A stretch of 64,000 nucleotides of DNA, taken from positions 822,501 to 886,500 of the forward strand of contig NZ_CP083546.1 in NCBI RefSeq assembly GCF_025144145.1, written 5' to 3'. This document shows, one piece after another, positions 1 to 64,000 of the stretch. Source of the DNA: Leisingera sp. M658. GTDB taxonomy: Bacteria > Pseudomonadota > Alphaproteobacteria > Rhodobacterales > Rhodobacteraceae. The notes beneath the pieces were generated by a model. That model searched no databases, had not been told where the DNA came from, and saw nothing but the letters and a program-made list of their open reading frames with translations. The first letter of the stretch is position 1. Each line of letters begins with the position of its first letter. Position numbers and translations under genes: made by a program.

Positions 1-1428
<1,428 letters not shown>

Positions 1429-1598
1429 ATCCAGTAACAGACAGTGTTACGGAAAAACCAAACAAGCAAACACATCCCATAATACAAACGCTTGGACAAC
1501 GTTGATTGCAGCCGAACGCATTTGGTAATGTCCCCGTGACATAACTCAGGTGCGGTCTCTCGCGCATTTACTTCGTAAATACGCTGCCGACCGCCACA

Positions 1599-1639
1599 CG
1601 AGAAAAATCCAAATGCCTTCGGTATTTGGATTTTTCTCG
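1599..1639 (+). other. 23S-5S spacer hairpin
   Basis: A perfect 16-bp inverted repeat (1599-1614 with 1624-1639) around a 9-nt loop lies just before 5S rRNA. A smaller imperfect hairpin precedes it at about 1562-1584. In transcribed rRNA spacers such stems commonly serve as RNase III processing sites. The position supports that, but it is inference. Confidence 0.6.
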
Positions 1640-1757
1640 GTTTGGTGGCTACAGCACAAGTGAAACACCCGGTCCCTTCCCGAACCCGGAAGTTAAGCAC
1701 TGTCGCGCCGATGGTACTTGGGCTCAAGCCCTGGGAGAGTAGGTCACCGCCAAACCT
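1640..1757 (+). rRNA. rrf: 5S ribosomal RNA
   Basis: A roughly 118-nt segment with the 5S hallmarks: complementary ends (TTTGGTGGC near the start, GCCAAACC at the end) and the internal CCCGAACCCGGAAGTTAAGC-type block. It lies about 210 nt downstream of 23S and just before an initiator tRNA. The ends are good to a few bases. Confidence 0.95.
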
Positions 1758-1801
1758 AGTAAAATCCAAATATCTCTCAATACGGTCTCAAAAAAACCTG
1801 A

Positions 1802-2340
<539 letters not shown>

Positions 2341-2375
2341 TGACCTAGCCCCACTTGAGTGGTCCAAATTGAAAG

Positions 2376-3226
2376 TTAGTGCATGGTTGGCCTTTGGTCT
2401 ATCAGGACGATGGCCTCTGGCGCAGGCGGGCGGTAGCCCAGAGCACTGTGGGGCCTTTTGGTGTTGTAGTGTTTTCTCCAGCTTTCGATAATGATCTGGG
2501 CCTCGCGTAGCGAATAGAAGATTTCACCATTCAGCAATTCATCTCGCATCCGCCCATTGAAGCTCTCGCAGTATCCGTTCTCCCAGGGCGATCCAGGCTC
2601 GATGTATGCGGTTTTGGCCCCGACAGCTTTGATCCAGCCTCTGACGGCCTCAGCAATGAACTCAGGGCCATTGTCCGACCGAATGTATGCTGGTACGCCA
2701 CGTAGGATAAACAGGTCCGTCAGTGCATCGATGACCTCGTTTGCATTCAGCTTCCGCTTCACTCGGATCGCAAGGCATTCCCGGCTGTGTTCGTCCAGGA
2801 TGTTCAATGTTCTGAAAGCCCTGCCATCATCCGTTCGGTGATGAACAAAGTCGTACGACCAGACGTGGTTGCGATATTCGGGACGCAGCCGGACACATGA
2901 TCCGTCGTTGAGCCAGAGCCGTCCCCTCCTGGGCTGCTTCATTGGAACCTTCAGCCCCTCCCGCCGCCATAAACGTTCGACACGTTTATCATTCACCCGC
3001 TGCCGGCAGGCGGTGTTTACACCGCCGAGAGGGGCCAGCCAGCGTCCCGCAGCAGGGCCGCAACCCGGCGGTAGCCGTATCGGCCGTATTGACGTGTCAG
3101 CTCGATCATATCGGCGACCAGGCGTTCCTCATCAGCACGCCCTTGAGGCAATTGCCGCTGTGTGGACCGGTGCTGGCCCAGAACGCGGCAAACGCGACGC
3201 TCGGAAACCTTCATTTGGCTGCGCAC
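2376..3226 (-). pseudogene. IS3 transposase orfB, interrupted
   Basis: The catalytic part (2376-2996) has the retroviral-type integrase core of IS3 transposases, with [20 protein letters not shown] and [18 protein letters not shown] supplying the DDE residues. The N-terminal part (3226-3017) carries the HTH-like segment ending [16 protein letters not shown]. Between them an extra segment of about 32 nt, containing a perfect hairpin (3009-3026), puts a TAA in frame and breaks continuity. Undisturbed relatives read DAGW directly into [10 protein letters not shown]. The transposase is therefore probably inactive. Confidence 0.8.
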
Positions 3227-3258
3227 ATGATCAATGCAGGACCGGCGGCGGGAGGGGC

Positions 3259-3537
3259 TCAGAAGTTTCCCTTTGCGGCCTCGGACAGGATCAATTTGTC
3301 CAGTGTCAGGTCCGAAACCGCCCGGCGAAGCCGCTCGTTTTCCTTCTGCAGCCGCTTTAGTTCTTTAAGCTGTTCCGTGCCCATTCCGCCGTACTTCTTC
3401 TTCCAGCGATAGTAGGTCTGTTCCGTAACGCCGATCTGACGGATCGCGTCTATGCGGGGCATGCCTTGCCCCATCAAGACTTCAACCTGCCGTAACTTCA
3501 CGACAATCTCTTCAGGCTTGGGCCTCTTGGTCGCCAT
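3259..3537 (-). CDS. IS3-family transposase orfA
   Basis: A 92-aa HTH protein of the transposase_8 type: residues 1-50 contain the recognition HTH (TEQTYYRWKKKYGG). A leucine-zipper-like segment follows (LKELKRLQKENERLRRAV) and is used for multimerisation. OrfA normally acts with OrfB as a frameshifted fusion. The start ATG at 3537 follows a purine-rich stretch. It looks intact, but its orfB partner is disrupted. Confidence 0.88.
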   Translation of the reverse strand: MATKRPKPEEIVVKLRQVEVLMGQGMPRIDAIRQIGVTEQTYYRWKKKYGGMGTEQLKELKRLQKENERLRRAVSDLTLDKLILSEAAKGNF

Positions 3538-3593
3538 CTATGGTCCTCCGTTTCCTAATCATAGGGGCGGACCACTTCTTTGGGGGAGACTCA

Positions 3594-3957
3594 GGGCGCG
3601 AATGACAGTGCTATCGACCATTTGCAGGGCGTCTGGGACGGTCCCGCTCTGGTTGAGGGCATCCAGAATGTCCTCCCAAAGCCCAGTCAAGGTCCATCGG
3701 CGAAACTGGCGGTAAACACTTGACCACTTTCCGAACTCCTCCGGCAGGTCACGCCAAGGGGATCCTGTCCGGGCGATCCAGAAAATCCCATCCAGAACAA
3801 GGCGATGGTTGGCCGGTTTGCGCCCGTTCGGGGCGCGGGTAGCGAGGATGAAATGTTCGAAAAACGCCCACTCCTCATCCGTCATCAAGTCTCGTGCCAA
3901 GCTGGTCTCCATAGCAGATACCAGCTTGAATCACGCCAACGGGCCGTTGTGAATCCC
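3594..3957 (-). pseudogene. IS5-type transposase, N-terminal remnant
   Basis: Reading leftwards from ATG 3912, about 106 residues match the N-terminal DUF4096 domain of IS5/IS427-group transposases, with FWIARTGSPWRDLPEEFGKW and MVDSTVIRA. After TVIRA the frame runs into the IS3 element, so the C-terminal DDE half is missing. The outer IS end is near 3957 (GGGATTCAC on the minus strand). The left end is not in the window. Confidence 0.85.
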
Positions 3958-3962
3958 TTTTG

Positions 3963-4385
3963 TCAACACGACCTAGTAGTCGTCACCCTATTTCGTAGCC
4001 CCGAAAAAAGAAAAAGAAGGCCCGAAAGGAATAGTGAAATCTGAGGTACGTGAATCATGTATGCTCCATTTGGTGAAATTGAATCTCCCCAGACGTCACT
4101 AATTCCACCGGTCGACCATCCGAATGTCCAGGCGACCCAGAATGGCATTACAACAATGGAACCGAGAGCGGCTACACGGCGACAATCGTAAATATTTTTT
4201 GCGTTGAAGGTTAGGTATATTGTCATGCATGCCAAGGTTAAGCCAAAGGTAACTTCTCGGATGAAGTGGTTCTTTACATAATCGGCGATCAATGGTGTAG
4301 AAAGTGATGTCGGGATAAATTGTGAGTATGCGATAAACATGAACGATATCCCGCTAATCACTAGTATTCGTCCGATAAGTGTCAT
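3963..4385 (-). CDS. hypothetical four-helix membrane protein
   Basis: 140 aa, unrecognised. By eye there are four hydrophobic segments (about residues 5-22, 42-60, 73-92 and 115-130), so an integral inner-membrane protein is likely. The ATG at 4385 is preceded by GGGAGG with 8-nt spacing, which supports expression. The C-terminus (RNRVTTTRSC) ends beside the IS5 remnant, so the original tail may have been changed by the insertion. The segment is AT-richer than the region to its right, which hints at a separate origin. Confidence 0.5.
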   Translation of the reverse strand: MTLIGRILVISGISFMFIAYSQFIPTSLSTPLIADYVKNHFIREVTFGLTLACMTIYLTFNAKNIYDCRRVAALGSIVVMPFWVAWTFGWSTGGISDVWGDSISPNGAYMIHVPQISLFLSGLLFLFSGLRNRVTTTRSC

Positions 4386-4520
4386 GGTCTTTTCCTCCCT
4401 GTTTTATTTCTGCGCAATGGGTCATCTTCCCGTTCGCAGCCTTCCCGTGTGTTATTATGGCGCTTTAGTCTTGCTTGGTGACGAGGTTGACTTAGCTCCC
4501 CACTATGGTTATTAAAGCTC

Positions 4521-5588
4521 ATGACAAAAACTGCGAAGATAGACGCGGCAATAGGAACAGGGGAGTTCCTGATATCAGCTGATTACCTTGGATTGCTGGT
4601 GGCATTTTCTGCAAAATATGGAGTTTCTCCGGAATCCTTGTTTTCCAATTCTGACATTTCTCTAAGTAAGTATTTGTCAAGACCGCTTTTCGTTCGAAGC
4701 GACACATATAACGGGTTGGTTGATGAGCTTGTGGTTGCTTCTTGCGATCCGCTGTTGCCTTGGAAGTATGGCCGGGCAATCAGCGAACTTTCTCACGGTG
4801 CTGTCGGTCTTGCGCTTCAGAGTTGTGCCACATTGCAGCAGTTCTTCGATCTCCTGCCGATGTTTTTTGCGACACGCACTGGCTATGCGCAATCGGTTTC
4901 GATCGAGATGACAAGAAACCGCTGTGAGGTTGTTGTTCGTTCCTCAAAACCCAATGCCCCAAATCATATTGTGCGCTTCAATACGATCTCCAGTTTGGTC
5001 GCGTTTGCCTGGATGAGCCGGCGGTTGACGGGATCCGAAGCGGATTTTCTGGATGAAGAAGTGCGGATTGCCTGGCCAGATCCGGGCCAGGAAATCCCGG
5101 CTGACTTGCTCCCGCCAGGCACAAAAATGTGTTTTGATCAGCCGGAGAGTCTGATTTCACTGCCGAAGCCGCGGTTGCATGCGCGGATTGCATCCAGCAG
5201 CCCAAATTTGATGGATGCAGCGTTGCGTCGCTGCGAAGTCGAGATGGAGGTGCCGCCACCCGATACGGGAGTTGTTGAAAAGGTGCATTGGGTGTTCCGC
5301 AAAGTGGAGCCGGAACTGCCTACACTTGAGGAGGCTGCGCACCGTCTTGGAGTCTCCCCGGCAACGCTGAAGCGTCAGCTTAACAGTCAAGGCACCTCTT
5401 TCATCAGTATCAAGAAGAAGGTCCGGTTTGACCGCGTAACCGGGTATCTTTTGCTTGGCAAGCTCTCAATTGACAAGATCGCCGCCCGCACTGGGTTCAG
5501 CGATGCTAGTAATCTGTCAAAGGCATTTAGGCAATATTTCGGCGAGACCCCGGGCCAGTTCCGTGAGCGGCATAGATCGCAGAACTAG
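4521..5588 (+). CDS. AraC-family transcriptional regulator (arabinose_bd N-domain)
   Basis: 355 aa. Residues 20-220 match the N-terminal effector-binding type found in OruR/ArgR-like AraC proteins (LPWKYGRAISELSHGAVGLA). Residues 255-350 form the double HTH of AraC proteins, with ASNLSKAFRQYFGETPGQFR as the second helix-turn-helix signature. It is paralogous to the regulator at 9530. The two bracket the hydrolase, FAD dehydrogenase and FAH genes, so control of that catabolic set is likely. No clear Shine-Dalgarno precedes the ATG at 4521. Confidence 0.9.
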   Translation: MTKTAKIDAAIGTGEFLISADYLGLLVAFSAKYGVSPESLFSNSDISLSKYLSRPLFVRSDTYNGLVDELVVASCDPLLPWKYGRAISELSHGAVGLALQSCATLQQFFDLLPMFFATRTGYAQSVSIEMTRNRCEVVVRSSKPNAPNHIVRFNTISSLVAFAWMSRRLTGSEADFLDEEVRIAWPDPGQEIPADLLPPGTKMCFDQPESLISLPKPRLHARIASSSPNLMDAALRRCEVEMEVPPPDTGVVEKVHWVFRKVEPELPTLEEAAHRLGVSPATLKRQLNSQGTSFISIKKKVRFDRVTGYLLLGKLSIDKIAARTGFSDASNLSKAFRQYFGETPGQFRERHRSQN

Positions 5589-5666
5589 AGCGCCGCCGGG
5601 AACGCCGCGCGAGACCGCTCCCCGGCCGCCTCGACAACGGCAGAGACGCCGGGAAACGGCGTGTGT

Positions 5667-6473
5667 TCAGGCCAGAAGAAACCTTTTCATTGCGGCGGTC
5701 ACATCACTTGGGGCTTCCAGAACGGCATTATGCCCGACTGGCAGCTTGGTGATTGATACATTGGCGGGCATGCGTGAGATAAGATGCTCGGACCGGACCG
5801 CGTCCATCGCTGGATCCTGGTCGCCATAGATCACTAAGCAAGGGATGTCGCTTCCGTTGAGGCAATCTGAGAGATCTTCGCGATGTTTCATGACGCTGAA
5901 AAGCACAGGTTTAAGCGCCTTGTAGTCCAGCAAATGCAGGTAGTTGCGCAGCTTGCTCACCAGCATGCGGTTGCCCTTGGCTGCGGATTTGGACAGCAGG
6001 GCATTGGTAAGCGCACTTTCAAAGTTTTTCACTCCAAATCTGGCCAATAGGCGGGGGATGATTGTGAACATGATTTTCTCGGATCGTTTTGGACCGGAGG
6101 CACAGGTATTCATCAGAACCAGACCATCGCACCGATCGGGAAAATGCTTGCAGAAGGATTGGGCGACAAAACCGCCCCAGGACAGCCCAACGATCATGCA
6201 GCTCGGCAATGCATGATGATCCAGTATCTCGCGCAGGATCACGCTGCAGTCTTTGATCGAGAAGATTTTCTGAGGCGCGTCTGAGCCACCATGGCCGGGC
6301 GGATCGATAACCAGAATGTTGTAGTCTGTTAAAAAGGCGTCGAGCACCGGGTCCCACATGGTTCCATCAAAAAACATGCCGGGCCAGAAGGCCAAAGTTC
6401 CCTTGGGGTTTGACGACTGACTGATCGCAACAGCCATGCTGCCAAGGCTTGTCTGAATTTGTTCTTTGATCAC
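5667..6473 (-). CDS. alpha/beta hydrolase
   Basis: 268 aa if started at GTG 6473, which follows GGAGAT at good spacing; an upstream ATG at 6539 would overlap the preceding gene by about 50 nt and lacks such a site. The fold is the MhpC-like hydrolase type. The nucleophile elbow GLSWGG has Ser about 98, the acid is in GDQDP and the base in GHN near the C-terminus. There is no signal peptide, so it is cytoplasmic. It is co-oriented with the FAD dehydrogenase 14 nt upstream. C-C bond or ester/lactone hydrolysis fits the context, but the substrate cannot be read. Confidence 0.85.
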   Translation of the reverse strand: MIKEQIQTSLGSMAVAISQSSNPKGTLAFWPGMFFDGTMWDPVLDAFLTDYNILVIDPPGHGGSDAPQKIFSIKDCSVILREILDHHALPSCMIVGLSWGGFVAQSFCKHFPDRCDGLVLMNTCASGPKRSEKIMFTIIPRLLARFGVKNFESALTNALLSKSAAKGNRMLVSKLRNYLHLLDYKALKPVLFSVMKHREDLSDCLNGSDIPCLVIYGDQDPAMDAVRSEHLISRMPANVSITKLPVGHNAVLEAPSDVTAAMKRFLLA

Positions 6474-6487
6474 GTAGTTATCTCCGC

Positions 6488-8110
6488 TTAGTAGGTTGCA
6501 TTGATGGCCGAGGCGGCTTTCATCGCGTTGTAAATACATAGAGAAAGGAAGGTCCCTTCCAGAGACCGTTTCCCGTTCACGCCGCCGCCGCCGAACCCGC
6601 TGGCCTCGCCAACGGCATAAAGTCCGTCAATGGCCGATCCGTCAGAGCGCAACACACGCGAGGACAGATCCGTATTGATGCCACCCAGGCTTTTGCGGGT
6701 AATCAGATGCAGCCTGATCGCGACCAGCGGCCCCGCAGCAGGGTCGAGAATAGGCTGGCCCCGGCAGATCCGCAGCCGGTCGCCTTTCCAGTGGCGCAGG
6801 CCAACAATGCGGCGTACCTGGTCATCGTTGACCTGATCGTCACTGGCTGTCAGCTGCCGGTCAAATTCGGTTAGCTCTGCTTCCAGCACGGCTTTGTCGA
6901 TCCGGTTGCTGCCGGTTAGACCGTTCATGCCCGCGACAAGGTCACCCAGGTTATCGGCAGTAATGATGTCCTGGCTGAGGGGTTCGATCTCCTTCAGAAA
7001 GTTATCGGGGACCCTCAGCAGGTTGGCCAGAAACGTAAGCTTTCTTTCATCCCGGATGGCGGTGTTAAAAACGGCGCCGGAAATGTTGAGTTCGCGTTTG
7101 GCGATCTTCCAGTTCATCACCTGCCAAGTGTAACCGTGTTCCTGTTCGCAAACCCGCTGACATAGATGGCGGGTGTCGAACCCTGAAACCAGCGGCATCG
7201 GGCCGATGCGACGCCCGTGGCTATCGGCCCAGAGACCGGATCGCGGCGGGATCAAACTGGCGCCATGTTTGGGATCCGTTCGGTCGGAGTAGGGGTGGTG
7301 TATCCCGGCTGCATAATTCCAGAAGGCGTCGAGGTGAGTGACATTTGCTGACAGTTCTTCCGCGGCAACTCGGTGCAGCTTGCCATCGGAGAACTCATGC
7401 GACCCGTTGAGGATGTAATCCGGTGCCTTGGGCCAATTGGCGGGCCAGAGACGGCGGACCTCACTTTCGCTGCCTGTCACGCCGCCGCTGGAAATGACAA
7501 TGTCGCGGCCCTGAAAACGACGCTCAATGCCGTTGCTTTCAGCAATGCAGCCGATAATTTTGCCGCTTTTCTGGATGAATTGCCTTACATCATGGTGAAA
7601 GAATAGCGTCAGCTTGTGGCGTTTCTTGTGACGTATTAGCCGCTTGACCAGAAGCCGGGTCAGTTTTTCCGATGACCCCCACATGATGTGATATCTGGGC
7701 ACTGAATTGCCCGACATGTAATCGCCCCGTTCCACCCAGCCCGGCGCAGGCAGGAAGCGGATCCCCAGTTCTTTGGTGAGCCACTGATAGACGGTGGTAG
7801 AGCCTTCATTGATATAGGAAAGCGCCCATTTCTTCTGCCACACGTCCTCGGGGCCAAATTCAGCGGCGTGCAGCCAGTCACGGGTGGCAAGTTCCTTTGT
7901 ATCCTTAATCCTGTTGCTGCGCTGAATAGGTGTGCCGGTGAACCACATGCCGCCAAAGGCTTCGTAGGCCTGGCCGCCGAATTTGGACGGCTTGTCTCGT
8001 TCCAGGATGGCGACGGACCGGCCTTGATCCAGCAATCCCAGGGCCGTAACAATGCCGGCGATCCCTCCGCCAATGATGACGGCATCATACTGTCGCGGAT
8101 GGGAAGTCAT
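6488..8110 (-). CDS. FAD-binding dehydrogenase, KstD/fumarate-reductase-like
   Basis: 540 aa from ATG 8110, chosen because GGAG sits 10 nt upstream; ATG 8170 would add 20 unlike residues. The N-terminus has the Rossmann FAD motif AVIIGGGIAGIVTA followed by an acidic beta-strand end. The C-terminus has the second FAD contact GLYAVGEASGFGGGGVNG. The family (FAD_binding_2) includes 3-ketosteroid delta1-dehydrogenases and succinate/fumarate-type flavoproteins. It forms an operon with the downstream hydrolase. A desaturation step on a cyclic substrate is inferred. Confidence 0.85.
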   Translation of the reverse strand: MTSHPRQYDAVIIGGGIAGIVTALGLLDQGRSVAILERDKPSKFGGQAYEAFGGMWFTGTPIQRSNRIKDTKELATRDWLHAAEFGPEDVWQKKWALSYINEGSTTVYQWLTKELGIRFLPAPGWVERGDYMSGNSVPRYHIMWGSSEKLTRLLVKRLIRHKKRHKLTLFFHHDVRQFIQKSGKIIGCIAESNGIERRFQGRDIVISSGGVTGSESEVRRLWPANWPKAPDYILNGSHEFSDGKLHRVAAEELSANVTHLDAFWNYAAGIHHPYSDRTDPKHGASLIPPRSGLWADSHGRRIGPMPLVSGFDTRHLCQRVCEQEHGYTWQVMNWKIAKRELNISGAVFNTAIRDERKLTFLANLLRVPDNFLKEIEPLSQDIITADNLGDLVAGMNGLTGSNRIDKAVLEAELTEFDRQLTASDDQVNDDQVRRIVGLRHWKGDRLRICRGQPILDPAAGPLVAIRLHLITRKSLGGINTDLSSRVLRSDGSAIDGLYAVGEASGFGGGGVNGKRSLEGTFLSLCIYNAMKAASAINATY

Positions 8111-8570
8111 ACAATGCGTCTCCGGTACTGTGGCTGACAATTTTTCCGTTACACAGAAGTAAGTGATCACAGCAGTTCGGTTCGAGAGTGAAAGGGATCA
8201 ACTGTATGGTTAAAGGAGCGCAGGCGATCTGCGTGAGATCTTGGTCTGTCCCTGACCTAGGCAGACGGTTGCGGAAGAGGTCAGCTGCTTGGCTAACCAG
8301 CGGGACTTTGGATGGTTCTTGATGCGGCACCTGACATTGTCAGGCTTGACCGGAATTTTTGTATGCAATCAGTGGGCCCGCCAGGTTTGCAAGGCCGGCT
8401 TCTTTCCCAGCGCACCCAAACGGCGCCGCTGCCGATAAGCTGAAATCACCAAAGTCCTGATCGCTTTGAAACTTCTTAAACCTCTGACCGGTGCCTAAGT
8501 TTCTGGAGCAACCAAAGCGGGCGTGGATCACTCAGTTTGAGCGCCACCGCCAAATGCGGCTTGCTTTCAA
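8111..8570. promoter_or_regulatory. divergent intergenic region
   Basis: 460 nt between the leftward FAD dehydrogenase and the rightward FAH-family gene, so it must hold both promoters. The reading frames here have no recognisable protein features. No clean sigma70 boxes, terminator or repeat stood out. It is the natural place for binding by one or both flanking AraC-type regulators. Confidence 0.4.
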
Positions 8571-9452
8571 ATGATTGGACACACCATGCCACTGACCACA
8601 GGCCCTCAGGAGGGCACGCTTCAAGACTTCCTTCCCACAACTGGTTTTGCTTATGCTTTCGGTCTTGCCTACGCGGACCACATCCGAGAGACCGGATCTG
8701 AGACACCGGAAACACCGATTGTCTTTCTAAAGAACGCCGCACCAAAGCCGGGCCAGGACAGCGTGGCGATTCCTACGATGGAGACTCTTCTTTGCGCGGT
8801 CATCAGCGCTGAACCATCACTCTGCGAACGGGTCGACGCGCTAAAAGACCAGCTGGTGCCGATGATGGATTTTGAAATCGAACTGGGCGTTCAGCTGCTG
8901 GAAGATTGCACCTTGTCAGAGCTGCAAGCAGCCAAGCAACTGCCTATGATCGGCTATTTTCTGGCCAATGATGTGACGTCGCGAACTGTCCAGATGATGG
9001 GCGAGCTGACGCGTGACCGATATGTTCTTTGGTCCGCGAGCAAGAGTTATGACGGTTTTTTCCCATGTGGGCGTACGCTTTGGGTGCCTGATGCCGAAGC
9101 ACGGGATCTGCTGCCTGCTGTCCGGCTGGAATTGAAAGTGAACGGAAAGATACGACAAAGCGAGCCTGTCAGTAGCCTGATCTATACTCCCCGGCAGATT
9201 CTGGAGGGGGCGGCAGCGTTTGCGCCGGATCAGAAACTGCGGGCTGGCGACCTCATCGTTACTGGCACACCAGCAGGGGTGACCTTTCAGATTTCTGCCG
9301 AGCAAAAGGCAATTTTTGCCAGCATGCCGCTGGATGTCAGCATTCCTAAGTTTCTCGAATCTGGTCGCAACAACCCTGATTACCTGAAGCCCGGCGACCT
9401 GGTCGAGATGGATGCCGAATGGCTGGGGCAGCTGACCTTTACCATGACCTGA
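8571..9452 (+). CDS. fumarylacetoacetate hydrolase family protein
   Basis: 293 aa from ATG 8571; ATG 8586 is an alternative and neither has a strong ribosome site. The FAH C-terminal fold is clear. The acidic metal ligands lie in MMDFEIELGV, with a further acid in YFLANDVTSR, then KSYDGFFPCG and the late VTGTPAGVTF turn. Family members are metal-dependent hydrolases, hydratases or decarboxylases acting on ring-cleavage products. No signal peptide is seen, so it is cytoplasmic. A terminator follows directly. Confidence 0.88.
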   Translation: MIGHTMPLTTGPQEGTLQDFLPTTGFAYAFGLAYADHIRETGSETPETPIVFLKNAAPKPGQDSVAIPTMETLLCAVISAEPSLCERVDALKDQLVPMMDFEIELGVQLLEDCTLSELQAAKQLPMIGYFLANDVTSRTVQMMGELTRDRYVLWSASKSYDGFFPCGRTLWVPDAEARDLLPAVRLELKVNGKIRQSEPVSSLIYTPRQILEGAAAFAPDQKLRAGDLIVTGTPAGVTFQISAEQKAIFASMPLDVSIPKFLESGRNNPDYLKPGDLVEMDAEWLGQLTFTMT

Positions 9453-9476
9453 CACCGCTAATCAGCCCAGAACGGA

Positions 9477-9507
9477 GACACCGGAATTGAAGTTGCCGGT
9501 GTCTTTT
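9477..9507 (+). terminator. Rho-independent terminator
   Basis: Perfect stem GACACCGG/CCGGTGTC with an 11-nt loop, directly followed by TTTT. It lies 25 nt after the FAH stop and just before the second AraC gene, which separates the two transcripts. Confidence 0.8.
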
Positions 9508-9529
9508 CGTGCGGTTATTGTGGCTGGTC

Positions 9530-10582
9530 ATGAAACAGGGTGATGCCATCGGTGACGGAGACTACGCTCTTCCTTTCAGCTATACTGAATTGCTGGTCTC
9601 TTTTGCAGCGGATTCAAGGGTTTCGGCTGAATTGCTGCTTGAAGGCAGCGGGCTTCACCTGCGCGACCTGGTCGCCGCCCCAAGCCACGTGCGCAGCAAT
9701 AGCTATAGCCGTATGGTGTTGAATTTGCTGTCCCAGGCCCGCGATGATGCGCTGCTGCCCTGGCGGTACGGCCGCGCCATGAGCTTTCAGACACATGGTG
9801 CTTTTGGCCTGGCGTTGCGCAGTGCCAGAACTCTCGGCGAAGCCTATGAACAGCTTCCGGAACAATATGGTTCGCGCTCGGGCGGTGCTCAGTTCCTGGA
9901 AACCCGCAGTGCAGCCGGTTACTACGACATCGTTGTCCATTCCGGCAATCCTGATACTCCGGATGAAGCCGTGCGTTTCCATGCGATTTCAAGCCTGATC
10001 AATCTGGCTTGGCTCGCCCGTGCGATAACTGGTACTCAGGAAGAAAGTTTGCCAGGGCAATTGCATCTGGCTTGGCCCTGTCCGGAAGATGGTGTGCCGC
10101 CGGATACGGTGCCTCCCGGCCTGCAAATGGTGTTCTCGCAGGCCGAAACTTTTCTGCGGTATCCGACGGCGCATCTGCGCATCCGCACCCTGGCCGGCGC
10201 TGCCGATCTGAAGGCCGCTGCAAGGTCACGCATCGAACATGAGCTCTCGGTGCCGCCTGCGACGCTGAGTACCGTAGGCCAGGTGAAATGGGCGCTTGGC
10301 AAACTAGGTCTCTCTAGGGGCGCGGTTGAAAGCGTGTCGGCTCTGCTGCATGTGTCGCCGGCCACACTGAAAAGACGGTTGAAAAGCGAAAACGCCAGCT
10401 TTCTTGATATCAAAAACAGCGAGCGTTTCGAATTGGTCAAACGCCGCCTGCGCTCCAGCGATGTCACCCTCAGCGTGATTGCGGAGGAGGCGGGATATGA
10501 CAATCCCAGCAACCTCTCCAAGGCTTTCAAACAGCATTTCGGCCTCTCCCCCGGTGCCTTTCGCGCCGGTCTTCGCAAATAA
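9530..10582 (+). CDS. AraC-family transcriptional regulator, second paralogue
   Basis: 350 aa from ATG 9530; an upstream GTG at 9509 is possible but overlaps the base of the terminator. It has the same two-part build as the regulator at 4521: an arabinose_bd-like N-domain (LPWRYGRAMSFQTHGAFGLA) and a C-terminal AraC double HTH (NPSNLSKAFKQHFGLSPGAFR). The shared blocks show the two are paralogues within one locus. It probably responds to a related ligand and controls the flanking genes. Confidence 0.9.
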   Translation: MKQGDAIGDGDYALPFSYTELLVSFAADSRVSAELLLEGSGLHLRDLVAAPSHVRSNSYSRMVLNLLSQARDDALLPWRYGRAMSFQTHGAFGLALRSARTLGEAYEQLPEQYGSRSGGAQFLETRSAAGYYDIVVHSGNPDTPDEAVRFHAISSLINLAWLARAITGTQEESLPGQLHLAWPCPEDGVPPDTVPPGLQMVFSQAETFLRYPTAHLRIRTLAGAADLKAAARSRIEHELSVPPATLSTVGQVKWALGKLGLSRGAVESVSALLHVSPATLKRRLKSENASFLDIKNSERFELVKRRLRSSDVTLSVIAEEAGYDNPSNLSKAFKQHFGLSPGAFRAGLRK

Positions 10583-10691
10583 ATTCGGGTGAGCCGTTTC
10601 CACCATTAGTCTGAGGTAAATCCACATTTCGCCTTTGGCTGTGCCGACTAGGCTGAAAAGCCAATCAGCACAGCGGAAGAGAGTTCAGAAG

Positions 10692-11516
10692 ATGTGGGTG
10701 CAGCGAATATTTCATGTGGCAAATGCGGTGCTGGTTTGTGCTGCAATCGGGTTTGCCTGGGGGCAGCACCAAAGCTGGTCCGCAACTGGTGGCAGCCTGT
10801 TTGGTTGGGTCATGGTTACAGCTGCTGTTGTCTTTGCCCTGCTGGCGGCGCTGGTCTGGGCAATCCATGACTACCGTGCTTGGATCGCGTTGGGGGAGGG
10901 GGGGCTGCCAAGCAACATCTTTGGATGGTTCGCGGTGACAGCTATGCGTCCGATGGCGGGCGATCCCTATGATCAATCAGTATTTGCCGGCAAACTTGGC
11001 AGCAGTACCGATCAAACTTTCTTAGGCGATTTGCCCACTCGTGCAGGTCCGCGCCCAACCGTTGCGCCCCATGCTGTGCCGCATCGTCAGACTGACCAGA
11101 TCCCCGATCGAGGCGTGATGCAGCAGCTATCGAATATGTTCGATGGCATTGTTGCCCGAAATGATGACCGGTTGCACTATCAACTTAGCCAATATGAGAA
11201 ACACAATCAGGCGATCTGGCTGCGCGATGTGGAGGGAGGGAACCCCGCCACCGGCCTGGGTGGTGAGATTGGTCATTTCCACCCCAGCGACGGATCGATG
11301 CATACGATCCTCAGCCCCAGCGACGCTAAACAGGTACTCGACAAGGGGTGGGGCGAGCTGCACTCCATGGCGCGGTTCAAGCGGATCTTTCCGACCGAAA
11401 CATTCGTCATGCTCTACGCGCCAGCGCGAGCTGAGCACGTGCCTGTGATCAGAGACATCATCGAAGCGGCAACACGCTACGCGCTGCCGCGCGGTAACAA
11501 TTCAATCAAAGGATAA
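10692..11516 (+). CDS. membrane-anchored DUF5519 (luciferase-like) protein
   Basis: 274 aa from ATG 10692, preceded by GGAAGAGAG; upstream TTG/GTG starts are weaker. Two N-terminal membrane segments (about residues 5-22 and 35-55) are followed by a soluble domain. That domain holds the DUF5519 block GEIGHFHPSDGSMH and ETFVMLYAPA, rich in His and acidic residues. The family's biochemical role is unknown. It ends 4 nt before the lactonase gene, so the two are translationally linked. Which side of the membrane carries the domain cannot be decided. Confidence 0.7.
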   Translation: MWVQRIFHVANAVLVCAAIGFAWGQHQSWSATGGSLFGWVMVTAAVVFALLAALVWAIHDYRAWIALGEGGLPSNIFGWFAVTAMRPMAGDPYDQSVFAGKLGSSTDQTFLGDLPTRAGPRPTVAPHAVPHRQTDQIPDRGVMQQLSNMFDGIVARNDDRLHYQLSQYEKHNQAIWLRDVEGGNPATGLGGEIGHFHPSDGSMHTILSPSDAKQVLDKGWGELHSMARFKRIFPTETFVMLYAPARAEHVPVIRDIIEAATRYALPRGNNSIKG

Positions 11517-11520
11517 CCTT

Positions 11521-12573
11521 ATGAAACGCCTGATCTATTCCACTGCTGCCATCATGCTGCTGCTGGCTGGAGGTGGGGCGGCCACGGTTTCTTCACTTGG
11601 CGCGTTTAACTCCGTAACGACTGCTTACAATGGTCAGTGCCGCTCGATTGGTCAGATGGTCGGGGCCGAAGATATCATTGCCGACTACGATGCTGGTGTG
11701 GCCTATATTTCATCTTTTGACCGGCGCACCGGGATGGCAGGTCAAGAAGTAATCGGCGCGCTGCACAGGCTTGTGCTGGATGGCAGCGACCAGCTGGTGG
11801 AAATGCCGCTGACCGGCCTGGACCCCAGCTTGCCGTTCCTGCCCCATGGGATGGATCTGAAGACCATTGATGGGGTGCAGTATCTCTTCGTGTTGAACCA
11901 CCGCAGCGCCAGTGATCCGCAAGCGGGTCACGATGTCTATGTCTTTGAAGTTGGCGTAGACGCGCTGACCTTGGCCAGGCACCACACCAGCGATGGCATC
12001 AAATCACCCAACGGGATTGGTGCGGTTGATCTTGATACGTTCTATTACTCAAACGATCGTGGGGCCTTTGGTGCTTTTGGGAACATGGTTGAGATGATGT
12101 TCGCCCGCAAGATCAGCGATCTGTCGGTCTATGATGAGGGCGAAACTGAAATTCTGGAACCAATGGCATTCGCCAATGGAGTTGCGACAACGCCGGACGG
12201 CTCAACTGTTTACGCCACTGCGCTACGCGAGGGTGTGGTTAAGGTGTTTGCCCGGGATCAGGCCAGCAACGTACTGACTTTGCAGCGTGAAATCCCTGTT
12301 GGGCAGGCGCCTGACAACGTGCGCATTGCCGAGGATGGCCGGCTTTGGGTGGCGTCGCATTTGAACCTGATGGCGTTTGACGGTCACATCAAAGATCCAA
12401 CCGCACTCTCACCATTTCAGGTTTACAGTGTCGAACCGGACACCGGTACGAGCGAATTGGTTATGGAGAACGACGGTTCCCTGCAGTCCTCGGTAAGCGT
12501 TGCTGTGCCCTACGAGGACATGCTGCTGATCGGTTCAGCCTTTCAGCCCGGCGTGAAGATTTGCGCGCAATAA
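11521..12573 (+). CDS. SMP-30/paraoxonase-like lactonase, exported
   Basis: 350 aa with a signal peptide (about residues 1-22, hydrophobic AAIMLLLAGGGAA). The rest reads as a six-bladed beta-propeller of the PON/SMP-30/arylesterase group. Typical calcium-site surroundings are LPHGMDL, SPNGIG, FANGVA and APDNVRI. Members hydrolyse lactones or aryl esters. It lies 4 nt after the DUF5519 gene and upstream of cytochrome b561, suggesting a periplasmic processing set. The substrate is unknown. Confidence 0.8.
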   Translation: MKRLIYSTAAIMLLLAGGGAATVSSLGAFNSVTTAYNGQCRSIGQMVGAEDIIADYDAGVAYISSFDRRTGMAGQEVIGALHRLVLDGSDQLVEMPLTGLDPSLPFLPHGMDLKTIDGVQYLFVLNHRSASDPQAGHDVYVFEVGVDALTLARHHTSDGIKSPNGIGAVDLDTFYYSNDRGAFGAFGNMVEMMFARKISDLSVYDEGETEILEPMAFANGVATTPDGSTVYATALREGVVKVFARDQASNVLTLQREIPVGQAPDNVRIAEDGRLWVASHLNLMAFDGHIKDPTALSPFQVYSVEPDTGTSELVMENDGSLQSSVSVAVPYEDMLLIGSAFQPGVKICAQ

Positions 12574-12684
12574 TGACGTGTGCTGACAGCTGCCGACGCC
12601 ATTGAAGACAGTTTTTCGACAGCTCTGACAGCCCCGTTGGCCCCTGTGCCGGCGGGGCTGCGGCAATCGAATGGAGATCATAAG

Positions 12685-13257
12685 ATGAACCATCCACCAG
12701 TTTCAACCACGACCCTCAGAAGCTATGGCCGCATGGATAAGCTGCTGCATTGGGCTGTCGCAATCAATCTGATCGCTATTCTGTTTGCGGCCAACGGCTT
12801 GGCCGACCGTCCGGAGGTAGAGAAAGTCGCCGAATACGGCAGCCACGGGCTGGCTGTGACAGTCCTGGCCGGTCTGATGCTGTTTCGCGTGATCTGGCGG
12901 CTTATCCATCCGGCGCCGCCGTTGCCTGACAGCGTTGGCCCATGGAGCAGAATAGGAGCACGGATTGTCCATTGGGGTCTGTACGGGCTGGTTATTTTCC
13001 AGATCTGCATCGGGTTTTTCCTGGCCTCAACGGTTGAGACCGCCTTTGTCCCGGCTTTGATCGGGGTGGACTACAGCAGCTTTGGTCTGGCTCCGGCCTC
13101 TCTTTACGGCCTGTTGCACATCCTGCATGCCGTGACTTACTGGTTGATCCTCACTGCCGTAACCGTCCATCTGGCAGCGGCGCTGAAACATGTGCTTGTG
13201 GATCGGGACGGTGTGTTCTCGCGGATGATACCCGGTGCCGGAGGCCGCAGCAGTTGA
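12685..13257 (+). CDS. cytochrome b561 family protein
   Basis: 190 aa from ATG 12685 (GGAG 8 nt upstream); a longer frame from 12580 adds unlike sequence. Four membrane helices carry the heme b histidines of the prokaryotic b561 fold: DKLLHW in helix 1, a His in helix 2 (YGSHGL), and LLHILH in helix 4. It is an inner-membrane electron carrier, often from the quinol pool to a periplasmic partner. The two upstream genes are exported or membrane-bound, so a shared extracytoplasmic role is plausible. Confidence 0.85.
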   Translation: MNHPPVSTTTLRSYGRMDKLLHWAVAINLIAILFAANGLADRPEVEKVAEYGSHGLAVTVLAGLMLFRVIWRLIHPAPPLPDSVGPWSRIGARIVHWGLYGLVIFQICIGFFLASTVETAFVPALIGVDYSSFGLAPASLYGLLHILHAVTYWLILTAVTVHLAAALKHVLVDRDGVFSRMIPGAGGRSS

Positions 13258-13276
13258 GCGATCTGCTGCGCCGCTT

Positions 13277-14125
13277 TCACAACTTCCGCCGCAACGCTGC
13301 GTAACGGCGGCGGCTCACCGGGATTTCGATGCCGTCTTCGAGCAGGCAGGTATAGGCGCTGCCTTGGCGTTTGATGGACGTGACATGTTTGAAGCGCACC
13401 CAATGCGACCGATGGCATTGCGCCCCAAGAAAGGGCTTCAGCGCTGTAACGCAGTCCGAAAAGGCTAGCTTCAGCGTGATGTTCCCCGCAGCGGTAACAA
13501 TCTTGACGTAATGGCCCTGTGCTTCCGCCCGGATCAGGTCATCACCCAAATGATGGGGAACTTCAGGCACCACGGCTTTCAACGCGGGTTCCGTTGATGG
13601 AACCGCGAGCAGCGAGCGCTGGTAGCGGCGTGCAAGATCTGCTGCGCGATAAGCAAAGATACCTGCCAGCGCTGCCAGTCCAAGCGACGGCGTAACAATG
13701 TCCAAGAACTCCATCAGCAATTCCCAGCCCAGGCCGAAACCCCGGGTAATGCCGCGTGGATCACCGCCGAACCAGCTGTCGAGCGCGAATGACACCGGGG
13801 TGAGCAGCACCGGTAACAGTAACACTGCAAGCACCAGCGGCCAGGGCATCTGCAGACCGGCCAGTACCCCCAGCACGGTCACACCCGACATCAGCAATGT
13901 TGCCACTAACAGGTGCAGGAACCACAACAGAACGGCCAGCGCCACATGCAGTTCAGCCGTGGCGACCGGTTCAAAGCTGGTAATGATCACGCTGCCAAGG
14001 ACAGAAAACCAAAGACAATACCCCGCCAATTGCTGCCAGCTTATGTCACGAAGCCCGAACAGGGTCTGAAACACAGTATCAAGCTGGTTTGGCCTGTCTT
14101 TGCTGTGGGGTGTTACTTGGGGCAT
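13277..14125 (-). CDS. membrane-anchored LytTR transcriptional regulator
   Basis: 282 aa. Four hydrophobic segments fill residues 30-165. They are followed by a LytTR DNA-binding domain (about residues 185-280: AEAQGHYVKIVTAAG, CHRSHWVRFKHV, GIEIPVSRRRYAAL). ATG 14125 has GGAGG 8 nt upstream. It converges on cytochrome b561 with a 19-nt gap. There is no receiver domain, so it belongs to the membrane-sensor LytTR group rather than classical response regulators. Targets are unknown, but the divergent neighbour encodes an outer-membrane protein. Confidence 0.88.
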   Translation of the reverse strand: MPQVTPHSKDRPNQLDTVFQTLFGLRDISWQQLAGYCLWFSVLGSVIITSFEPVATAELHVALAVLLWFLHLLVATLLMSGVTVLGVLAGLQMPWPLVLAVLLLPVLLTPVSFALDSWFGGDPRGITRGFGLGWELLMEFLDIVTPSLGLAALAGIFAYRAADLARRYQRSLLAVPSTEPALKAVVPEVPHHLGDDLIRAEAQGHYVKIVTAAGNITLKLAFSDCVTALKPFLGAQCHRSHWVRFKHVTSIKRQGSAYTCLLEDGIEIPVSRRRYAALRRKL

Positions 14126-14382
14126 GTCACTTGCCTCCTGTGGGCAGGGATCAAGTCGATTGTCTTCTGTTTAACCCGGCACCGGCAGCATTAAACCATT
14201 ATTTCACGAGCGGTAGCACATTGACCGTTCATGACAACACTGCACCCACTTGAGTATTTCTCCGCCGTTTTCATGAACTTGCCATGTGATCTCTGTGTGG
14301 GTTGAGACAGATGCACGGCACCGGCCTCGTGAAAACCGATTTTGCAAACGGGCCGGTACTTGATCGCATGAAAGGTGTAAAA

Positions 14383-15168
14383 ATGCACAAACTTGTTCCT
14401 GCTCCACCAGTTGTCTGCGCGGTTCTGGCCTGCACTCTAACTCTCCCGCAAATGGCCTCTGCCGAAGGCAAGAGCCTAACTGGAGTTATCGGTCTCGGCG
14501 CGTCTTACGGGCCTGAATTTCCGGGTTCGGACGAATCCAGCTCATCAGCGTTTCCGATCTTCAACCTGACCTGGCGCGACCGCGTCTTCCTGAACCAGCG
14601 TGGTTTAGGGGGCTATGCGCTGCGCAACTACGGCGCGGGTGATCTGTCGCTGGGTTTCGCTGTCGGCTATGACTTTGACGAACGGTTGGCCGAGGATGAT
14701 GTCCGGCTGACCGGGCTGAGAGATGTTGAGGCCGGCGCCCTGTTCACCGCATTTATCGAGTATGATCTTGGGATTGCGGATCTGGAATTTGATATCAGCC
14801 ATGGCCTTAGCGATGGGGGCCATGAAGGCACCCGTGCCACGCTGGCCGCCGAGTTTTCCACTGCTGTTTCCCCGCGCCTGAGCCTGTCCGCAAAGCCATT
14901 TGTGACCTGGGCGGACAGCTCTTACAATCAGGCGTTTTACGGGGTTTCCGCTGCCGAAGCGGGGGCCTCATCTTTTGCCCGGTATGAGGCAGAATCCGGT
15001 CTTGAACGTGCCGGGATACAGCTGCAGGCATCCTACACTTTGTCTGAGCGGACCGGTGTGTTTCTAGGAGTTTCCCATGCCGAGTTGATGGGAGATGCCA
15101 AAGACAGCCCCATCGTCTTTGACAGTGGCCAGACCCAAATTTCTTCCGGCATCGTCTTTCGCTTTTAA
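14383..15168 (+). CDS. MipA/OmpV family outer-membrane protein
   Basis: 261 aa from ATG 14383 (AAAGG upstream). The signal peptide ends near MASA-EG. The mature part has MipA/OmpV features: GLGASYGPEFPGSD near the start, alternating beta-strands, and a terminal aromatic residue (SSGIVFRF) typical of porin-like barrels. The family covers scaffold proteins for murein enzymes and general OmpV-like barrels. It lies divergent from the LytTR regulator, which may control it. A strong GC stem-loop follows the stop. Confidence 0.85.
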   Translation: MHKLVPAPPVVCAVLACTLTLPQMASAEGKSLTGVIGLGASYGPEFPGSDESSSSAFPIFNLTWRDRVFLNQRGLGGYALRNYGAGDLSLGFAVGYDFDERLAEDDVRLTGLRDVEAGALFTAFIEYDLGIADLEFDISHGLSDGGHEGTRATLAAEFSTAVSPRLSLSAKPFVTWADSSYNQAFYGVSAAEAGASSFARYEAESGLERAGIQLQASYTLSERTGVFLGVSHAELMGDAKDSPIVFDSGQTQISSGIVFRF

Positions 15169-15169
15169 A

Positions 15170-15202
15170 CAGCGGCCCCGGCGTTTGCCGGGGTTGTCCG
15201 CT
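15170..15202 (+). terminator. GC-rich stem-loop after MipA gene
   Basis: CCCCGGC/GCCGGGG with a 4-nt loop, extended by flanking AGCGG/CCGCT with a small bulge. Only a late CTTTT follows, so intrinsic termination is possible but not textbook. Confidence 0.5.
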
Positions 15203-15225
15203 CACCTTTTATGACCGAGGTAATG

Positions 15226-16431
15226 ATGAAACGTATTGCTGTGACCGCTGGCGCCATCTGCGCAGGCTTTCTCTTTTGGATCTTTGCCCTGAATGACGAC
15301 CCGGGCCGGCTGAACCCCATCTCTTTAGAAGCGGGAACGTTGTCTCCCGGCGTGCTGCCCATCGAACAGGCGATCACCCTTGGGCAGGTGAAAGGAGAGG
15401 ATGGGCGCGCTGTGCCCGTTTTGATTACTGGCCTGTCCGAGACCACCGTAACAGCTGTAGACCTGACTGGGCATGGTGCCTCCGCTGACTTGGATCTGTT
15501 TCAGATTCTGGAAGAGGTGCCTCAGGCCGAACTGGCTGCGCTATACAGTAAGGCTGTGGGCGAGGCGGGCCGCACTGTGACGCAAGACTATCCGCTGTCT
15601 CAGTTCTTGCCGGCAGCAGGCAAGGGGCATCGCCATATCGGATCGGGCACAAATTTCCCGGAACATGCCGAAGAAACCACCAGCAGCTCTGTGTTCAGCT
15701 TTCCCAAGTTCGGCGTAGCCACGCCGCCTGTCACGTCGGTAGCATATGACCCGGAGGTTCTGCTGGACTACGAAGTGGAGATCTGCGCCCGGTTTGATCG
15801 AGATATCGCATCGCTGGCGGACTTCGAGGCGGCCCGTAAGGGGTTCTTTCTGTGCGGAGATTTCACCGATCGGTCGACGTTGCTGAAGATGATCGACACA
15901 GATAACTTTGATTCCGGGTCGGGGTTCAGTGACGCCAAAAGCGGCCCCGGCTATCTCCCAAGTGGTCCGTTCCTTGTTATTCCTGTGGACTGGCGAAGCT
16001 TTGTCGAACAAGAACGCATCGAGACGCGGCTGGATGGCGCGCTGCGCCAGGACGCGCGTGGAGGTCAAATGATCCTCGATTTTGGCCAGTTGGTGGAAAA
16101 GGTTCTGGATGATTCCGTTTCCACCCGGTTCCTCTATCAGGGCGATCAATACCAGCTGATTGAAGATGCTGTTGTTTCAACCGGCCAGGTTCTTATGTCA
16201 GGCACGCCGGAAGGAGTTATTTTCATGCCGCCTTCTCTGCGTCACATGGCACGGGGTGTCATCCGGCATGTGATTACAGGTGCCTTTGTCGGCCAAGCTT
16301 CCGGTTATGACAGCGTTATTGCCTCGTTCATCCAGGACGAGCTTGCGGCCAAGCGGTTTCTTCAGCCAGGGCAGGTCGTCACTTATACATCGGCCTCGAT
16401 GGGGACGATCAGCATAACAGTGCGCCGCTGA
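15226..16431 (+). CDS. exported or membrane-tethered FAH-fold hydrolase
   Basis: 401 aa from ATG 15226 (GAGGT upstream; ATG 15223 also possible). A hydrophobic N-terminal segment (residues about 2-20) is followed by acidic sequence, so the protein is exported or tethered by a single helix. The core matches fumarylacetoacetate-hydrolase-type folds. The acidic pair is in LLDYEVEIC (Glu 183 and 185), with a further acid in FFLCGDFTDRS and the lysine-glycine motif KSGPGYLPSG. It also has MSGTPEGVIF. FAH enzymes are normally cytosolic, so the exported form is unusual. Confidence 0.75.
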   Translation: MKRIAVTAGAICAGFLFWIFALNDDPGRLNPISLEAGTLSPGVLPIEQAITLGQVKGEDGRAVPVLITGLSETTVTAVDLTGHGASADLDLFQILEEVPQAELAALYSKAVGEAGRTVTQDYPLSQFLPAAGKGHRHIGSGTNFPEHAEETTSSSVFSFPKFGVATPPVTSVAYDPEVLLDYEVEICARFDRDIASLADFEAARKGFFLCGDFTDRSTLLKMIDTDNFDSGSGFSDAKSGPGYLPSGPFLVIPVDWRSFVEQERIETRLDGALRQDARGGQMILDFGQLVEKVLDDSVSTRFLYQGDQYQLIEDAVVSTGQVLMSGTPEGVIFMPPSLRHMARGVIRHVITGAFVGQASGYDSVIASFIQDELAAKRFLQPGQVVTYTSASMGTISITVRR

Positions 16432-16440
16432 TCCGCTGAC

Positions 16441-16466
16441 CGCAGGGGCCGGTTGGCCCCTGCGGT
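16441..16466 (+). terminator. strong GC hairpin after exported FAH-fold gene
   Basis: Perfect stem CCGCAGGGGCC/GGCCCCTGCGG around a 4-nt loop, 9 nt after the stop. It is followed by TATATG rather than a T run, so it is a likely transcript end or 3' stabiliser. Confidence 0.55.
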
Positions 16467-16563
16467 ATATGCCTGCCTGCGGTGAATTTCTGCAAAAGCT
16501 GATGGATTGTTCCCAGCCTTTGCCGGATATTGGCTCTGGACGCCACCGGAGACCGCTTGCGCT

Positions 16564-17175
16564 ATGAAGACTGCCTCAACCGATAACCCGCGCAGTGGCA
16601 TCACCAAGGCCGCACGTCACCTGCTGGAGCGCGGTGGGATCTCCGCACTGTCGATGCGCTCTATTGCTAAGCATTTGGGGGTGTCTGCGATGATGCCTTA
16701 CAAGCATTTCCCCAGCAAGGATCACATCCTGATGGAGCTGCGGCTGGAAGCATTTCAGCGGCTCACCACGCATATGCGGCGAGCCCAGGCAGTGGCCCAA
16801 ACGCCGACCGATGCGCTGGTCGCTGTTTCGCAGGCTTATGTAGGATTCGCTCTCAAGGCGCCCAATGACTACCGGTTGATGTTTGACGCGTGGGAGTTTG
16901 AAAACTACGCGCAGATTACCGCCGATTTCGGCGATTCGATCAGCCGTGAAGCGGACAGTTGGCACGTCAACCTCGACGCTGTGACGGCCTTTGCCGAAGC
17001 AGAAAATCTAGCGATTGATTGCAATTTTGCGGCTCATTGTCTGTGGTCCTCTCTGCATGGAATGGTACAGCTTCATTTATCGCGCAAGCTTGCCTTTGGT
17101 CTGGAAATTCAGCAGCTTGAGCAGATTTTCTCCGAAAAGATCCCAACCTCCATCCGCGCATTCTCCCAAAAGTAA
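16564..17175 (+). CDS. TetR-family transcriptional regulator
   Basis: 203 aa from ATG 16564. The N-terminal HTH is clear: ITKAARHLLERGGISALSM followed by IAKHLGVSAMMPYKHFPSK. The C-terminal part resembles the TetR_C_33 (WHG) ligand domain, with WSSLHGMVQLHLSRK. It sits 105 nt upstream of the BASS transporter operon in the same direction and most likely represses it, de-repressing on a pathway intermediate. The intergenic gap contains ACTTAAGT-like AT-rich sequence near 17200. Confidence 0.88.
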   Translation: MKTASTDNPRSGITKAARHLLERGGISALSMRSIAKHLGVSAMMPYKHFPSKDHILMELRLEAFQRLTTHMRRAQAVAQTPTDALVAVSQAYVGFALKAPNDYRLMFDAWEFENYAQITADFGDSISREADSWHVNLDAVTAFAEAENLAIDCNFAAHCLWSSLHGMVQLHLSRKLAFGLEIQQLEQIFSEKIPTSIRAFSQK

Positions 17176-17280
17176 CGCAGCGTTCGCAAGTTTGCGCTAT
17201 TAACTTAAGTCATTTGGTTTACAGTGTAAGCTAAGTGATGGCCGGCGTTGAATACGCTTGCCTAAGGGGAGGAAGGCCAC

Positions 17281-18147
17281 ATGGATATCGGAGCTGTTAT
17301 CACCACAATTGCGATTGCCGGATTGATCGGCGTCATGATCGCAATGGGCAGCACACTGCAGGTCACGGATTTCCGTCGCGTGCTGACACAGCCGCGTGCT
17401 TTATTGCTTGGAGTGGCGGGTCAGATCCTGTTGCTGCCGGCTGTTGCGGCCTCCATTGCAATCATCTTGGACCTGTCGCCCGCGTTGTCTGTGGGGCTGG
17501 TTGTGATTTCTGCCTGTCCCGGCGGCGCGCCATCCAACGCAGTCTGCGCTATTTCCAAGGGCGATGTGGCGCTCTCGGTGACATTGACCGCGATTTCCAG
17601 CCTTGCCGCCTTCTTGACAGTGCCGCTGTTAGTCGGGGCCGCAATTGATCAGTTTCTTGGGGAAGACACCCGTCTGCAGCTGCCGTTCTGGTCGACTGCA
17701 GCCCGCATTTTCCTGACCACCTTTCTGCCGGTGGTAACTGGAATGGCGCTGGCGCGCTGGGTGCCTATGGTTGCTGAGGCGATCCGTCGCCCTCTTTTCA
17801 TTGGGGGGTTCGGCATCGTTCTGATCACTTCGCTTCTATTCGTGTTCAGCATGATTGAGCTGCTGACCTCGATTGAGGCTCTACTGGCTGTGGTCATGCT
17901 CAATGTGCTGATGATGTCACTGGCCTTTGCTTTGGGGCGTGGCCTGGGGCTGACCGAACAGGAAACCCGATCGGTAACCGTTGAAGTTGGAATGCAGAAT
18001 ATCTCCATGGCAATTGTGGTGATCATTGGCATCCTGAATGCCCCGGAACTGCTGGCGCCGACGTTCTTCTACCTGCCTATGGCTTATGTCACCGGGCTTG
18101 GGTTTGCCTGGTTGGTGCGCCGCTACCGCAGCCCGGTTCTGGCCTGA
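17281..18147 (+). CDS. bile acid:sodium symporter (BASS) family transporter
   Basis: 288 aa with about nine hydrophobic helices. Family motifs: SACPGGAPSNAVCAISKGD (residues about 77-95) and EVGMQNISMAIVV (about 238-250), the crossed-helix sodium/substrate site of BASS proteins. GGGGAGG precedes the ATG. Known relatives import bile acids, pantothenate, pyruvate and other organic acids with sodium. As first gene of a five-gene operon with a CoA ligase, it probably imports the pathway's carboxylic acid substrate. Confidence 0.9.
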   Translation: MDIGAVITTIAIAGLIGVMIAMGSTLQVTDFRRVLTQPRALLLGVAGQILLLPAVAASIAIILDLSPALSVGLVVISACPGGAPSNAVCAISKGDVALSVTLTAISSLAAFLTVPLLVGAAIDQFLGEDTRLQLPFWSTAARIFLTTFLPVVTGMALARWVPMVAEAIRRPLFIGGFGIVLITSLLFVFSMIELLTSIEALLAVVMLNVLMMSLAFALGRGLGLTEQETRSVTVEVGMQNISMAIVVIIGILNAPELLAPTFFYLPMAYVTGLGFAWLVRRYRSPVLA

Positions 18148-20304
<2,157 letters not shown>

Positions 20305-20338
20305 GCCCGATCAGATACAATCAGGAGAATTATGAGTT

Positions 20339-21856
20339 ATGACGGATTTTGACGCCATCGTTATTGGCGCAGGCAATGCCGGGCTTTCAGCCGCTGCGGG
20401 GATGCAGCGCAAAGGCCTGCGCACTCTCCTTCTGGAACGCCACAATATCCCGGGCGGCTGCGGCACGTCTTTTGTACGCGGCGATTTTGAATTTGAGGTG
20501 GCGCTGCACCAGCTGAGCGGTCTCGGCACCGAAGCCGACCCCTTTGTGCTGCGCGACACGTTCAGGGATCTGGGCGTGCTCGACAAGGTCGAGTTTGTAG
20601 AGGAAGGCGAAGTCTACCGCTTCTGCGTGCCAGGTGAGGTCGATATCACTCTGCCTGCGGATATTCCTGGCCTCATCCATGTGCTAAGCACGCAGTTCCC
20701 GCAGGAAGCCGACGCCATCGCGCGGTTTGTTCAGCTGTGCGGCACCCTGTGTCAGGAGTACTATGGCGTTTTCCCACGCGTGAAGCGGGCAGGCGACCCT
20801 GGGGCGCTACGTAAAAAATGCCCGAATGTGGTGCGGTACGGTGTGCGCAGCTCTCAGGATGTCCTGGATGAATTCTTCTCAGATCCCAGGCTCAAGGCTA
20901 CGCTGGGGGCATATTGGCCCTATCTTGGCCTGCCGCTGGATGAGCTGCCCTTTGTTGAGCTGGGGCCGATGTTCTTTCTCTATGCACACTATAAACCCTA
21001 TCACATCCGGGGCGGATCGCAGGCAATGTCCAACGCTTTGCTTCAGTCGTTTCTGGAGGCAGGCGGCGAGGTGCAGTTCAACACTGCCGCGGCAAAGATT
21101 CATACGGATCAAGGCCGTGTCACTGGAGTGACAACAGAACATGGGACGCGTTTCAATGCCGCTTCCGTGGTCTCAAACGCCAGTTCCATTCATACCTTCA
21201 ACGAGCTTCTGGACGTTGAAACCCTGGAACCGCAAGTGCGCGAAACCTTCCAGCACAGTCGTGTCGGTGTGTCAGGGTTCATCGTATATCTTGGGCTTGA
21301 TGTCTCTCCGGAAGAGCTGGGTATCACGGCCGCATCGAACTTCATCTGTTCCGATTTGGATGATCGTGCCGTCTTTGATACCGCCAACAATCTGGACGAT
21401 CCGGCCGGCTGCCTGCTGACTTGCTACAACTACGACGACCCCACGTTTGCGCCCGAAGGGAGATCAGTGATCGGGCTGATGTGCGCGCAATACGGCAAAG
21501 TCTGGGAGGACATTCCGCAAGAGGCATATTTTGAAACCAAGTATGAGTTTGCTCAGCGGCTGATCCGATTGGCCGAACAGGTCTATCCGGGCATTCAAGC
21601 TCATATTGAGGAGGTTGAGGTTGCCACACCCCTCACCGTAATGCGCTACCTCAACACTCCCGGCGGTGCGATTTACGGCTTTGACCAGAACGCGTTTGAA
21701 ACTCCGGTGTTCCGCCAGCGCCTCAAAGGTCCGGAGGGCCTGTATCTCGCAGGTGCATGGACCGGCCCGGGCGGTTTCCAGCCCACCTATATGTCCGGCC
21801 ATGCGGCGGCCAATACTGTGGTGCGCCATCACAGAACCCATCTTGCAGCGGAGTAA
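20339..21856 (+). CDS. FAD-dependent oxidoreductase, CrtI/RetSat-like
   Basis: 505 aa. The N-terminal FAD motif is AIVIGAGNAGLSAAAGM; NIPGGCGTSF resembles the phytoene-desaturase/retinol-saturase family, and the C-terminal FAD contact is LYLAGAWTGPGGFQPT. GGAG precedes ATG 20339. The family desaturates, saturates or isomerises conjugated polyenes. With its reductase and CoA-ligase neighbours it probably acts on an unsaturated or cyclic acyl substrate rather than a carotenoid, since no other carotenoid genes are present. Confidence 0.85.
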   Translation: MTDFDAIVIGAGNAGLSAAAGMQRKGLRTLLLERHNIPGGCGTSFVRGDFEFEVALHQLSGLGTEADPFVLRDTFRDLGVLDKVEFVEEGEVYRFCVPGEVDITLPADIPGLIHVLSTQFPQEADAIARFVQLCGTLCQEYYGVFPRVKRAGDPGALRKKCPNVVRYGVRSSQDVLDEFFSDPRLKATLGAYWPYLGLPLDELPFVELGPMFFLYAHYKPYHIRGGSQAMSNALLQSFLEAGGEVQFNTAAAKIHTDQGRVTGVTTEHGTRFNAASVVSNASSIHTFNELLDVETLEPQVRETFQHSRVGVSGFIVYLGLDVSPEELGITAASNFICSDLDDRAVFDTANNLDDPAGCLLTCYNYDDPTFAPEGRSVIGLMCAQYGKVWEDIPQEAYFETKYEFAQRLIRLAEQVYPGIQAHIEEVEVATPLTVMRYLNTPGGAIYGFDQNAFETPVFRQRLKGPEGLYLAGAWTGPGGFQPTYMSGHAAANTVVRHHRTHLAAE

Positions 21857-21859
21857 AAC

Positions 21860-23023
21860 ATGACCTCATCGAACCCTCTCAGTGTTCTAGCCGGTTACGA
21901 CTCGGCACAGGCCAAACAGGCGGAACTGGCGCAGTCCGGCACCGATTTCACCAAAGACCGGTTTGCAACTGCTAAGCAGATCGCGGCCCTTCATCCCAAG
22001 CGGTTGAATCTGACAGTCCGCCGGATCATCCGCGAAACCGGAACCGCCGTTACGCTGCGGCTTGCCCGGTCAGATGGTGAAATGCTGCCGCCGTTTCAGG
22101 CCGGGCAATACGTCAATCTCTTCGTAATGGTTGATGGAACGCAAACCGCGCGCCCCTTTGCGATCTCTTCGCCACCGCAGATCCGCACCCACTACGACAT
22201 CACTGTGCGTGAGGTGCCCGGCGGATTTGTCAGCTCTTATCTGGTACGCGGCCTGACGGAGGGACAGCTGCTTCAGTCCAGCGGCCCGATGGGAACATTC
22301 TACCACAACCCGTTGTTTCACGGCGATGATCTGGTGTTCTTGGCTGGCGGCTCTGGCGTGGCTCCGGCTATGAGCATGATCCACAATTTTCTCAGCTCCG
22401 CCCGCCCGCCGCGGTTTCACCTGATTTATGGCTCCCGCAATACCGGTGATGTCATCTTTCGCGAACAGCTGCATCAACTCGCAGACCGTCACGAAACCCT
22501 GACGGTTGACGAGGTTATCTCGGAACCTGACGCTGATTATTCCGGGCATTCCGGCTTTCTGAATGCGGATCTGATTGCCAAACTGGTGGGGCCGCTTGAG
22601 GGTAAGACCTTCTACCTCTGCGGGCCGAATGCGATGTATGACTTCTGCCAGCCCGAGCTGACTAAGCTCGGCGTCTCGGAACGTAAAGTACACGTCGAAG
22701 CCAATGGTCCGCCGCCCGTTCCGAACCTGCTTGGCGGCTGGCCTGCCGATGTAACGCTCGACCAAGAGGTTACGGTGACGGTGCGTGGGCGGGGATCCTT
22801 TAGAACCCGCGCGGGTGAGCCGCTGCTTAACGCGCTGGAGCGCAACGGGTTTCAGGTGGAAAACGCCTGCCGCTCCGGAGAGTGCAGCCTCTGCCGGATC
22901 AAGATCCTTTCTGGTGAAGTTTTCAACCCGCCGCAGTCCCGCCTGCGCAGCTCGGACCGCGCCTTTGGCTGGACGCATGCCTGCGTGGCCTATCCGGCGG
23001 GCGATATCGAAATCCTGATTTAA
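21860..23023 (+). CDS. ferredoxin-NAD(P)H reductase with C-terminal 2Fe-2S domain
   Basis: 387 aa. The FAD-binding barrel (residues about 50-145, with RPFAISSPP as the flavin motif) is followed by an NAD(P) domain (FLAGGSGVAPAMSM, FYLCGPNAMYD). The C-terminal plant-type 2Fe-2S domain has CRSGECSLC and a fourth Cys in THACVAYP. It starts 3 nt after the previous stop, so the pair are probably co-translated. It should supply electrons to one of the operon flavoproteins or to an oxygenase elsewhere. Confidence 0.9.
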   Translation: MTSSNPLSVLAGYDSAQAKQAELAQSGTDFTKDRFATAKQIAALHPKRLNLTVRRIIRETGTAVTLRLARSDGEMLPPFQAGQYVNLFVMVDGTQTARPFAISSPPQIRTHYDITVREVPGGFVSSYLVRGLTEGQLLQSSGPMGTFYHNPLFHGDDLVFLAGGSGVAPAMSMIHNFLSSARPPRFHLIYGSRNTGDVIFREQLHQLADRHETLTVDEVISEPDADYSGHSGFLNADLIAKLVGPLEGKTFYLCGPNAMYDFCQPELTKLGVSERKVHVEANGPPPVPNLLGGWPADVTLDQEVTVTVRGRGSFRTRAGEPLLNALERNGFQVENACRSGECSLCRIKILSGEVFNPPQSRLRSSDRAFGWTHACVAYPAGDIEILI

Positions 23024-23054
23024 CGGCACTAACAACACCCGGGGGAGAAAGACC

Positions 23055-24788
23055 ATGCAACAGCCAGAAGCTACAGTGGAAAACACGCAGAAAATTGATG
23101 GTAACAACAGGTTTTGGGCGAAACACTATGCCCCGGACATTCGCGGCTATGATCACCAAACCCGGCGTTACCAGCGTGTATCTGACATTCTTGACACAGC
23201 GGTACGCAGCACACCGGAACGGGTCGGCTTTTCGCTGGTTCTTCCCAGCGGCCATTGTCTGGACAAAACCTATGCTGAGATCGGGCGCGCGTCCGACGCC
23301 ATCGCCTGCTACCTGCGCGAGGATCTTGGCCTTTTTCCGGGTGATGTGGCCGCGATCCAGTTGCCCAACTCGATCCACTACCCGGTCATCTTGTTTGGAG
23401 CCATGAAGGCCGGGCTGAAAGTCACGAACCTCAACCCGCTTTATACGCCGCGCGAGATTGTGCATCAGCTGCAGGATTCCGGGGCAAAGGTGCTGTTTGG
23501 CTTCAATCTGTTTGCCGACCGGCTTCAAACCGCGCTGAAGGACACGGCTGTTGAGCAGGTTGTGATTGCTGCACTTTGGGAGCTTTTCCCGCAGGCCGCC
23601 TCTGATGCTCTCCGCCATACAATCACGGATGTTGCCAAACTTGTTCCGGAGTATTCCTTTGACCATGTGCCGTTCGAAGACGCATTGGCACAGGGGATGG
23701 CTCATGGCGAGATCCGTTATGATCTGTCACAGATTGACCCCGGATCAGCGGCCTTTCTGCAATATACCGGCGGAACCACAGGTGTAAGCAAGGGGGCCGA
23801 ACTGACCCACGACAATGTCACCCATGTTCTGGAGATGCTGAACGCCTGTGTGCATGGCGCAATGCAGAAAACGGACCATGGGCAGATGTCCATCCTGACG
23901 GTGATCCCTTACTATCATATTTTCGCTTTGATCGTGAATCTCATGCACTTCACCGCTGCTTCGGGCCGCAATGTGCTGATTCCCAACCCCAATCCGATTG
24001 CCAATCTGAAACCGGCCTTCGACAACTATGACATTGATTGGCTAACCGGGGTCGATACATTGTTCAACGGGCTGATGGCTCAGGATTGGTTCCAGCAGAC
24101 ACCGCCGCAGATCGGATTGGCCATTGGCGGCGGCACCTCGTTGCGGCCGGATACCGCCCGCCGCTGGAGCGAGCAAATCGGCCCGATTGTCGAAGGCTAC
24201 GGCATGACCGAAACCACTTGCATGATCGCGCTCAGCCCTCTGGACGGCAGCGACAAACCCGGCACTGCCGGACGGCCGGTGCCGGGGCTGGATATCAAAA
24301 TCACCCGTTCTGACGGCGCGCCGGTTGGGATCGGCGAGGCTGGCGAGCTGCATGTCCGCGGTCCCAATATCGCGACTGCATACTTGAACCGCCCTGACGC
24401 ATCCGCCGAGACCTTTGCCGATGGCTGGATGGCGACTGGCGATATTGTCACAATGGACGCCGAAGGTCATCTCGCCATTGTCGACCGCAAAAAGGATATG
24501 ATCCTGGTCAGCGGTTTCAATGTTTACCCGAACGAGCTGGAGGCGGTGATACAATCCATGCCAGGTGTGGCTGAAGTTGCCGTTGTCGGTGAAGCGCATC
24601 CCACCCGCGGTGAAAGCCCTGCCGCTTTTGTGACGCGGGCCGACCCCGCCGTCACAGAAGAAAAGGTCATCGAGTACTGCCGCGCCAATCTCACCGCCTA
24701 TAAGGTGCCGACCCAAGTCCATTTCCTCGAGGAACTGCCCAAAAGTTCGGTTGGCAAAATATTGCGAAAGGAACTGCGGAATTGCTGA
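23055..24788 (+). CDS. acyl-CoA ligase (long-chain fatty acid--CoA ligase type)
   Basis: 577 aa, the full length of the AMP-binding ligase family. ATP loop YTGGTTGVSKG (residues 237-247), adenylate motif EGYGMTE, the hinge DRKKDMILVSGFNVYPNELE, and C-terminal catalytic Lys in KSSVGKILRKEL. GGGGGAG precedes the ATG. It activates a carboxylic acid to its CoA thioester and closes the operon that begins with the BASS importer. The acid itself is not identifiable from sequence. Confidence 0.92.
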   Translation: MQQPEATVENTQKIDGNNRFWAKHYAPDIRGYDHQTRRYQRVSDILDTAVRSTPERVGFSLVLPSGHCLDKTYAEIGRASDAIACYLREDLGLFPGDVAAIQLPNSIHYPVILFGAMKAGLKVTNLNPLYTPREIVHQLQDSGAKVLFGFNLFADRLQTALKDTAVEQVVIAALWELFPQAASDALRHTITDVAKLVPEYSFDHVPFEDALAQGMAHGEIRYDLSQIDPGSAAFLQYTGGTTGVSKGAELTHDNVTHVLEMLNACVHGAMQKTDHGQMSILTVIPYYHIFALIVNLMHFTAASGRNVLIPNPNPIANLKPAFDNYDIDWLTGVDTLFNGLMAQDWFQQTPPQIGLAIGGGTSLRPDTARRWSEQIGPIVEGYGMTETTCMIALSPLDGSDKPGTAGRPVPGLDIKITRSDGAPVGIGEAGELHVRGPNIATAYLNRPDASAETFADGWMATGDIVTMDAEGHLAIVDRKKDMILVSGFNVYPNELEAVIQSMPGVAEVAVVGEAHPTRGESPAAFVTRADPAVTEEKVIEYCRANLTAYKVPTQVHFLEELPKSSVGKILRKELRNC

Positions 24789-24825
24789 TGCAGGCCCTTT
24801 TACCCTGGTAGGCTGACTGGGCAAT

Positions 24826-25135
24826 TGAATGGCCCCTCGTTTCTTAGACGCTTTGCTTGGTAATTTTGGAAGCAAGAAGACAGTGATGTCAGGGATTGGT
24901 TTTACAGATGAGTTCAAGCGTGATGCGGTCGCACAGGTAGTGGACCGCGGATATTCAGTTGCTGAGGCGTCCGAGCGTCTTGGGATCGGCACCAAGTCAC
25001 GTTGATACGTGGAAAGCCCAGTTTTCGCAGCCGCGTAAACAGATCAAGGGGAACACAGAACAGGCCTCAGAGATCAAACGCTTGAAGAAGGAACTGGCCC
25101 GTGTTTCGGAGGAGCGCGATATCTTAAAAAACGGT
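24826..25135 (+). pseudogene. IS3-family element, left-end and orfA remnant
   Basis: The IS end starts near TGAATGGCCCC (24826). OrfA begins at ATG 24886 with a transposase_8 HTH (FTDEFKRDAVAQVVDRGYSV). A frameshift falls near 24998, and the coiled region continues in another frame (EIKRLKKELARVSEERDILK). Homology then stops around 25135 and no orfB follows. This begins the nested-IS zone behind the CoA ligase. Confidence 0.8.
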
Positions 25136-25531
25136 TCCGGGCCACCGCTCGCCTGTGCGCGCTATAAACAGCTCGTGCTATACTTTGCCCGAAGGGCAGT
25201 TGCCGATGGCTTATTGGAGGGTCTGACCCCGTTAAAAAACGTGGCACATGGGCTGATGCGCACTTGAGAGTGGTGACGCCGCCTTTGCGGCGATCCCGGT
25301 TAGGAAGATGACGAACTTGCATGGCCCACGTCCTTCGGTTTGAACGGAGGAGATGTCATGACAAAGCCCAAGACCAGCGACCACCCGGATCTTAAGAAGG
25401 TCAACTCCAATGCGGCGGCGGTTGATATCGGCTCGACCATGCACATGGCAGCTGTAAACCCTGACACTGATACCATGTCGGTGCGCGCCTTCGGGACGTT
25501 CACCCTGGCCTGCCCCCTGCTGGCCCCTCGT

Positions 25532-26422
25532 TCATAATGAGAGTCTGCAGGTTGGATTTTGGTATTCTGGTTCCCCGTCTGGCGCAAGCGCGCCGGGCGC
25601 GGAGCCCTCAAATTGCTCAAGCGTTCGGCGCGCTTGCTGCGGCGTCTGGTTGGCCAGTGACGAGTGTGGCCTGATCGTATTGTAGTCGTAGCGCCAGAGG
25701 GCCAGCTTACGGCGAGCGTCGTCCAGGCTGTCGAATATCTCCTCGTTCAGCAGTTCGTCCCGGAGACTGCCGTTGAAGCTTTCGATGAACGCGTTCTGCT
25801 GCGGCTTGCCCGGATCGATGTAGTGCCAAGGCACGGTGTTCTCGTCGGCCCATTTCAGGATCGCCCGACTTGTGAACTCGGTTCCATTGTCGCTAACAAT
25901 GCAGCCGGGCTTGCTGTAGACCCGGATCAGGGCGCTGAGCTCCCGGGCAACCCGTGCGCCGGAGAGGCTCGTGTCCGCGACAAGGCACAGGCATTCCCGA
26001 GTGCAGTCGTCGATTACCGCCAAGATCCGGAACTTCCGCGAGGCGCCGAAGCTGTCGGACATGAAGTCCAAGGACCAGCGCGCATTGGGTTGTCCCGCGA
26101 CCGGCATCGGCGTCCTCGTCCCACGTGCGCGTTTCCGGCCACGCCGCCGCTTCACGGACAGCCCTTCTTCGCGATAGATCCTGTAGAGCTTCTTGTGGTT
26201 CATTGTCATGCCCTTGCGTTCCAGCAGTACGCCGATCCGGCGGTAGCCGAACCTGCGCCGCTTGGCGGCGATCTCCTGCATCTCCTTGCGGATATCGACA
26301 CTGTCCGGCGGGCGTTCACGCCGGACGGTCTTGGGGTCGACACCAACCAGCCTGCAGGCCCTGCGCTGCCAGATGCCATGATCCCGCATCACCCGGAGCG
26401 CCGCATCTCGCCGCTTGATCAA
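25532..26422 (-). CDS. IS3-family transposase orfB
   Basis: 296 aa. The HTH-like region (residues 1-60, [16 protein letters not shown]) precedes the integrase core with the DDE residues: D in [11 protein letters not shown] in [11 protein letters not shown] in [17 protein letters not shown]. It ends [16 protein letters not shown] plus a tail. It is normally made as an OrfAB fusion by programmed frameshifting near 26425. No disruption is seen. Confidence 0.9.
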
Positions 26423-26427
26423 TGTCG

Positions 26428-26691
26428 TCAGTTCTTTCCCAGCAGGTCTTTCAGCACTACGTTGTCCAGCATCGTGTCTGCCAGCCGCCGCTTGAGCTTG
26501 GCATTCTCATCCTCGAGCGCCTTCAGCCTGGCCGCCTCGGACACTTCCATACCGCCATACTTGGCCTTCAGTTTGTAGAACGTGGCGGTGCTCAGGTCAT
26601 GCCTGCGGCACACCTCAGCCGTCGGCATCCCGGCCTCCTGTTCCTTGATCATCCCGATTATCTGCGCCTCGGTGAAACGGCTCTTTCGCAT
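26428..26691 (-). CDS. IS3-family transposase orfA
   Basis: 87 aa with the transposase_8 HTH ([32 protein letters not shown]). A leucine-rich coiled segment follows ([20 protein letters not shown]). The stop is 6 nt before the orfB start, in the arrangement used for -1 frameshifting. Confidence 0.9.
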
Positions 26692-26942
26692 GTGTCTACT
26701 CCTTCAGAGTTGGCGCAGACTCTACATCACGGTGAGGGATTTCGCGGGGGGCAGGTCAACCCAAGACCTGGACGACCTTGCCGCATGGTTCCGGTCGTGC
26801 GGTATTCCCACCGTGGCGATGGAGTCGACCGGCGTTTACTGGATACCGGCCTTTGAGATCCTGGAGGCGCACGGCTTCGAGGTCATCCTTGTGAATGCCC
26901 GCTATGCCAAGAACGTAAGCGGCGTCTCCACCTCACCCTGGA

Positions 26943-27160
26943 TCAGCTTGACAGCTGGAAGTTCCAGGGGAGGAGTTCATCGAGCCGGTTAGCGGGGTGA
27001 CCTGCAGCGATGGCTTCGAGGGTGGCCTTGAGGTAGGCGAAGGGCTCGGCGCCGTTGATCTTTGCCGTGGCGATGAGCGAAGCGATGCGGCCGCAGGCAC
27101 GGCCGCCTTCATCATGGCCGGCGAATAGCGCGTTCTTTCTTGTGAGGGCCAGTTCCCGTT
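26943..27160 (-). pseudogene. IS66 TnpC C-terminal remnant
   Basis: On the minus strand the segment reads LTRKNALFAGHDEGG, then IASLIATAKINGAEPFAYLK and ends LDELLPWNFQLSS plus TGA at 26943-26945. This is the invariant tail of IS66 transposases. The catalytic portion is missing. Confidence 0.85.
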
Positions 27161-27461
27161 CATTCTGCCCATGTCGGGCAGACTTGTCGCGTTCATTATC
27201 GATGGCATGCCTATTTCGGATCAGATGTAACGGTTTTTCGCGCCCTGCGGCGGGGTGACGGCCAGTATGTTGCGCTGGAACGCGATCCCGGGGTCGCGGT
27301 CATGTCGCCGGCCTGGGTCCTAGACGCTTCGGCTTGTTCAGTGATGACACTTGGGTCACCGATGGTCTCGACCGTTGCTTTGGTTGATCTGCATGCAGTT
27401 CTCAGATCTCTGGGGTTCCGGCGAGAATTTGTCGATGAAGGATCGGCAATGAAGGCCGAGC

Positions 27462-27629
27462 ATGATCCCGAAGCATCGAATAGAACAGGCACAGTTGCCC
27501 CTGCCATTTCAACCGAACCCAATAGCGAGACTTTCGAAGGAGGACTGGACAACCGCTCTGACGGTGCTGGCGCAATTGCTGCTGGCGGCCGCCGGGGCCA
27601 ATCCGGAGGAGGTGGAAGATGAGCGTTGA
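27462..27629 (+). CDS. small ORF upstream of recombinase fragment
   Basis: 55 aa from ATG 27462 (MIPKHRIEQAQLPLPFQPNP...). It ends in a TGA that overlaps the ATG of the recombinase fragment by about 11 nt. Small accessory ORFs in this position and overlap are common next to site-specific serine recombinases in alphaproteobacterial elements. Function unknown, and it may be non-functional in this remnant. Confidence 0.4.
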   Translation: MIPKHRIEQAQLPLPFQPNPIARLSKEDWTTALTVLAQLLLAAAGANPEEVEDER

Positions 27630-27755
27630 ACATGGCGCTTCGCTGCCGCCCGCCCTTCTGCAGCGCCGGGCCGTTGTTTATGTCCGGCAATCGACCCAAA
27701 CCCAGGTCATGGTCAATCTGGAGAGTCAGCGTCGGCAATACGATTTGGTTGAGAC
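27619..27755 (+). pseudogene. serine recombinase, N-terminal fragment
   Basis: About 45 residues match the start of the resolvase catalytic domain: RRAVVYVRQSTQTQV, with the nucleophile Ser in RQST, and ESQRRQYDLVETAR. Homology then stops abruptly into an IS66 tnpA fragment. It is a different recombinase type from the C-terminal piece at 1835-2340, so the two are not halves of one gene. Confidence 0.75.
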
Positions 27756-27756
27756 A

Positions 27757-27868
27757 GCGCGTGGGTATCCGCCACAGCCCGGGCCTTGGCTTCATCCGGC
27801 CAACGCCGGTGACCCGACGCGTAGATTTCCACGCCCAACGATTTGAGAAACGAATTTGTAGCGCACAT
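27757..27868 (-). pseudogene. IS66 TnpA N-terminal remnant
   Basis: ATG 27868 on the minus strand gives a short frame with GHRRWPDEAKARAVAD, the start of the IS66 OrfA HTH domain. It then breaks off at the recombinase fragment. Together with the TnpC tail it defines the two edges of the IS66-ended cassette. Confidence 0.7.
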
Positions 27869-28066
27869 TGCGAAACGCACTCCCCACTGTGAGATGTGCA
27901 AGATCTCGCAGCACGGGATAGGCGCTACAACGTGGGGCCGGGACAGCGATTACCCAAGAACGTTCCGGGCCGCAAAACCGATATCAGCGACGCCGGATGG
28001 CTGCGGCAGCTACATTCCTATGGTCTGCTGCGTGGTAGCTTCCGACCCGAGGCCGAGATAGCCACT

Positions 28067-28385
28067 CCCCGATCTTGGCGTGCAGGTCTTTGACTTGTTC
28101 TTCATCGACTTCAGGTGCCTTCCGACTGTTGCGCTCAAACACGCCAGACGCGCCTTCATGCAGAGCCCGCTTCCATTGATGGACCATCGTGGGATGCACC
28201 CCAAATCGGCTTGCCAGTTCGCTGACCGTTTTTTCGCGCTTTCAGCGCTTGTAACGCCACCTTGGCCTTGAAATCTGGATGGTGTTGCTTCCGTTTCGAT
28301 AAATCTGATCTCCTTCGTGTTGAAGATCAGCAGATAGAAAATTGCAGCTTACGTGAGTGTCCGGATTACGGAGGGTAGCTCACTC
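28067..28385 (-). pseudogene. IS3-family end with orfA remnant
   Basis: Minus-strand frame with HPDFKAKVALQALK and, after a frameshift, SELASRFGVHPTMVHQWKRA and EEQVKDLHAKIGE. The outer end GAGCTACCCTCCG... (28385 leftwards) matches the ends of the deleted element at 41935-42298. The orfB part is missing, cut where IS110 sequence begins. Confidence 0.75.
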
Positions 28386-28395
28386 CGGGCCGGTT

Positions 28396-29316
28396 TCACG
28401 GGGCAGGGCCACTTTGAATGTATTTGTCTCTACAGTTGAACAGATGGCTCAAAAATGAATCGACTATCGTTGATGTCGGTCTATGAAGCGGTCGCCACAG
28501 TTTGACAGTAAACTTGCCTGCACCTCTCATCGGGCGCACGCCAATCTGGTGATCCTTGGGAAAGCTCTTCGCAGTAAAAACGCTCACAACAGCAACGCCC
28601 ACACCCTTCGCAACCATCGAAGCAACAGTTGTAGACATTGGTGTTTCAACACGCACAAATGGGTCTATTCCAATCTCTGCAAAGGCATCATCCATTCTCT
28701 TCCTGTGAGCGTCGTGAGGCGGAAAGACAATCAAAGGCTCGTCTGCAAGGTCTTTCAGGGACAGCGTTTCGATGTTCTCGAACCGGTGTCCCTTCGGGAA
28801 AATACAGACCAAATCCGGCTCTGCAAAAATCTCAGTGGCAACTCCTGGAGGGTCGCTGCTGTATTCGGCCAAAGCGAGATCAAATCGTTGCGCAGACATC
28901 ATTTCCGCAATGATATTTGACCGTCTGGTTTCGACAGAAACGCTTACTTCCGGGAACTCTTCGCAGAAGAGGGCCACCGCGTCCGAAATGAATCCATATG
29001 ATAAAACGGGCGCACAAACGATGCCCACGTGGCCTTTTTGTTTGAGGCGCAGCGCGGTCGCAGTCTGTTGGATTCGCTCCAACCCAACATAAGAGCTCTC
29101 CACTTCCTCATAGAGAACTTGACCTTCCTGCGTTAGGTGAAGGCGACCCTTAACGCGATCAAAAAGGCGCACCTTGGTAATTTCCTCCAGCCGCAGGATC
29201 GACCGGCTGATTGAGGATTGGCTGGTGTTCATTATCTCTGCAGCGGCGGTTGCGGTGCCGACTGTTACGACCGCTCTGAATGCTTCAATCATTCTGTCGT
29301 TGATACGTATCGACAT
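28396..29316 (-). CDS. LysR-family transcriptional regulator
   Basis: 306 aa. The N-terminal winged HTH is clear (MIEAFRAVVTVGTATAAAEIMNTS... SSISRSILRLEE). A LysR substrate domain follows, with VGIVCAPVLSYGFISDAV and a conserved effector pocket. The sequence style is closest to OccR/NocR-type regulators of amino acid or opine catabolism. It lies 300 nt divergent from the Aap-type amino-acid transporter, which it most likely controls. The stop lies 10 nt from an IS remnant. Confidence 0.9.
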   Translation of the reverse strand: MSIRINDRMIEAFRAVVTVGTATAAAEIMNTSQSSISRSILRLEEITKVRLFDRVKGRLHLTQEGQVLYEEVESSYVGLERIQQTATALRLKQKGHVGIVCAPVLSYGFISDAVALFCEEFPEVSVSVETRRSNIIAEMMSAQRFDLALAEYSSDPPGVATEIFAEPDLVCIFPKGHRFENIETLSLKDLADEPLIVFPPHDAHRKRMDDAFAEIGIDPFVRVETPMSTTVASMVAKGVGVAVVSVFTAKSFPKDHQIGVRPMRGAGKFTVKLWRPLHRPTSTIVDSFLSHLFNCRDKYIQSGPAP

Positions 29317-29616
29317 TGCCAGAGAGCTTTCGAGTTAGGGACGTCCGGAAGGTCCACGATCCGCTCAGGACCCAACGTGGAGCTCGCTTCATATCAATAA
29401 TGCATAGACTTGATAGCAGCAAGCATTGGTTTGGATGGTGAACGGGCGGTAACCTTTTCTACACCATCGGCTGCCAAGGCCAGCAGAACTTCACTGAGGG
29501 CTGTCTCGAGCAAACACCAGACCAGGAAAATGCTCAGACCATTCAGTGAATTTAGTGAGCTGAGCTTCGAGCTGTCATTTGGGTAATGAACATGAATTCT
29601 TCCAACGGAGGGGAAA
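29317..29616. promoter_or_regulatory. lysR / transporter divergent promoter region
   Basis: 300 nt without a gene. An interrupted dyad GCTCAG...CTGAGC lies at about 29530-29565, which could be a LysR-type site. GGAGGGG precedes the SBP start. No other clear element seen. Confidence 0.4.
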
Positions 29617-30660
29617 ATGAAGAACCTGTTTTCAATGCTATCCTGCGCAGCAATGGCGGCTGGGGGACTTAGCATTGCGGCTCCTGCAGCTGCGCAATCC
29701 ACCCTTGAAACCGTAAAGGCCCGAGGTCATCTCAACTGCCAGGTTGGGCCGCCGCGTGCAGGGTTTTATCAACTGCTCGAAAGTGGCGACTGGGAAGGCA
29801 GCGATGTAGCGGTCTGCCGCGCAATGGCCGCTGCAATCTTCGGAGACCCGAACAAAGTTGAGTTCCAGTCCGTTTCAGCATCCGTGCGCTTCACATCTCT
29901 TGCCAATGGCGAATCTGATGTGCTTTCCCGGACGGCCACCTGGACTGTTGGTCGTGACGCAGCCCTGGGCATCGATTTTACCGCTCCGGTGTTCCACGAT
30001 GGCCAAGGTTTTCTTGTGCGCAAAGACAGTGGTATCAAGAGTGCCTTTGATCTGACAGGTGCCACGGTTTGCGTGATTACCGGGCACACTTCGGAAGCGA
30101 CCCTTCAGGATTTCAGCCGAGCCAATAATCTGGATATTCAGGCTGTTGCGTTCGACGATTCCGCTATCGTCAACGAAACCTACCTAAATGGCGGGTGTGA
30201 TGCGATCACCACCGACAAGGGGGTTCTTGCCTCAGAAGCCCGTGGTTTCCCGGAACCGTCCGAACATGTCGTATTGCCGGAAATCCTGAGCAAAGAGCCA
30301 CTGACACCTGCGGTTCGCAATGGTGACAACCAGTGGGGCGACATCGTTCAGTGGACCGTATTTGCGTTGATCAATGCCGAAGAACTGGGCATCACCCAGG
30401 CGAATGTCGAAGAGATTGCAGCCAATCCGCCTAACCCGCTTGTTGCCCGTTTCCTGGGCGCCGAAGGCGAGCTGAACACGGGCCTTGGTCTTCCAAAGGA
30501 CTGGGTTGTGCATGCGATCAAAGCTGTTGGCAACTACGGTGAGATCTACGAACACTACTTGGGTGATGGTCGTCCCGAGGCGCTGGGTATTCCCCGTGCA
30601 GGTTCTGCTAATGCGCTTTGGACCGAAGGCGGTCTGATGTTCTCACCCCCTTTCCGTTGA
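29617..30660 (+). CDS. aapJ: amino-acid ABC transporter substrate-binding protein (AapJ/BztA type)
   Basis: 347 aa with a signal peptide ending near APAAAQS (residue about 26). The mature start TLETVKARGHLNCQVGPPRAGF and the block SDVLSRTATWTVGRDAALGIDF are characteristic of AapJ/BztA general L-amino-acid or Glu/Gln/Asp/Asn binding proteins. It is the first gene of a four-gene transporter operon. Expected to be periplasmic. Exact ligand range is not readable, and the nearby beta-hydroxy amino-acid enzymes suggest which substrates matter. Confidence 0.92.
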   Translation: MKNLFSMLSCAAMAAGGLSIAAPAAAQSTLETVKARGHLNCQVGPPRAGFYQLLESGDWEGSDVAVCRAMAAAIFGDPNKVEFQSVSASVRFTSLANGESDVLSRTATWTVGRDAALGIDFTAPVFHDGQGFLVRKDSGIKSAFDLTGATVCVITGHTSEATLQDFSRANNLDIQAVAFDDSAIVNETYLNGGCDAITTDKGVLASEARGFPEPSEHVVLPEILSKEPLTPAVRNGDNQWGDIVQWTVFALINAEELGITQANVEEIAANPPNPLVARFLGAEGELNTGLGLPKDWVVHAIKAVGNYGEIYEHYLGDGRPEALGIPRAGSANALWTEGGLMFSPPFR

Positions 30661-30678
30661 TCTGAAAGGAACCTAACA

Positions 30679-31884
30679 ATGGCAACCACTTCACATAGCC
30701 GCACCGTGCCTGTTAAACCTCCCAGAAAAGAGCGTTTTACCGCTGCAGGTATCAAGAGCATCTTCTATCAATGCGCTGTCGTCGGAGTGGTTGCATTGAT
30801 GGGATGGTATCTCTACGACAACGTATCGAGGAACCTGCAAAACCTAGGGCTTGCCTCTGGGTTCGGGTTTCTCGACATCGAAGCACCGTTCGATATTTCC
30901 TGGTCGGTGGTGCCGTATGAGCCCGGGGACAGCTACGCCCGGGTGTATGCAATAGGGATCACAAATACACTGATTGTCGCCGCGATGGCGATTGCGGCCT
31001 CTACCGGACTTGGCTTCCTGATCGGCATTGCGCGTCTGTCAAGAAACTGGCTGATCTCGCGTCTGGCGTCAGTTTATGTCGAGGTTGTACGCAATACACC
31101 TGCACTCATTCAGGTTCTATTCTGGTTCCTCGCGGTCTTCTCGATCCTGCCTAGGCCAAAAGACGGGGTTGATGTGGCCGGATTGGGGATTTTGCAAGTC
31201 AACAACCGCGGCATCTACTTTCCGCGCGCACTGCCGCAGGATGGGTTTAATGTCACATTACTTGCGATTGCGATTGCTGTTGTTGCGGCGATCGTGTTGG
31301 GAATATGGGCGCGGAGGCGCCGCATTCTGACTGGTCAACGGTTTCCAGTGGCTCTCGTAATGCCTGCAATATTGGTGCTGTTTCCCGCGACGGTCTTTGT
31401 GCTGACCGGGGCACCACTGAATTGGGAAATCCCGGTCTTGAAGGGCTTCAACCTGACTGGCGGGATCTCCTTTCCCCCAGCAATGTGCGCGGTGGTTCTG
31501 TCGCTGTCGATCTATCACGCCGCCTATATCGGCGAAGCCGTGCGGGCCGGGATCATGTCGGTCAGCCCGGGGCAGGGAGAGGCGGCTTTTTCGCTTGGGA
31601 TCAAGTCAAGTTGGTCGATGCGGATGATAGTTCTTCCGCAGGCGCTGCGCGCGATTGTTCCGCAACTTATCAGCAACTGGATGAATGCCGTAAAGAACAC
31701 GTCGCTTGCCGTGGCAATCGGCTTTCCCGACCTTGTAGCCCTGTTCTTGCAAACCTCGCTGAACCAGGTGGGATATGCAGTCGAAATCGTGGCCATGGTG
31801 ATGATCTTCTACTGTTCGGTCAGCATCACGATCTCGCTCCTGCTCAACTACTACAACAAACGCGTTCAGCTGAAGGAGCGGTAA
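30679..31884 (+). CDS. aapQ: amino-acid ABC transporter permease (AapQ/BztB type)
   Basis: 401 aa, longer than ordinary polar-amino-acid permeases, as is typical of AapQ. Helices are seen near residues 30-50, 95-120, 190-215, 230-250, 280-300 and 365-390. The EAA loop lies near EAAFSLGIKSSWSMRMIVLPQ. It starts 18 nt after aapJ and ends 1 nt before aapM, so it is one transcript. Confidence 0.92.
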   Translation: MATTSHSRTVPVKPPRKERFTAAGIKSIFYQCAVVGVVALMGWYLYDNVSRNLQNLGLASGFGFLDIEAPFDISWSVVPYEPGDSYARVYAIGITNTLIVAAMAIAASTGLGFLIGIARLSRNWLISRLASVYVEVVRNTPALIQVLFWFLAVFSILPRPKDGVDVAGLGILQVNNRGIYFPRALPQDGFNVTLLAIAIAVVAAIVLGIWARRRRILTGQRFPVALVMPAILVLFPATVFVLTGAPLNWEIPVLKGFNLTGGISFPPAMCAVVLSLSIYHAAYIGEAVRAGIMSVSPGQGEAAFSLGIKSSWSMRMIVLPQALRAIVPQLISNWMNAVKNTSLAVAIGFPDLVALFLQTSLNQVGYAVEIVAMVMIFYCSVSITISLLLNYYNKRVQLKER

Positions 31885-31885
31885 G

Positions 31886-33259
31886 ATGTCAGATACCCCT
31901 AAATCCACAGCGTCGCCCGTGTCCGCAGACGCGATCATTTTCCAACCGAAACCTGCCAAGGCACCGCCCTCGGAAACGGTTGGTCCCATCCATTGGATGC
32001 GGGAAAACCTGTTCTATTCCTGGCTGAGCACAGCGATCACATTGATCGGCCTGTACTTTATCTACACAACCGTGACCGGCCTGTATCACTGGGGCGTGGC
32101 CGATGCCGTTTGGGAGGCGTCAAGCCGCCGCGAATGTCTTGATCAAAGCCCGCATGGAGCCTGCTGGGCCGGTATCTCCGCCTGGTACAACAGTATCATC
32201 TACGGCCGTTATCCTGACGAAGAGCAATGGCGGATTAACCTCGCCTTTGGTTTGCTGATCTTTTGGATGCTGCCGATCTGGCTGGAGAAAGTACAGGCAC
32301 GCGCGTGGTTTGGCATCTCTGCCGTGCTGATCTTCCCGTTCCTTGCTGGCTATCTGTTTGCGGGAGGCGCGCGCGGCTGGTTCATGCAATTCGCATTGCT
32401 CGGCGCGATTGCCACATTGATCTGCAACTGGCTGCATGCGGTACTTTGTGTGCTGACCGGAAATGGGTTGCCCAAAACAGCTGTGGCCCTGTTGGGAATG
32501 ACCAACAAACCAGATCGTCTGCATAAGTATGCCCTGGCGACAGTGGTTGTTGTGATCTTCGCCATTGTCTACGCATTTTTTGGATCGTGGGAGCCTGTGC
32601 AGGTCAAAACCAATCTCTGGGGCGGTCTGTTCCTGACATTCGTGATTGCTGGGATCGGGATCACCGTGTCGCTGCCGATGGGCATCCTTCTGGCACTGGC
32701 GCGGCGTTCGGAATTGCCTGCGGTCAAGGTTTTGGCCGTCAGTTTCATTGAGCTTGTACGCTCTGTCCCATTGATCACCGTCCTGTTCATGGCTGTGACT
32801 ATGGTGCCCTTGTTTCTGCCGCAGGGTGTTGAGTTGAACAAGCTGGTACAGGCCATCGTCGGTGTCTGTCTGTTCTTCTCAGCTTATATGGCTGAGACCG
32901 TGAGGGGCGGGTTGCAGGTTGTTGCCGTCGGCCAAACCGAAGCGGCCAAGTCGCTCGGGCTTGGGTACTGGAGAACCATGTACCTGGTTGTGCTGCCGCA
33001 GGCACTCAAGGCGATGATCCCGAATATCGTCAGCAACTTCATCGCGCTTTTCAAGGATACGACGCTGGTCTCAATCATTGGCCTTTATGACATGTTGCTG
33101 ATGCTCAAGGCGATTGGCCGGAACTCATCTTGGATCGGACTGCATCACGAGCCGCTGATCTTTGGCGCAGCCATCTACTTTATCATCTGCTTTGCGATGT
33201 CAAAATACAGTCAACACTTGGAAAACGTTGTCGGTGGCGGCGCATCAAACAAGCGTTGA
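31886..33259 (+). CDS. aapM: amino-acid ABC transporter permease (AapM/BztC type)
   Basis: 457 aa with many hydrophobic segments. The periplasmic insert RRECLDQSPHGACWAGI carries two Cys, as in AapM proteins. The EAA loop is TEAAKSLGLGYWRTMYLVVLPQ-like (about residues 350-371). It pairs with AapQ to form the membrane channel. The start is 1 nt after the aapQ stop. Confidence 0.92.
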   Translation: MSDTPKSTASPVSADAIIFQPKPAKAPPSETVGPIHWMRENLFYSWLSTAITLIGLYFIYTTVTGLYHWGVADAVWEASSRRECLDQSPHGACWAGISAWYNSIIYGRYPDEEQWRINLAFGLLIFWMLPIWLEKVQARAWFGISAVLIFPFLAGYLFAGGARGWFMQFALLGAIATLICNWLHAVLCVLTGNGLPKTAVALLGMTNKPDRLHKYALATVVVVIFAIVYAFFGSWEPVQVKTNLWGGLFLTFVIAGIGITVSLPMGILLALARRSELPAVKVLAVSFIELVRSVPLITVLFMAVTMVPLFLPQGVELNKLVQAIVGVCLFFSAYMAETVRGGLQVVAVGQTEAAKSLGLGYWRTMYLVVLPQALKAMIPNIVSNFIALFKDTTLVSIIGLYDMLLMLKAIGRNSSWIGLHHEPLIFGAAIYFIICFAMSKYSQHLENVVGGGASNKR

Positions 33260-33275
33260 TCCGGGAAAGTAAGGA

Positions 33276-34064
33276 ATGAATATGACCCAGCCACTTCAAG
33301 CCAATCCGATCAACAGCGAAGCGACTGCAAAAGCTGTCATCGAAATGAAGAATGTAAACAAATGGTATGGCGAATTCCATGCCTTGAAGGACATCAATCT
33401 GGCAGTAGCCCAAGGGGAACGTATTGTCATTTGCGGCCCTTCGGGGTCAGCCAAGTCGACGCTGATCCGGTGCATAAACCGGCTGGAGCAATACCAGCAG
33501 GGTGAGATCTACGTGCATGGCAAGCTGGTCGAAGGGCATGCAAAAAGCGTTGATCCTTCGGTCAGCGATGTTGGAATGGTGTTTCAGCAGTTCAACCTGT
33601 TTCCCCATCTGACCGTTCTGGAAAATTGCATCTTGGCGCCGATGTGGGTCAAGAAGATGCCCCGGCGCGAGGCGGAAGAGATTGCCATGAATTACCTCGC
33701 CCGGGTGCATATTCCCGATCAAGCCGGAAAATATCCCAAACAGCTTTCTGGTGGACAGCAGCAACGGGTCGCTATTGCCCGTTCGCTTTGCATGAACCCC
33801 AATATCCTGCTGTTTGATGAACCGACCTCGGCGCTTGACCCTGAGATGATTTCGGAGGTGCTGGAAGTGATGACAGAACTGGCAGAATCGGGGATCACGA
33901 TGATCTGTGTGACACATGAGATGGGGTTTGCCCGCCAGGTTGCGGACCGCGTCGTGTTCATGGATGCAGGTGAGATAATTGAAGAGCAGCCGCCGGAATC
34001 CTTCTTTGACAACCCCCGAACAGATCGTACTCAGTTGTTCCTGAGTCAGATCCTCGGCCACTGA
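33276..34064 (+). CDS. aapP: amino-acid ABC transporter ATPase (AapP type)
   Basis: 262 aa. Signature [15 protein letters not shown], Walker [16 protein letters not shown]-loop [10 protein letters not shown] and switch His in CVTHEMGF are all present. The Walker A is GPSGSAKS (residues 54-61), where the family has GPSGSGKS. The third glycine is Ala, read directly from the GCC codon. It energises AapQM. The substitution may lower ATPase activity or be tolerated; this cannot be settled from sequence. Confidence 0.92.
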
Positions 34065-34131
34065 AAATCGCCCTCCTGAACAGGTGGCTGTCAGGGGCGA
34101 ACCTTGCCAGCCGCTGCGGAAATCAAAGCAA

Positions 34132-35088
34132 ATGAATCTGCGTGAACTGCGGTATCTTTCCAAGTCGGACGTTCAGTCTCTGGGGCTTTCATACTCCGAG
34201 ATTGCTGATGCGATCGCCAAAATTCTGCGCAGGAAACAGAACAATGCAGCATGGAACAATCCGAATTCAACCATCAGCCCATATGAAGGGACGCGGTCGA
34301 TTTCGTTCCATGCGGCTGCGTTAGATCCCGCATTTTCGGTTCACAAAACCTTGGGCCTGTCCCGTGACAACAGCGCGCGCAACCTTCCGCATCTCGGGGG
34401 CCTGATAAACGTCCATGACGTGCATACCGGGCATCCGGTTGCCATTTTGGAATGTGAAGAAATTACCGGGCTTCGCACGGCGTCGCTCTCCCTGCTGGCC
34501 TCCCGGTATCTTACACCCCGCCGCAAGGTCCAGACTATTGGCTTTGTCGGGGCTGGGCGGCAGGCTTCATTCCATCTGGAGGCTTTTCTGTCTGAATTCG
34601 ACCTTAGAAAGGCAATCCTGTTTGGCCGCGAAGGCGGCAGTTGCTGCCGCCTGGCCGATGAGTGCCACTCGAAAGGCTTGACGGCATTGGTGACGCCGGA
34701 CTGGCAAGAGGTGTTGCGAAGCGCTGATATTGTCGTGACCTCCGTTCCGGACGGACCCGGTTTTAAGCCATTTTTGGACGCGTCGATCCTGTCCGAGGCA
34801 TCGTTTGTGGCTGCCGTTGATGCCGGTCGGTCGTGGACTCCCAGCGGTCTTGGCTCTTTTGATGAGCTAGTGGTCGATGATGTCCCGTTACACAATATGA
34901 AACCCTACGTGACCGGGGTGAAGCCAGACGGAGATCTGACCAGATTGGTCTGCGGCACACCGGGTTCAAGAGGATCACAAAGATCCGGGTTTTTCTTTAC
35001 TGGAATTGCAATAGCCGACCTAGCAGCGGTTGAATTGGCACTGCAAAAAGCTGAGGTCATGAAGGTGGGCACGGTTCTGCAGCGGTGA
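34132..35088 (+). CDS. ornithine cyclodeaminase/mu-crystallin family enzyme
   Basis: 318 aa from ATG 34132 (an upstream GTG at 34084 is also in frame). NAD(P)-binding motif IGFVGAGRQASFHLEAF and the substrate loop CEEITGLRTASLSLLASRYL mark the OCD family. Members include ornithine and lysine cyclodeaminases, delta1-pyrroline-2-carboxylate reductase, iminosuccinate reductase (BhcD) and opine dehydrogenase-like enzymes. It follows the Aap transporter directly, so it probably acts on an imported amino acid or its imine. Confidence 0.85.
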   Translation: MNLRELRYLSKSDVQSLGLSYSEIADAIAKILRRKQNNAAWNNPNSTISPYEGTRSISFHAAALDPAFSVHKTLGLSRDNSARNLPHLGGLINVHDVHTGHPVAILECEEITGLRTASLSLLASRYLTPRRKVQTIGFVGAGRQASFHLEAFLSEFDLRKAILFGREGGSCCRLADECHSKGLTALVTPDWQEVLRSADIVVTSVPDGPGFKPFLDASILSEASFVAAVDAGRSWTPSGLGSFDELVVDDVPLHNMKPYVTGVKPDGDLTRLVCGTPGSRGSQRSGFFFTGIAIADLAAVELALQKAEVMKVGTVLQR

Positions 35089-35235
35089 TGAAAGTCCACT
35101 GTGCCCGAAGGCTTGAAAACTGAGGTGCCGTCACATTTGCCCGGGCATCTTGCGCTGCTGAACGGATGATCTAACTCCACTTTTGTGGAGCTATTCGCAA
35201 CCGTCCGGTCTGAAAGCGGTATGATCCCGGTTCCG

Positions 35236-35361
35236 TCAAATACGAAAGTCTGGATTGCCGTCGGCATCACGGACAACCGTCGCGCCCTCAACCATCGTCT
35301 GGGCAACCATCTGACGCTTGAAATCGCGAGGATAGTTCCCCTGGCCTCTCTTCCTGCCCAT
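35236..35361 (-). pseudogene. transposase orfA fragment
   Basis: A 41-codon frame from ATG 35361 begins GRKRGQGNYPRDFKRQMVAQ, the start of a transposase HTH (IS3 orfA or IS66 TnpA type), then runs into a stop. A perfect CTCCAC/GTGGAG hairpin lies nearby at 35175-35190. The rest of the 439-nt gap 35089-35527 shows nothing else. Confidence 0.55.
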
Positions 35362-35527
35362 AGAATAGTGTCCACTATTTTTTCGGACGTAACCGAGGCT
35401 GGGTACAATCTGGGCTACCGTTTAAGCGCGATTGATCGTCAGTTTGCGGGCGCTTCACTATAATGCCCCGTAAAGCCGGCCGACACACGCATAGGACCGC
35501 GGCCCAACAGGGCCGCGCAGCCATCTG

Positions 35528-36958
35528 TCAGAACGTGCTTACTCTCTGCTCCAGCAGCCCCGATTTTGTAAACTCAAAGAACCGGTCCGCCCGCTTTTGC
35601 AGAACCGTTTTGTCGTGTGAGATAAGCAGCACAGCGGCTAATGTCTGGGCCGCATAATCAGCAATAATATCAATAGCCAGGCGCTGAATTGACATATCCA
35701 GGCGTGATGACGGCTCATCGCAGACCAGGAACCTCGGCTGCGCCAGCAGAACCCGGACAATCAGTAACCGCTGCAATTCTCCACCGCTGAGCTGGTCAGG
35801 GCGCCGCAGCAGCACGGACGGATCCAGGTTCAGCTTGGCCATCAGCGCCGATTTGGAATAAAATCCCGTCCCCGAGGCCGGTGTCAGCTTGTCAAATACA
35901 TCTCCCAGGATAATGTTCGGCGGGAATGCATTTGCCGGGTTCTGAAACAGTTTCTGAAACTTGGTGCGCTCAGCACGGATCAATTTTCGGTCCGCCGTTT
36001 CATCAAACCAACGGACCGAACCAGAGGATGGCTTGAGCAGCCCTAGGCATATATCCGCCAAAGTGGACTTACCTACTCCGCTCGGCCCCAACAGCCCAAC
36101 AACCTCCCCCTCACGGATATCAAGCGTTGCGCCGTTGACGACCGGGGCGCCCTTGGCAAACTCAAAGGTCACATCCTGAATACTAAGAACCGGAGCTGCA
36201 TTGTTTGCCGTTCTGATATATTTCTCGGGCCACATCCGCGGTTCACTTTTGATCATGGCCTGCGCAGCGTGGCTACCCGGCCCGTTCAAAATCTGCGCAG
36301 CATTCCCCTGCTCGGCAATTTTGCCCTGCTCAAAAATAACCAGATCGTCTGCCAGATCGCGCGCCACATTCAAATCATGCGTAATAATCACCAGCCCACG
36401 GCCGGTTTGCTTAAGCAGCTTAAACAGCTCGATGGTGCGCAGCTTGCTGGTTTGGTCCAGACCTTTGGTAGGTTCATCCGCAATGACAAAACTGGCGCGT
36501 GCGGCCAGCGCCATCGCAATCATGACACGTTGTTGCATCCCCCCGGACAACTGCCCCGGAAATTTCAAACCGTCCGCTGGTTTCAGGCCAACCTGTGCAA
36601 ACAGATCCTCTGTTGAGGCCCAGGGGCACCGCGGATCACGCCGCCAGCGCAGGATTTGCGCCAGCTGCTTTCTCACGGCCATCGTGGGATCAAGCGCCGC
36701 CGCAGGCTCCTGAGGTAACACAAAAACATGATCGCGCCACAGCGGCCCAGCCGCAGGCTGGTGATCCAGCAGAATGTCACCGCTCACCTTCAGGTCTGGC
36801 ACCGGTAGCCCGGACAAAGCGGCTGCAAACAGGGATTTACCAGACCCGGATCGACCTATGACACAGCATGTCCGCCCCTGTGTAAACTGCATTTGCGGCA
36901 CATCCAGAGACAGCTGATCAGCTGACAGCGTCATATTGCGGACTTCAAGACTATGCAT
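35528..36958 (-). CDS. fused double ATPase of a peptide/nickel-type ABC transporter
   Basis: 476 aa with two complete ABC domains. The first has GRSGSGKS, LSGGMQQRVMIA and FVIADEPTKGLD; the second has GPSGVGKST, LSGGELQR and FLVCDEPSSRLD. It is equivalent to DppD plus DppF or NikD plus NikE in one chain. It overlaps the permease upstream by 8 nt. It energises the two permeases encoded just before it. Substrate class (peptide, nickel, metallophore or opine) is open. Confidence 0.9.
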   Translation of the reverse strand: MHSLEVRNMTLSADQLSLDVPQMQFTQGRTCCVIGRSGSGKSLFAAALSGLPVPDLKVSGDILLDHQPAAGPLWRDHVFVLPQEPAAALDPTMAVRKQLAQILRWRRDPRCPWASTEDLFAQVGLKPADGLKFPGQLSGGMQQRVMIAMALAARASFVIADEPTKGLDQTSKLRTIELFKLLKQTGRGLVIITHDLNVARDLADDLVIFEQGKIAEQGNAAQILNGPGSHAAQAMIKSEPRMWPEKYIRTANNAAPVLSIQDVTFEFAKGAPVVNGATLDIREGEVVGLLGPSGVGKSTLADICLGLLKPSSGSVRWFDETADRKLIRAERTKFQKLFQNPANAFPPNIILGDVFDKLTPASGTGFYSKSALMAKLNLDPSVLLRRPDQLSGGELQRLLIVRVLLAQPRFLVCDEPSSRLDMSIQRLAIDIIADYAAQTLAAVLLISHDKTVLQKRADRFFEFTKSGLLEQRVSTF

Positions 36959-37766
36959 CGGAGCTTCTTGGTTTGGGTGCAGGCATGGATTGCGACACGA
37001 TCAACAACGCCAGCACAACCCAGACAATTGCCGCCACTGGCGCCGCTAGCTGGACCGGTGAAATCTGCCAATAGATCCGCAGATCATTAATCATCATGCC
37101 CCATTCGGCCTGTGGTGGGGCAATGCCAACCCCCAGGAAACCGATGGTGGCAATCGACAACACGATCTGGCCAACGGAAACAGCCCCAAGTGACAGCAAA
37201 TATGACGTCATGACCGGCAGAACCTGAAAGCGAAAGATCCGCCAGCCGCTCGCTCCGGCGAGCCGCGATGCCAGCACATGGTCACTGTTCATCAGCTGAT
37301 TGCCAACAGCATATGACAGACGGAAATACTCGGGCCATTTAACCAACCACAGTAAGAAGATGATCACAGCTGCGCCACCGCCCAGAACATCCGCCAGCAG
37401 AATGATGACCAGTAAGCCAGGCAAAGCATAAACTGCATCCGAAAAGAGCGTCAAAGCAGCGGCGATGGCGCCGCCGAACCACATTGCCACCCCCGCAAGT
37501 GCACAGCCCGTCACCAGGCTAAGCGCAATAACCGCAACGGCGATACCCGCTGAATAGCGCGCGCCATGCAACACGCGCGCCAGTACATCACGGCCAAGCT
37601 GGTCGGTGCCCAGCGGGTATTCCGCAGCAGGCGGAGACAACGCCGCCAGAAGGTTTTGCGCATTGGGGTCTGCCGTATAAAGTACCGGCCCCAGGCTAGC
37701 CGTCAGAATGAATAGAAGCGATAGAAAGACACCCAACCGCCAAGCGCCGCGAGTCCGCACCATCAT
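36951..37766 (-). CDS. ABC transporter permease (DppC/NikC type)
   Basis: 271 aa with about six helices and the N-terminal DppC block YPLGTDQLGRDVLARVLHGA. The EAA-type loop LAGASGWRIFRFQVLP precedes the last helices. Overlaps its neighbours by 4-8 nt, so it is translationally coupled within the four-gene operon. Confidence 0.9.
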   Translation of the reverse strand: MMVRTRGAWRLGVFLSLLFILTASLGPVLYTADPNAQNLLAALSPPAAEYPLGTDQLGRDVLARVLHGARYSAGIAVAVIALSLVTGCALAGVAMWFGGAIAAALTLFSDAVYALPGLLVIILLADVLGGGAAVIIFLLWLVKWPEYFRLSYAVGNQLMNSDHVLASRLAGASGWRIFRFQVLPVMTSYLLSLGAVSVGQIVLSIATIGFLGVGIAPPQAEWGMMINDLRIYWQISPVQLAAPVAAIVWVVLALLIVSQSMPAPKPRSSDA

Positions 37767-38704
37767 TGTGCCACCCTTTGCCGGTAGATCCGCCAGGTCA
37801 GGATCTCAGCCAGTGCTGTGCTAAATAGATAAAACACGATCAGAGAGAGAACCAGCCCCTGCATCAGAGGCACATCAAGCGCCTTGACCGCATTGATCAA
37901 TGCCCATCCTAATCCGTGATAGTTAAACACCATCTCAATCACGATCACGTCGTAAATCAGGAACATAAACACGACCGGCAGGTAATTCAGCATGGGGCGT
38001 ATCGCATTCTTCAGACCATGGCGCCAGAACAGCTGGCGTTCGGGAACCCCCCGCATCAACGCATGCTGCATATAGGGCTGTTGACGTACGTCAATCACCG
38101 CAGCCCGCACCACCCGGCTGAGTGGGCCGGAAACTGAGAGCGCGATAGTAAGTATCAACACCCAAAGCCGTGACCAGCCGGATGTTCCGCTGAGCGTCGC
38201 CAATCCCAATTCAACCACTAAAATCTGTACCATGACAATCGCAACCAGAAACGCCGGGATTGTCGAAACCCCAGCACTGATTGCCGACAGCACCACATCC
38301 AGCTTGCTCCCCGGATTTCGGGCACAAAAGAAACCAATGGGCACAGCCAGCCCCACACCCGCAATGAACCCCCAGAACACCGTCCGCAGGGAATTCACCC
38401 CGTGGTGCACAATGTCATGCATCACATCCCGGCCGCTGACCAGGGATGTGCCAAAATCCAGCATCAAGGTACTGACCAGCCATTCCCCGTATTGAACGAT
38501 CACTGGCCGGTCCAGACCGTAGGATGCGCTGATCACATTGGCCAGAGCCTGATCAGGCTCAGCGCCGGCAAATCTGGCCGCTGCGATTTGCAGGGCCAGA
38601 TTTTCCGGAAGAAGATGCACGGCCCAGAACGAACACGATGCAACAAGCAGCGTGATTGCCAAGACAAGCAGGGCCTTCTTTGCCAAGAGCGGGGCAAGTG
38701 TCAT
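37763..38704 (-). CDS. ABC transporter permease (DppB/NikB type)
   Basis: 313 aa. Helix 1 is at the N-terminus, followed by the periplasmic segment with SYGLDRPVIVQYGEWL. The coupling loop reads MRGVPERQLFWRHGLKNAIRP, as in DppB/NikB permeases. It lies 8 nt after the binding-protein gene and overlaps the next permease by 4 nt. Confidence 0.9.
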   Translation of the reverse strand: MTLAPLLAKKALLVLAITLLVASCSFWAVHLLPENLALQIAAARFAGAEPDQALANVISASYGLDRPVIVQYGEWLVSTLMLDFGTSLVSGRDVMHDIVHHGVNSLRTVFWGFIAGVGLAVPIGFFCARNPGSKLDVVLSAISAGVSTIPAFLVAIVMVQILVVELGLATLSGTSGWSRLWVLILTIALSVSGPLSRVVRAAVIDVRQQPYMQHALMRGVPERQLFWRHGLKNAIRPMLNYLPVVFMFLIYDVIVIEMVFNYHGLGWALINAVKALDVPLMQGLVLSLIVFYLFSTALAEILTWRIYRQRVAQ

Positions 38705-38712
38705 TCAGGTTC

Positions 38713-40236
38713 TCATTTCGCCCAAATCAGGCGGTTCAGACCAAAGTCACGCTCATAGACATCAAACTCGAAGTTTGAGATCGTATCAGAGACAGCATAG
38801 ACGTCGTCATACCATGTGACCGTGACCATCGGCTGTTCGTCGTGGATCATTGCAACCATATCCTGCCGCAGGGTCTTCAGCTCGGAGGGGTCGATGGTTT
38901 TCTGGTAGGTTTCAACCAGGCCATCGAACTTGTCGTTGTTCCAGTTCATGGAGCCCCAGAAGCCACCGCTTTGGTAGAAATTCTCGGCCAGCGCGCCAAT
39001 CGGATCGGGCACGTAGACAAAGCTGTCCGATACGATACCCGCCTCCAGCGTTCCATCAGTGTGACCTTCGGAGATGATGGTCCAGTCGCCCTGTTTGATC
39101 GACATATCAATGCCGACTTCTTTCAGCATGCCCTGAATAGCCACACCGATAACCGGCAGCTCAGGGCGCGAGTCATAGGTGCGCAGTTCAATCTCAAACC
39201 GCTCACCATCACGGGTCAGAATGCCGTCTTCGCCCTTCTCAAATCCTGCATCGGCCAACAGCGCTGCAGCTTTGGCAGGATCATAGGCAAAAGGTGCCAG
39301 GGATTTGTCGTGCCAGGCTGGCAGGCTGGCCGGAAACAGCTGTGATGCTGCAGTGTCTGGATTGCCGACAATAGATGTGGCGATCCCCTTGCGATCAATC
39401 GCATAACTAATGGCCTGACGCACGGCCACCTCATCCAGAGGTTTATGAGCCCCGTTCAGTTTGAGAGCGCGAACACGTGGGATGGCTTGGATGTCCACAT
39501 TCACATTGTTTGCACCTGCCAGCATCCGCTTTGCGGTGACAGGCAGGCTGAACGCAAATTCGACTTCTCCGGCCTGCACCATCGCCTGACGTGCCTGTGC
39601 GTCGGGAACAAACAGGTATTCGACCTTGGAAATTGCAGGCCGAACATCCCAATAGCTGGTATTGGCCGCCAGTTTCAGCGTCGCCGGATCCGAGGCATCC
39701 GTTATCATATAAGGGCCGGTTCCCGCCAGGCCGCTCGCACGCTCATCGGTCAGATTTGCGGCAGAAATGATGGCCGTATTCCAATCCGCCAAGATCGCCG
39801 GCAAGATCGAATATGGACGCTCCAGCGTAATGACCACCTCGTCCTGTTCAAAGGTGATCTCTTTTACGGGGGCAGTTCGAAGCGAGCTTTCTTCCTTGAA
39901 GGCTTTCAGGTTGGCTGCGACGGTTTCTGCCGTCAGCGGACTGCCATCATGAAAGGAAACCCCCGACCGAATCTTGAAACGCCATTGGTCCAAAGTCTCG
40001 TTTACGACCCAACTTTCGGCCAGCAATCCGACGATCTCGCCTTCTTTGGTCGGTTTGGTTAGCGTCTCAACCACACCGGACCGCGATAGCGCTGTTCCAG
40101 AAGAGGGCTTCAAGGCACCAATTTTCCATGGCGAGGCAATCCGGATCGTATCATCTGCTGGATTAGCTGCCACTGGAGCGACCGCGGTCAATAAAACCGA
40201 ACAGCTTGCAGTCGCAGCAAAAATAACATGTTTCAT
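38713..40236 (-). CDS. ABC transporter substrate-binding protein, family 5 (peptide/nickel)
   Basis: 507 aa with a signal peptide (about 24 residues, ending VAAN). It has the SBP_bac_5 layout: WRFKIRSGVSFHDGSPLTAE near residue 85, LNGAHKPLDEVAVRQAISYA near 255, and a C-terminal YAVSDTISNFEF region. Relatives bind oligopeptides, nickel complexes or metallophores. The operon faces away from the first aldolase gene 531 nt away. Specificity cannot be assigned. Confidence 0.88.
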   Translation of the reverse strand: MKHVIFAATASCSVLLTAVAPVAANPADDTIRIASPWKIGALKPSSGTALSRSGVVETLTKPTKEGEIVGLLAESWVVNETLDQWRFKIRSGVSFHDGSPLTAETVAANLKAFKEESSLRTAPVKEITFEQDEVVITLERPYSILPAILADWNTAIISAANLTDERASGLAGTGPYMITDASDPATLKLAANTSYWDVRPAISKVEYLFVPDAQARQAMVQAGEVEFAFSLPVTAKRMLAGANNVNVDIQAIPRVRALKLNGAHKPLDEVAVRQAISYAIDRKGIATSIVGNPDTAASQLFPASLPAWHDKSLAPFAYDPAKAAALLADAGFEKGEDGILTRDGERFEIELRTYDSRPELPVIGVAIQGMLKEVGIDMSIKQGDWTIISEGHTDGTLEAGIVSDSFVYVPDPIGALAENFYQSGGFWGSMNWNNDKFDGLVETYQKTIDPSELKTLRQDMVAMIHDEQPMVTVTWYDDVYAVSDTISNFEFDVYERDFGLNRLIWAK

Positions 40237-40767
40237 GGTGAAAATTCCTTACTGCCACGCCGGCCACTTGGAGTATTTTGAAGTGGCTAGCGACGAGTTC
40301 CCTTGAGGGTAGAACCCGCAAGGTGCATGAGTTCATCAAGCGCTTTTGCCACCTGTTTTTCGATATGCTGGCAAGACCAAGAGTGATCGAGGCTGGCATG
40401 CGGGCATTACCTGACAGTTTCAGTAATGTAAATACATGAGACGCGTAACGTTCTGCATCTGCTGCTCTCTATACCTTCATTGCCACTTGCATCGAAATGG
40501 GCAGCACGATCTCCGCATGCTGCGACGCTCAGGGTCTGCCAGCGTTCCCATCGAGCTCTGCTTAACCGATGTAAAGACCTGTGGCGGGATCAACCAGCAA
40601 GCCGAGGCTATATCACCAGCGCATGGAAGCCTGCTTCAACTACATTGGAAGGGGCAGTTTTCATGTATTAGATGTTCATCAACTCCAAAAACTCAGAGCG
40701 GTGGTCAACCAGTAACTCTGAACAGTGGAGGACGCCTTACGAACGCACAACCCATACAGGGTTAGAC
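40237..40767. other. intergenic region between ABC operon and aldolase 1
   Basis: 531 nt between divergent genes. It must contain the promoters of both transcripts. TGTA-AA-TACA occurs near 40426-40437 as a small dyad. The frames here show no recognisable domain. A leftover gene fragment is possible, but nothing could be identified. Confidence 0.35.
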
Positions 40768-41793
40768 ATGACGAATTTCTATACTGAAGCTTACGCAGAG
40801 CCGACGAAGGAAATGCGGGAAGCAGGAACTTATGCGCCGGTTGGGAACTCCCTAATCGGCGAAGACCCCAGCACCAACGCCCTTCTTGAACGTGCCGCTG
40901 ATTTTTTGGGCAAGGAGGCAGCTCTGTTCATGTCTTCGGGCACGATGTGCAATGAGGTGGCCGTGCGGGCACACACCAGGCCCGGTCAGGAAGTCATCTG
41001 CGAAAAATCCTGCCACATCATCAACTTTGAATGCGGTGGCCCTGCCGCTATAAGCGGTGCCATGATCCACTCGATTGAAGGGGACCGGGGTATGTTCACC
41101 GCCGATCAGCTGTCCGAGGCTATCCGCAGTGGCAACCCCTATTTACCCCAGACCGGCCTGGTTACAGTGGAACAAACCGCGAATATGGCAGGTGGCGCAA
41201 TCTGGCCGCTTGAACAGCTGCGCAAAGTAGCCAACACAGCCAAACAGGCCAACATTCCAACACACATGGATGGCGCCCGACTGATTAACGCGGTCGTTGC
41301 CTCCGGCCATCCAGCTTCGGAAATGACCAAGGGCTATGACAGCGTCTATATGGATTTCTGCAAGGCGCTCAATTGCCCAGTTGGTGCCGTATTGGCCGGC
41401 TCTAAAGAGTTCATTCAGGAAGCGTGGCGCATTCGCCAGATGATCGGTGGGGGGATCCGCCGCACCGGTATGCTGGCAGCCATGGCGAACTATGCCTTGG
41501 ATCACCATGTCGATAGAATTAACGAAGATCACCAACTGGCCCAATACATCGGGGAACGAGTGGGGAACATTAAAGGTGTAGCCTCTGTTGCGGCTGTTGA
41601 AACGAACATCGTGATCATCGACTTCGATCCCGCAGGGCCTGCTGCGCCTGAAATCGTTGCAAAACTGAAAGAGAACAATGTTCTGGTTGGTGCCTTCGGC
41701 AAATACCGGATCCGTGTTGTCACATTCATGGGCCGAACCCTGAAGGACGGCGAAATCCTGTGTTCAGAATTGGATAAAGTCCTGAACGGATAA
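40768..41793 (+). CDS. threonine aldolase/beta-eliminating lyase family enzyme 1
   Basis: 341 aa from ATG 40768; a longer frame from 40672 adds a Ser/Asn-rich unlike leader. PLP fold type I: SSGTMCNEVAVRAHTRPG, HMDGARLINA with the PLP-contact Asp and Arg, and Schiff-base Lys 199 in FCKALNCPVGAVLAGS. It is the first of three paralogues in the same direction. Family reactions are cleavage of beta-hydroxy amino acids to glycine and an aldehyde, or related eliminations. Here CKALNC replaces the usual SKGLG-like motif. Confidence 0.88.
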   Translation: MTNFYTEAYAEPTKEMREAGTYAPVGNSLIGEDPSTNALLERAADFLGKEAALFMSSGTMCNEVAVRAHTRPGQEVICEKSCHIINFECGGPAAISGAMIHSIEGDRGMFTADQLSEAIRSGNPYLPQTGLVTVEQTANMAGGAIWPLEQLRKVANTAKQANIPTHMDGARLINAVVASGHPASEMTKGYDSVYMDFCKALNCPVGAVLAGSKEFIQEAWRIRQMIGGGIRRTGMLAAMANYALDHHVDRINEDHQLAQYIGERVGNIKGVASVAAVETNIVIIDFDPAGPAAPEIVAKLKENNVLVGAFGKYRIRVVTFMGRTLKDGEILCSELDKVLNG

Positions 41794-41934
41794 GCTGCCA
41801 GTCGCCACCGCCCTATTCATACCGGACGGTCGCGACCTAGGGCAGAAGCATACTTGCGTAGATCAGAGCCGATCCTTCGGAACCTGTCTCTTTGCATATC
41901 TTCCCCCCCCCAACACTACGGCAAGACTCTCCAG

Positions 41935-42298
41935 TGAGCTACTCCCCGATCGTTGGACAGTTTCCGCGTAATTAAGCTACTCTCTGCCCCTGCTGACCGA
42001 GCTGGGTTGCGTCTTTCTCAGCCAATTGACCACGTCTGGCGGTCTGCCGCCAAGGGCGGAATGTGGGTGCTTCCGATTGCAGAATTCCACCCATTTTCCA
42101 ACGCCTGCCTTTGCACGCCAAACTGGCTTGCCAGCTCCGCGACCGTTCGCTTGCCCTTCAAAGCCTTAAGCGCAACCTTGGCCTTGAATTCAGGCAAATG
42201 GTTCTTCTGTTTCGACGTCTCTGATCTCCTCTTCGTCGAAGATCAGCAAACAGCAAATCGTAGCTTACGTCAGTGTCCAGATTTCAGGGAGTAGCTCG
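41935..42298 (-). mobile_element. internally deleted IS3-family element
   Basis: 364 bp with inverted ends GAGCTACTCCC at both edges. Reading leftwards, an orfA start (about 42235-42080: HLPEFKAKVALKALKGKRTV, ELASQFGVQ) runs straight into an orfB tail (about 42053-41976: ALGGRPPDVVNWLRK and a stop). About 900 bp of transposase is missing. It is a non-autonomous, MITE-like derivative whose ends match the remnant at 28067-28385. No clear target duplication. Confidence 0.75.
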
Positions 42299-42618
42299 TA
42301 ACTGAACTGACCAATGCCGCCATAGGGCGGGTATATTGTGCCTGGCTGTTCGCTTCGCTCAGCGACCCGGTTGATCTATATCAAAACTGCATGGTAGATC
42401 AATTACACGGCATTGGTATGAATTGCTCTGTCCATGTAAACTCTACTCAACATGCTGTAATTGAACAATAAAAGAAAACACCAACATTGTGTGTCGCCGT
42501 AGTGGATGCCGTCAGAAGTGACCGCCTCCAGTTCGTGCGCAAATGCGGAATGTGACTGCCGCCACGACGTTTTCCGAAGCCGTTCTTCTACAGCCAATAT
42601 TGGATAGGAGCTAAATGG
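42299..42618. promoter_or_regulatory. region upstream of aldolase 2 with FNR-type box
   Basis: 320 nt without a gene. It contains TTGATCTATATCAA at 42371-42384, a perfect TTGAT-N4-ATCAA FNR/FnrL/Dnr-type palindrome. AT-rich sequence follows before aldolase 2, whose start is preceded by TAGGAG. The box is about 235 nt from the start codon, so it could drive a longer leader or an unseen small transcript. Confidence 0.55.
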
Positions 42619-43704
42619 ATGGCAGGAGAAACTACGGGTCGCCAATGGGCACCATTGCCGGCAAGTGCAGATGATGTCGTTGCCGACTTTTACAGTGACA
42701 TGAAGTCGATCCCGACCAAAGGGATGCTGGACGCATTGCTCAATGCTCGTGTTGGTGACGTTCAGAAGGGTGAGGACCCGACAACAACGGAACTGTGTCA
42801 GCGCGTGGCTGAAATGCTGGGCAAAGAGGCGGCGATTTTGCTGCCTACGGGGACAATGTGCAATGAGATTTCCATTAGAATTCATTGCGCTTCAGGCTCT
42901 GAGCTGATTGCTGAAAGATCCTCTCATATCATCAATTTTGAAGCGGGTGGCCCTGCGGCTCTCAGCGGCGTGATGATGCATTCGATCGATGGCGAATTTG
43001 GGCGTTTCACTGCTGAGCAAGTGCGTGCCGCCTATCGGCCGATTTCGCGTTATGCGCCGGAAACCTCGTTGGTAGCAGTCGAACAAACAACAAATCTCGG
43101 CGGTGGCGGAATCTGGAGCTTGGAAGAGCTCGGAGAGATTGCGGAAACCTCGAAATCGCTGGGATTGGCGACACATATGGATGGTGCGCGGTTGTTGAAC
43201 GCCTGTGTGGAAACCGGGGTCTCCGCCAAGCAATATGCGACTGGCTATGACTCTGTCTGGATCGACCTCACCAAGGGATTGGGCGGTTTTTCCGGTGCGG
43301 TTCTGGCCGGGACGGACGACTTTATCAACCACGCCTGGCGCTATGCGCAGCAATGGGGCGGCGGGTTGCGCCAATCCGGTTACATCGCCGCGACCGGGCT
43401 TTATGCGCTGGATAACAATCTTGAACAACTAGCCCGTGACAATGCACTGGCCAAAACCATTGGTGCGCAGATCGCGACCTTGCCGCATATCTCAGAGGTT
43501 TTGCCGGTTGAGACCAACATCGTGATCTTCAATCTGGATGAAAGCGGACCGGATGCGGCAACGGTCGTGTCCAAGTTGCGGGACCAGGGCGTCCGCCTTG
43601 GTGTCTTTGGCGAACGGACGGTTCGGATCGTTACTCATATCGGCGTAGGGCCTGAGGGCGGAGATCTGTTGATCAAACGCCTGCGCGCCCTCCTGGAAGA
43701 ATAG
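42619..43704 (+). CDS. threonine aldolase/beta-eliminating lyase family enzyme 2
   Basis: 361 aa with an N-terminal extension of about 20 residues relative to its paralogues. LLPTGTMCNEISIRIH, THMDGARLLNACVETG and the PLP Lys 219 in DLTKGLGGFSGAVLAG are all present. TAGGAG precedes the ATG. The next paralogue starts 57 nt downstream, so both are likely co-transcribed with proC. Confidence 0.9.
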   Translation: MAGETTGRQWAPLPASADDVVADFYSDMKSIPTKGMLDALLNARVGDVQKGEDPTTTELCQRVAEMLGKEAAILLPTGTMCNEISIRIHCASGSELIAERSSHIINFEAGGPAALSGVMMHSIDGEFGRFTAEQVRAAYRPISRYAPETSLVAVEQTTNLGGGGIWSLEELGEIAETSKSLGLATHMDGARLLNACVETGVSAKQYATGYDSVWIDLTKGLGGFSGAVLAGTDDFINHAWRYAQQWGGGLRQSGYIAATGLYALDNNLEQLARDNALAKTIGAQIATLPHISEVLPVETNIVIFNLDESGPDAATVVSKLRDQGVRLGVFGERTVRIVTHIGVGPEGGDLLIKRLRALLEE

Positions 43705-43761
43705 TTTTCACATTGGCAGCGGTGTGTCCGCCTCTGCAACCGATCATGAAAGATACATGAC

Positions 43762-44781
43762 ATGCGCGACTTTTTCTCAGACACCAAGACGATTCCGACA
43801 CGAGCCATGCGAGAGGCCATCCTTGACGCTCCCGTAGGCGACGAACAAAAAGACGAAGATCCGACAACCCGTGCCCTTTGCGAACGTGTTGCCGCGCTCT
43901 TGGGTAAAGAAGCCGCTATTTTGCTGCCGACTGGTACCTTGTGCAATGAGATTGCGGTCAATGTGCAGACCAACCCGGGCGACGAGGTGATCTGCGAGGA
44001 AAGCTGCCATTTGATTAACTTCGAAACTGGCGGCCCGGCGGCGATCAGCGGCGTGATGATCCGCACCATTGCTGGAGAAAACGGTATCTTTGAACCTGCT
44101 CAGCTGCGGGCGGCAATCAGGCCTGCATCCCGCTATGCGCCGAAGTCGGCGTTGCTGTGTGTTGAACAGACCGCCAATATGGGCGGCGGCACGATCTGGC
44201 CGCTGGAAAAACTCAATGCGGTCGCTGAGATCGCGCATAGCGCCGGATTGGCCACGCATATGGACGGCGCACGGCTCCTGAACGCAAGCGCCGCCACCGG
44301 AATTTCTCCTGCAGACTATGCCGCTGGGTTCGATACGGTGTGGATCGATTTTTCCAAGGCTCTAGGCACTCCGATGGGGGGCGTTCTTGCAGGTTCGGCT
44401 GAGTTCATCCAAGAGGCATGGCGCGCCAAGCAGCAGATGGGCGGGGCCATGCGGCAATCAGGCATTCTTGCGGCGATGTGTCTTTATGGGCTGGATCACC
44501 ACGTTGACCGGCTTTCTGAGGATCACCGTCTGGCCAAGTATCTGGCCGATCAGATCCGCGCGCTGCCACAGGTCGCGCATATGCAACCTGTCGAGACCAA
44601 TATCATCATTTTTGATCTTGATGACAGCGCGCCACTGGCCGCCGATATCGTCGCGGGTATGAAGGCCGACGGCGTTCTGATTGGGGCATTCGGTCCCCGC
44701 AGAATTAGGATCGTCACTCATCTGGATGTTGATATGCAGGCTGGCGAAGACTTGTTGGTGGCCCTGAAAAAGCAGCTGTAA
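43762..44781 (+). CDS. threonine aldolase/beta-eliminating lyase family enzyme 3
   Basis: 339 aa. DFFSDTKTIPTRAMREA at the start, LLPTGTLCNEIAVNVQ, THMDGARLLNAS, and Schiff-base Lys 199 in DFSKALGTPMGGVLAGS. It shares long blocks with enzymes 1 and 2 but is clearly diverged, so the three arose by duplication some time ago and may differ in substrate or stereochemistry. Confidence 0.9.
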   Translation: MRDFFSDTKTIPTRAMREAILDAPVGDEQKDEDPTTRALCERVAALLGKEAAILLPTGTLCNEIAVNVQTNPGDEVICEESCHLINFETGGPAAISGVMIRTIAGENGIFEPAQLRAAIRPASRYAPKSALLCVEQTANMGGGTIWPLEKLNAVAEIAHSAGLATHMDGARLLNASAATGISPADYAAGFDTVWIDFSKALGTPMGGVLAGSAEFIQEAWRAKQQMGGAMRQSGILAAMCLYGLDHHVDRLSEDHRLAKYLADQIRALPQVAHMQPVETNIIIFDLDDSAPLAADIVAGMKADGVLIGAFGPRRIRIVTHLDVDMQAGEDLLVALKKQL

Positions 44782-44863
44782 AGCGCGCCTTTCACGGTCG
44801 AAGGTACCTCCCCTGAGGCAAGGGCAAGCAGATCTGTCGAGCAGGTCAATTTAGGAGAAAAAA

Positions 44864-45670
44864 ATGAACCCGACCACACTGTTCATAGGCGCAGGAAACA
44901 TGGGGAGCGCGATCATCAAAGGATATCTGTCGGCTGGTGGCAAGGCGGGAGACATATCCATCGTTGATCCGTTTGTTCAAGACAGCACGAAACAGGCACT
45001 GGCAGGTGCTCATTTCTATTCTGACTTTGAGAGCCTGGATCCAGCGCTGCGCTTTGATATGGTTGTGCTTGCGACCAAGCCGCAAGTGTTCCTCTCGGTA
45101 AGCCAGGACATCGAAAGGGTGACCGCAGCGAACGGGACGATTGTTTCGATCATGGCCGGGATCGGCAGCGAGACGATTTCAACGGCTGTTGGAGGAAATC
45201 TTTCAGTTGTGCGCTGCATGCCCAATATGGCGGCATCCAAGGGATATTCGGCGAATGTCGCCTTTACCAAGGACGAGACGAAGAAGCAGGGTTTCGAACG
45301 CTTGTTTGGCGGGTCCGGGACCGTGCGTTGGGTCGACAATGAGGATCAGATCCATTTCACAACCGCTGTTTCAGGAAGCGGCCCGGCCTATTTCTTCGCT
45401 TTTGTCGAAGCACTGGCCGCTTCGGGAACAAATGCTGGGCTTGATTCCCGGTTGGCGATGGACCTGGCAATTGATACGCTTATCGGGGCCAGTGAATTGC
45501 TGAAGTCCGATCGCGATCCGGAAACACTTCGCAAAAGCGTTACGTCCAAAGGTGGCACAACCGCTGCTGCGCTAGAGGCGTTCGCGCACAATAACAATCT
45601 CCAGGCAGTAGTTGATGACGCAACCTCGGCTGCAATTTTGCGATCAAGAGAACTTGGAAATCCGGCTTGA
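44864..45670 (+). CDS. proC: pyrroline-5-carboxylate reductase
   Basis: 268 aa. NADPH motif LFIGAGNMGSAIIKGYL at the N-terminus, VRCMPNMAA mid-protein, and the C-terminal ProC signature SGSGPAYFFAFVEAL plus VTSKGGTTAAALE. TAGGAGAAAAAA precedes the ATG. ProC makes proline from P5C, but in this setting, near an OCD-family enzyme and three aldolases, it may reduce a related cyclic imine. Confidence 0.93.
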   Translation: MNPTTLFIGAGNMGSAIIKGYLSAGGKAGDISIVDPFVQDSTKQALAGAHFYSDFESLDPALRFDMVVLATKPQVFLSVSQDIERVTAANGTIVSIMAGIGSETISTAVGGNLSVVRCMPNMAASKGYSANVAFTKDETKKQGFERLFGGSGTVRWVDNEDQIHFTTAVSGSGPAYFFAFVEALAASGTNAGLDSRLAMDLAIDTLIGASELLKSDRDPETLRKSVTSKGGTTAAALEAFAHNNNLQAVVDDATSAAILRSRELGNPA

Positions 45671-46083
45671 TCCTGCTTCAAGATAGAGCAGTAGGCTCAA
45701 TCAGGGGGTGAGAGAACAATAGCAGTTGTTATTGGTCCGAAGCTGCGTTCCGAAAGCTCTCATGGTGGTGGCCATTGCAAGTCGTGGCCGCGCGCCAAAT
45801 CAGATGCGGGGCTTCCATAACCAACGTAAGCGCCGATCCGCCCTACATTGTAGAGCCTTCCCCATGCTGCGGGATCATTCCCATCTCATGGTGGGGAGTG
45901 CATTGATTTTCGGGTCATTTCCGTCAGGTTGAAGCGGCTTTGATGATGTGACCAGCCCCTGATGGCGCCAATGTGTCAATGTGGTGCTTTATGTGCCGTA
46001 AATTCTTAGCCCTCGGGACGTTTTTCTGGATTCCGGCCGCCGTTAAGCCAAGCATGTTACACGCAATCTATGAGGACAGGAAC

Positions 46084-47379
46084 ATGGATGAAACCCTTCT
46101 GCAGCGACTGCAGGCGGTGGAGCCGCTGATGTGGATCAATCCGGAACTCGGCCCCACTACTGCAGCGCAAGTGCCGGTGCGGCCGGACCAAGTGACGGAA
46201 GCCGAAGCCAACTGGCGTGCGCTGGCACCGCTGTTGCAGCAGTGTTTTGCGGAGCTGGAGGACAGCGGCGGGATGATTGCCTCGGATCTCATCGAAGTGG
46301 CGGAATTGGCCATGGCAATGGGGCAGGGCGCAGGGCGGTTCTTTGTAAAGGGTGACCACGCATTGCCGGTGGCGGGCTCGGTCAAGGCGCGCGGCGGCGT
46401 TTACGAGGTGTTCCTGCATGGGCTTTCGCTGGCGCGGCAGTTGGGGCTGATTGCGCCGGATGCCCCGCCTGCGGCGCTGGCGGGCGGCAAAGTGCGGGAT
46501 CGTTTTGGCAGCTGCACTGTGGCGGTCGGTTCAACCGGCAATCTCGGCCTTAGTGTCGGTATTGCCGCGCGGGCGCTGGGTTTTCGCGCGGTTGTTCATA
46601 TGTCGGCGGACGCCAAGCCCTGGAAAGTCGAGCGCCTGCGCCGCCATGGGGTTGAGGTGGTGCAGCATCAGGCCGATTACGGTACTGCCGTGGCGTCTGC
46701 CCGGCAGCAGGCAGAGGCGGACCCGTCAATTTACTTTGTCGACGATGAGCGCTCGGAACTGCTGTTCTTCGGCTATTCAGCGGCAGCGGCCGAGCTGAGC
46801 GGCCAACTGGTAGAACGAAACATCCCCGTGGACGCTGAGAACCCGCTGTTCCTGTATTTGCCGTGCGGCATAGGTGGTGCTCCGGGCGGGGTGGCATATG
46901 GGCTGAAACAGGTGTTTGGCGATCATGCTCACTGCTTTTTCGTTGAGCCTGCCCAATCGCCTTGCGCGCTGGTGCAATTGGCGTCCGGCCTGAAGCGGGT
47001 GGTCAATGTCTATGACGTGGGCCTGACGAACAAGACCGAGGCCGATGGCATGGCGGTGGCTGAGGTGAGCCAGTTTGTGGTACAGGTCATGCAACCCTTG
47101 CTGAGCGGGGTGTATACTGTCGCGGATGACGATCTGTTCCGTTGGCTGGCGTTGGCGCAAGATCATGCAGGACTGCAGTTGGAGCCTTCAGCGGCAGCCT
47201 GTCTGGGCGGGCCGCAGATGCTGCTCTCAACTGCCGAAGGCCAGGGTTATCTGGCGCAGCACGGGCTTGTGGCAAAAACGGATCAAGCCACCCATGTCAT
47301 GTGGGCCACGGGAGGCAGCCTGGTGCCCGATGAGGAATACCAGAGCTTCCTGCAGCAAGGCCGCGCTTTGCGGGACTGA
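46084..47379 (+). CDS. dsdA: D-serine dehydratase (ammonia-lyase)
   Basis: 431 aa from ATG 46084 (GAGGACAGGA upstream). PLP fold type II with the catalytic Lys in AGSVKARGGVYEVF. The phosphate loop is in VGSTGNLGLSVGI, and KTEADGMAV and WATGGSLVP are as in DsdA. It converts D-serine to pyruvate and ammonia in the cytoplasm. No DsdC regulator or DsdX transporter is adjacent. The Aap transporter and aldolases upstream suggest a wider hydroxy-amino-acid theme. It lies between IS66 ends. Confidence 0.92.
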   Translation: MDETLLQRLQAVEPLMWINPELGPTTAAQVPVRPDQVTEAEANWRALAPLLQQCFAELEDSGGMIASDLIEVAELAMAMGQGAGRFFVKGDHALPVAGSVKARGGVYEVFLHGLSLARQLGLIAPDAPPAALAGGKVRDRFGSCTVAVGSTGNLGLSVGIAARALGFRAVVHMSADAKPWKVERLRRHGVEVVQHQADYGTAVASARQQAEADPSIYFVDDERSELLFFGYSAAAAELSGQLVERNIPVDAENPLFLYLPCGIGGAPGGVAYGLKQVFGDHAHCFFVEPAQSPCALVQLASGLKRVVNVYDVGLTNKTEADGMAVAEVSQFVVQVMQPLLSGVYTVADDDLFRWLALAQDHAGLQLEPSAAACLGGPQMLLSTAEGQGYLAQHGLVAKTDQATHVMWATGGSLVPDEEYQSFLQQGRALRD

Positions 47380-47389
47380 GGGTAGCCCT

Positions 47390-47464
47390 GAAGCCATCGC
47401 TGCAGGTCATTCTGCCAGCCGACTTGACGAACTCCTCCCCTGGAATTTCCAGCCGTCAAGTTGA
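47390..47464 (+). pseudogene. IS66 TnpC C-terminal remnant
   Basis: Twenty-four codons, EAIAAGHSASRLDELLPWNF then QPSS and TGA. They are nearly identical to the TnpC tail at 26943, starting 8 nt after the dsdA stop codon. It marks the right edge of the dsdA cassette. Confidence 0.85.
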
Positions 47465-47586
47465 AAGCCCGGTGTCCGCTAAACGCCACTTATTATCCAA
47501 CGGTCCGATACTCTGGGACCAGGTCGAACCGATGCAGCTAGGCGAGGCTTGGTCAGCTGGGTATGGGAGGTCACTGAAGCTTAGAA

Positions 47587-48084
47587 TTACTTCCGGGCGT
47601 TGGAAATTTTTGCGCAGATGCGAATGATCTCATCCGCCTCCGCCTGTGTCAGCCCGATCCGGGCAAATACATCGGAGGAAACGCTGCAGCTTTTTGTCCA
47701 AATGCTACGCCCTGTGTCCGTCAGGGAGACGACCTTTTGACGCTCGTTGCCCACCTGTACCTCGCGTGACAGCAGGCCTTTCGCTTCCAATCTGCGAAGC
47801 AGAGGTGTCATCGTGGCCTTGGAGACTTCCAGTTTGCTGGCCAGGGTTGAGATGGACACCCTGTCCTCCTCAGCCAAAGCCATGAGTACCAAGTATTGAG
47901 TATAAGTGAGCCCCTGAGCTTTCAGAAGTGTTTGATAATGCTGCTCAACGGTATGCGATGCTGCATAGATTGCGAAGCAAAGCTGGTTGTCCAACCTGAC
48001 ATCTGGCTTTTCATCGGTCTTCAGCGGTTCTTGCAAAACTCTGTGCTTTCGTTGTGGGACTGAGCACCCGTTAGATACCATCAT
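47587..48084 (-). CDS. MarR-family regulator, OhrR-like (module 1)
   Basis: 165 aa from ATG 48084 (GCGGAAAG upstream); a longer frame to 48144 would run into the divergent promoter. LDNQLCFAIYAAS holds the peroxide-sensing Cys (about residue 36) of OhrR proteins. Winged HTH LASKLEVSKATMTPLLRRLE, and a further Cys in TKSCSVSS as in two-Cys OhrR. It is divergent from a catalase-family gene with a 74-nt gap and likely represses it until oxidised by organic hydroperoxides. Confidence 0.88.
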   Translation of the reverse strand: MMVSNGCSVPQRKHRVLQEPLKTDEKPDVRLDNQLCFAIYAASHTVEQHYQTLLKAQGLTYTQYLVLMALAEEDRVSISTLASKLEVSKATMTPLLRRLEAKGLLSREVQVGNERQKVVSLTDTGRSIWTKSCSVSSDVFARIGLTQAEADEIIRICAKISNARK

Positions 48085-48158
48085 TCTTTCCGCTTGCAAA
48101 TAGTTAGCTAGCAAAGTATTAGTTGGCAAATGAAAACAGCTCACAGGAGTACCTAGCT
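48085..48158. promoter_or_regulatory. divergent operator region, OhrR-like/catalase module 1
   Basis: A 74-nt AT-rich gap with two similar blocks, TAGTTAGC and TAGTTGGC, about 21 nt apart, and the hexamer palindrome GCTAGC. Both promoters and the MarR operator must lie here. AGGAG serves the catalase start. Confidence 0.5.
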
Positions 48159-49112
48159 ATGCGCACCGGATTATTTGCCCTCTGTCTTTCGCTGACTTCA
48201 CTGCCCGCCTTCGCCGAAGGTGAGTTTGATACTGAGGGCGGATTTGCTGCCTTTGAGCAACTCTTTGGCGTGACAGAGGGAAAGCGCCGCAACCACACCA
48301 AAGGTTTCTGCATCGAGGGTGAGCTTGTGCCTGTTGACAGCGCGATCAAGGCTTATTCCAACAGCTCGCTCTTCACCGGCACATCGTCGGTAATCGCGCG
48401 CGTATCCCATAAGGGCGGCAAACCTAATCCGGCTGACGACAAATATGGGTTGCTGGGCATGGCGATGGAGATAACGACAGCCGATGATGATCTGCACGTG
48501 ATCGCGATGAACACTGAACATTTCTTTCCTGTTGCGACCAGTGAAGCGTTCATTGAACTGCTGCGGGCCAAGGCCGCAGGGCCAGAGGCGACCAAGGCTT
48601 TCGCTGCTGACCACCCTGCACTTAAAGCCTACAAAGCATATCATGGCGCCTTGGACAAAACCCTGAGGCCCTACGAGGGCACAACTTTCAACGGTGTGAA
48701 TTCCTTCTATCTTGTCGATGCGGCAGGCGCGCAGACGGGTATCCGTTTTTCATTTCGCCCTTCCGGTGAAGAAGGGATCGTGACGGATACGCATCCCGAC
48801 TTCTTCTTGGAAAACATGCAATCGAACATAGCCAACGGTGGAGTGTCCTGGGAGATGGTGGTGACTCTGGCCAATCCAGGAGATGTTATCGCAGACCCCT
48901 CGGTGCAATGGACAGGGGAGCACACCGAGATTGTCGCAGCCCGGTTTACGGCCAAAGCGGCGATGTCAGAAAGCGATGGCCAGTGTGATGACCTCAACTT
49001 CGACCCCATGGTTCTGAGCGAAGGCTTTGCGCCGTCGGAAGACCCAATGCTGCTGGTGCGCTCCATGATCTATGCTCATGGTGTTGGGCAGCGTCTCTCC
49101 GAAAAGGACTGA
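48159..49112 (+). CDS. periplasmic catalase-family (SrpA-like) peroxidase
   Basis: 317 aa from ATG 48159 (AGGAG 9 nt upstream). A signal peptide (residues 1-20, LPAFA-EG) sends it to the periplasm. It is a small catalase-related protein: distal His 46 in NHTKGFCIEG, and the proximal heme ligand in RSMIYAHGVG (R-x3-Y). It is much shorter than true catalases (about 480 aa), so peroxidase activity is more likely than strong dismutation. Expression likely follows the divergent OhrR-like regulator. Confidence 0.85.
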   Translation: MRTGLFALCLSLTSLPAFAEGEFDTEGGFAAFEQLFGVTEGKRRNHTKGFCIEGELVPVDSAIKAYSNSSLFTGTSSVIARVSHKGGKPNPADDKYGLLGMAMEITTADDDLHVIAMNTEHFFPVATSEAFIELLRAKAAGPEATKAFAADHPALKAYKAYHGALDKTLRPYEGTTFNGVNSFYLVDAAGAQTGIRFSFRPSGEEGIVTDTHPDFFLENMQSNIANGGVSWEMVVTLANPGDVIADPSVQWTGEHTEIVAARFTAKAAMSESDGQCDDLNFDPMVLSEGFAPSEDPMLLVRSMIYAHGVGQRLSEKD

Positions 49113-49487
49113 GTTCTCCGTTCGCGGAAATTGAGTTGGTAAGGGCCTGGACGCATTGGCGATCATGTATCCGAAACGGAAACTCCTACCGGGAGACCGT
49201 TCCTAAGCTTTCAATTTTCGGCATCACAAATCTGACCCCGTCACGGGCCTTGGCAAGGGCAAGTGACGGGGCGGTGCCTAGCGGCTATGCCTTGGGAATT
49301 ACCCGGTGTCTTAGCGAGCCAGCACCGTACTTCTTCGTGGTCACATCGGTTGAACACAAGCAAGAGTGGTGTTTGTGGGGCTGCCTTGGGTTGCACCTTG
49401 CAGGGCTTACCCCAATGGCGCATGGCGGCGGCATGCTGAGCGGAAATGCGAGCCATCAGCGAAGGGTGATGGTTGTTGGAGCACATG
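49113..49487. other. intergenic region, left flank of IS66 insertion
   Basis: A 375-nt stretch without a confident gene. Joined with 52321-52387 across the IS66 element, with one copy of the 8-bp duplication removed, the minus strand gives a continuous 101-codon frame from GTG 52387 to TGA 49241. It contains LLRAAMKAVWNIMCSNNHHP. The frame matches no family I recognise and may be fortuitous. Confidence 0.3.
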
Positions 49488-49502
49488 GTAAGCGCCCGAT
49501 TT

Positions 49503-49799
49503 CTACCGCAGCGGCTGGTTCTTGACCCGAGCGATAATGTCCGGTTCCCCGACGAAGTCATCGAGGAAGCTGTGCCATGTCTCAACGGACACACGTGCTG
49601 ACGCCAGCATGTCGCGCAATTCGTGGATGCCCTCGTCGGTCAGTGCCGTAATGTAGTCGTCGCGTCCGATGTGGACGCTAACTATGTTGCCGTAGGAGAG
49701 GTTGTCGTCGTTGCTAACAATAACCTCGAGAAGTCCGGGATCTTCTCTCAGCAGGTCGGCGGCATGGGCGATGGAGCAGACGTAGGTCGTGGCTGCCAT
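49503..49799 (-). CDS. IS66-borne accessory protein, unknown function
   Basis: 98 aa. The start codon overlaps the tnpC stop (TAATG at 49797-49801), so it is translationally coupled and part of the IS transcript. Acidic and soluble; contains HIGRDDYITALTDEGIHELR. It is not one of the three canonical IS66 proteins. Not recognised; a passenger or a regulator of transposition are both possible. Confidence 0.65.
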   Translation of the reverse strand: MAATTYVCSIAHAADLLREDPGLLEVIVSNDDNLSYGNIVSVHIGRDDYITALTDEGIHELRDMLASARVSVETWHSFLDDFVGEPDIIARVKNQPLR

Positions 49800-51451
49800 T
49801 ACGCAGCCTCGTTGCGTGTTTGATCTGCCGGCTTCCAATTCCAAGGAAGCAATTCGGCCAGCCGGTCGACCATGTGATCGAGGATGCGGTCCAAGACATC
49901 TGCAAGGTAGGCCTGAGGATCGAGGCCGTTCATCTTTGCCGTCTCGATGACGGTCATCGCGCGGGCGAGCGTGTTACCGCCGGTATCCGAACCCGCGAAT
50001 AGCCAGTTTCGCCTGCCGGCGCCAATGGGCCGCAGCGCGCGCTCGGCGGGATTGTTGTCGATAGCCGCGCGCCCGTCCTCCAGGAACAGCGTGAACGAGG
50101 GCCAGCGGCTCAGCCCGTAGCGGAACGCCTTGGCCAGATCACTCTTGCCGGGAATGCGCGTGAGCTGCTTTTCGGCCCAGTCCCGGAACGCATCGGCCTT
50201 GGGCTTGCTTTCCTTTTGGCGCACGGCCAGCCGCAACTCGGCAGGCTTGCCGCTGATTTCCCGTTCGATGTCGTACAGCGCTCCGATACGGTCGAGTGCC
50301 TCACGCGCGATTTCGGATTTCGTTGCTGTCCAGACATCGTGGAAGTCGCGCCGAAGATGCGCCCAACACGCGGTCTCCCGGAACTGGCTCTTGCCGTCCA
50401 GGTCCGCGGCATAGAGCTTGGCATAGCCCTTGTAGCCATCCGCCTGGAGAATGCCGCTGGTCTCGCCAAGATGGGCAAGCACATGCTCTTCCTTCCAGTC
50501 CGGGGCAAAGTGATAGACCGCTCCGGGCGGAGCCGTGCCCGCCCATGGGCGCTGATCGCGGACATAGGCCCAGATCCGGCCTTTTTTGACGCCCTTTCCA
50601 AGCCCCTTGTCGCGCCGACCTCGGTCGAGAACCCGGATGGGCGTGTCATCTGCGTGCAGAAGATCGCTGGCCATGATCTCGGCCTCGATTTTCTCGATCT
50701 TCTCGATCAGCGGCGCCAGCGTCCTCATCGCACCGCCGCACCAGTCGACCAGGGTCGTGTCCGGGATGTCCGCGCCCATGCGGGCGAAGATCTCATTCTG
50801 GCGATACAACGGCACGTGGTCGTCGAATTTCGAGGTCAGCACATAAGCCAGAAGGTTCGGGCCCGCCATGCTGCGGGGAATGGGACGGCTGGGCGCGGGG
50901 TTCTGAACGATCTTTTCGCAGCGCCGACAGGATTTTTTGATGCGCGCGATCTCGATGACCTTCAGCTTGGCTGCGATCATGTCGACCAACTCGCTGACAT
51001 CCTCCCCGATCACCCGCAGATCGCCTCCGCAATCCGGGCAACTGTCTCCGGGATCAAGCTCGCGGCGCTCGCGCGGCGTGTCCTTCGACACCTTCGGACG
51101 GCGGCGCTTCGGGTCCCGCGGCGCGGCTGGTTCCGGGGTCTGGCTGTCCGTCTCCGGCTCCTCACCGCCATCCGACAGCAGTTCATCCGCCTCGGCGAGT
51201 GCAACCCGCAAGTCTTCCAGCGCCAGTTCCAGTTGTTCGATCTCGCGTTCGATCTTTTCCGAACTGGAGCCGAATTTCTGCTTCTGCAATCTGACGATCC
51301 GGACACGCAACGCCTGAACCAGCAGATCATGGGCCCGCAAACTGGCAGATATCTTCTGGTTTTCCGCCTGCAACGCGGCGATCATTGCCTTCAGAACGGC
51401 GGGGTCGTTGGGGAGAGGCATGGCTTCTGCGGACATGGCCGTGGATACCAT
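49799..51451 (-). CDS. IS66 transposase TnpC
   Basis: 550 aa from ATG 51451 (GGAGGT immediately upstream; ATG 51436 is an alternative, and a longer frame overlaps tnpB). N-terminal leucine-rich coiled segment, zinc-binding CPDCGGDLRVIGEDVSE with CRRCEK, the transposase core with DLLHADDTPIRVLDRG and YKGYAKLYAADLDG. The C-terminal AIDNNPAERALRPI is followed by NWLFAGSDTGG and the LLPWNW tail. This is the DDE enzyme of the element. Confidence 0.92.
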   Translation of the reverse strand: MVSTAMSAEAMPLPNDPAVLKAMIAALQAENQKISASLRAHDLLVQALRVRIVRLQKQKFGSSSEKIEREIEQLELALEDLRVALAEADELLSDGGEEPETDSQTPEPAAPRDPKRRRPKVSKDTPRERRELDPGDSCPDCGGDLRVIGEDVSELVDMIAAKLKVIEIARIKKSCRRCEKIVQNPAPSRPIPRSMAGPNLLAYVLTSKFDDHVPLYRQNEIFARMGADIPDTTLVDWCGGAMRTLAPLIEKIEKIEAEIMASDLLHADDTPIRVLDRGRRDKGLGKGVKKGRIWAYVRDQRPWAGTAPPGAVYHFAPDWKEEHVLAHLGETSGILQADGYKGYAKLYAADLDGKSQFRETACWAHLRRDFHDVWTATKSEIAREALDRIGALYDIEREISGKPAELRLAVRQKESKPKADAFRDWAEKQLTRIPGKSDLAKAFRYGLSRWPSFTLFLEDGRAAIDNNPAERALRPIGAGRRNWLFAGSDTGGNTLARAMTVIETAKMNGLDPQAYLADVLDRILDHMVDRLAELLPWNWKPADQTRNEAA

Positions 51452-51498
51452 ACCTCCAGTCCAGACACCATAAAAACAAGAGATTCCAGAGGGATAAA

Positions 51499-51846
51499 TC
51501 AGCCTGTCCGGGCTGGTGGCGCGCCCCAATCCGGCCTGCGCCAGTCGATCCCCTCCCAGAGCATGGCCAACTGATCGGCGGTCAGGCGCACGCTGCCATC
51601 CGTCGCCGCGGGCCATGGGAAACGCCCTTTCTCGAGGACTTTGTAATAAAGGCAAAAGCCCTGGCCATCCCAATACAAAAGTTTCACCCTGTCGCCGCGG
51701 CGCCCCCGGAATGCGAACACGGCACCGTTTGACGGCCTCTGCCGCAAGACATCCTGCGCGATGGCGGACAGGCCCGCGATACCCATGCGCATATCAGTGT
51801 GACCGCAAGCCAGGTAAACGCGAACGCCGGTGCCTGGGCCGATCAT
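51499..51846 (-). CDS. IS66 accessory protein TnpB
   Basis: 115 aa with the IS66 Orf2 signature: VYLACGHTDMRMGIAGLSAI, FAFRGRRGDRVKLLYWDGQG and KVLEKGRFPWP. It overlaps tnpA by 4 nt. Required together with TnpA and TnpC for transposition of IS66 elements. Confidence 0.95.
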   Translation of the reverse strand: MIGPGTGVRVYLACGHTDMRMGIAGLSAIAQDVLRQRPSNGAVFAFRGRRGDRVKLLYWDGQGFCLYYKVLEKGRFPWPAATDGSVRLTADQLAMLWEGIDWRRPDWGAPPARTG

Positions 51847-52247
51847 GCCGCCTCCACCGCTTGGATCAAACGGGTCAGCACCGCCGGGTCCAAATGGGCA
51901 TCGACCCGCAAGCTGCGGCTATTGCGTAAAACCACCTCGATCAGCGCCGAGTTCGCTTCAGAGGTGCAAGGTTCCAGCGGACCGGGCGGCAGCGCCGGAA
52001 TATCAACCGGCAAAAACAGCGCGGTGTCGTCAGGCCCCAGAAGCCCCTTCCTCCTCAGCTCGTATCGCCAGGCATAAATCTGCTGCCGTCTGATCTCGTG
52101 GCGCTGTGAGACCTGCGACACGGTCGCGCCGTTCACCCCAACCGAAAGCACAATCGCCAACTTCTCGTCGTCACTCCATCGGCGCCGACGTTTCAAGCCC
52201 AGAATTTCGCCCCGCACAGCTGTCTCCATCCCTGTAGGAGACGTCAT
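51843..52247 (-). CDS. IS66 accessory protein TnpA
   Basis: 134 aa. HTH region RRRWSDDEKLAIVLSVGVNG followed by VSQVSQRHEIRRQQIYAWRY, typical of IS66 Orf1. First gene of the IS66 operon, 73 nt from the element's right end. Confidence 0.93.
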   Translation of the reverse strand: MTSPTGMETAVRGEILGLKRRRRWSDDEKLAIVLSVGVNGATVSQVSQRHEIRRQQIYAWRYELRRKGLLGPDDTALFLPVDIPALPPGPLEPCTSEANSALIEVVLRNSRSLRVDAHLDPAVLTRLIQAVEAA

Positions 52248-52606
52248 TAAAGACGTCTTTATGGACGTCTCTTAGCAATCTCCGGGACACACGAGCAGGC
52301 GGTTCAAATCGGGCGGTTACAGCACATGATGTTCCAGACCGCTTTCATCGCGGCGCGTAGCAACTCGGTTTCTAAGCTATTTTTCACTGATAGAAGCTGG
52401 GTTTTCCCATCCGAAAATGGGGCGGGTCACCCGGGCATCGCCAACCTTGTAAGCATATTGAAGGAAACAATGGCTGCGCTGCATCTCGCGCTCTTTGGCT
52501 GTCATTGAAGCCGCCACCGTCCGAAACAGATGCTGCTGGGGCGGGGAGGTCTTACATTCAATTTATTTAAGAATGAAATATACTCGTGCGGAACCTGTTC
52601 CAGCGC

Positions 52607-53062
52607 CTAAGTGGCAGTGCGGTCTTTCGGAGCGCTCTTCAGGTTATCGGTAAGGCGGGAAAGGCCGTCCGTGATCTGCTTCAGCGCATCAAGCTCAAGA
52701 CCGGTGGCTTCGATTAGGCAGGAAGTGATCTCGCGGGAAGCCGCATGAAGTGCAATGCCATCGTCTGTCAAGTGAACAAAAACTTGCCGCTCATCGTCCG
52801 TGCCTCGCATCCGCCACACAAACCCCATGTTCTCAAGTCTTTTTAACAGAGGTGTCAGGGTGCTCGTCTTCAGTGACAATTGAGCTGCAAGTTCGCTGAC
52901 ACCTTGTTGGTCCCGCTCCCATAGCAGCATCAAGGTGATGTATTGTGGATATGTTAAGCCAAGAGGGCGGAGCATCGGCCCATAGACTTGGTTGATGGCA
53001 TGCGAAGCATTGTACACTGCGTAGCAGAACATCTCATCGGCTTTTTCAGGCAGATTGTTCAT
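52607..53062 (-). CDS. MarR-family regulator, OhrR-like (module 2)
   Basis: 151 aa from ATG 53062 (GGAA upstream); a longer frame to 53146 is less likely. MFCYAVYNASHAI carries the N-terminal sensing Cys (residue 13). HTH LAAQLSLKTSTLTPLLKRLE, and a second Cys in EITSCLIEATG. It is the same type as the regulator at 47587 and is likewise divergent from a catalase-family gene, so the two modules are paralogous in design. Confidence 0.88.
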   Translation of the reverse strand: MNNLPEKADEMFCYAVYNASHAINQVYGPMLRPLGLTYPQYITLMLLWERDQQGVSELAAQLSLKTSTLTPLLKRLENMGFVWRMRGTDDERQVFVHLTDDGIALHAASREITSCLIEATGLELDALKQITDGLSRLTDNLKSAPKDRTAT

Positions 53063-53221
53063 CCTGGTTCCGAGATCCTCAAATATATCGTGTGCGATAC
53101 TTTTGCTTGACGACTGCTGGGAGTCAAGATTAGTGTCAGGCCACAAAGTGTCGTGCGCGATCTAAATTGCGCAAATTCTGACCGTGGTTCTTGCGGTTGC
53201 CGAAAGGAGGAGTGGAAGACG
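53063..53221. promoter_or_regulatory. divergent operator region, OhrR-like/catalase module 2
   Basis: 159 nt with two dyads: ATCG-TGTG-CGAT around 53088-53099 and the perfect TTGCGCAA (53167-53174) framed by AAT/ATT. Either could be the operator. AAGGAGGAG serves the catalase start. Confidence 0.5.
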
Positions 53222-54118
53222 ATGTCACAGGCCATAGAGCTGATTGATGCCTTAAACGGAACATTTGGCCGCCACAGCGGCGCCCGCGCTTCACATGCGA
53301 AAGGGTTTTCTGCCAGAGGTCGCTTCATTCCAGCGGCCGTAGGTCCCGGGACCGATATCCCGTTGCTCGCTGAAGAACAGCCAATAACTGCACGCTTTTC
53401 GGTTGGCGGAGGAAAGCCCGGAATCAGTGACAAAAGCCCTACAGTCCGCGGTATCGGGCTTGAAATTGGAAAGGGCGCCGGGGCTTGGGTCATGGCCCTG
53501 ATTTCCAATCCGGTTTTCTTTGCCAATTCCGCGGAACAGTTTAAGGCCTTTCTGGCAGCAAGGGTGGCCGATCCTGCAACCGGTGGGCCGGATCCTGAAA
53601 AGGTTAAGGCATTTAACGAGGCGAACCCGAATACGGTTCCCCATCAGAGCTATCTGAAGTCCGTGGCGCCTTGCCGGTGTTATTCTGCAGAACAGTATCA
53701 TTCAGGCCATGCTTACCACTTCGGTACCGGCGAAGGCGTGCTTGCGGCCCGTATCTTTCTGGAGCCTGAAGGCGGCCGCCACGGCCTGACAGATGAGGAA
53801 AAGAAGGATCTGCCGGATGATTTCCTTTATGACAGGCTGCTGCGGGAGTTGAGTAACAGGCCTGCCCGATGGACGCTGAAGCTGGTTGTGGCGAATGATG
53901 CGGATGATATCTCGGATCCAACCGTCCCATGGGATGGGGTGCATGGCGAACTGATCCTTGGAACGGTGCAAATCGAGTTGCCGGATGACCGGGCCGAGAG
54001 CGTTGCCAAAGTGTTTGACCCCTCTCATTTGCCAGAGGGGGTGGCAGAGCCTCACGATAATGTATTCGCCCTGCGCAGTCCTGCATATGCGGTCTCTGTT
54101 GCGCGCCGGTCCAGTTGA
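53222..54118 (+). CDS. cytoplasmic catalase-family peroxidase
   Basis: 298 aa from ATG 53222, with AGGAGG upstream; the frame from 53153 would precede that site. No signal peptide. Distal His 25 in ASHAKGFSARG, the block ITARFSVGGGKPGISDKSPTVRGIG, and the proximal ligand in LRSPAYAVS (R-x3-Y). It is a catalase core protein of the SrpA/mini-catalase kind. It pairs with the periplasmic enzyme at 48159 to cover both compartments. Confidence 0.87.
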   Translation: MSQAIELIDALNGTFGRHSGARASHAKGFSARGRFIPAAVGPGTDIPLLAEEQPITARFSVGGGKPGISDKSPTVRGIGLEIGKGAGAWVMALISNPVFFANSAEQFKAFLAARVADPATGGPDPEKVKAFNEANPNTVPHQSYLKSVAPCRCYSAEQYHSGHAYHFGTGEGVLAARIFLEPEGGRHGLTDEEKKDLPDDFLYDRLLRELSNRPARWTLKLVVANDADDISDPTVPWDGVHGELILGTVQIELPDDRAESVAKVFDPSHLPEGVAEPHDNVFALRSPAYAVSVARRSS

Positions 54119-54184
54119 AACTGCAAAATTGGCTGCGCCCGAGTCGCCGTTGCCGGAGGAGCATTAAAATACGACTTGAGAATA

Positions 54185-54202
54185 CCTATTTAATAAAGTA
54201 GG
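54185..54202. promoter_or_regulatory. imperfect palindrome upstream of truncated hemoglobin
   Basis: 18-bp dyad CCTATTTAA/TAAAGTAGG (7 of 9 positions symmetrical), 28 nt before the hemoglobin start. It is AT-centred like the NsrR-type sites at 59816 and 59866 but fits that consensus less well. Candidate operator only. Confidence 0.35.
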
Positions 54203-54230
54203 GATGCCATAGTCAAACTTGGAGATTCTC

Positions 54231-54650
54231 ATGGCGCAAGAACAGCGGGCGCGGCCGCATATGTTTGATGTTACCCCGGAAGAGATCAGAAGGCTGGTAT
54301 GTTGTTTTTATGCACGTATCCGCGTGGATGATGTGCTTGGCCCGGTGTTCAATGCGGCCATTGGAGATTGGCCAGCGCACGAGGCGAAAATCTTAGCGTT
54401 CTGGAGGGGGGCGATCCTGCGCGAACCGGGGTATGAAGGAAATCCCATGCAGGTCCATCTGTCCAACTCGGAAATACTGCCGGAGCACTTTCCTCGGTGG
54501 CTGGAGCTGTTCCGGGACACGGCAAACCGCGAGTTGAAACCGGAAACGGCCGCGGCATTTGCAAATCTGGCCGACCGCATCGGCAACGGGTTGTCCTATG
54601 GAATCGAAAACTTCCGCAAGCCTGAAGGGGCTCCGCCTGTTCTGGTATGA
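54231..54650 (+). CDS. group III truncated hemoglobin
   Basis: 139 aa from ATG 54231 (TTGGAGAT upstream). TrHb3 features: FYARIRVDDVLGPVFNAAIG, FWRGAILREPGY, and the proximal His in LPEHFPRWLELF. TrHb3 proteins bind O2 and NO and are linked to NO or microaerobic metabolism. It heads a run of co-directed genes ending in the cbb3 oxidase and lies 5 kb from nsrR, which suggests an NO-related role. Confidence 0.88.
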   Translation: MAQEQRARPHMFDVTPEEIRRLVCCFYARIRVDDVLGPVFNAAIGDWPAHEAKILAFWRGAILREPGYEGNPMQVHLSNSEILPEHFPRWLELFRDTANRELKPETAAAFANLADRIGNGLSYGIENFRKPEGAPPVLV

Positions 54651-54743
54651 GTAATTTACGGGCAGTTGCCGGAGGGTCGCTGCCTCGTGTGTTAGGATCG
54701 AAGCCATCATTCCGTCCCGGACGGCCAAAAGGAGAGACGAAAA

Positions 54744-55481
54744 ATGACTGCAGGCGTCTATTCCAAAGCAAGGGTGATCCAGGAGGATCCGGGGCAGGTG
54801 GTGAAGCGCTGGCTGGTTGCCGGTTGGCGGGATCTGCGCGCGAACCCCGGGTTTTCCCTTGGGTACGGGATGGCACTGGTTCTAGGGGGCTGGGCATTGA
54901 TCTGGCTTCTTTCAGCGAGCGGGACCGGCTGGATGTTGCTGCCGCTGCTGGCGGGCGGGGTGCTGATCGGGCCGGTTGCCACGGTTGGGCTCTACGCAGT
55001 GGCCCGCGGGCGGCGCGAGGTAGCCTCAAAAGGGCAGATCGCGCTGGTGGGGGCCATCCTGATGGTCTTTGCCCTGACCTGGATCCGCGCGGCCACGGTG
55101 CTGTTTGCCATCGTGTACGGTCTGCGTCCCTTTGCCGGTTTCATCGAAACCCTGCAATTGCTGCTCAGCACGCAGGCGGGGTGGGTGCTGATGATCGCGG
55201 GTTCGCTGACGGGCGGGCTGTTTGCAGCGCTTGGCTTTGCGGTCTCGGCGTTTTCAGTGCCGATGCTGGTGGATCGCGAGATCGACGGCTTCTCGGCCAT
55301 GGGGCTGAGCTTCAATGCGGCCACCCATAATTTCCGGCTCTGCGTCTGGTGGGGCGCTGCCATCACCTTCCTGACCGCCCTGGGCATTTTGACCGGGTTG
55401 CTGGGGCTTGCAATTGTCTTTCCGCTGCTTGGCTATGCCACCTGGCATGCCTACGCGGATCTGTTCCATGGAGATGCATGA
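54744..55481 (+). CDS. DUF2189 membrane protein
   Basis: 245 aa, six hydrophobic segments. Family blocks: WLVAGWRDLRANPGFSLGYG at the start, GLYAVARGRREVASKG, and the C-terminal YATWHAYADLF. DUF2189 proteins frequently neighbour cbb3 oxidase genes in Rhodobacterales, but have no established function. GGAG precedes the start, and the gene directly abuts the DUF1971 gene. Confidence 0.85.
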   Translation: MTAGVYSKARVIQEDPGQVVKRWLVAGWRDLRANPGFSLGYGMALVLGGWALIWLLSASGTGWMLLPLLAGGVLIGPVATVGLYAVARGRREVASKGQIALVGAILMVFALTWIRAATVLFAIVYGLRPFAGFIETLQLLLSTQAGWVLMIAGSLTGGLFAALGFAVSAFSVPMLVDREIDGFSAMGLSFNAATHNFRLCVWWGAAITFLTALGILTGLLGLAIVFPLLGYATWHAYADLFHGDA

Positions 55482-55772
55482 ATGGCTGAGGCTCTTCCCA
55501 AAGGCGCGGTGCATTACGCCACCTCGCGGTTTACGCAGGACACCCTTCCGGAGAAATTGCGTAAGGATCACAGCACCAAGGCGGGCGTCTGGGGTCAGTT
55601 GGCGGTGCAAAGCGGCCGGTTGCTGTTCAGGCGGGAAGACAAGGCAGAGGTGATTGTCGAAGCGGGCGGAACCGCCATCTTTGCCCCGCAGGAAATACAT
55701 TCGGTCGAGGCGCTTGGCGCAGTGGAATTCGAAGTCCGGTTCCATCGGCAGGAGGTATCCGATGCAACGTAA
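55482..55772 (+). CDS. DUF1971 cupin-like small protein
   Basis: 96 aa. [35 protein letters not shown] and [20 protein letters not shown] outline the small beta-barrel of the DUF1971/TehB N-domain-like family. Starts at the base after the DUF2189 stop and overlaps ccoN by 11 nt, so it is translationally coupled to the oxidase. Confidence 0.85.
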
Positions 55773-57381
55773 TCTAAGCATAGAGGATGGCGTCATTTTC
55801 GGCGCTTTATTTGCCGTGCTCTTGGGCGGGCTTGCCATTCTGGGCTGGGGCGTTCCGCTGGGCTATGTGCTGCACGGCTGGCTGATCGCGCTAGCTGCAG
55901 GCTGGGGCATCATGTGGATGCTGAACCGGATCAGTGACGGGCCGGGAGAGGTGCCTTTAGAGTATAACGACAAAGTCATCCGCTTCGGTGTCATTGCTGC
56001 TTTGATCTGGGGAATAATCGGTTTTGCCGTTGGTGACATTCTTGCGTGGCAACTGGCCATCCCGTCGCTTAACGGCGATATGTCCTGGTCCAACTTCGGA
56101 CGGCTGCGGCCGGTGCATACCTCCGGCGTTATCTTCGGCTTTGGGGGCAACGCGCTGATCGCCACCTCCTTTTATGTGGTGCAGCGGACCTCGCGGGCAC
56201 GGCTGGCCAGCGAGACGCTGCCATGGCTAGTGTTTTGGGGGTATAACCTGTTCCTGGTGCTGGCTGCATCAGGCTACCCGCTGGGCATCACTCAGTCCAA
56301 GGAATACGCTGAGCCGGAATGGTATGCAGACCTATTGCTGCTGGTGGTCTGGGTTGGCTATCTGACCCTGTACCTCAGGACCCTGGCACGGCGGGCTGAG
56401 CCGCATATTTATGTGGCCAACTGGTACTATCTCGCTTTCATCGTGGTGATTGCGATGCTGCACACGGTGAACAACCTCTCGGTTCCGGTCTCGATTGCCT
56501 ACCCCAAGAGCTATTCGCTGTTTGCCGGCACCCAGGATGCGATGACGCAGTGGTGGTACGGCCATAATGCGGTCGGGTTCCTGCTGACCGCAGGCTTCCT
56601 GGGCATGCTCTATTATTTCCTGCCCAAGGCGGTGAACCGGCCGGTCTATTCCTATCGGATGTCAATAGTCGGCTTCTGGGGGATCACCTTTCTCTACCTC
56701 TGGGCCGGGTCGCACCACCTGCATTACACGGCGCTGCCGGATTGGGTGCAGTACCTGGGCATGAGCATGTCGATCATCCTGCTGGTGCCCAGCTGGGCCT
56801 CGGTCTTCAATGGTATCCTGACGATCAACGGCGCCTGGGACAAGGTGCGCACCGACCCGGCGGTCCGCTTCATGATGGTGGCAGTGCTGTTCTACGGGCT
56901 GTCGACATTCGAGGGCTCCTTCATGGCGATCCGCCCGGTGAACTCGCTGAGCCATTACACCGATTGGACCGTGGGCCATGTGCATGCGGGTGCCTTGGGC
57001 TGGGTGGCCTTCATAACCTTTGGCGCCATGTACAAAATGGTGCCTTGGGTCTGGAAACGCGAGGGCGTCTATTCGCTGAAACTGGAGGCCTGGCACTTCT
57101 GGCTCGCCCTCTCAGGCACGCTGATCTACGTCGGTGCGATGTGGAACAGCGGTATCACACAATCGCTGATGTGGCAGACCTATGATGCGGATGGCGCTTT
57201 CCTCTATTCCTTCCTCGACAGTGTGATCGAGATGCACCCCTACTATGTGGCGCGTGCAGTCGGCGGTCTACTCTATCTGATCGGGGCCTGCATCGGTGCC
57301 TACAACATCTACATGACGGTGAGCGGTCCGCGGAAAGCACAATCCCGGCAAACCGGGCCTTTGGCTCAGCCTGCGGAGTAA
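55762..57381 (+). CDS. ccoN: cbb3-type cytochrome c oxidase subunit I
   Basis: 539 aa from ATG 55762 (GGAGGT 5 nt upstream, inside the preceding gene). Twelve-helix heme-copper subunit. [18 protein letters not shown] gives a low-spin heme His, [12 protein letters not shown] the copper His on helix [14 protein letters not shown] the next copper pair, and HVHAGALGW the heme ligands. It is the catalytic subunit of the high-affinity oxidase in the inner membrane. Confidence 0.95.
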
Positions 57382-57386
57382 CGCCC

Positions 57387-58118
57387 ATGAGCACAGCACA
57401 TCAGAAACTTGAACGCCACTCGCTGGGATTTGCCATGATGATCCTGCTGGTGGCCTCGATCGGCGGCATTGTCGAAATTGCACCGCTGTTTACAATCGAA
57501 AACACGGTGGAGGAAGTCGAAGGCATGCGGCCCTATACGCCATTGGAGCTGGCCGGGCGCGACATCTATGTGCGCGAGGGATGCTATGCCTGCCACAGCC
57601 AGATGATCCGTACCCTGCGCTCGGACGTGGAACGTTACGGGCATTACAGCCTGGCCGCCGAGAGCATGTATGACCACCCGTTCCAATGGGGCTCGAAGCG
57701 CACCGGGCCTGATCTGGCCCGGATCGGCGGCAAATACTCGGACGACTGGCATGTGGCGCATCTGGAGGCGCCGCGTGAACTGGTCCCCGGATCTGTGATG
57801 CCCGGCTATGCCTTTCTGTCCGAAAACAGGCTGCAGACCGGTCACTTGCCCGCCGCACTGAAGGCGCTGAGCCGGGCAGGGGTACCCTACACAGAAGCGC
57901 AGATTGAAAATGCTGAAAAGGACGCGGTCTGGCAGGCAGATTTCGAGCAGAATTACGAAGGCGAACTGCAGGAGAGTTACGGCGCAAATGTGCAGGTGCG
58001 CGATTTCGACGGCCAGCCCGGAAGTCTGACAGAAATGGATGCGCTGGTGGCCTACCTGCAGATGCTGGGAACGCTCGTTGATTTCGATTCTTTGAACCCC
58101 GAGGAGGTTAACCGATGA
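57387..58118 (+). CDS. ccoO: cbb3-type oxidase subunit II (mono-heme cytochrome c)
   Basis: 243 aa. N-terminal anchor helix (residues 12-35), then heme c motif CYACHSQMIR at Cys 66, and GPDLARIGGKYSDDWHVAHL. The axial Met is likely in PGSVMPGY. It starts 5 nt after ccoN and overlaps ccoQ by ATGA. Confidence 0.95.
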   Translation: MSTAHQKLERHSLGFAMMILLVASIGGIVEIAPLFTIENTVEEVEGMRPYTPLELAGRDIYVREGCYACHSQMIRTLRSDVERYGHYSLAAESMYDHPFQWGSKRTGPDLARIGGKYSDDWHVAHLEAPRELVPGSVMPGYAFLSENRLQTGHLPAALKALSRAGVPYTEAQIENAEKDAVWQADFEQNYEGELQESYGANVQVRDFDGQPGSLTEMDALVAYLQMLGTLVDFDSLNPEEVNR

Positions 58119-58282
58119 CCCATGATGCAGTTCTGGTCTTCTCCAAAACCTGGGGCGCTATCTATCTGCTGAGTGTATTCTTGGCGGCCGTGGTCTGGGT
58201 CTACTGGCCATCGCGGCGCCGCATGTATGACGATGCGGCGCAGTCTCCGCTGGATGGGCGGGAGGACCAACCATGGCGCTAA
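58115..58282 (+). CDS. ccoQ: cbb3-type oxidase small subunit
   Basis: 55 aa, MTHDAVLVFSKTWGAIYLLS then one membrane helix and a polar tail. ATG overlaps the ccoO stop, and the end overlaps ccoP by 10 nt. Position, size and single helix are those of CcoQ/FixQ, which stabilises the complex. Confidence 0.9.
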   Translation: MTHDAVLVFSKTWGAIYLLSVFLAAVVWVYWPSRRRMYDDAAQSPLDGREDQPWR

Positions 58283-59145
58283 GAGAAAAGGATCCGGTCT
58301 CGGGTACGGACTTGACCGGTCACGAGTGGGACGGGATCAAGGAACTGGACACGCCGGTCCCTTGGGCCGCCCGATGGTCGCTGTGGGGCAGTATTGCAGT
58401 GGCCGCCGTATTTTGGGTGTTCTACCCGTCTTTTCCCGCTGTGAGGGACTACGCCAAAGGGGCGCTCGGGTATTCCTCAAGGGCTGAAGTCATGGCCTCA
58501 CTGAAGGAAGCAGAGGCGGACCGCGAACAAGCTTTCTCGCCTTTCACATCGGAGGATATTGAAGCGATGGCCGCCGATCCGTCGCTGGAGGAGCGCTATG
58601 GCGCGGCCATTTCCAAGCTTTATGCAGACAATTGCGCCGCCTGCCATACGGAAAATCTGAAGGGGCAGCCTGGCTTTCCGAATCTGGCTGACGGCCATTG
58701 GCTGTGGTCGGGATCGCCGGAGGAAATCGAAAACTCGATCCGCTATGGCATCAATGCGGCACATGATGAGACCCGCATCGCCCAGATGCTGGCCTTTGGG
58801 GCGGATGGGATGATCGAAAAGCCGCAGGTCAAGGAGGTGACGGAATTTGTGCTGTCGCTTTCCGGTCAAGAGCATGATGCAGAGGCGGCTGAGGCGGGCA
58901 GGGCAGTCTTTGAAGAAAACTGTGCCGCCTGCCACGGCGAAGACGGCCGCGGAGGCTATGAAAACGGTGCGCCGGATCTGGGAGATGGCCATTGGATTTA
59001 CGGCGGCAACAGGGAAAAAATCTATCAGAGTGTCTACTACGGCAGGCAAGGTGTCATGCCCGCCTGGGAAGGCCGCTTGAGCGACGCCCAGATCCGGATG
59101 CTGACGCTGTATCTGCTGTGGAACGGTGAAGATGTCCCAGGCTGA
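58273..59145 (+). CDS. ccoP: cbb3-type oxidase subunit III (di-heme cytochrome c)
   Basis: 290 aa. Starts with the FixP N-terminal cytoplasmic segment and one helix (DTPVPWAARWSLWGSIAV). Two heme c sites: CAACHTENLKGQ (Cys 121) and CAACHGEDGRGG (Cys 217), with later Met residues for axial ligation. Delivers electrons from cytochrome c to CcoO/CcoN. Confidence 0.95.
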   Translation: MALREKDPVSGTDLTGHEWDGIKELDTPVPWAARWSLWGSIAVAAVFWVFYPSFPAVRDYAKGALGYSSRAEVMASLKEAEADREQAFSPFTSEDIEAMAADPSLEERYGAAISKLYADNCAACHTENLKGQPGFPNLADGHWLWSGSPEEIENSIRYGINAAHDETRIAQMLAFGADGMIEKPQVKEVTEFVLSLSGQEHDAEAAEAGRAVFEENCAACHGEDGRGGYENGAPDLGDGHWIYGGNREKIYQSVYYGRQGVMPAWEGRLSDAQIRMLTLYLLWNGEDVPG

Positions 59146-59296
59146 GCAGGACCCCCGGTTCCGCAGGACCATGTATCTGCTGATACTGGCCCTGCTGGCC
59201 GGTTACATCGGCTTCAAGGCCTGGCACCTGTCGGTGGCGTTCGACGCGTGGGAAAATCAGTCTCTGGAGGGCGCGATTTCGGGGGCTGCCAAGTAG
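59132..59296 (+). CDS. small single-helix membrane protein overlapping ccoP
   Basis: 54 aa from ATG 59132, overlapping the ccoP end by 14 nt in another frame. A basic N-terminus (RFRRTMY) leads into a hydrophobic helix (LLILALLAGYIGF) and a short polar tail ending GAISGAAK. Tight overlap and the membrane helix make a real accessory peptide of the oxidase plausible. It does not resemble CcoH or CcoS in length or motif. Confidence 0.6.
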   Translation: MSQAEQDPRFRRTMYLLILALLAGYIGFKAWHLSVAFDAWENQSLEGAISGAAK

Positions 59297-59340
59297 GTAG
59301 TTTGCAGGGTAATACGCAATTGTTTTGCGTATGAATGGCT

Positions 59341-59796
59341 TCAAGCAGCCCCTCGTCCAGCTTCCAATGCCCGGATCAGGTTCTTCATTCCGCGGTTCCC
59401 TTCCAGAACATCCTGCAGGGTCTTGCTGTCTAGTGCGGCAAAGAACACTTCCTGTGCCTCGGTCAGGATCGGCAATAGGCCGCAGGCCGGGGTCATCACG
59501 CAGCAGCCGCCATCTTCCTTCATGCACTCAACCAGCGGTGTGCCGCGCTCGGACTTACGCAGCAGCCCGCCGATTGATATAGCCTCCGGCGGCAGTGCCA
59601 TCCGCATGCCCCCGTTGCGCCCGCGCACTGATTCCACGTAGCCCTCGTGAGTCAGCCATTGGGAAATCTTGGCCAGGTGGTTGAAGGGCAGCTTCTGCAT
59701 CTCCGCAATTTCACGCGTAGACATTAGCCCCTCCTCATGGGTGGAGAGGTGGATCAGGATGCGAAGCGCGTAGTCTGAAAACTTTGAAATCTGCAT
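59341..59796 (-). CDS. nsrR: NsrR nitric-oxide-sensing repressor (Rrf2 family)
   Basis: 151 aa from ATG 59796 (alternative 59820). Rrf2 winged HTH: MQISKFSDYALRILIHLS, STREIAEMQKLPFNHLAKIS, and YVESVRGRNGGMRMA. Fe-S cluster cysteines at 91, 98/99 and 105 in CMKEDGGCCVMTPACG match the spacing of NsrR (three Cys). An Fe-S NsrR loses DNA binding on reaction with NO. It is divergent from the sNOR-type operon with two NsrR-like palindromes between. Confidence 0.92.
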   Translation of the reverse strand: MQISKFSDYALRILIHLSTHEEGLMSTREIAEMQKLPFNHLAKISQWLTHEGYVESVRGRNGGMRMALPPEAISIGGLLRKSERGTPLVECMKEDGGCCVMTPACGLLPILTEAQEVFFAALDSKTLQDVLEGNRGMKNLIRALEAGRGAA

Positions 59797-59815
59797 AAGC
59801 ACTTTTCTCACAAAA

Positions 59816-59838
59816 AACACGTATTGAAAATACGTATT
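59816..59838. promoter_or_regulatory. NsrR-type operator 1
   Basis: A 23-bp dyad whose core ACGTATT-gaa-AATACGT (59819-59835) is perfectly symmetrical. By hand it matches the E. coli-type 11-1-11 NsrR consensus at 16 of 22 positions. It lies just before nsrR and would allow autoregulation. Confidence 0.6.
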
Positions 59839-59865
59839 TCATTGACATGTATCGGCGCTCTTCAA

Positions 59866-59890
59866 TAATAAGCATTATAAATACTTATTA
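59866..59890. promoter_or_regulatory. NsrR-type operator 2
   Basis: A 25-bp palindrome with arms TAATAAGCATT and AATACTTATTA around ATA: 10 of 11 positions symmetrical, and 17 of 22 positions agree with the E. coli NsrR consensus by hand. It ends 13 nt before the norY start, a position suited to repression of the sNOR-type operon. Confidence 0.7.
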
Positions 59891-59903
59891 AAGGGGGCGG
59901 CAC

Positions 59904-60413
59904 ATGCAGCCAGTTGTTCTTTTGATCTCGCTGATCCTGATGGCAGTGCTGTCAGCGGTCTTCTACATGGCAGCCAGGGCTTCGCAGGGCGAAGCCCCCG
60001 GGCCAAATGCCAACAGCAAACGCACCGGCCTGATTTGGGCGATGGTGATTCTCGGTGTAATCGTGTCCGTAGGCTCTCTGCGCAGCTGGCCGCACGCGTT
60101 GGCCAGTACCGGCGATGCGCTGGAAGTGAGTGTCAGTGGCGGTCAGTGGTGGTGGGATATCGACACAACCGAAATTCCGGTTGGGAAGCCGGTCAACTTC
60201 AACGTCACGACCGAGGACGTCACCCACGGCATGGGTATCTATGACAGTGAGTTGACGCTGCTGACCCAGGTCCAAGCGATTCCCGGTTACACAACCAAGG
60301 TCACCTATACGTTCACCGAACCGGGCAGCTACCAGCTCCTGTGCATGGAGTTCTGCGGGGTGGCCCACCACGACATGGTCAATGAATTCGAAGTTGTAGC
60401 GGTGGAGGAATAA
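59904..60413 (+). CDS. norY: sNOR-type heme-copper reductase subunit II (CuA)
   Basis: 169 aa. One N-terminal helix plus a second near residue 50, then a cupredoxin domain. The full CuA set is present: His in VTHGMGIYDSEL, then Cys 147 and Cys 151 in CMEFCGVAHHDM with His 155 and Met 158. GGGGGCGG precedes ATG 59904. Order norY-norS-senC-orf1 matches the sNOR operon known from ammonia oxidisers (norSY-senC-orf1). Electron entry is from a soluble cytochrome or cupredoxin. Confidence 0.8.
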   Translation: MQPVVLLISLILMAVLSAVFYMAARASQGEAPGPNANSKRTGLIWAMVILGVIVSVGSLRSWPHALASTGDALEVSVSGGQWWWDIDTTEIPVGKPVNFNVTTEDVTHGMGIYDSELTLLTQVQAIPGYTTKVTYTFTEPGSYQLLCMEFCGVAHHDMVNEFEVVAVEE

Positions 60414-61886
60414 ATGAACACTGTATCTGAATCTGCAGTGGCTGATCGGGCTGCTGCCGGGCCTCAGCCCAATCCTCAGGCCGGCGCTGTCAAGCTGACC
60501 ATGATCCTGTCAGGTGCGGTTTTCGCGCTGATGATGGTCTTCGGACTGATCATGCGTGCTGCTCAGGGTCAGTGGATAGAACTGGATTCGACGCTTTTCT
60601 ATCAAATCCTGACAGCCCATGGCGCGGGCATGGTTGGTACCGCTGCGCTCTCAGGGGCCGCCATCATGTGGTATTTTTGCGGTCGTTACGTCGTACTGAC
60701 CGCCGGTATCTTCTGGGCCTTTCTCGGCCTGTTCCTGCTGGGTGTTGTGCTGATCCTGGGCGCGATCTTCATCGGCGGATTTGGCGGTGCCTGGACCTTC
60801 CTGTTCCCGCTGCCCGCCATGTCCGGCGGCGCCTGGGAGGCTGGGGCTGCCGCGGCCTTCATGCTGGGTTATGTGTCGATCGGTGTCGGTTTCCTGCTCT
60901 ACTATCTTGAGCTGGGGCGCCAGATCCATGCGCGATATGGCAGCCTGGCGCGGGCGCTGGGCTGGAACCTGATCCTGGGCCGCGAAGACAACAACCCGCC
61001 GCCGCCGACCATTGTTGCTGCGGCAGCCGTCACCATCTTCAACTCTATCGGCATCATCCTGGGTGCGGCCGTTCTGGTGGCCAGCCTGGTGCATCTCTTG
61101 GTGCCGGGGTTTGAGGTCGACGCGCTCTTGGCCAAGAATCTGATCTATTTCTTCGGCCATGTCTTCATCAACGCCTCGATCTACATGGCGGTGACCGCAG
61201 TCTACGAGATCCTGCCGGAATACACCGGTCGCCCTTGGAAATCGAACCGGGTGTTCGCGATCGCCTGGAATGCGGTGCTGATCTTCGTGATGGCGGTCTA
61301 CTGGCACCACCTGCTGCAGGATGTGGTAATGCCGCCCTGGATGCTGGTGGTAGGACAGTTGGTCTCCTACTTCAGCGGCATTCCTCTGATCGCAGTCACG
61401 GCCTTCTCCACCTTTCTCTATGTGCGCGGCTCCAAAATGACCTGGGATCTGGCCTCTTCGCTTCTGGTCTTGTCGGTGGCGGGTTGGTCCGTAGGGTCGA
61501 TCCCGGCGTCGATCGACGGGATGATCAGTGTCAACAAGGTGATGCACAACACCATGTGGGTGCCGGGCCATTTCCACACCTACTTGTTGCTGGGTGAAGT
61601 TGCGATGGCCTTCGGCTTCATGGCCTGGCTGGTGCGCGGCAAGGCCATTGCCGAGATGGGCGGCTTGGACCGCGCGGCCTTTGCCACCTATCTCGCTGGC
61701 GCTGCCGGGTTTGTCATCGTCTTCCTGTTCTCCGGTGCCGCCTCAATCCCGCGCCGCTGGGCGGTGCATTACGAGGAATGGCTGACCCATGACCGCATCG
61801 GTACAGCCTTCAGCGCGCTGGTGGTGCTGGGAACCCTGATCTTTGTGCTGCGGTTTGTGGCGCGCTTGGGCCGGAGCAGCAACTGA
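60414..61886 (+). CDS. norS: sNOR-type heme-copper reductase subunit I
   Basis: 490 aa, about twelve helices. Ligands: His 69 and the HFH pair (His 386, 388) for the hemes; His 249 and His 298-299 for the second metal. At the place of the cross-linked Tyr of oxygen reductases (H-x3-Y) it has Asn 253 in GHVFIN. Loss of that Tyr, the NsrR site and the senC-orf1 neighbours favour an NO reductase over an oxidase. Reported sNOR relatives share this gene order, but activity here is inferred. Confidence 0.8.
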   Translation: MNTVSESAVADRAAAGPQPNPQAGAVKLTMILSGAVFALMMVFGLIMRAAQGQWIELDSTLFYQILTAHGAGMVGTAALSGAAIMWYFCGRYVVLTAGIFWAFLGLFLLGVVLILGAIFIGGFGGAWTFLFPLPAMSGGAWEAGAAAAFMLGYVSIGVGFLLYYLELGRQIHARYGSLARALGWNLILGREDNNPPPPTIVAAAAVTIFNSIGIILGAAVLVASLVHLLVPGFEVDALLAKNLIYFFGHVFINASIYMAVTAVYEILPEYTGRPWKSNRVFAIAWNAVLIFVMAVYWHHLLQDVVMPPWMLVVGQLVSYFSGIPLIAVTAFSTFLYVRGSKMTWDLASSLLVLSVAGWSVGSIPASIDGMISVNKVMHNTMWVPGHFHTYLLLGEVAMAFGFMAWLVRGKAIAEMGGLDRAAFATYLAGAAGFVIVFLFSGAASIPRRWAVHYEEWLTHDRIGTAFSALVVLGTLIFVLRFVARLGRSSN

Positions 61887-62485
61887 TGCTGGCGCGCGCA
61901 TTCCTATCATTTCTCGCCGCCCTGATCGGCGGCGGGATCCTGTGGCATGCCACGGACGGGGCGCGCGCCTTCACAAGCGAAACGGCCCGGCGGCTGGACG
62001 TCGCCCGGTCGCCCCGCCCGGTGCCGGGTGTGATACTGGAGGACATGTCCGGCCAGCGCGTGCCGCTGCTGCCGCAGGAGGGCGAGGTGGTGCTGGTTGA
62101 GTTCATCTACACGGTCTGCGGTGACATCTGCCAGATCGCGGCGGCGGATTTTGCCGAGGTCCGCGGCCGGTTGCAGGCTCAGGATGTGAAGGCACGGCTG
62201 ATCTCAGTTAGCTTTGACCCGCAGCGGGACACTCCGGAGCAGATGGCCATCTACGGCGATGCCCATGAGGCAGATGGCGTAGTGTGGACCGTCGCCCGGC
62301 CGGAAGAAAGTGACTTGGACGGGCTTCTGGAATTGTTTGATGTGACAGTCATCCCTGATGAATGGGGCGGCTACCAGCACAACGCGGCAATCCATGTGAT
62401 TGACGGCAGCGGCCGGTTCTCTGCTGTCTTTGATACTGATGCGGTGGAGGCGGTGGCTGCCCATCTGCAGGAGGTTCAGCCATGA
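61886..62485 (+). CDS. senC: SCO1/SenC family copper chaperone
   Basis: 199 aa with an N-terminal membrane anchor. Copper motif IYTVCGDICQ (C-x3-C) and the distal His in YQHNAAIHVID, as in SCO/SenC thioredoxin-fold proteins. It inserts copper into CuA or CuB sites. Its start overlaps the norS stop, so the two are made together and it most likely matures the CuA subunit NorY. Confidence 0.93.
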   Translation: MLARAFLSFLAALIGGGILWHATDGARAFTSETARRLDVARSPRPVPGVILEDMSGQRVPLLPQEGEVVLVEFIYTVCGDICQIAAADFAEVRGRLQAQDVKARLISVSFDPQRDTPEQMAIYGDAHEADGVVWTVARPEESDLDGLLELFDVTVIPDEWGGYQHNAAIHVIDGSGRFSAVFDTDAVEAVAAHLQEVQP

Positions 62486-63042
62486 GGATGATTTGCCTGG
62501 GACTGCTTGCATTGGCCGAAGCCGTTGCCCTGCGGGAGGCAGCTGTTAGCAGTCCGATTCAGCATGTTTTGGTGCAGATGCCCTTGCTGGTGCTGGCTGG
62601 AGCGGTGGCCGGGTGGCAGTTGAGTGTGCCGCGCCACTGGGCAGTGCCGCTTCTTCTGACAGCCCTGACGGCCTTACTGTTCTGGATGCTGCCGATCAAT
62701 GTGGACTGGGCGCTGACGCCAGCGGGCGAGCTGGTCAAATACGTATCGCTGCCATTGTTGCTGGGACTGCCTCTGCGGCTGTCCTGGCCTTGGTTGGGTC
62801 CGATCCTACGCGGGTTTATTAAGGCCAATGCGTTGTCGATGCTGGGGGTCTTGGGTTTCCTTTACACTCATGCGCCTGTCCGCATCTGCAATTCTTATCT
62901 GGTGTCCGCGCAGCAGGAGCTTGGCTTTGCCTTTCTTTATCTTGCCGCGGCTCTGGCCTGCCTTTGGGCCATCCCGGTTTTGTTCGGACATCCGCGCTGG
63001 CTGCCGCTGAGCACTGACGGATGCACCAAATGCGGAGCATGA
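62482..63042 (+). CDS. sNOR-operon membrane protein (orf1 type)
   Basis: 186 aa with about five hydrophobic segments. Overlaps senC by 4 nt. It occupies the orf1 place of norSY-senC-orf1 operons. Central block FIKANALSMLGVLGFLYTHA, and a C-terminal C-x2-C (DGCTKCGA) that might bind metal. Function unknown; assembly of the reductase is plausible. Confidence 0.75.
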   Translation: MRMICLGLLALAEAVALREAAVSSPIQHVLVQMPLLVLAGAVAGWQLSVPRHWAVPLLLTALTALLFWMLPINVDWALTPAGELVKYVSLPLLLGLPLRLSWPWLGPILRGFIKANALSMLGVLGFLYTHAPVRICNSYLVSAQQELGFAFLYLAAALACLWAIPVLFGHPRWLPLSTDGCTKCGA

Positions 63043-63048
63043 ACTGAC

Positions 63049-63876
63049 ATGACTTATTCCGACACCGTTCTTGGGTTTGCGCAGCTGGCGCAGAAGAAAA
63101 GCCAGAACCTGCGCACCGATCCACTGGCTTTCCTGATCCTGGCGCTCAAGGCCGGCGCCTTTGTCGGCGCAGGAATCCTATTGATCTTTTCGGTGGGGCA
63201 GGGCGTCGAAGGGGCCTTCCGCCCGATTGTCATGGGGGCAAGCTTTGGCATCGCACTGACGCTAGTGGTCTTTGCCGGCGCGGAGCTGTTTACCGGCCAC
63301 ACCATGTATATGACGCATGGATTGCTGACCGGCACCAGCAGCCTGAAAGACCTTGCCTGCAGCTGGGCGGCAAGTTGGTCCGCCAACCTGGTTGGCGCGA
63401 TACTTCTGGCGGCGTTGTTTGTGATAGGGGGCGGGGGCTTGATCCTGGGGGCCGGCGAAGACGCGCTTCTGTACAAGGTCGCCGCCAAAAAGATGCACGG
63501 ATCAGCACCGCAGCTATTTGCCAAGGCGGTTCTGTGCAACTGGCTGGTCTGCCTCGCCTTGTGGTGTGCGGCACGGTCCAAGGATGATGTAACCAAATGC
63601 ATCGTCATCTTCTGGTGCCTCTATGCATTCATTGCTGCGGGTTTCGAGCACAGCGTCGCCAATATGACGGTCTTCTCGGTTGCCTTGCTGTCCGATCACC
63701 CGGAGAGCATCTCGCTGGCGGGTGCGGCTCATAACCTCACTTTCGTCACTCTGGGCAACGCTTTTGCGGGTGCGGGGATTATGGGCTACGGGTACTGGCG
63801 TGCGGCTTCCAAACCGCAGATGCGGACCGTGACCGCAAGCGACGCAGTTCTTCAGAGTGAGAAGGAGGCGCACTGA
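63049..63876 (+). CDS. nirC: formate/nitrite transporter family protein (NirC-like)
   Basis: 275 aa, six helices. FNT motifs: FAGAELFTGHTMYMTHG and GFEHSVANM (about residues 195-215) that form the channel slits. Starts 6 nt after the orf1 stop. Nitrite transport fits the NO context better than formate, but FNT specificity cannot be read from these motifs alone. Confidence 0.85.
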   Translation: MTYSDTVLGFAQLAQKKSQNLRTDPLAFLILALKAGAFVGAGILLIFSVGQGVEGAFRPIVMGASFGIALTLVVFAGAELFTGHTMYMTHGLLTGTSSLKDLACSWAASWSANLVGAILLAALFVIGGGGLILGAGEDALLYKVAAKKMHGSAPQLFAKAVLCNWLVCLALWCAARSKDDVTKCIVIFWCLYAFIAAGFEHSVANMTVFSVALLSDHPESISLAGAAHNLTFVTLGNAFAGAGIMGYGYWRAASKPQMRTVTASDAVLQSEKEAH

Positions 63877-64000
63877 TGGGTTTTTTCGCGGACAGAAGCG
63901 GTTTGGAAACCTTTGCCGGGCAGACACCGGTTGATGTGGCTAAGCCTATGGCTGCGATCATCTTCATATGGTCCGGAGCGGCGATTGCCGGAAACCTGAT
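63876..64000 (+). CDS. unidentified protein, cut by window end
   Basis: The ATG at 63876 overlaps the nirC stop, with GGAGG upstream. Only 41 codons are visible (MGFFADRSGLETFAGQTPVD then AKPMAAIIFIWSGAAIAG), including one hydrophobic segment. Product not recognised; probably part of the same NO-responsive transcript. Confidence 0.6.
   Translation, partial: MGFFADRSGLETFAGQTPVDVAKPMAAIIFIWSGAAIAGNL

Follow-up and report, generated by a model that had tools for sequence, protein, structure and literature searches.

An intact dsdA gene between IS66-family ends in a Leisingera chromosome: a possible relic of transposition by a transposase-less unit

Mobile insertion cassettes are described as units with a pair of inverted-repeat ends and a duplicated target site on either side of a gene other than a transposase, no transposase lying nearby; for one of them, MIC231A1, the IS231A transposase is reported to act in trans as the mobilising enzyme (PMC3913671). 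Passenger genes, probably derived from the chromosome, are also enclosed by IS66 ends in the tIS66 elements such as ISPa75-fosZ. ISPa75 is reported to retain tnpA and tnpB as well as the gene for the DDE transposase, downstream of which its passenger is placed, and 159 strains carrying it to share ten target duplications (PMC12888890).

The locus described here is located in a Leisingera chromosome, within a stretch of 64,000 nucleotides (G000:C1:822501-886500; hereafter the window, to which all positions refer unless a contig or locus is named). A unit of 1,668 bp (45826-47493), with all its parts on the forward strand, starts with an IS66 left, or tnpA-side, end of 79 bp (45826-45904), followed by 28 bp that were matched to no recognised source and by a left-end remnant of a putative IS110-type element (45933-45984), which is joined to DNA from upstream of dsdA. 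This remnant of about 50 bp, missed in the first-pass annotation, matches G000:C1:1044477-1044528 with 79% identity across 52 bp (E 9.4e-6) and is 80-82% identical over 49-50 bp to L026, L033 and L019; we take it to be of IS110 type from an N-terminal motif beside the end in L026, L033 and L145. About 100 bp of glyA-dsdA intergenic DNA (45983-46083) has been kept 5' of dsdA, as seen in a DNA alignment to the ANG-M1 locus (L099) that runs from 45983 to the dsdA stop codon at 81% identity overall. The gene itself (46084-47379) is intact and encodes a D-serine ammonia-lyase of 431 residues, which scores above the cutoff for both NCBIfam equivalogs, NF002823 and TIGR02035. The IS66 right end (47380-47493) consists of approximately 28 final TnpC codons, the stop codon and the terminus; it can be aligned from 47386, starts at most 7 bases past the dsdA stop codon, and has a TnpC tail corresponding to residues 489-516 at 79% identity.

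Between the two ends, neither tnpA nor tnpB was recognised and tnpC is reduced to about 28 codons. The slot that tnpABC would fill, ahead of the TnpC tail, is taken up by dsdA. What was recognised there is limited to dsdA and short IS66 and IS110-type fragments, that is, a cargo with no transposase gene, as in a mobile insertion cassette. The initial description of an intact dsdA lying between a tnpA-side end and a TnpC-tail end of IS66, with no transposase gene, was borne out when both ends were aligned to IS66 copies of the genus. The IS110-type remnant found at the left junction means that the interior was shaped by more than one rearrangement, and the mosaic structure suggests several.

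Both ends carry the marks of the IS66 family, namely a terminal sequence of the form GTAA... and the C-terminal tail of TnpC, and on its own strand the right terminus reads ATAAGTGG. The left end is 76-78% identical over about 80 bp to the tnpA-side ends of other Leisingera copies (L094, L097 and L108), the value for L102 being 72%, while the right end (47386-47492) is 82-88% identical over 98-108 bp to the TnpC-tail ends of the genus. Full-length relatives measure 2,477 bp (L094, in G017) and 2,829 bp (L096 and L097, two copies in G002), and the left and right ends of L097 were matched in 11 and 12 of the 21 genus genomes, respectively, counting the source genome. Within a plasmid collection, the best matches to the left end (78.8% over 66 bp, one record) and to the right end (86.1%, 16 records) were both found on a plasmid of Leisingera sp. 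NJS204. The right terminus of the unit is altered, with CCACTTAT in the place of the CCGCTTAC of most other copies. Given this alteration and the levels of identity, the ends are either old or derived from a divergent IS66 subgroup. The complete IS66 of the same window (49799-52247) was considered as the parent and rejected, its match to the DNA of the cassette ends being limited to a 40-bp stretch of the TnpC tail. That element, which belongs to a different clade, is itself flanked by two pairs of MarR and catalase-like genes in the same arrangement (47587-49112 and 52607-54118).

The 8-mers TAACCAAC (45818-45825) and TATCCAAC (47494-47501) sit exactly at the two termini of the unit and agree at 7 of 8 positions, which confirms the earlier observation that they differ at one base. 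It had also been stated that IS66 makes 8-bp duplications, and these are present on the related copies L094, L097, L151 and L160; those of L097 and L094 are perfect (GCTTTGCA, ATTTCTCA) and fix the IS66 termini. A match of at least 7/8 occurs in 0.056% of random 8-mer pairs from the window (a chance of about 0.0006 with fixed ends) and in 0.38% when a shift of one base is allowed at each end. As a control, 12 IS66 copies with both ends, the dsdA unit among them, were examined with termini sought within 6 bases and GTA/TAC ends preferred. A duplication of at least 7/8 was found in 8 of the 12, the dsdA unit included, with L096 counted only through a one-base slip and the extrapolated ends of L152 and L160 corrected by one base; L102, L149, L150 and L161 fell below 7/8. 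Because the flanks agree at 7/8 with so small a chance expectation, and because duplications of 8 bp are also generated by related IS66 copies, it is very probable that the two ends stem from a single insertion. The duplication shows that the ends were inserted jointly, not that dsdA was already inside, since it arises when the ends insert and is silent on when the interior was exchanged.

A dN/dS of 0.08 was obtained for dsdA against Leisingera sp. ANG-M1, equal to the value between ANG-M1 and ANG-Vp. As this is the level of native copies, the relocated gene is probably functional, and much of the divergence behind this figure may predate the move. In the protein tree, the DsdA of the window groups with those of ANG-Vp, ANG-M1 and M382 (4 rows, 99/96), from which it is parted at a fork with support of 97/78. 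A DNA search in which the best two candidates per genome were scored found dsdA in 3 of the 21 genus genomes, including the source genome. A horizontal origin of the gene was considered and found unsupported: with one core gene compared, the dS values of dsdA and core proC are 0.89/0.62 against ANG-M1 and 0.90/0.51 against ANG-Vp, ratios similar to the 0.68/0.43 between ANG-M1 and ANG-Vp.

In the closest relatives, dsdA lies 3' of glyA (serine hydroxymethyltransferase) and faces an AraC-type regulator beside sarcosine oxidase genes, with no IS66 ends. The sarcosine-oxidase neighbourhood was seen in ANG-M1, where the oxidase was named from the ORF sequence, on plasmid NZ_CP123585.1 of Alisedimentitalea scapharcae, and on plasmid CP081101.1 of Rhodobacteraceae M382, where one gene of the neighbourhood is annotated merely as hypothetical. 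The genes glyA, dsdA and araC are clustered in ANG-M1, M382, A. scapharcae and a Phaeobacter MAG; ANG-Vp has glyA-dsdA, with an araC match of just 58 residues. Across the 36 retrieved dsdA loci, glyA is directly upstream in 9, which represent 7 distinct ones (ANG-M1, ANG-Vp, M382, L115, L118, L119 and L125). It is not directly upstream in the other 27, which are mostly more distant; they include L111-L113 and L127, whose flanks are short, and glyA lies 3 kb downstream in L116. These 27 loci rule out glyA-dsdA adjacency as a universal arrangement. A separate loss of dsdA by decay was observed at L192:6530-6990 (G008:C51), where glyA and araC are kept with just remnants of dsdA between them. The best glyA match in the source genome is merely 58% identical, and therefore the linked glyA is absent from it. 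A relocation of dsdA away from the glyA-dsdA position of its closest relatives is supported by these comparisons, and its IS66-bounded place would most simply be the derived state, because glyA-dsdA has been retained by ANG-Vp, ANG-M1 and M382 as well as by the Phaeobacter MAG that falls just outside this group.

A second copy of the unit was found neither in 148 genomes of relatives, nor in 394 genomes of the family queried with the unit interior, nor in 390 genomes of the order queried with the whole unit; the best two candidates per genome were scored in each case, and the sets, which overlap and include the source genome, are samples and not exhaustive. There was likewise none among 30 dsdA loci from a GTDB scan, and none of the 106 matching records of the plasmid collection covered 80% of the query. 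The cassette ends were matched at 0 of the 36 retrieved dsdA loci, some of which are duplicated, four of which have flanks of only 1.5 kb and a few of which are cut by contig ends, a later dsdA locus (L198) standing outside this comparison; a distant IS66 lies about 4 kb from dsdA in L125. Of the several copies or sites from which the transposition of a mobile insertion cassette would be seen, the sampled sets gave 0 further copies.

Upstream of the unit, the window holds three tandem paralogues of a PLP-dependent aldolase followed by an accessory proC (40726-44781); within the other 20 genomes of the genus, the nearest proC to it, at 56% identity, is that of G002, where one aldolase gene also lies close by. 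Synteny of dsdA with proC and the aldolases in strains lacking IS66, named at the outset as the observation that could overturn the cassette reading, was absent from the 38 loci compared at E 1e-15 (L104, L105 and the 36 dsdA loci). The sole locus with both proC (56%) and a single place to which all three aldolases match was L104, and dsdA is missing from it. In G002, the nearest sampled relative (core proC 94.6%), no dsdA match was found and the proC of the window was matched at just 56%, and in G004 the right-side homology to the window begins at 47614, inside marR.

Other IS66 derivatives of the genus provide a frame for the unit. The element at 26915-27953, which the first-pass annotation had taken for a cassette with the same ends, contains a piece of a nested element enclosed by IS66 reference positions 1-189 on one side and about 2594-2829 on the other, and is flanked by a perfect GTTCTTGG duplication. 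Its ends are of the same family as those of the dsdA unit but not of the same sequence (77.5% identity on the left, 85% on the right). The nested element, presumably of the serine-recombinase type, sits in tnpC and encodes proteins resembling those in L093 and L095. The whole, which also has an inner deletion, is an IS66 that decayed after a recombinase-type element had become nested in it, a case of decay rather than cargo. A 6.5-kb IS66 in G019 (L093/L151) contains a related nested element and has a perfect TGAGTTGC duplication, and L095 (G014) shares part of the interior. Same-clade copies with no host gene exist as a 308-bp MITE-like form in two Leisingera genomes (L152:427-734, in G001:C22; L102:3968-4275, in G013:C137). 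Both share an inner junction at reference positions 189/2708; the copy in G001 has a 7/8 duplication and that in G013 has none. Transposase-less IS66 forms with both ends are therefore present in the genus, and none of the non-autonomous copies examined, other than the dsdA unit, contains a host gene.

Transposition of the unit as a whole appears likely, and at about even confidence we regard 45826-47493 as the relic of a unit with IS66 ends and no transposase that transposed once with dsdA as its cargo. From the observed ends, the near-perfect duplication, the intact dsdA of low dN/dS, its place off glyA-dsdA and the IS110-type remnant, we infer a donor site and a move in trans. At the donor site, dsdA would have been flanked by IS elements, either as a composite of two IS66 copies or as a single IS66 that deletions and the insertion of an IS110-type element had rearranged. 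With their inner parts lost, the gene would have remained enclosed by the outer end of the left side and that of the right; TnpABC of an IS66 would then have moved the unit once, in trans, to the site beside proC, where its ends decayed and it probably ceased to be mobile. Ends and duplication that are exactly terminal, a dsdA that is intact and off its native cluster, and the non-autonomous IS66 forms of the genus argue for this account; the single copy, the lack of a host gene in the other non-autonomous copies, the missing duplication of the G013 copy and the mosaic interior argue against it. The same duplication is also expected if dsdA entered a resident IS66 later. In that case an ordinary IS66 would have landed beside proC, and illegitimate recombination with incoming or relocated DNA would have exchanged tnpABC for dsdA, which never travelled inside the ends. 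We hold this to be a real, if lesser, possibility, consistent with a single copy in the searched sets, with the mosaic interior and its IS110-type remnant, with the foreign inserts or inner deletions of genus IS66 copies elsewhere, and with a dsdA that stands where tnpABC would be and precedes the TnpC tail, unlike the passenger fosZ of ISPa75, which lies downstream of tnpC. However, it requires a clean swap in which the dsdA stop codon stayed intact and about 100 bp of upstream DNA was preserved, and outside these approximately 100 bp no homology was seen between the glyA-dsdA locus and the place where the unit sits.

That two separate IS66 insertions flank dsdA, having decayed independently and with a duplication due to chance, is improbable: the unequal divergence of the left (72-78%) and right (82-88%) ends and the mismatched duplication base would fit, but a 7/8 match at exactly terminal positions has a chance of about 0.0006 with fixed ends, and the order and orientation of the ends fit one element. 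Very improbable is a mobile insertion cassette that is currently active and spreading dsdA among roseobacters. Both ends and an intact cargo gene are in place, and the terminal G-to-A change on the right is not disqualifying by itself, nor proof of immobility, because L160 has the same altered base yet a perfect duplication; against this, no other copy was found in the searched sets, and no intact cognate tnpC was found in the source genome. The tnpC copies at 74-91% identity are all in pieces there, the nearest frame without interruption has 61% identity and sets in at residue 68, and the other long frames, including one in the window, are 40-42% identical. As the right terminus is altered and an intact cognate transposase was not found in the source genome, the unit has probably lost its mobility. 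Of the proposal of a mobile cassette moved in trans, the placement of dsdA in one IS66 unit off its native site is supported, while the proposed movement in trans is left unproven by the single copy, with no occupied or empty site found elsewhere in the sampled sets, by the altered right terminus and by the lack of an intact cognate transposase among the frames of the source genome.

If the unit moved as one piece, as in the relic reading preferred here, the range of transposase-less cassettes bounded by IS ends would come to include IS66, with a metabolic gene as cargo and a marine bacterium as host, and the case would show how a single gene can leave its operon while selection on it persists in its new place. 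Should the unit have formed in situ, the case would warn that IS ends and a duplicated target on both sides of a gene are by themselves no proof of transport. More broadly, we suggest with considerable doubt that roseobacter IS66 elements might lose tnpABC and take up metabolic genes of the host, forming transposase-less cassettes moved in trans, a catabolic gene such as dsdA thereby leaving its operon singly and becoming fixed beside other amino-acid genes.

Among known systems, the dsdA unit resembles mobile insertion cassettes, such as MIC231 of Bacillus cereus and the qnrD mic elements, in having ends and a duplication around a non-transposase gene, and differs from MIC231A1 in its IS66 ends, its one known copy and its putative mobility (PMC3913671). 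With ISPa75-fosZ it shares a passenger gene between IS66 ends; unlike ISPa75, it lacks tnpABC and has dsdA upstream of the TnpC tail (PMC12888890). The full tnpA, tnpB and tnpC plus passenger of a tIS66 are reduced here to about 28 tnpC codons and dsdA. The MITE-like IS66 forms of Leisingera (G001:C22 and G013:C137) are similar in being internally deleted with both ends of the same clade, and different in being geneless, 308 bp long and joined at the inner junction 189/2708. The unit is best filed beside the mobile insertion cassettes, whose defining sign of repeated movement had no instance in the searched samples, and as a mobile-insertion-cassette-like IS66 relic it is of a known kind.
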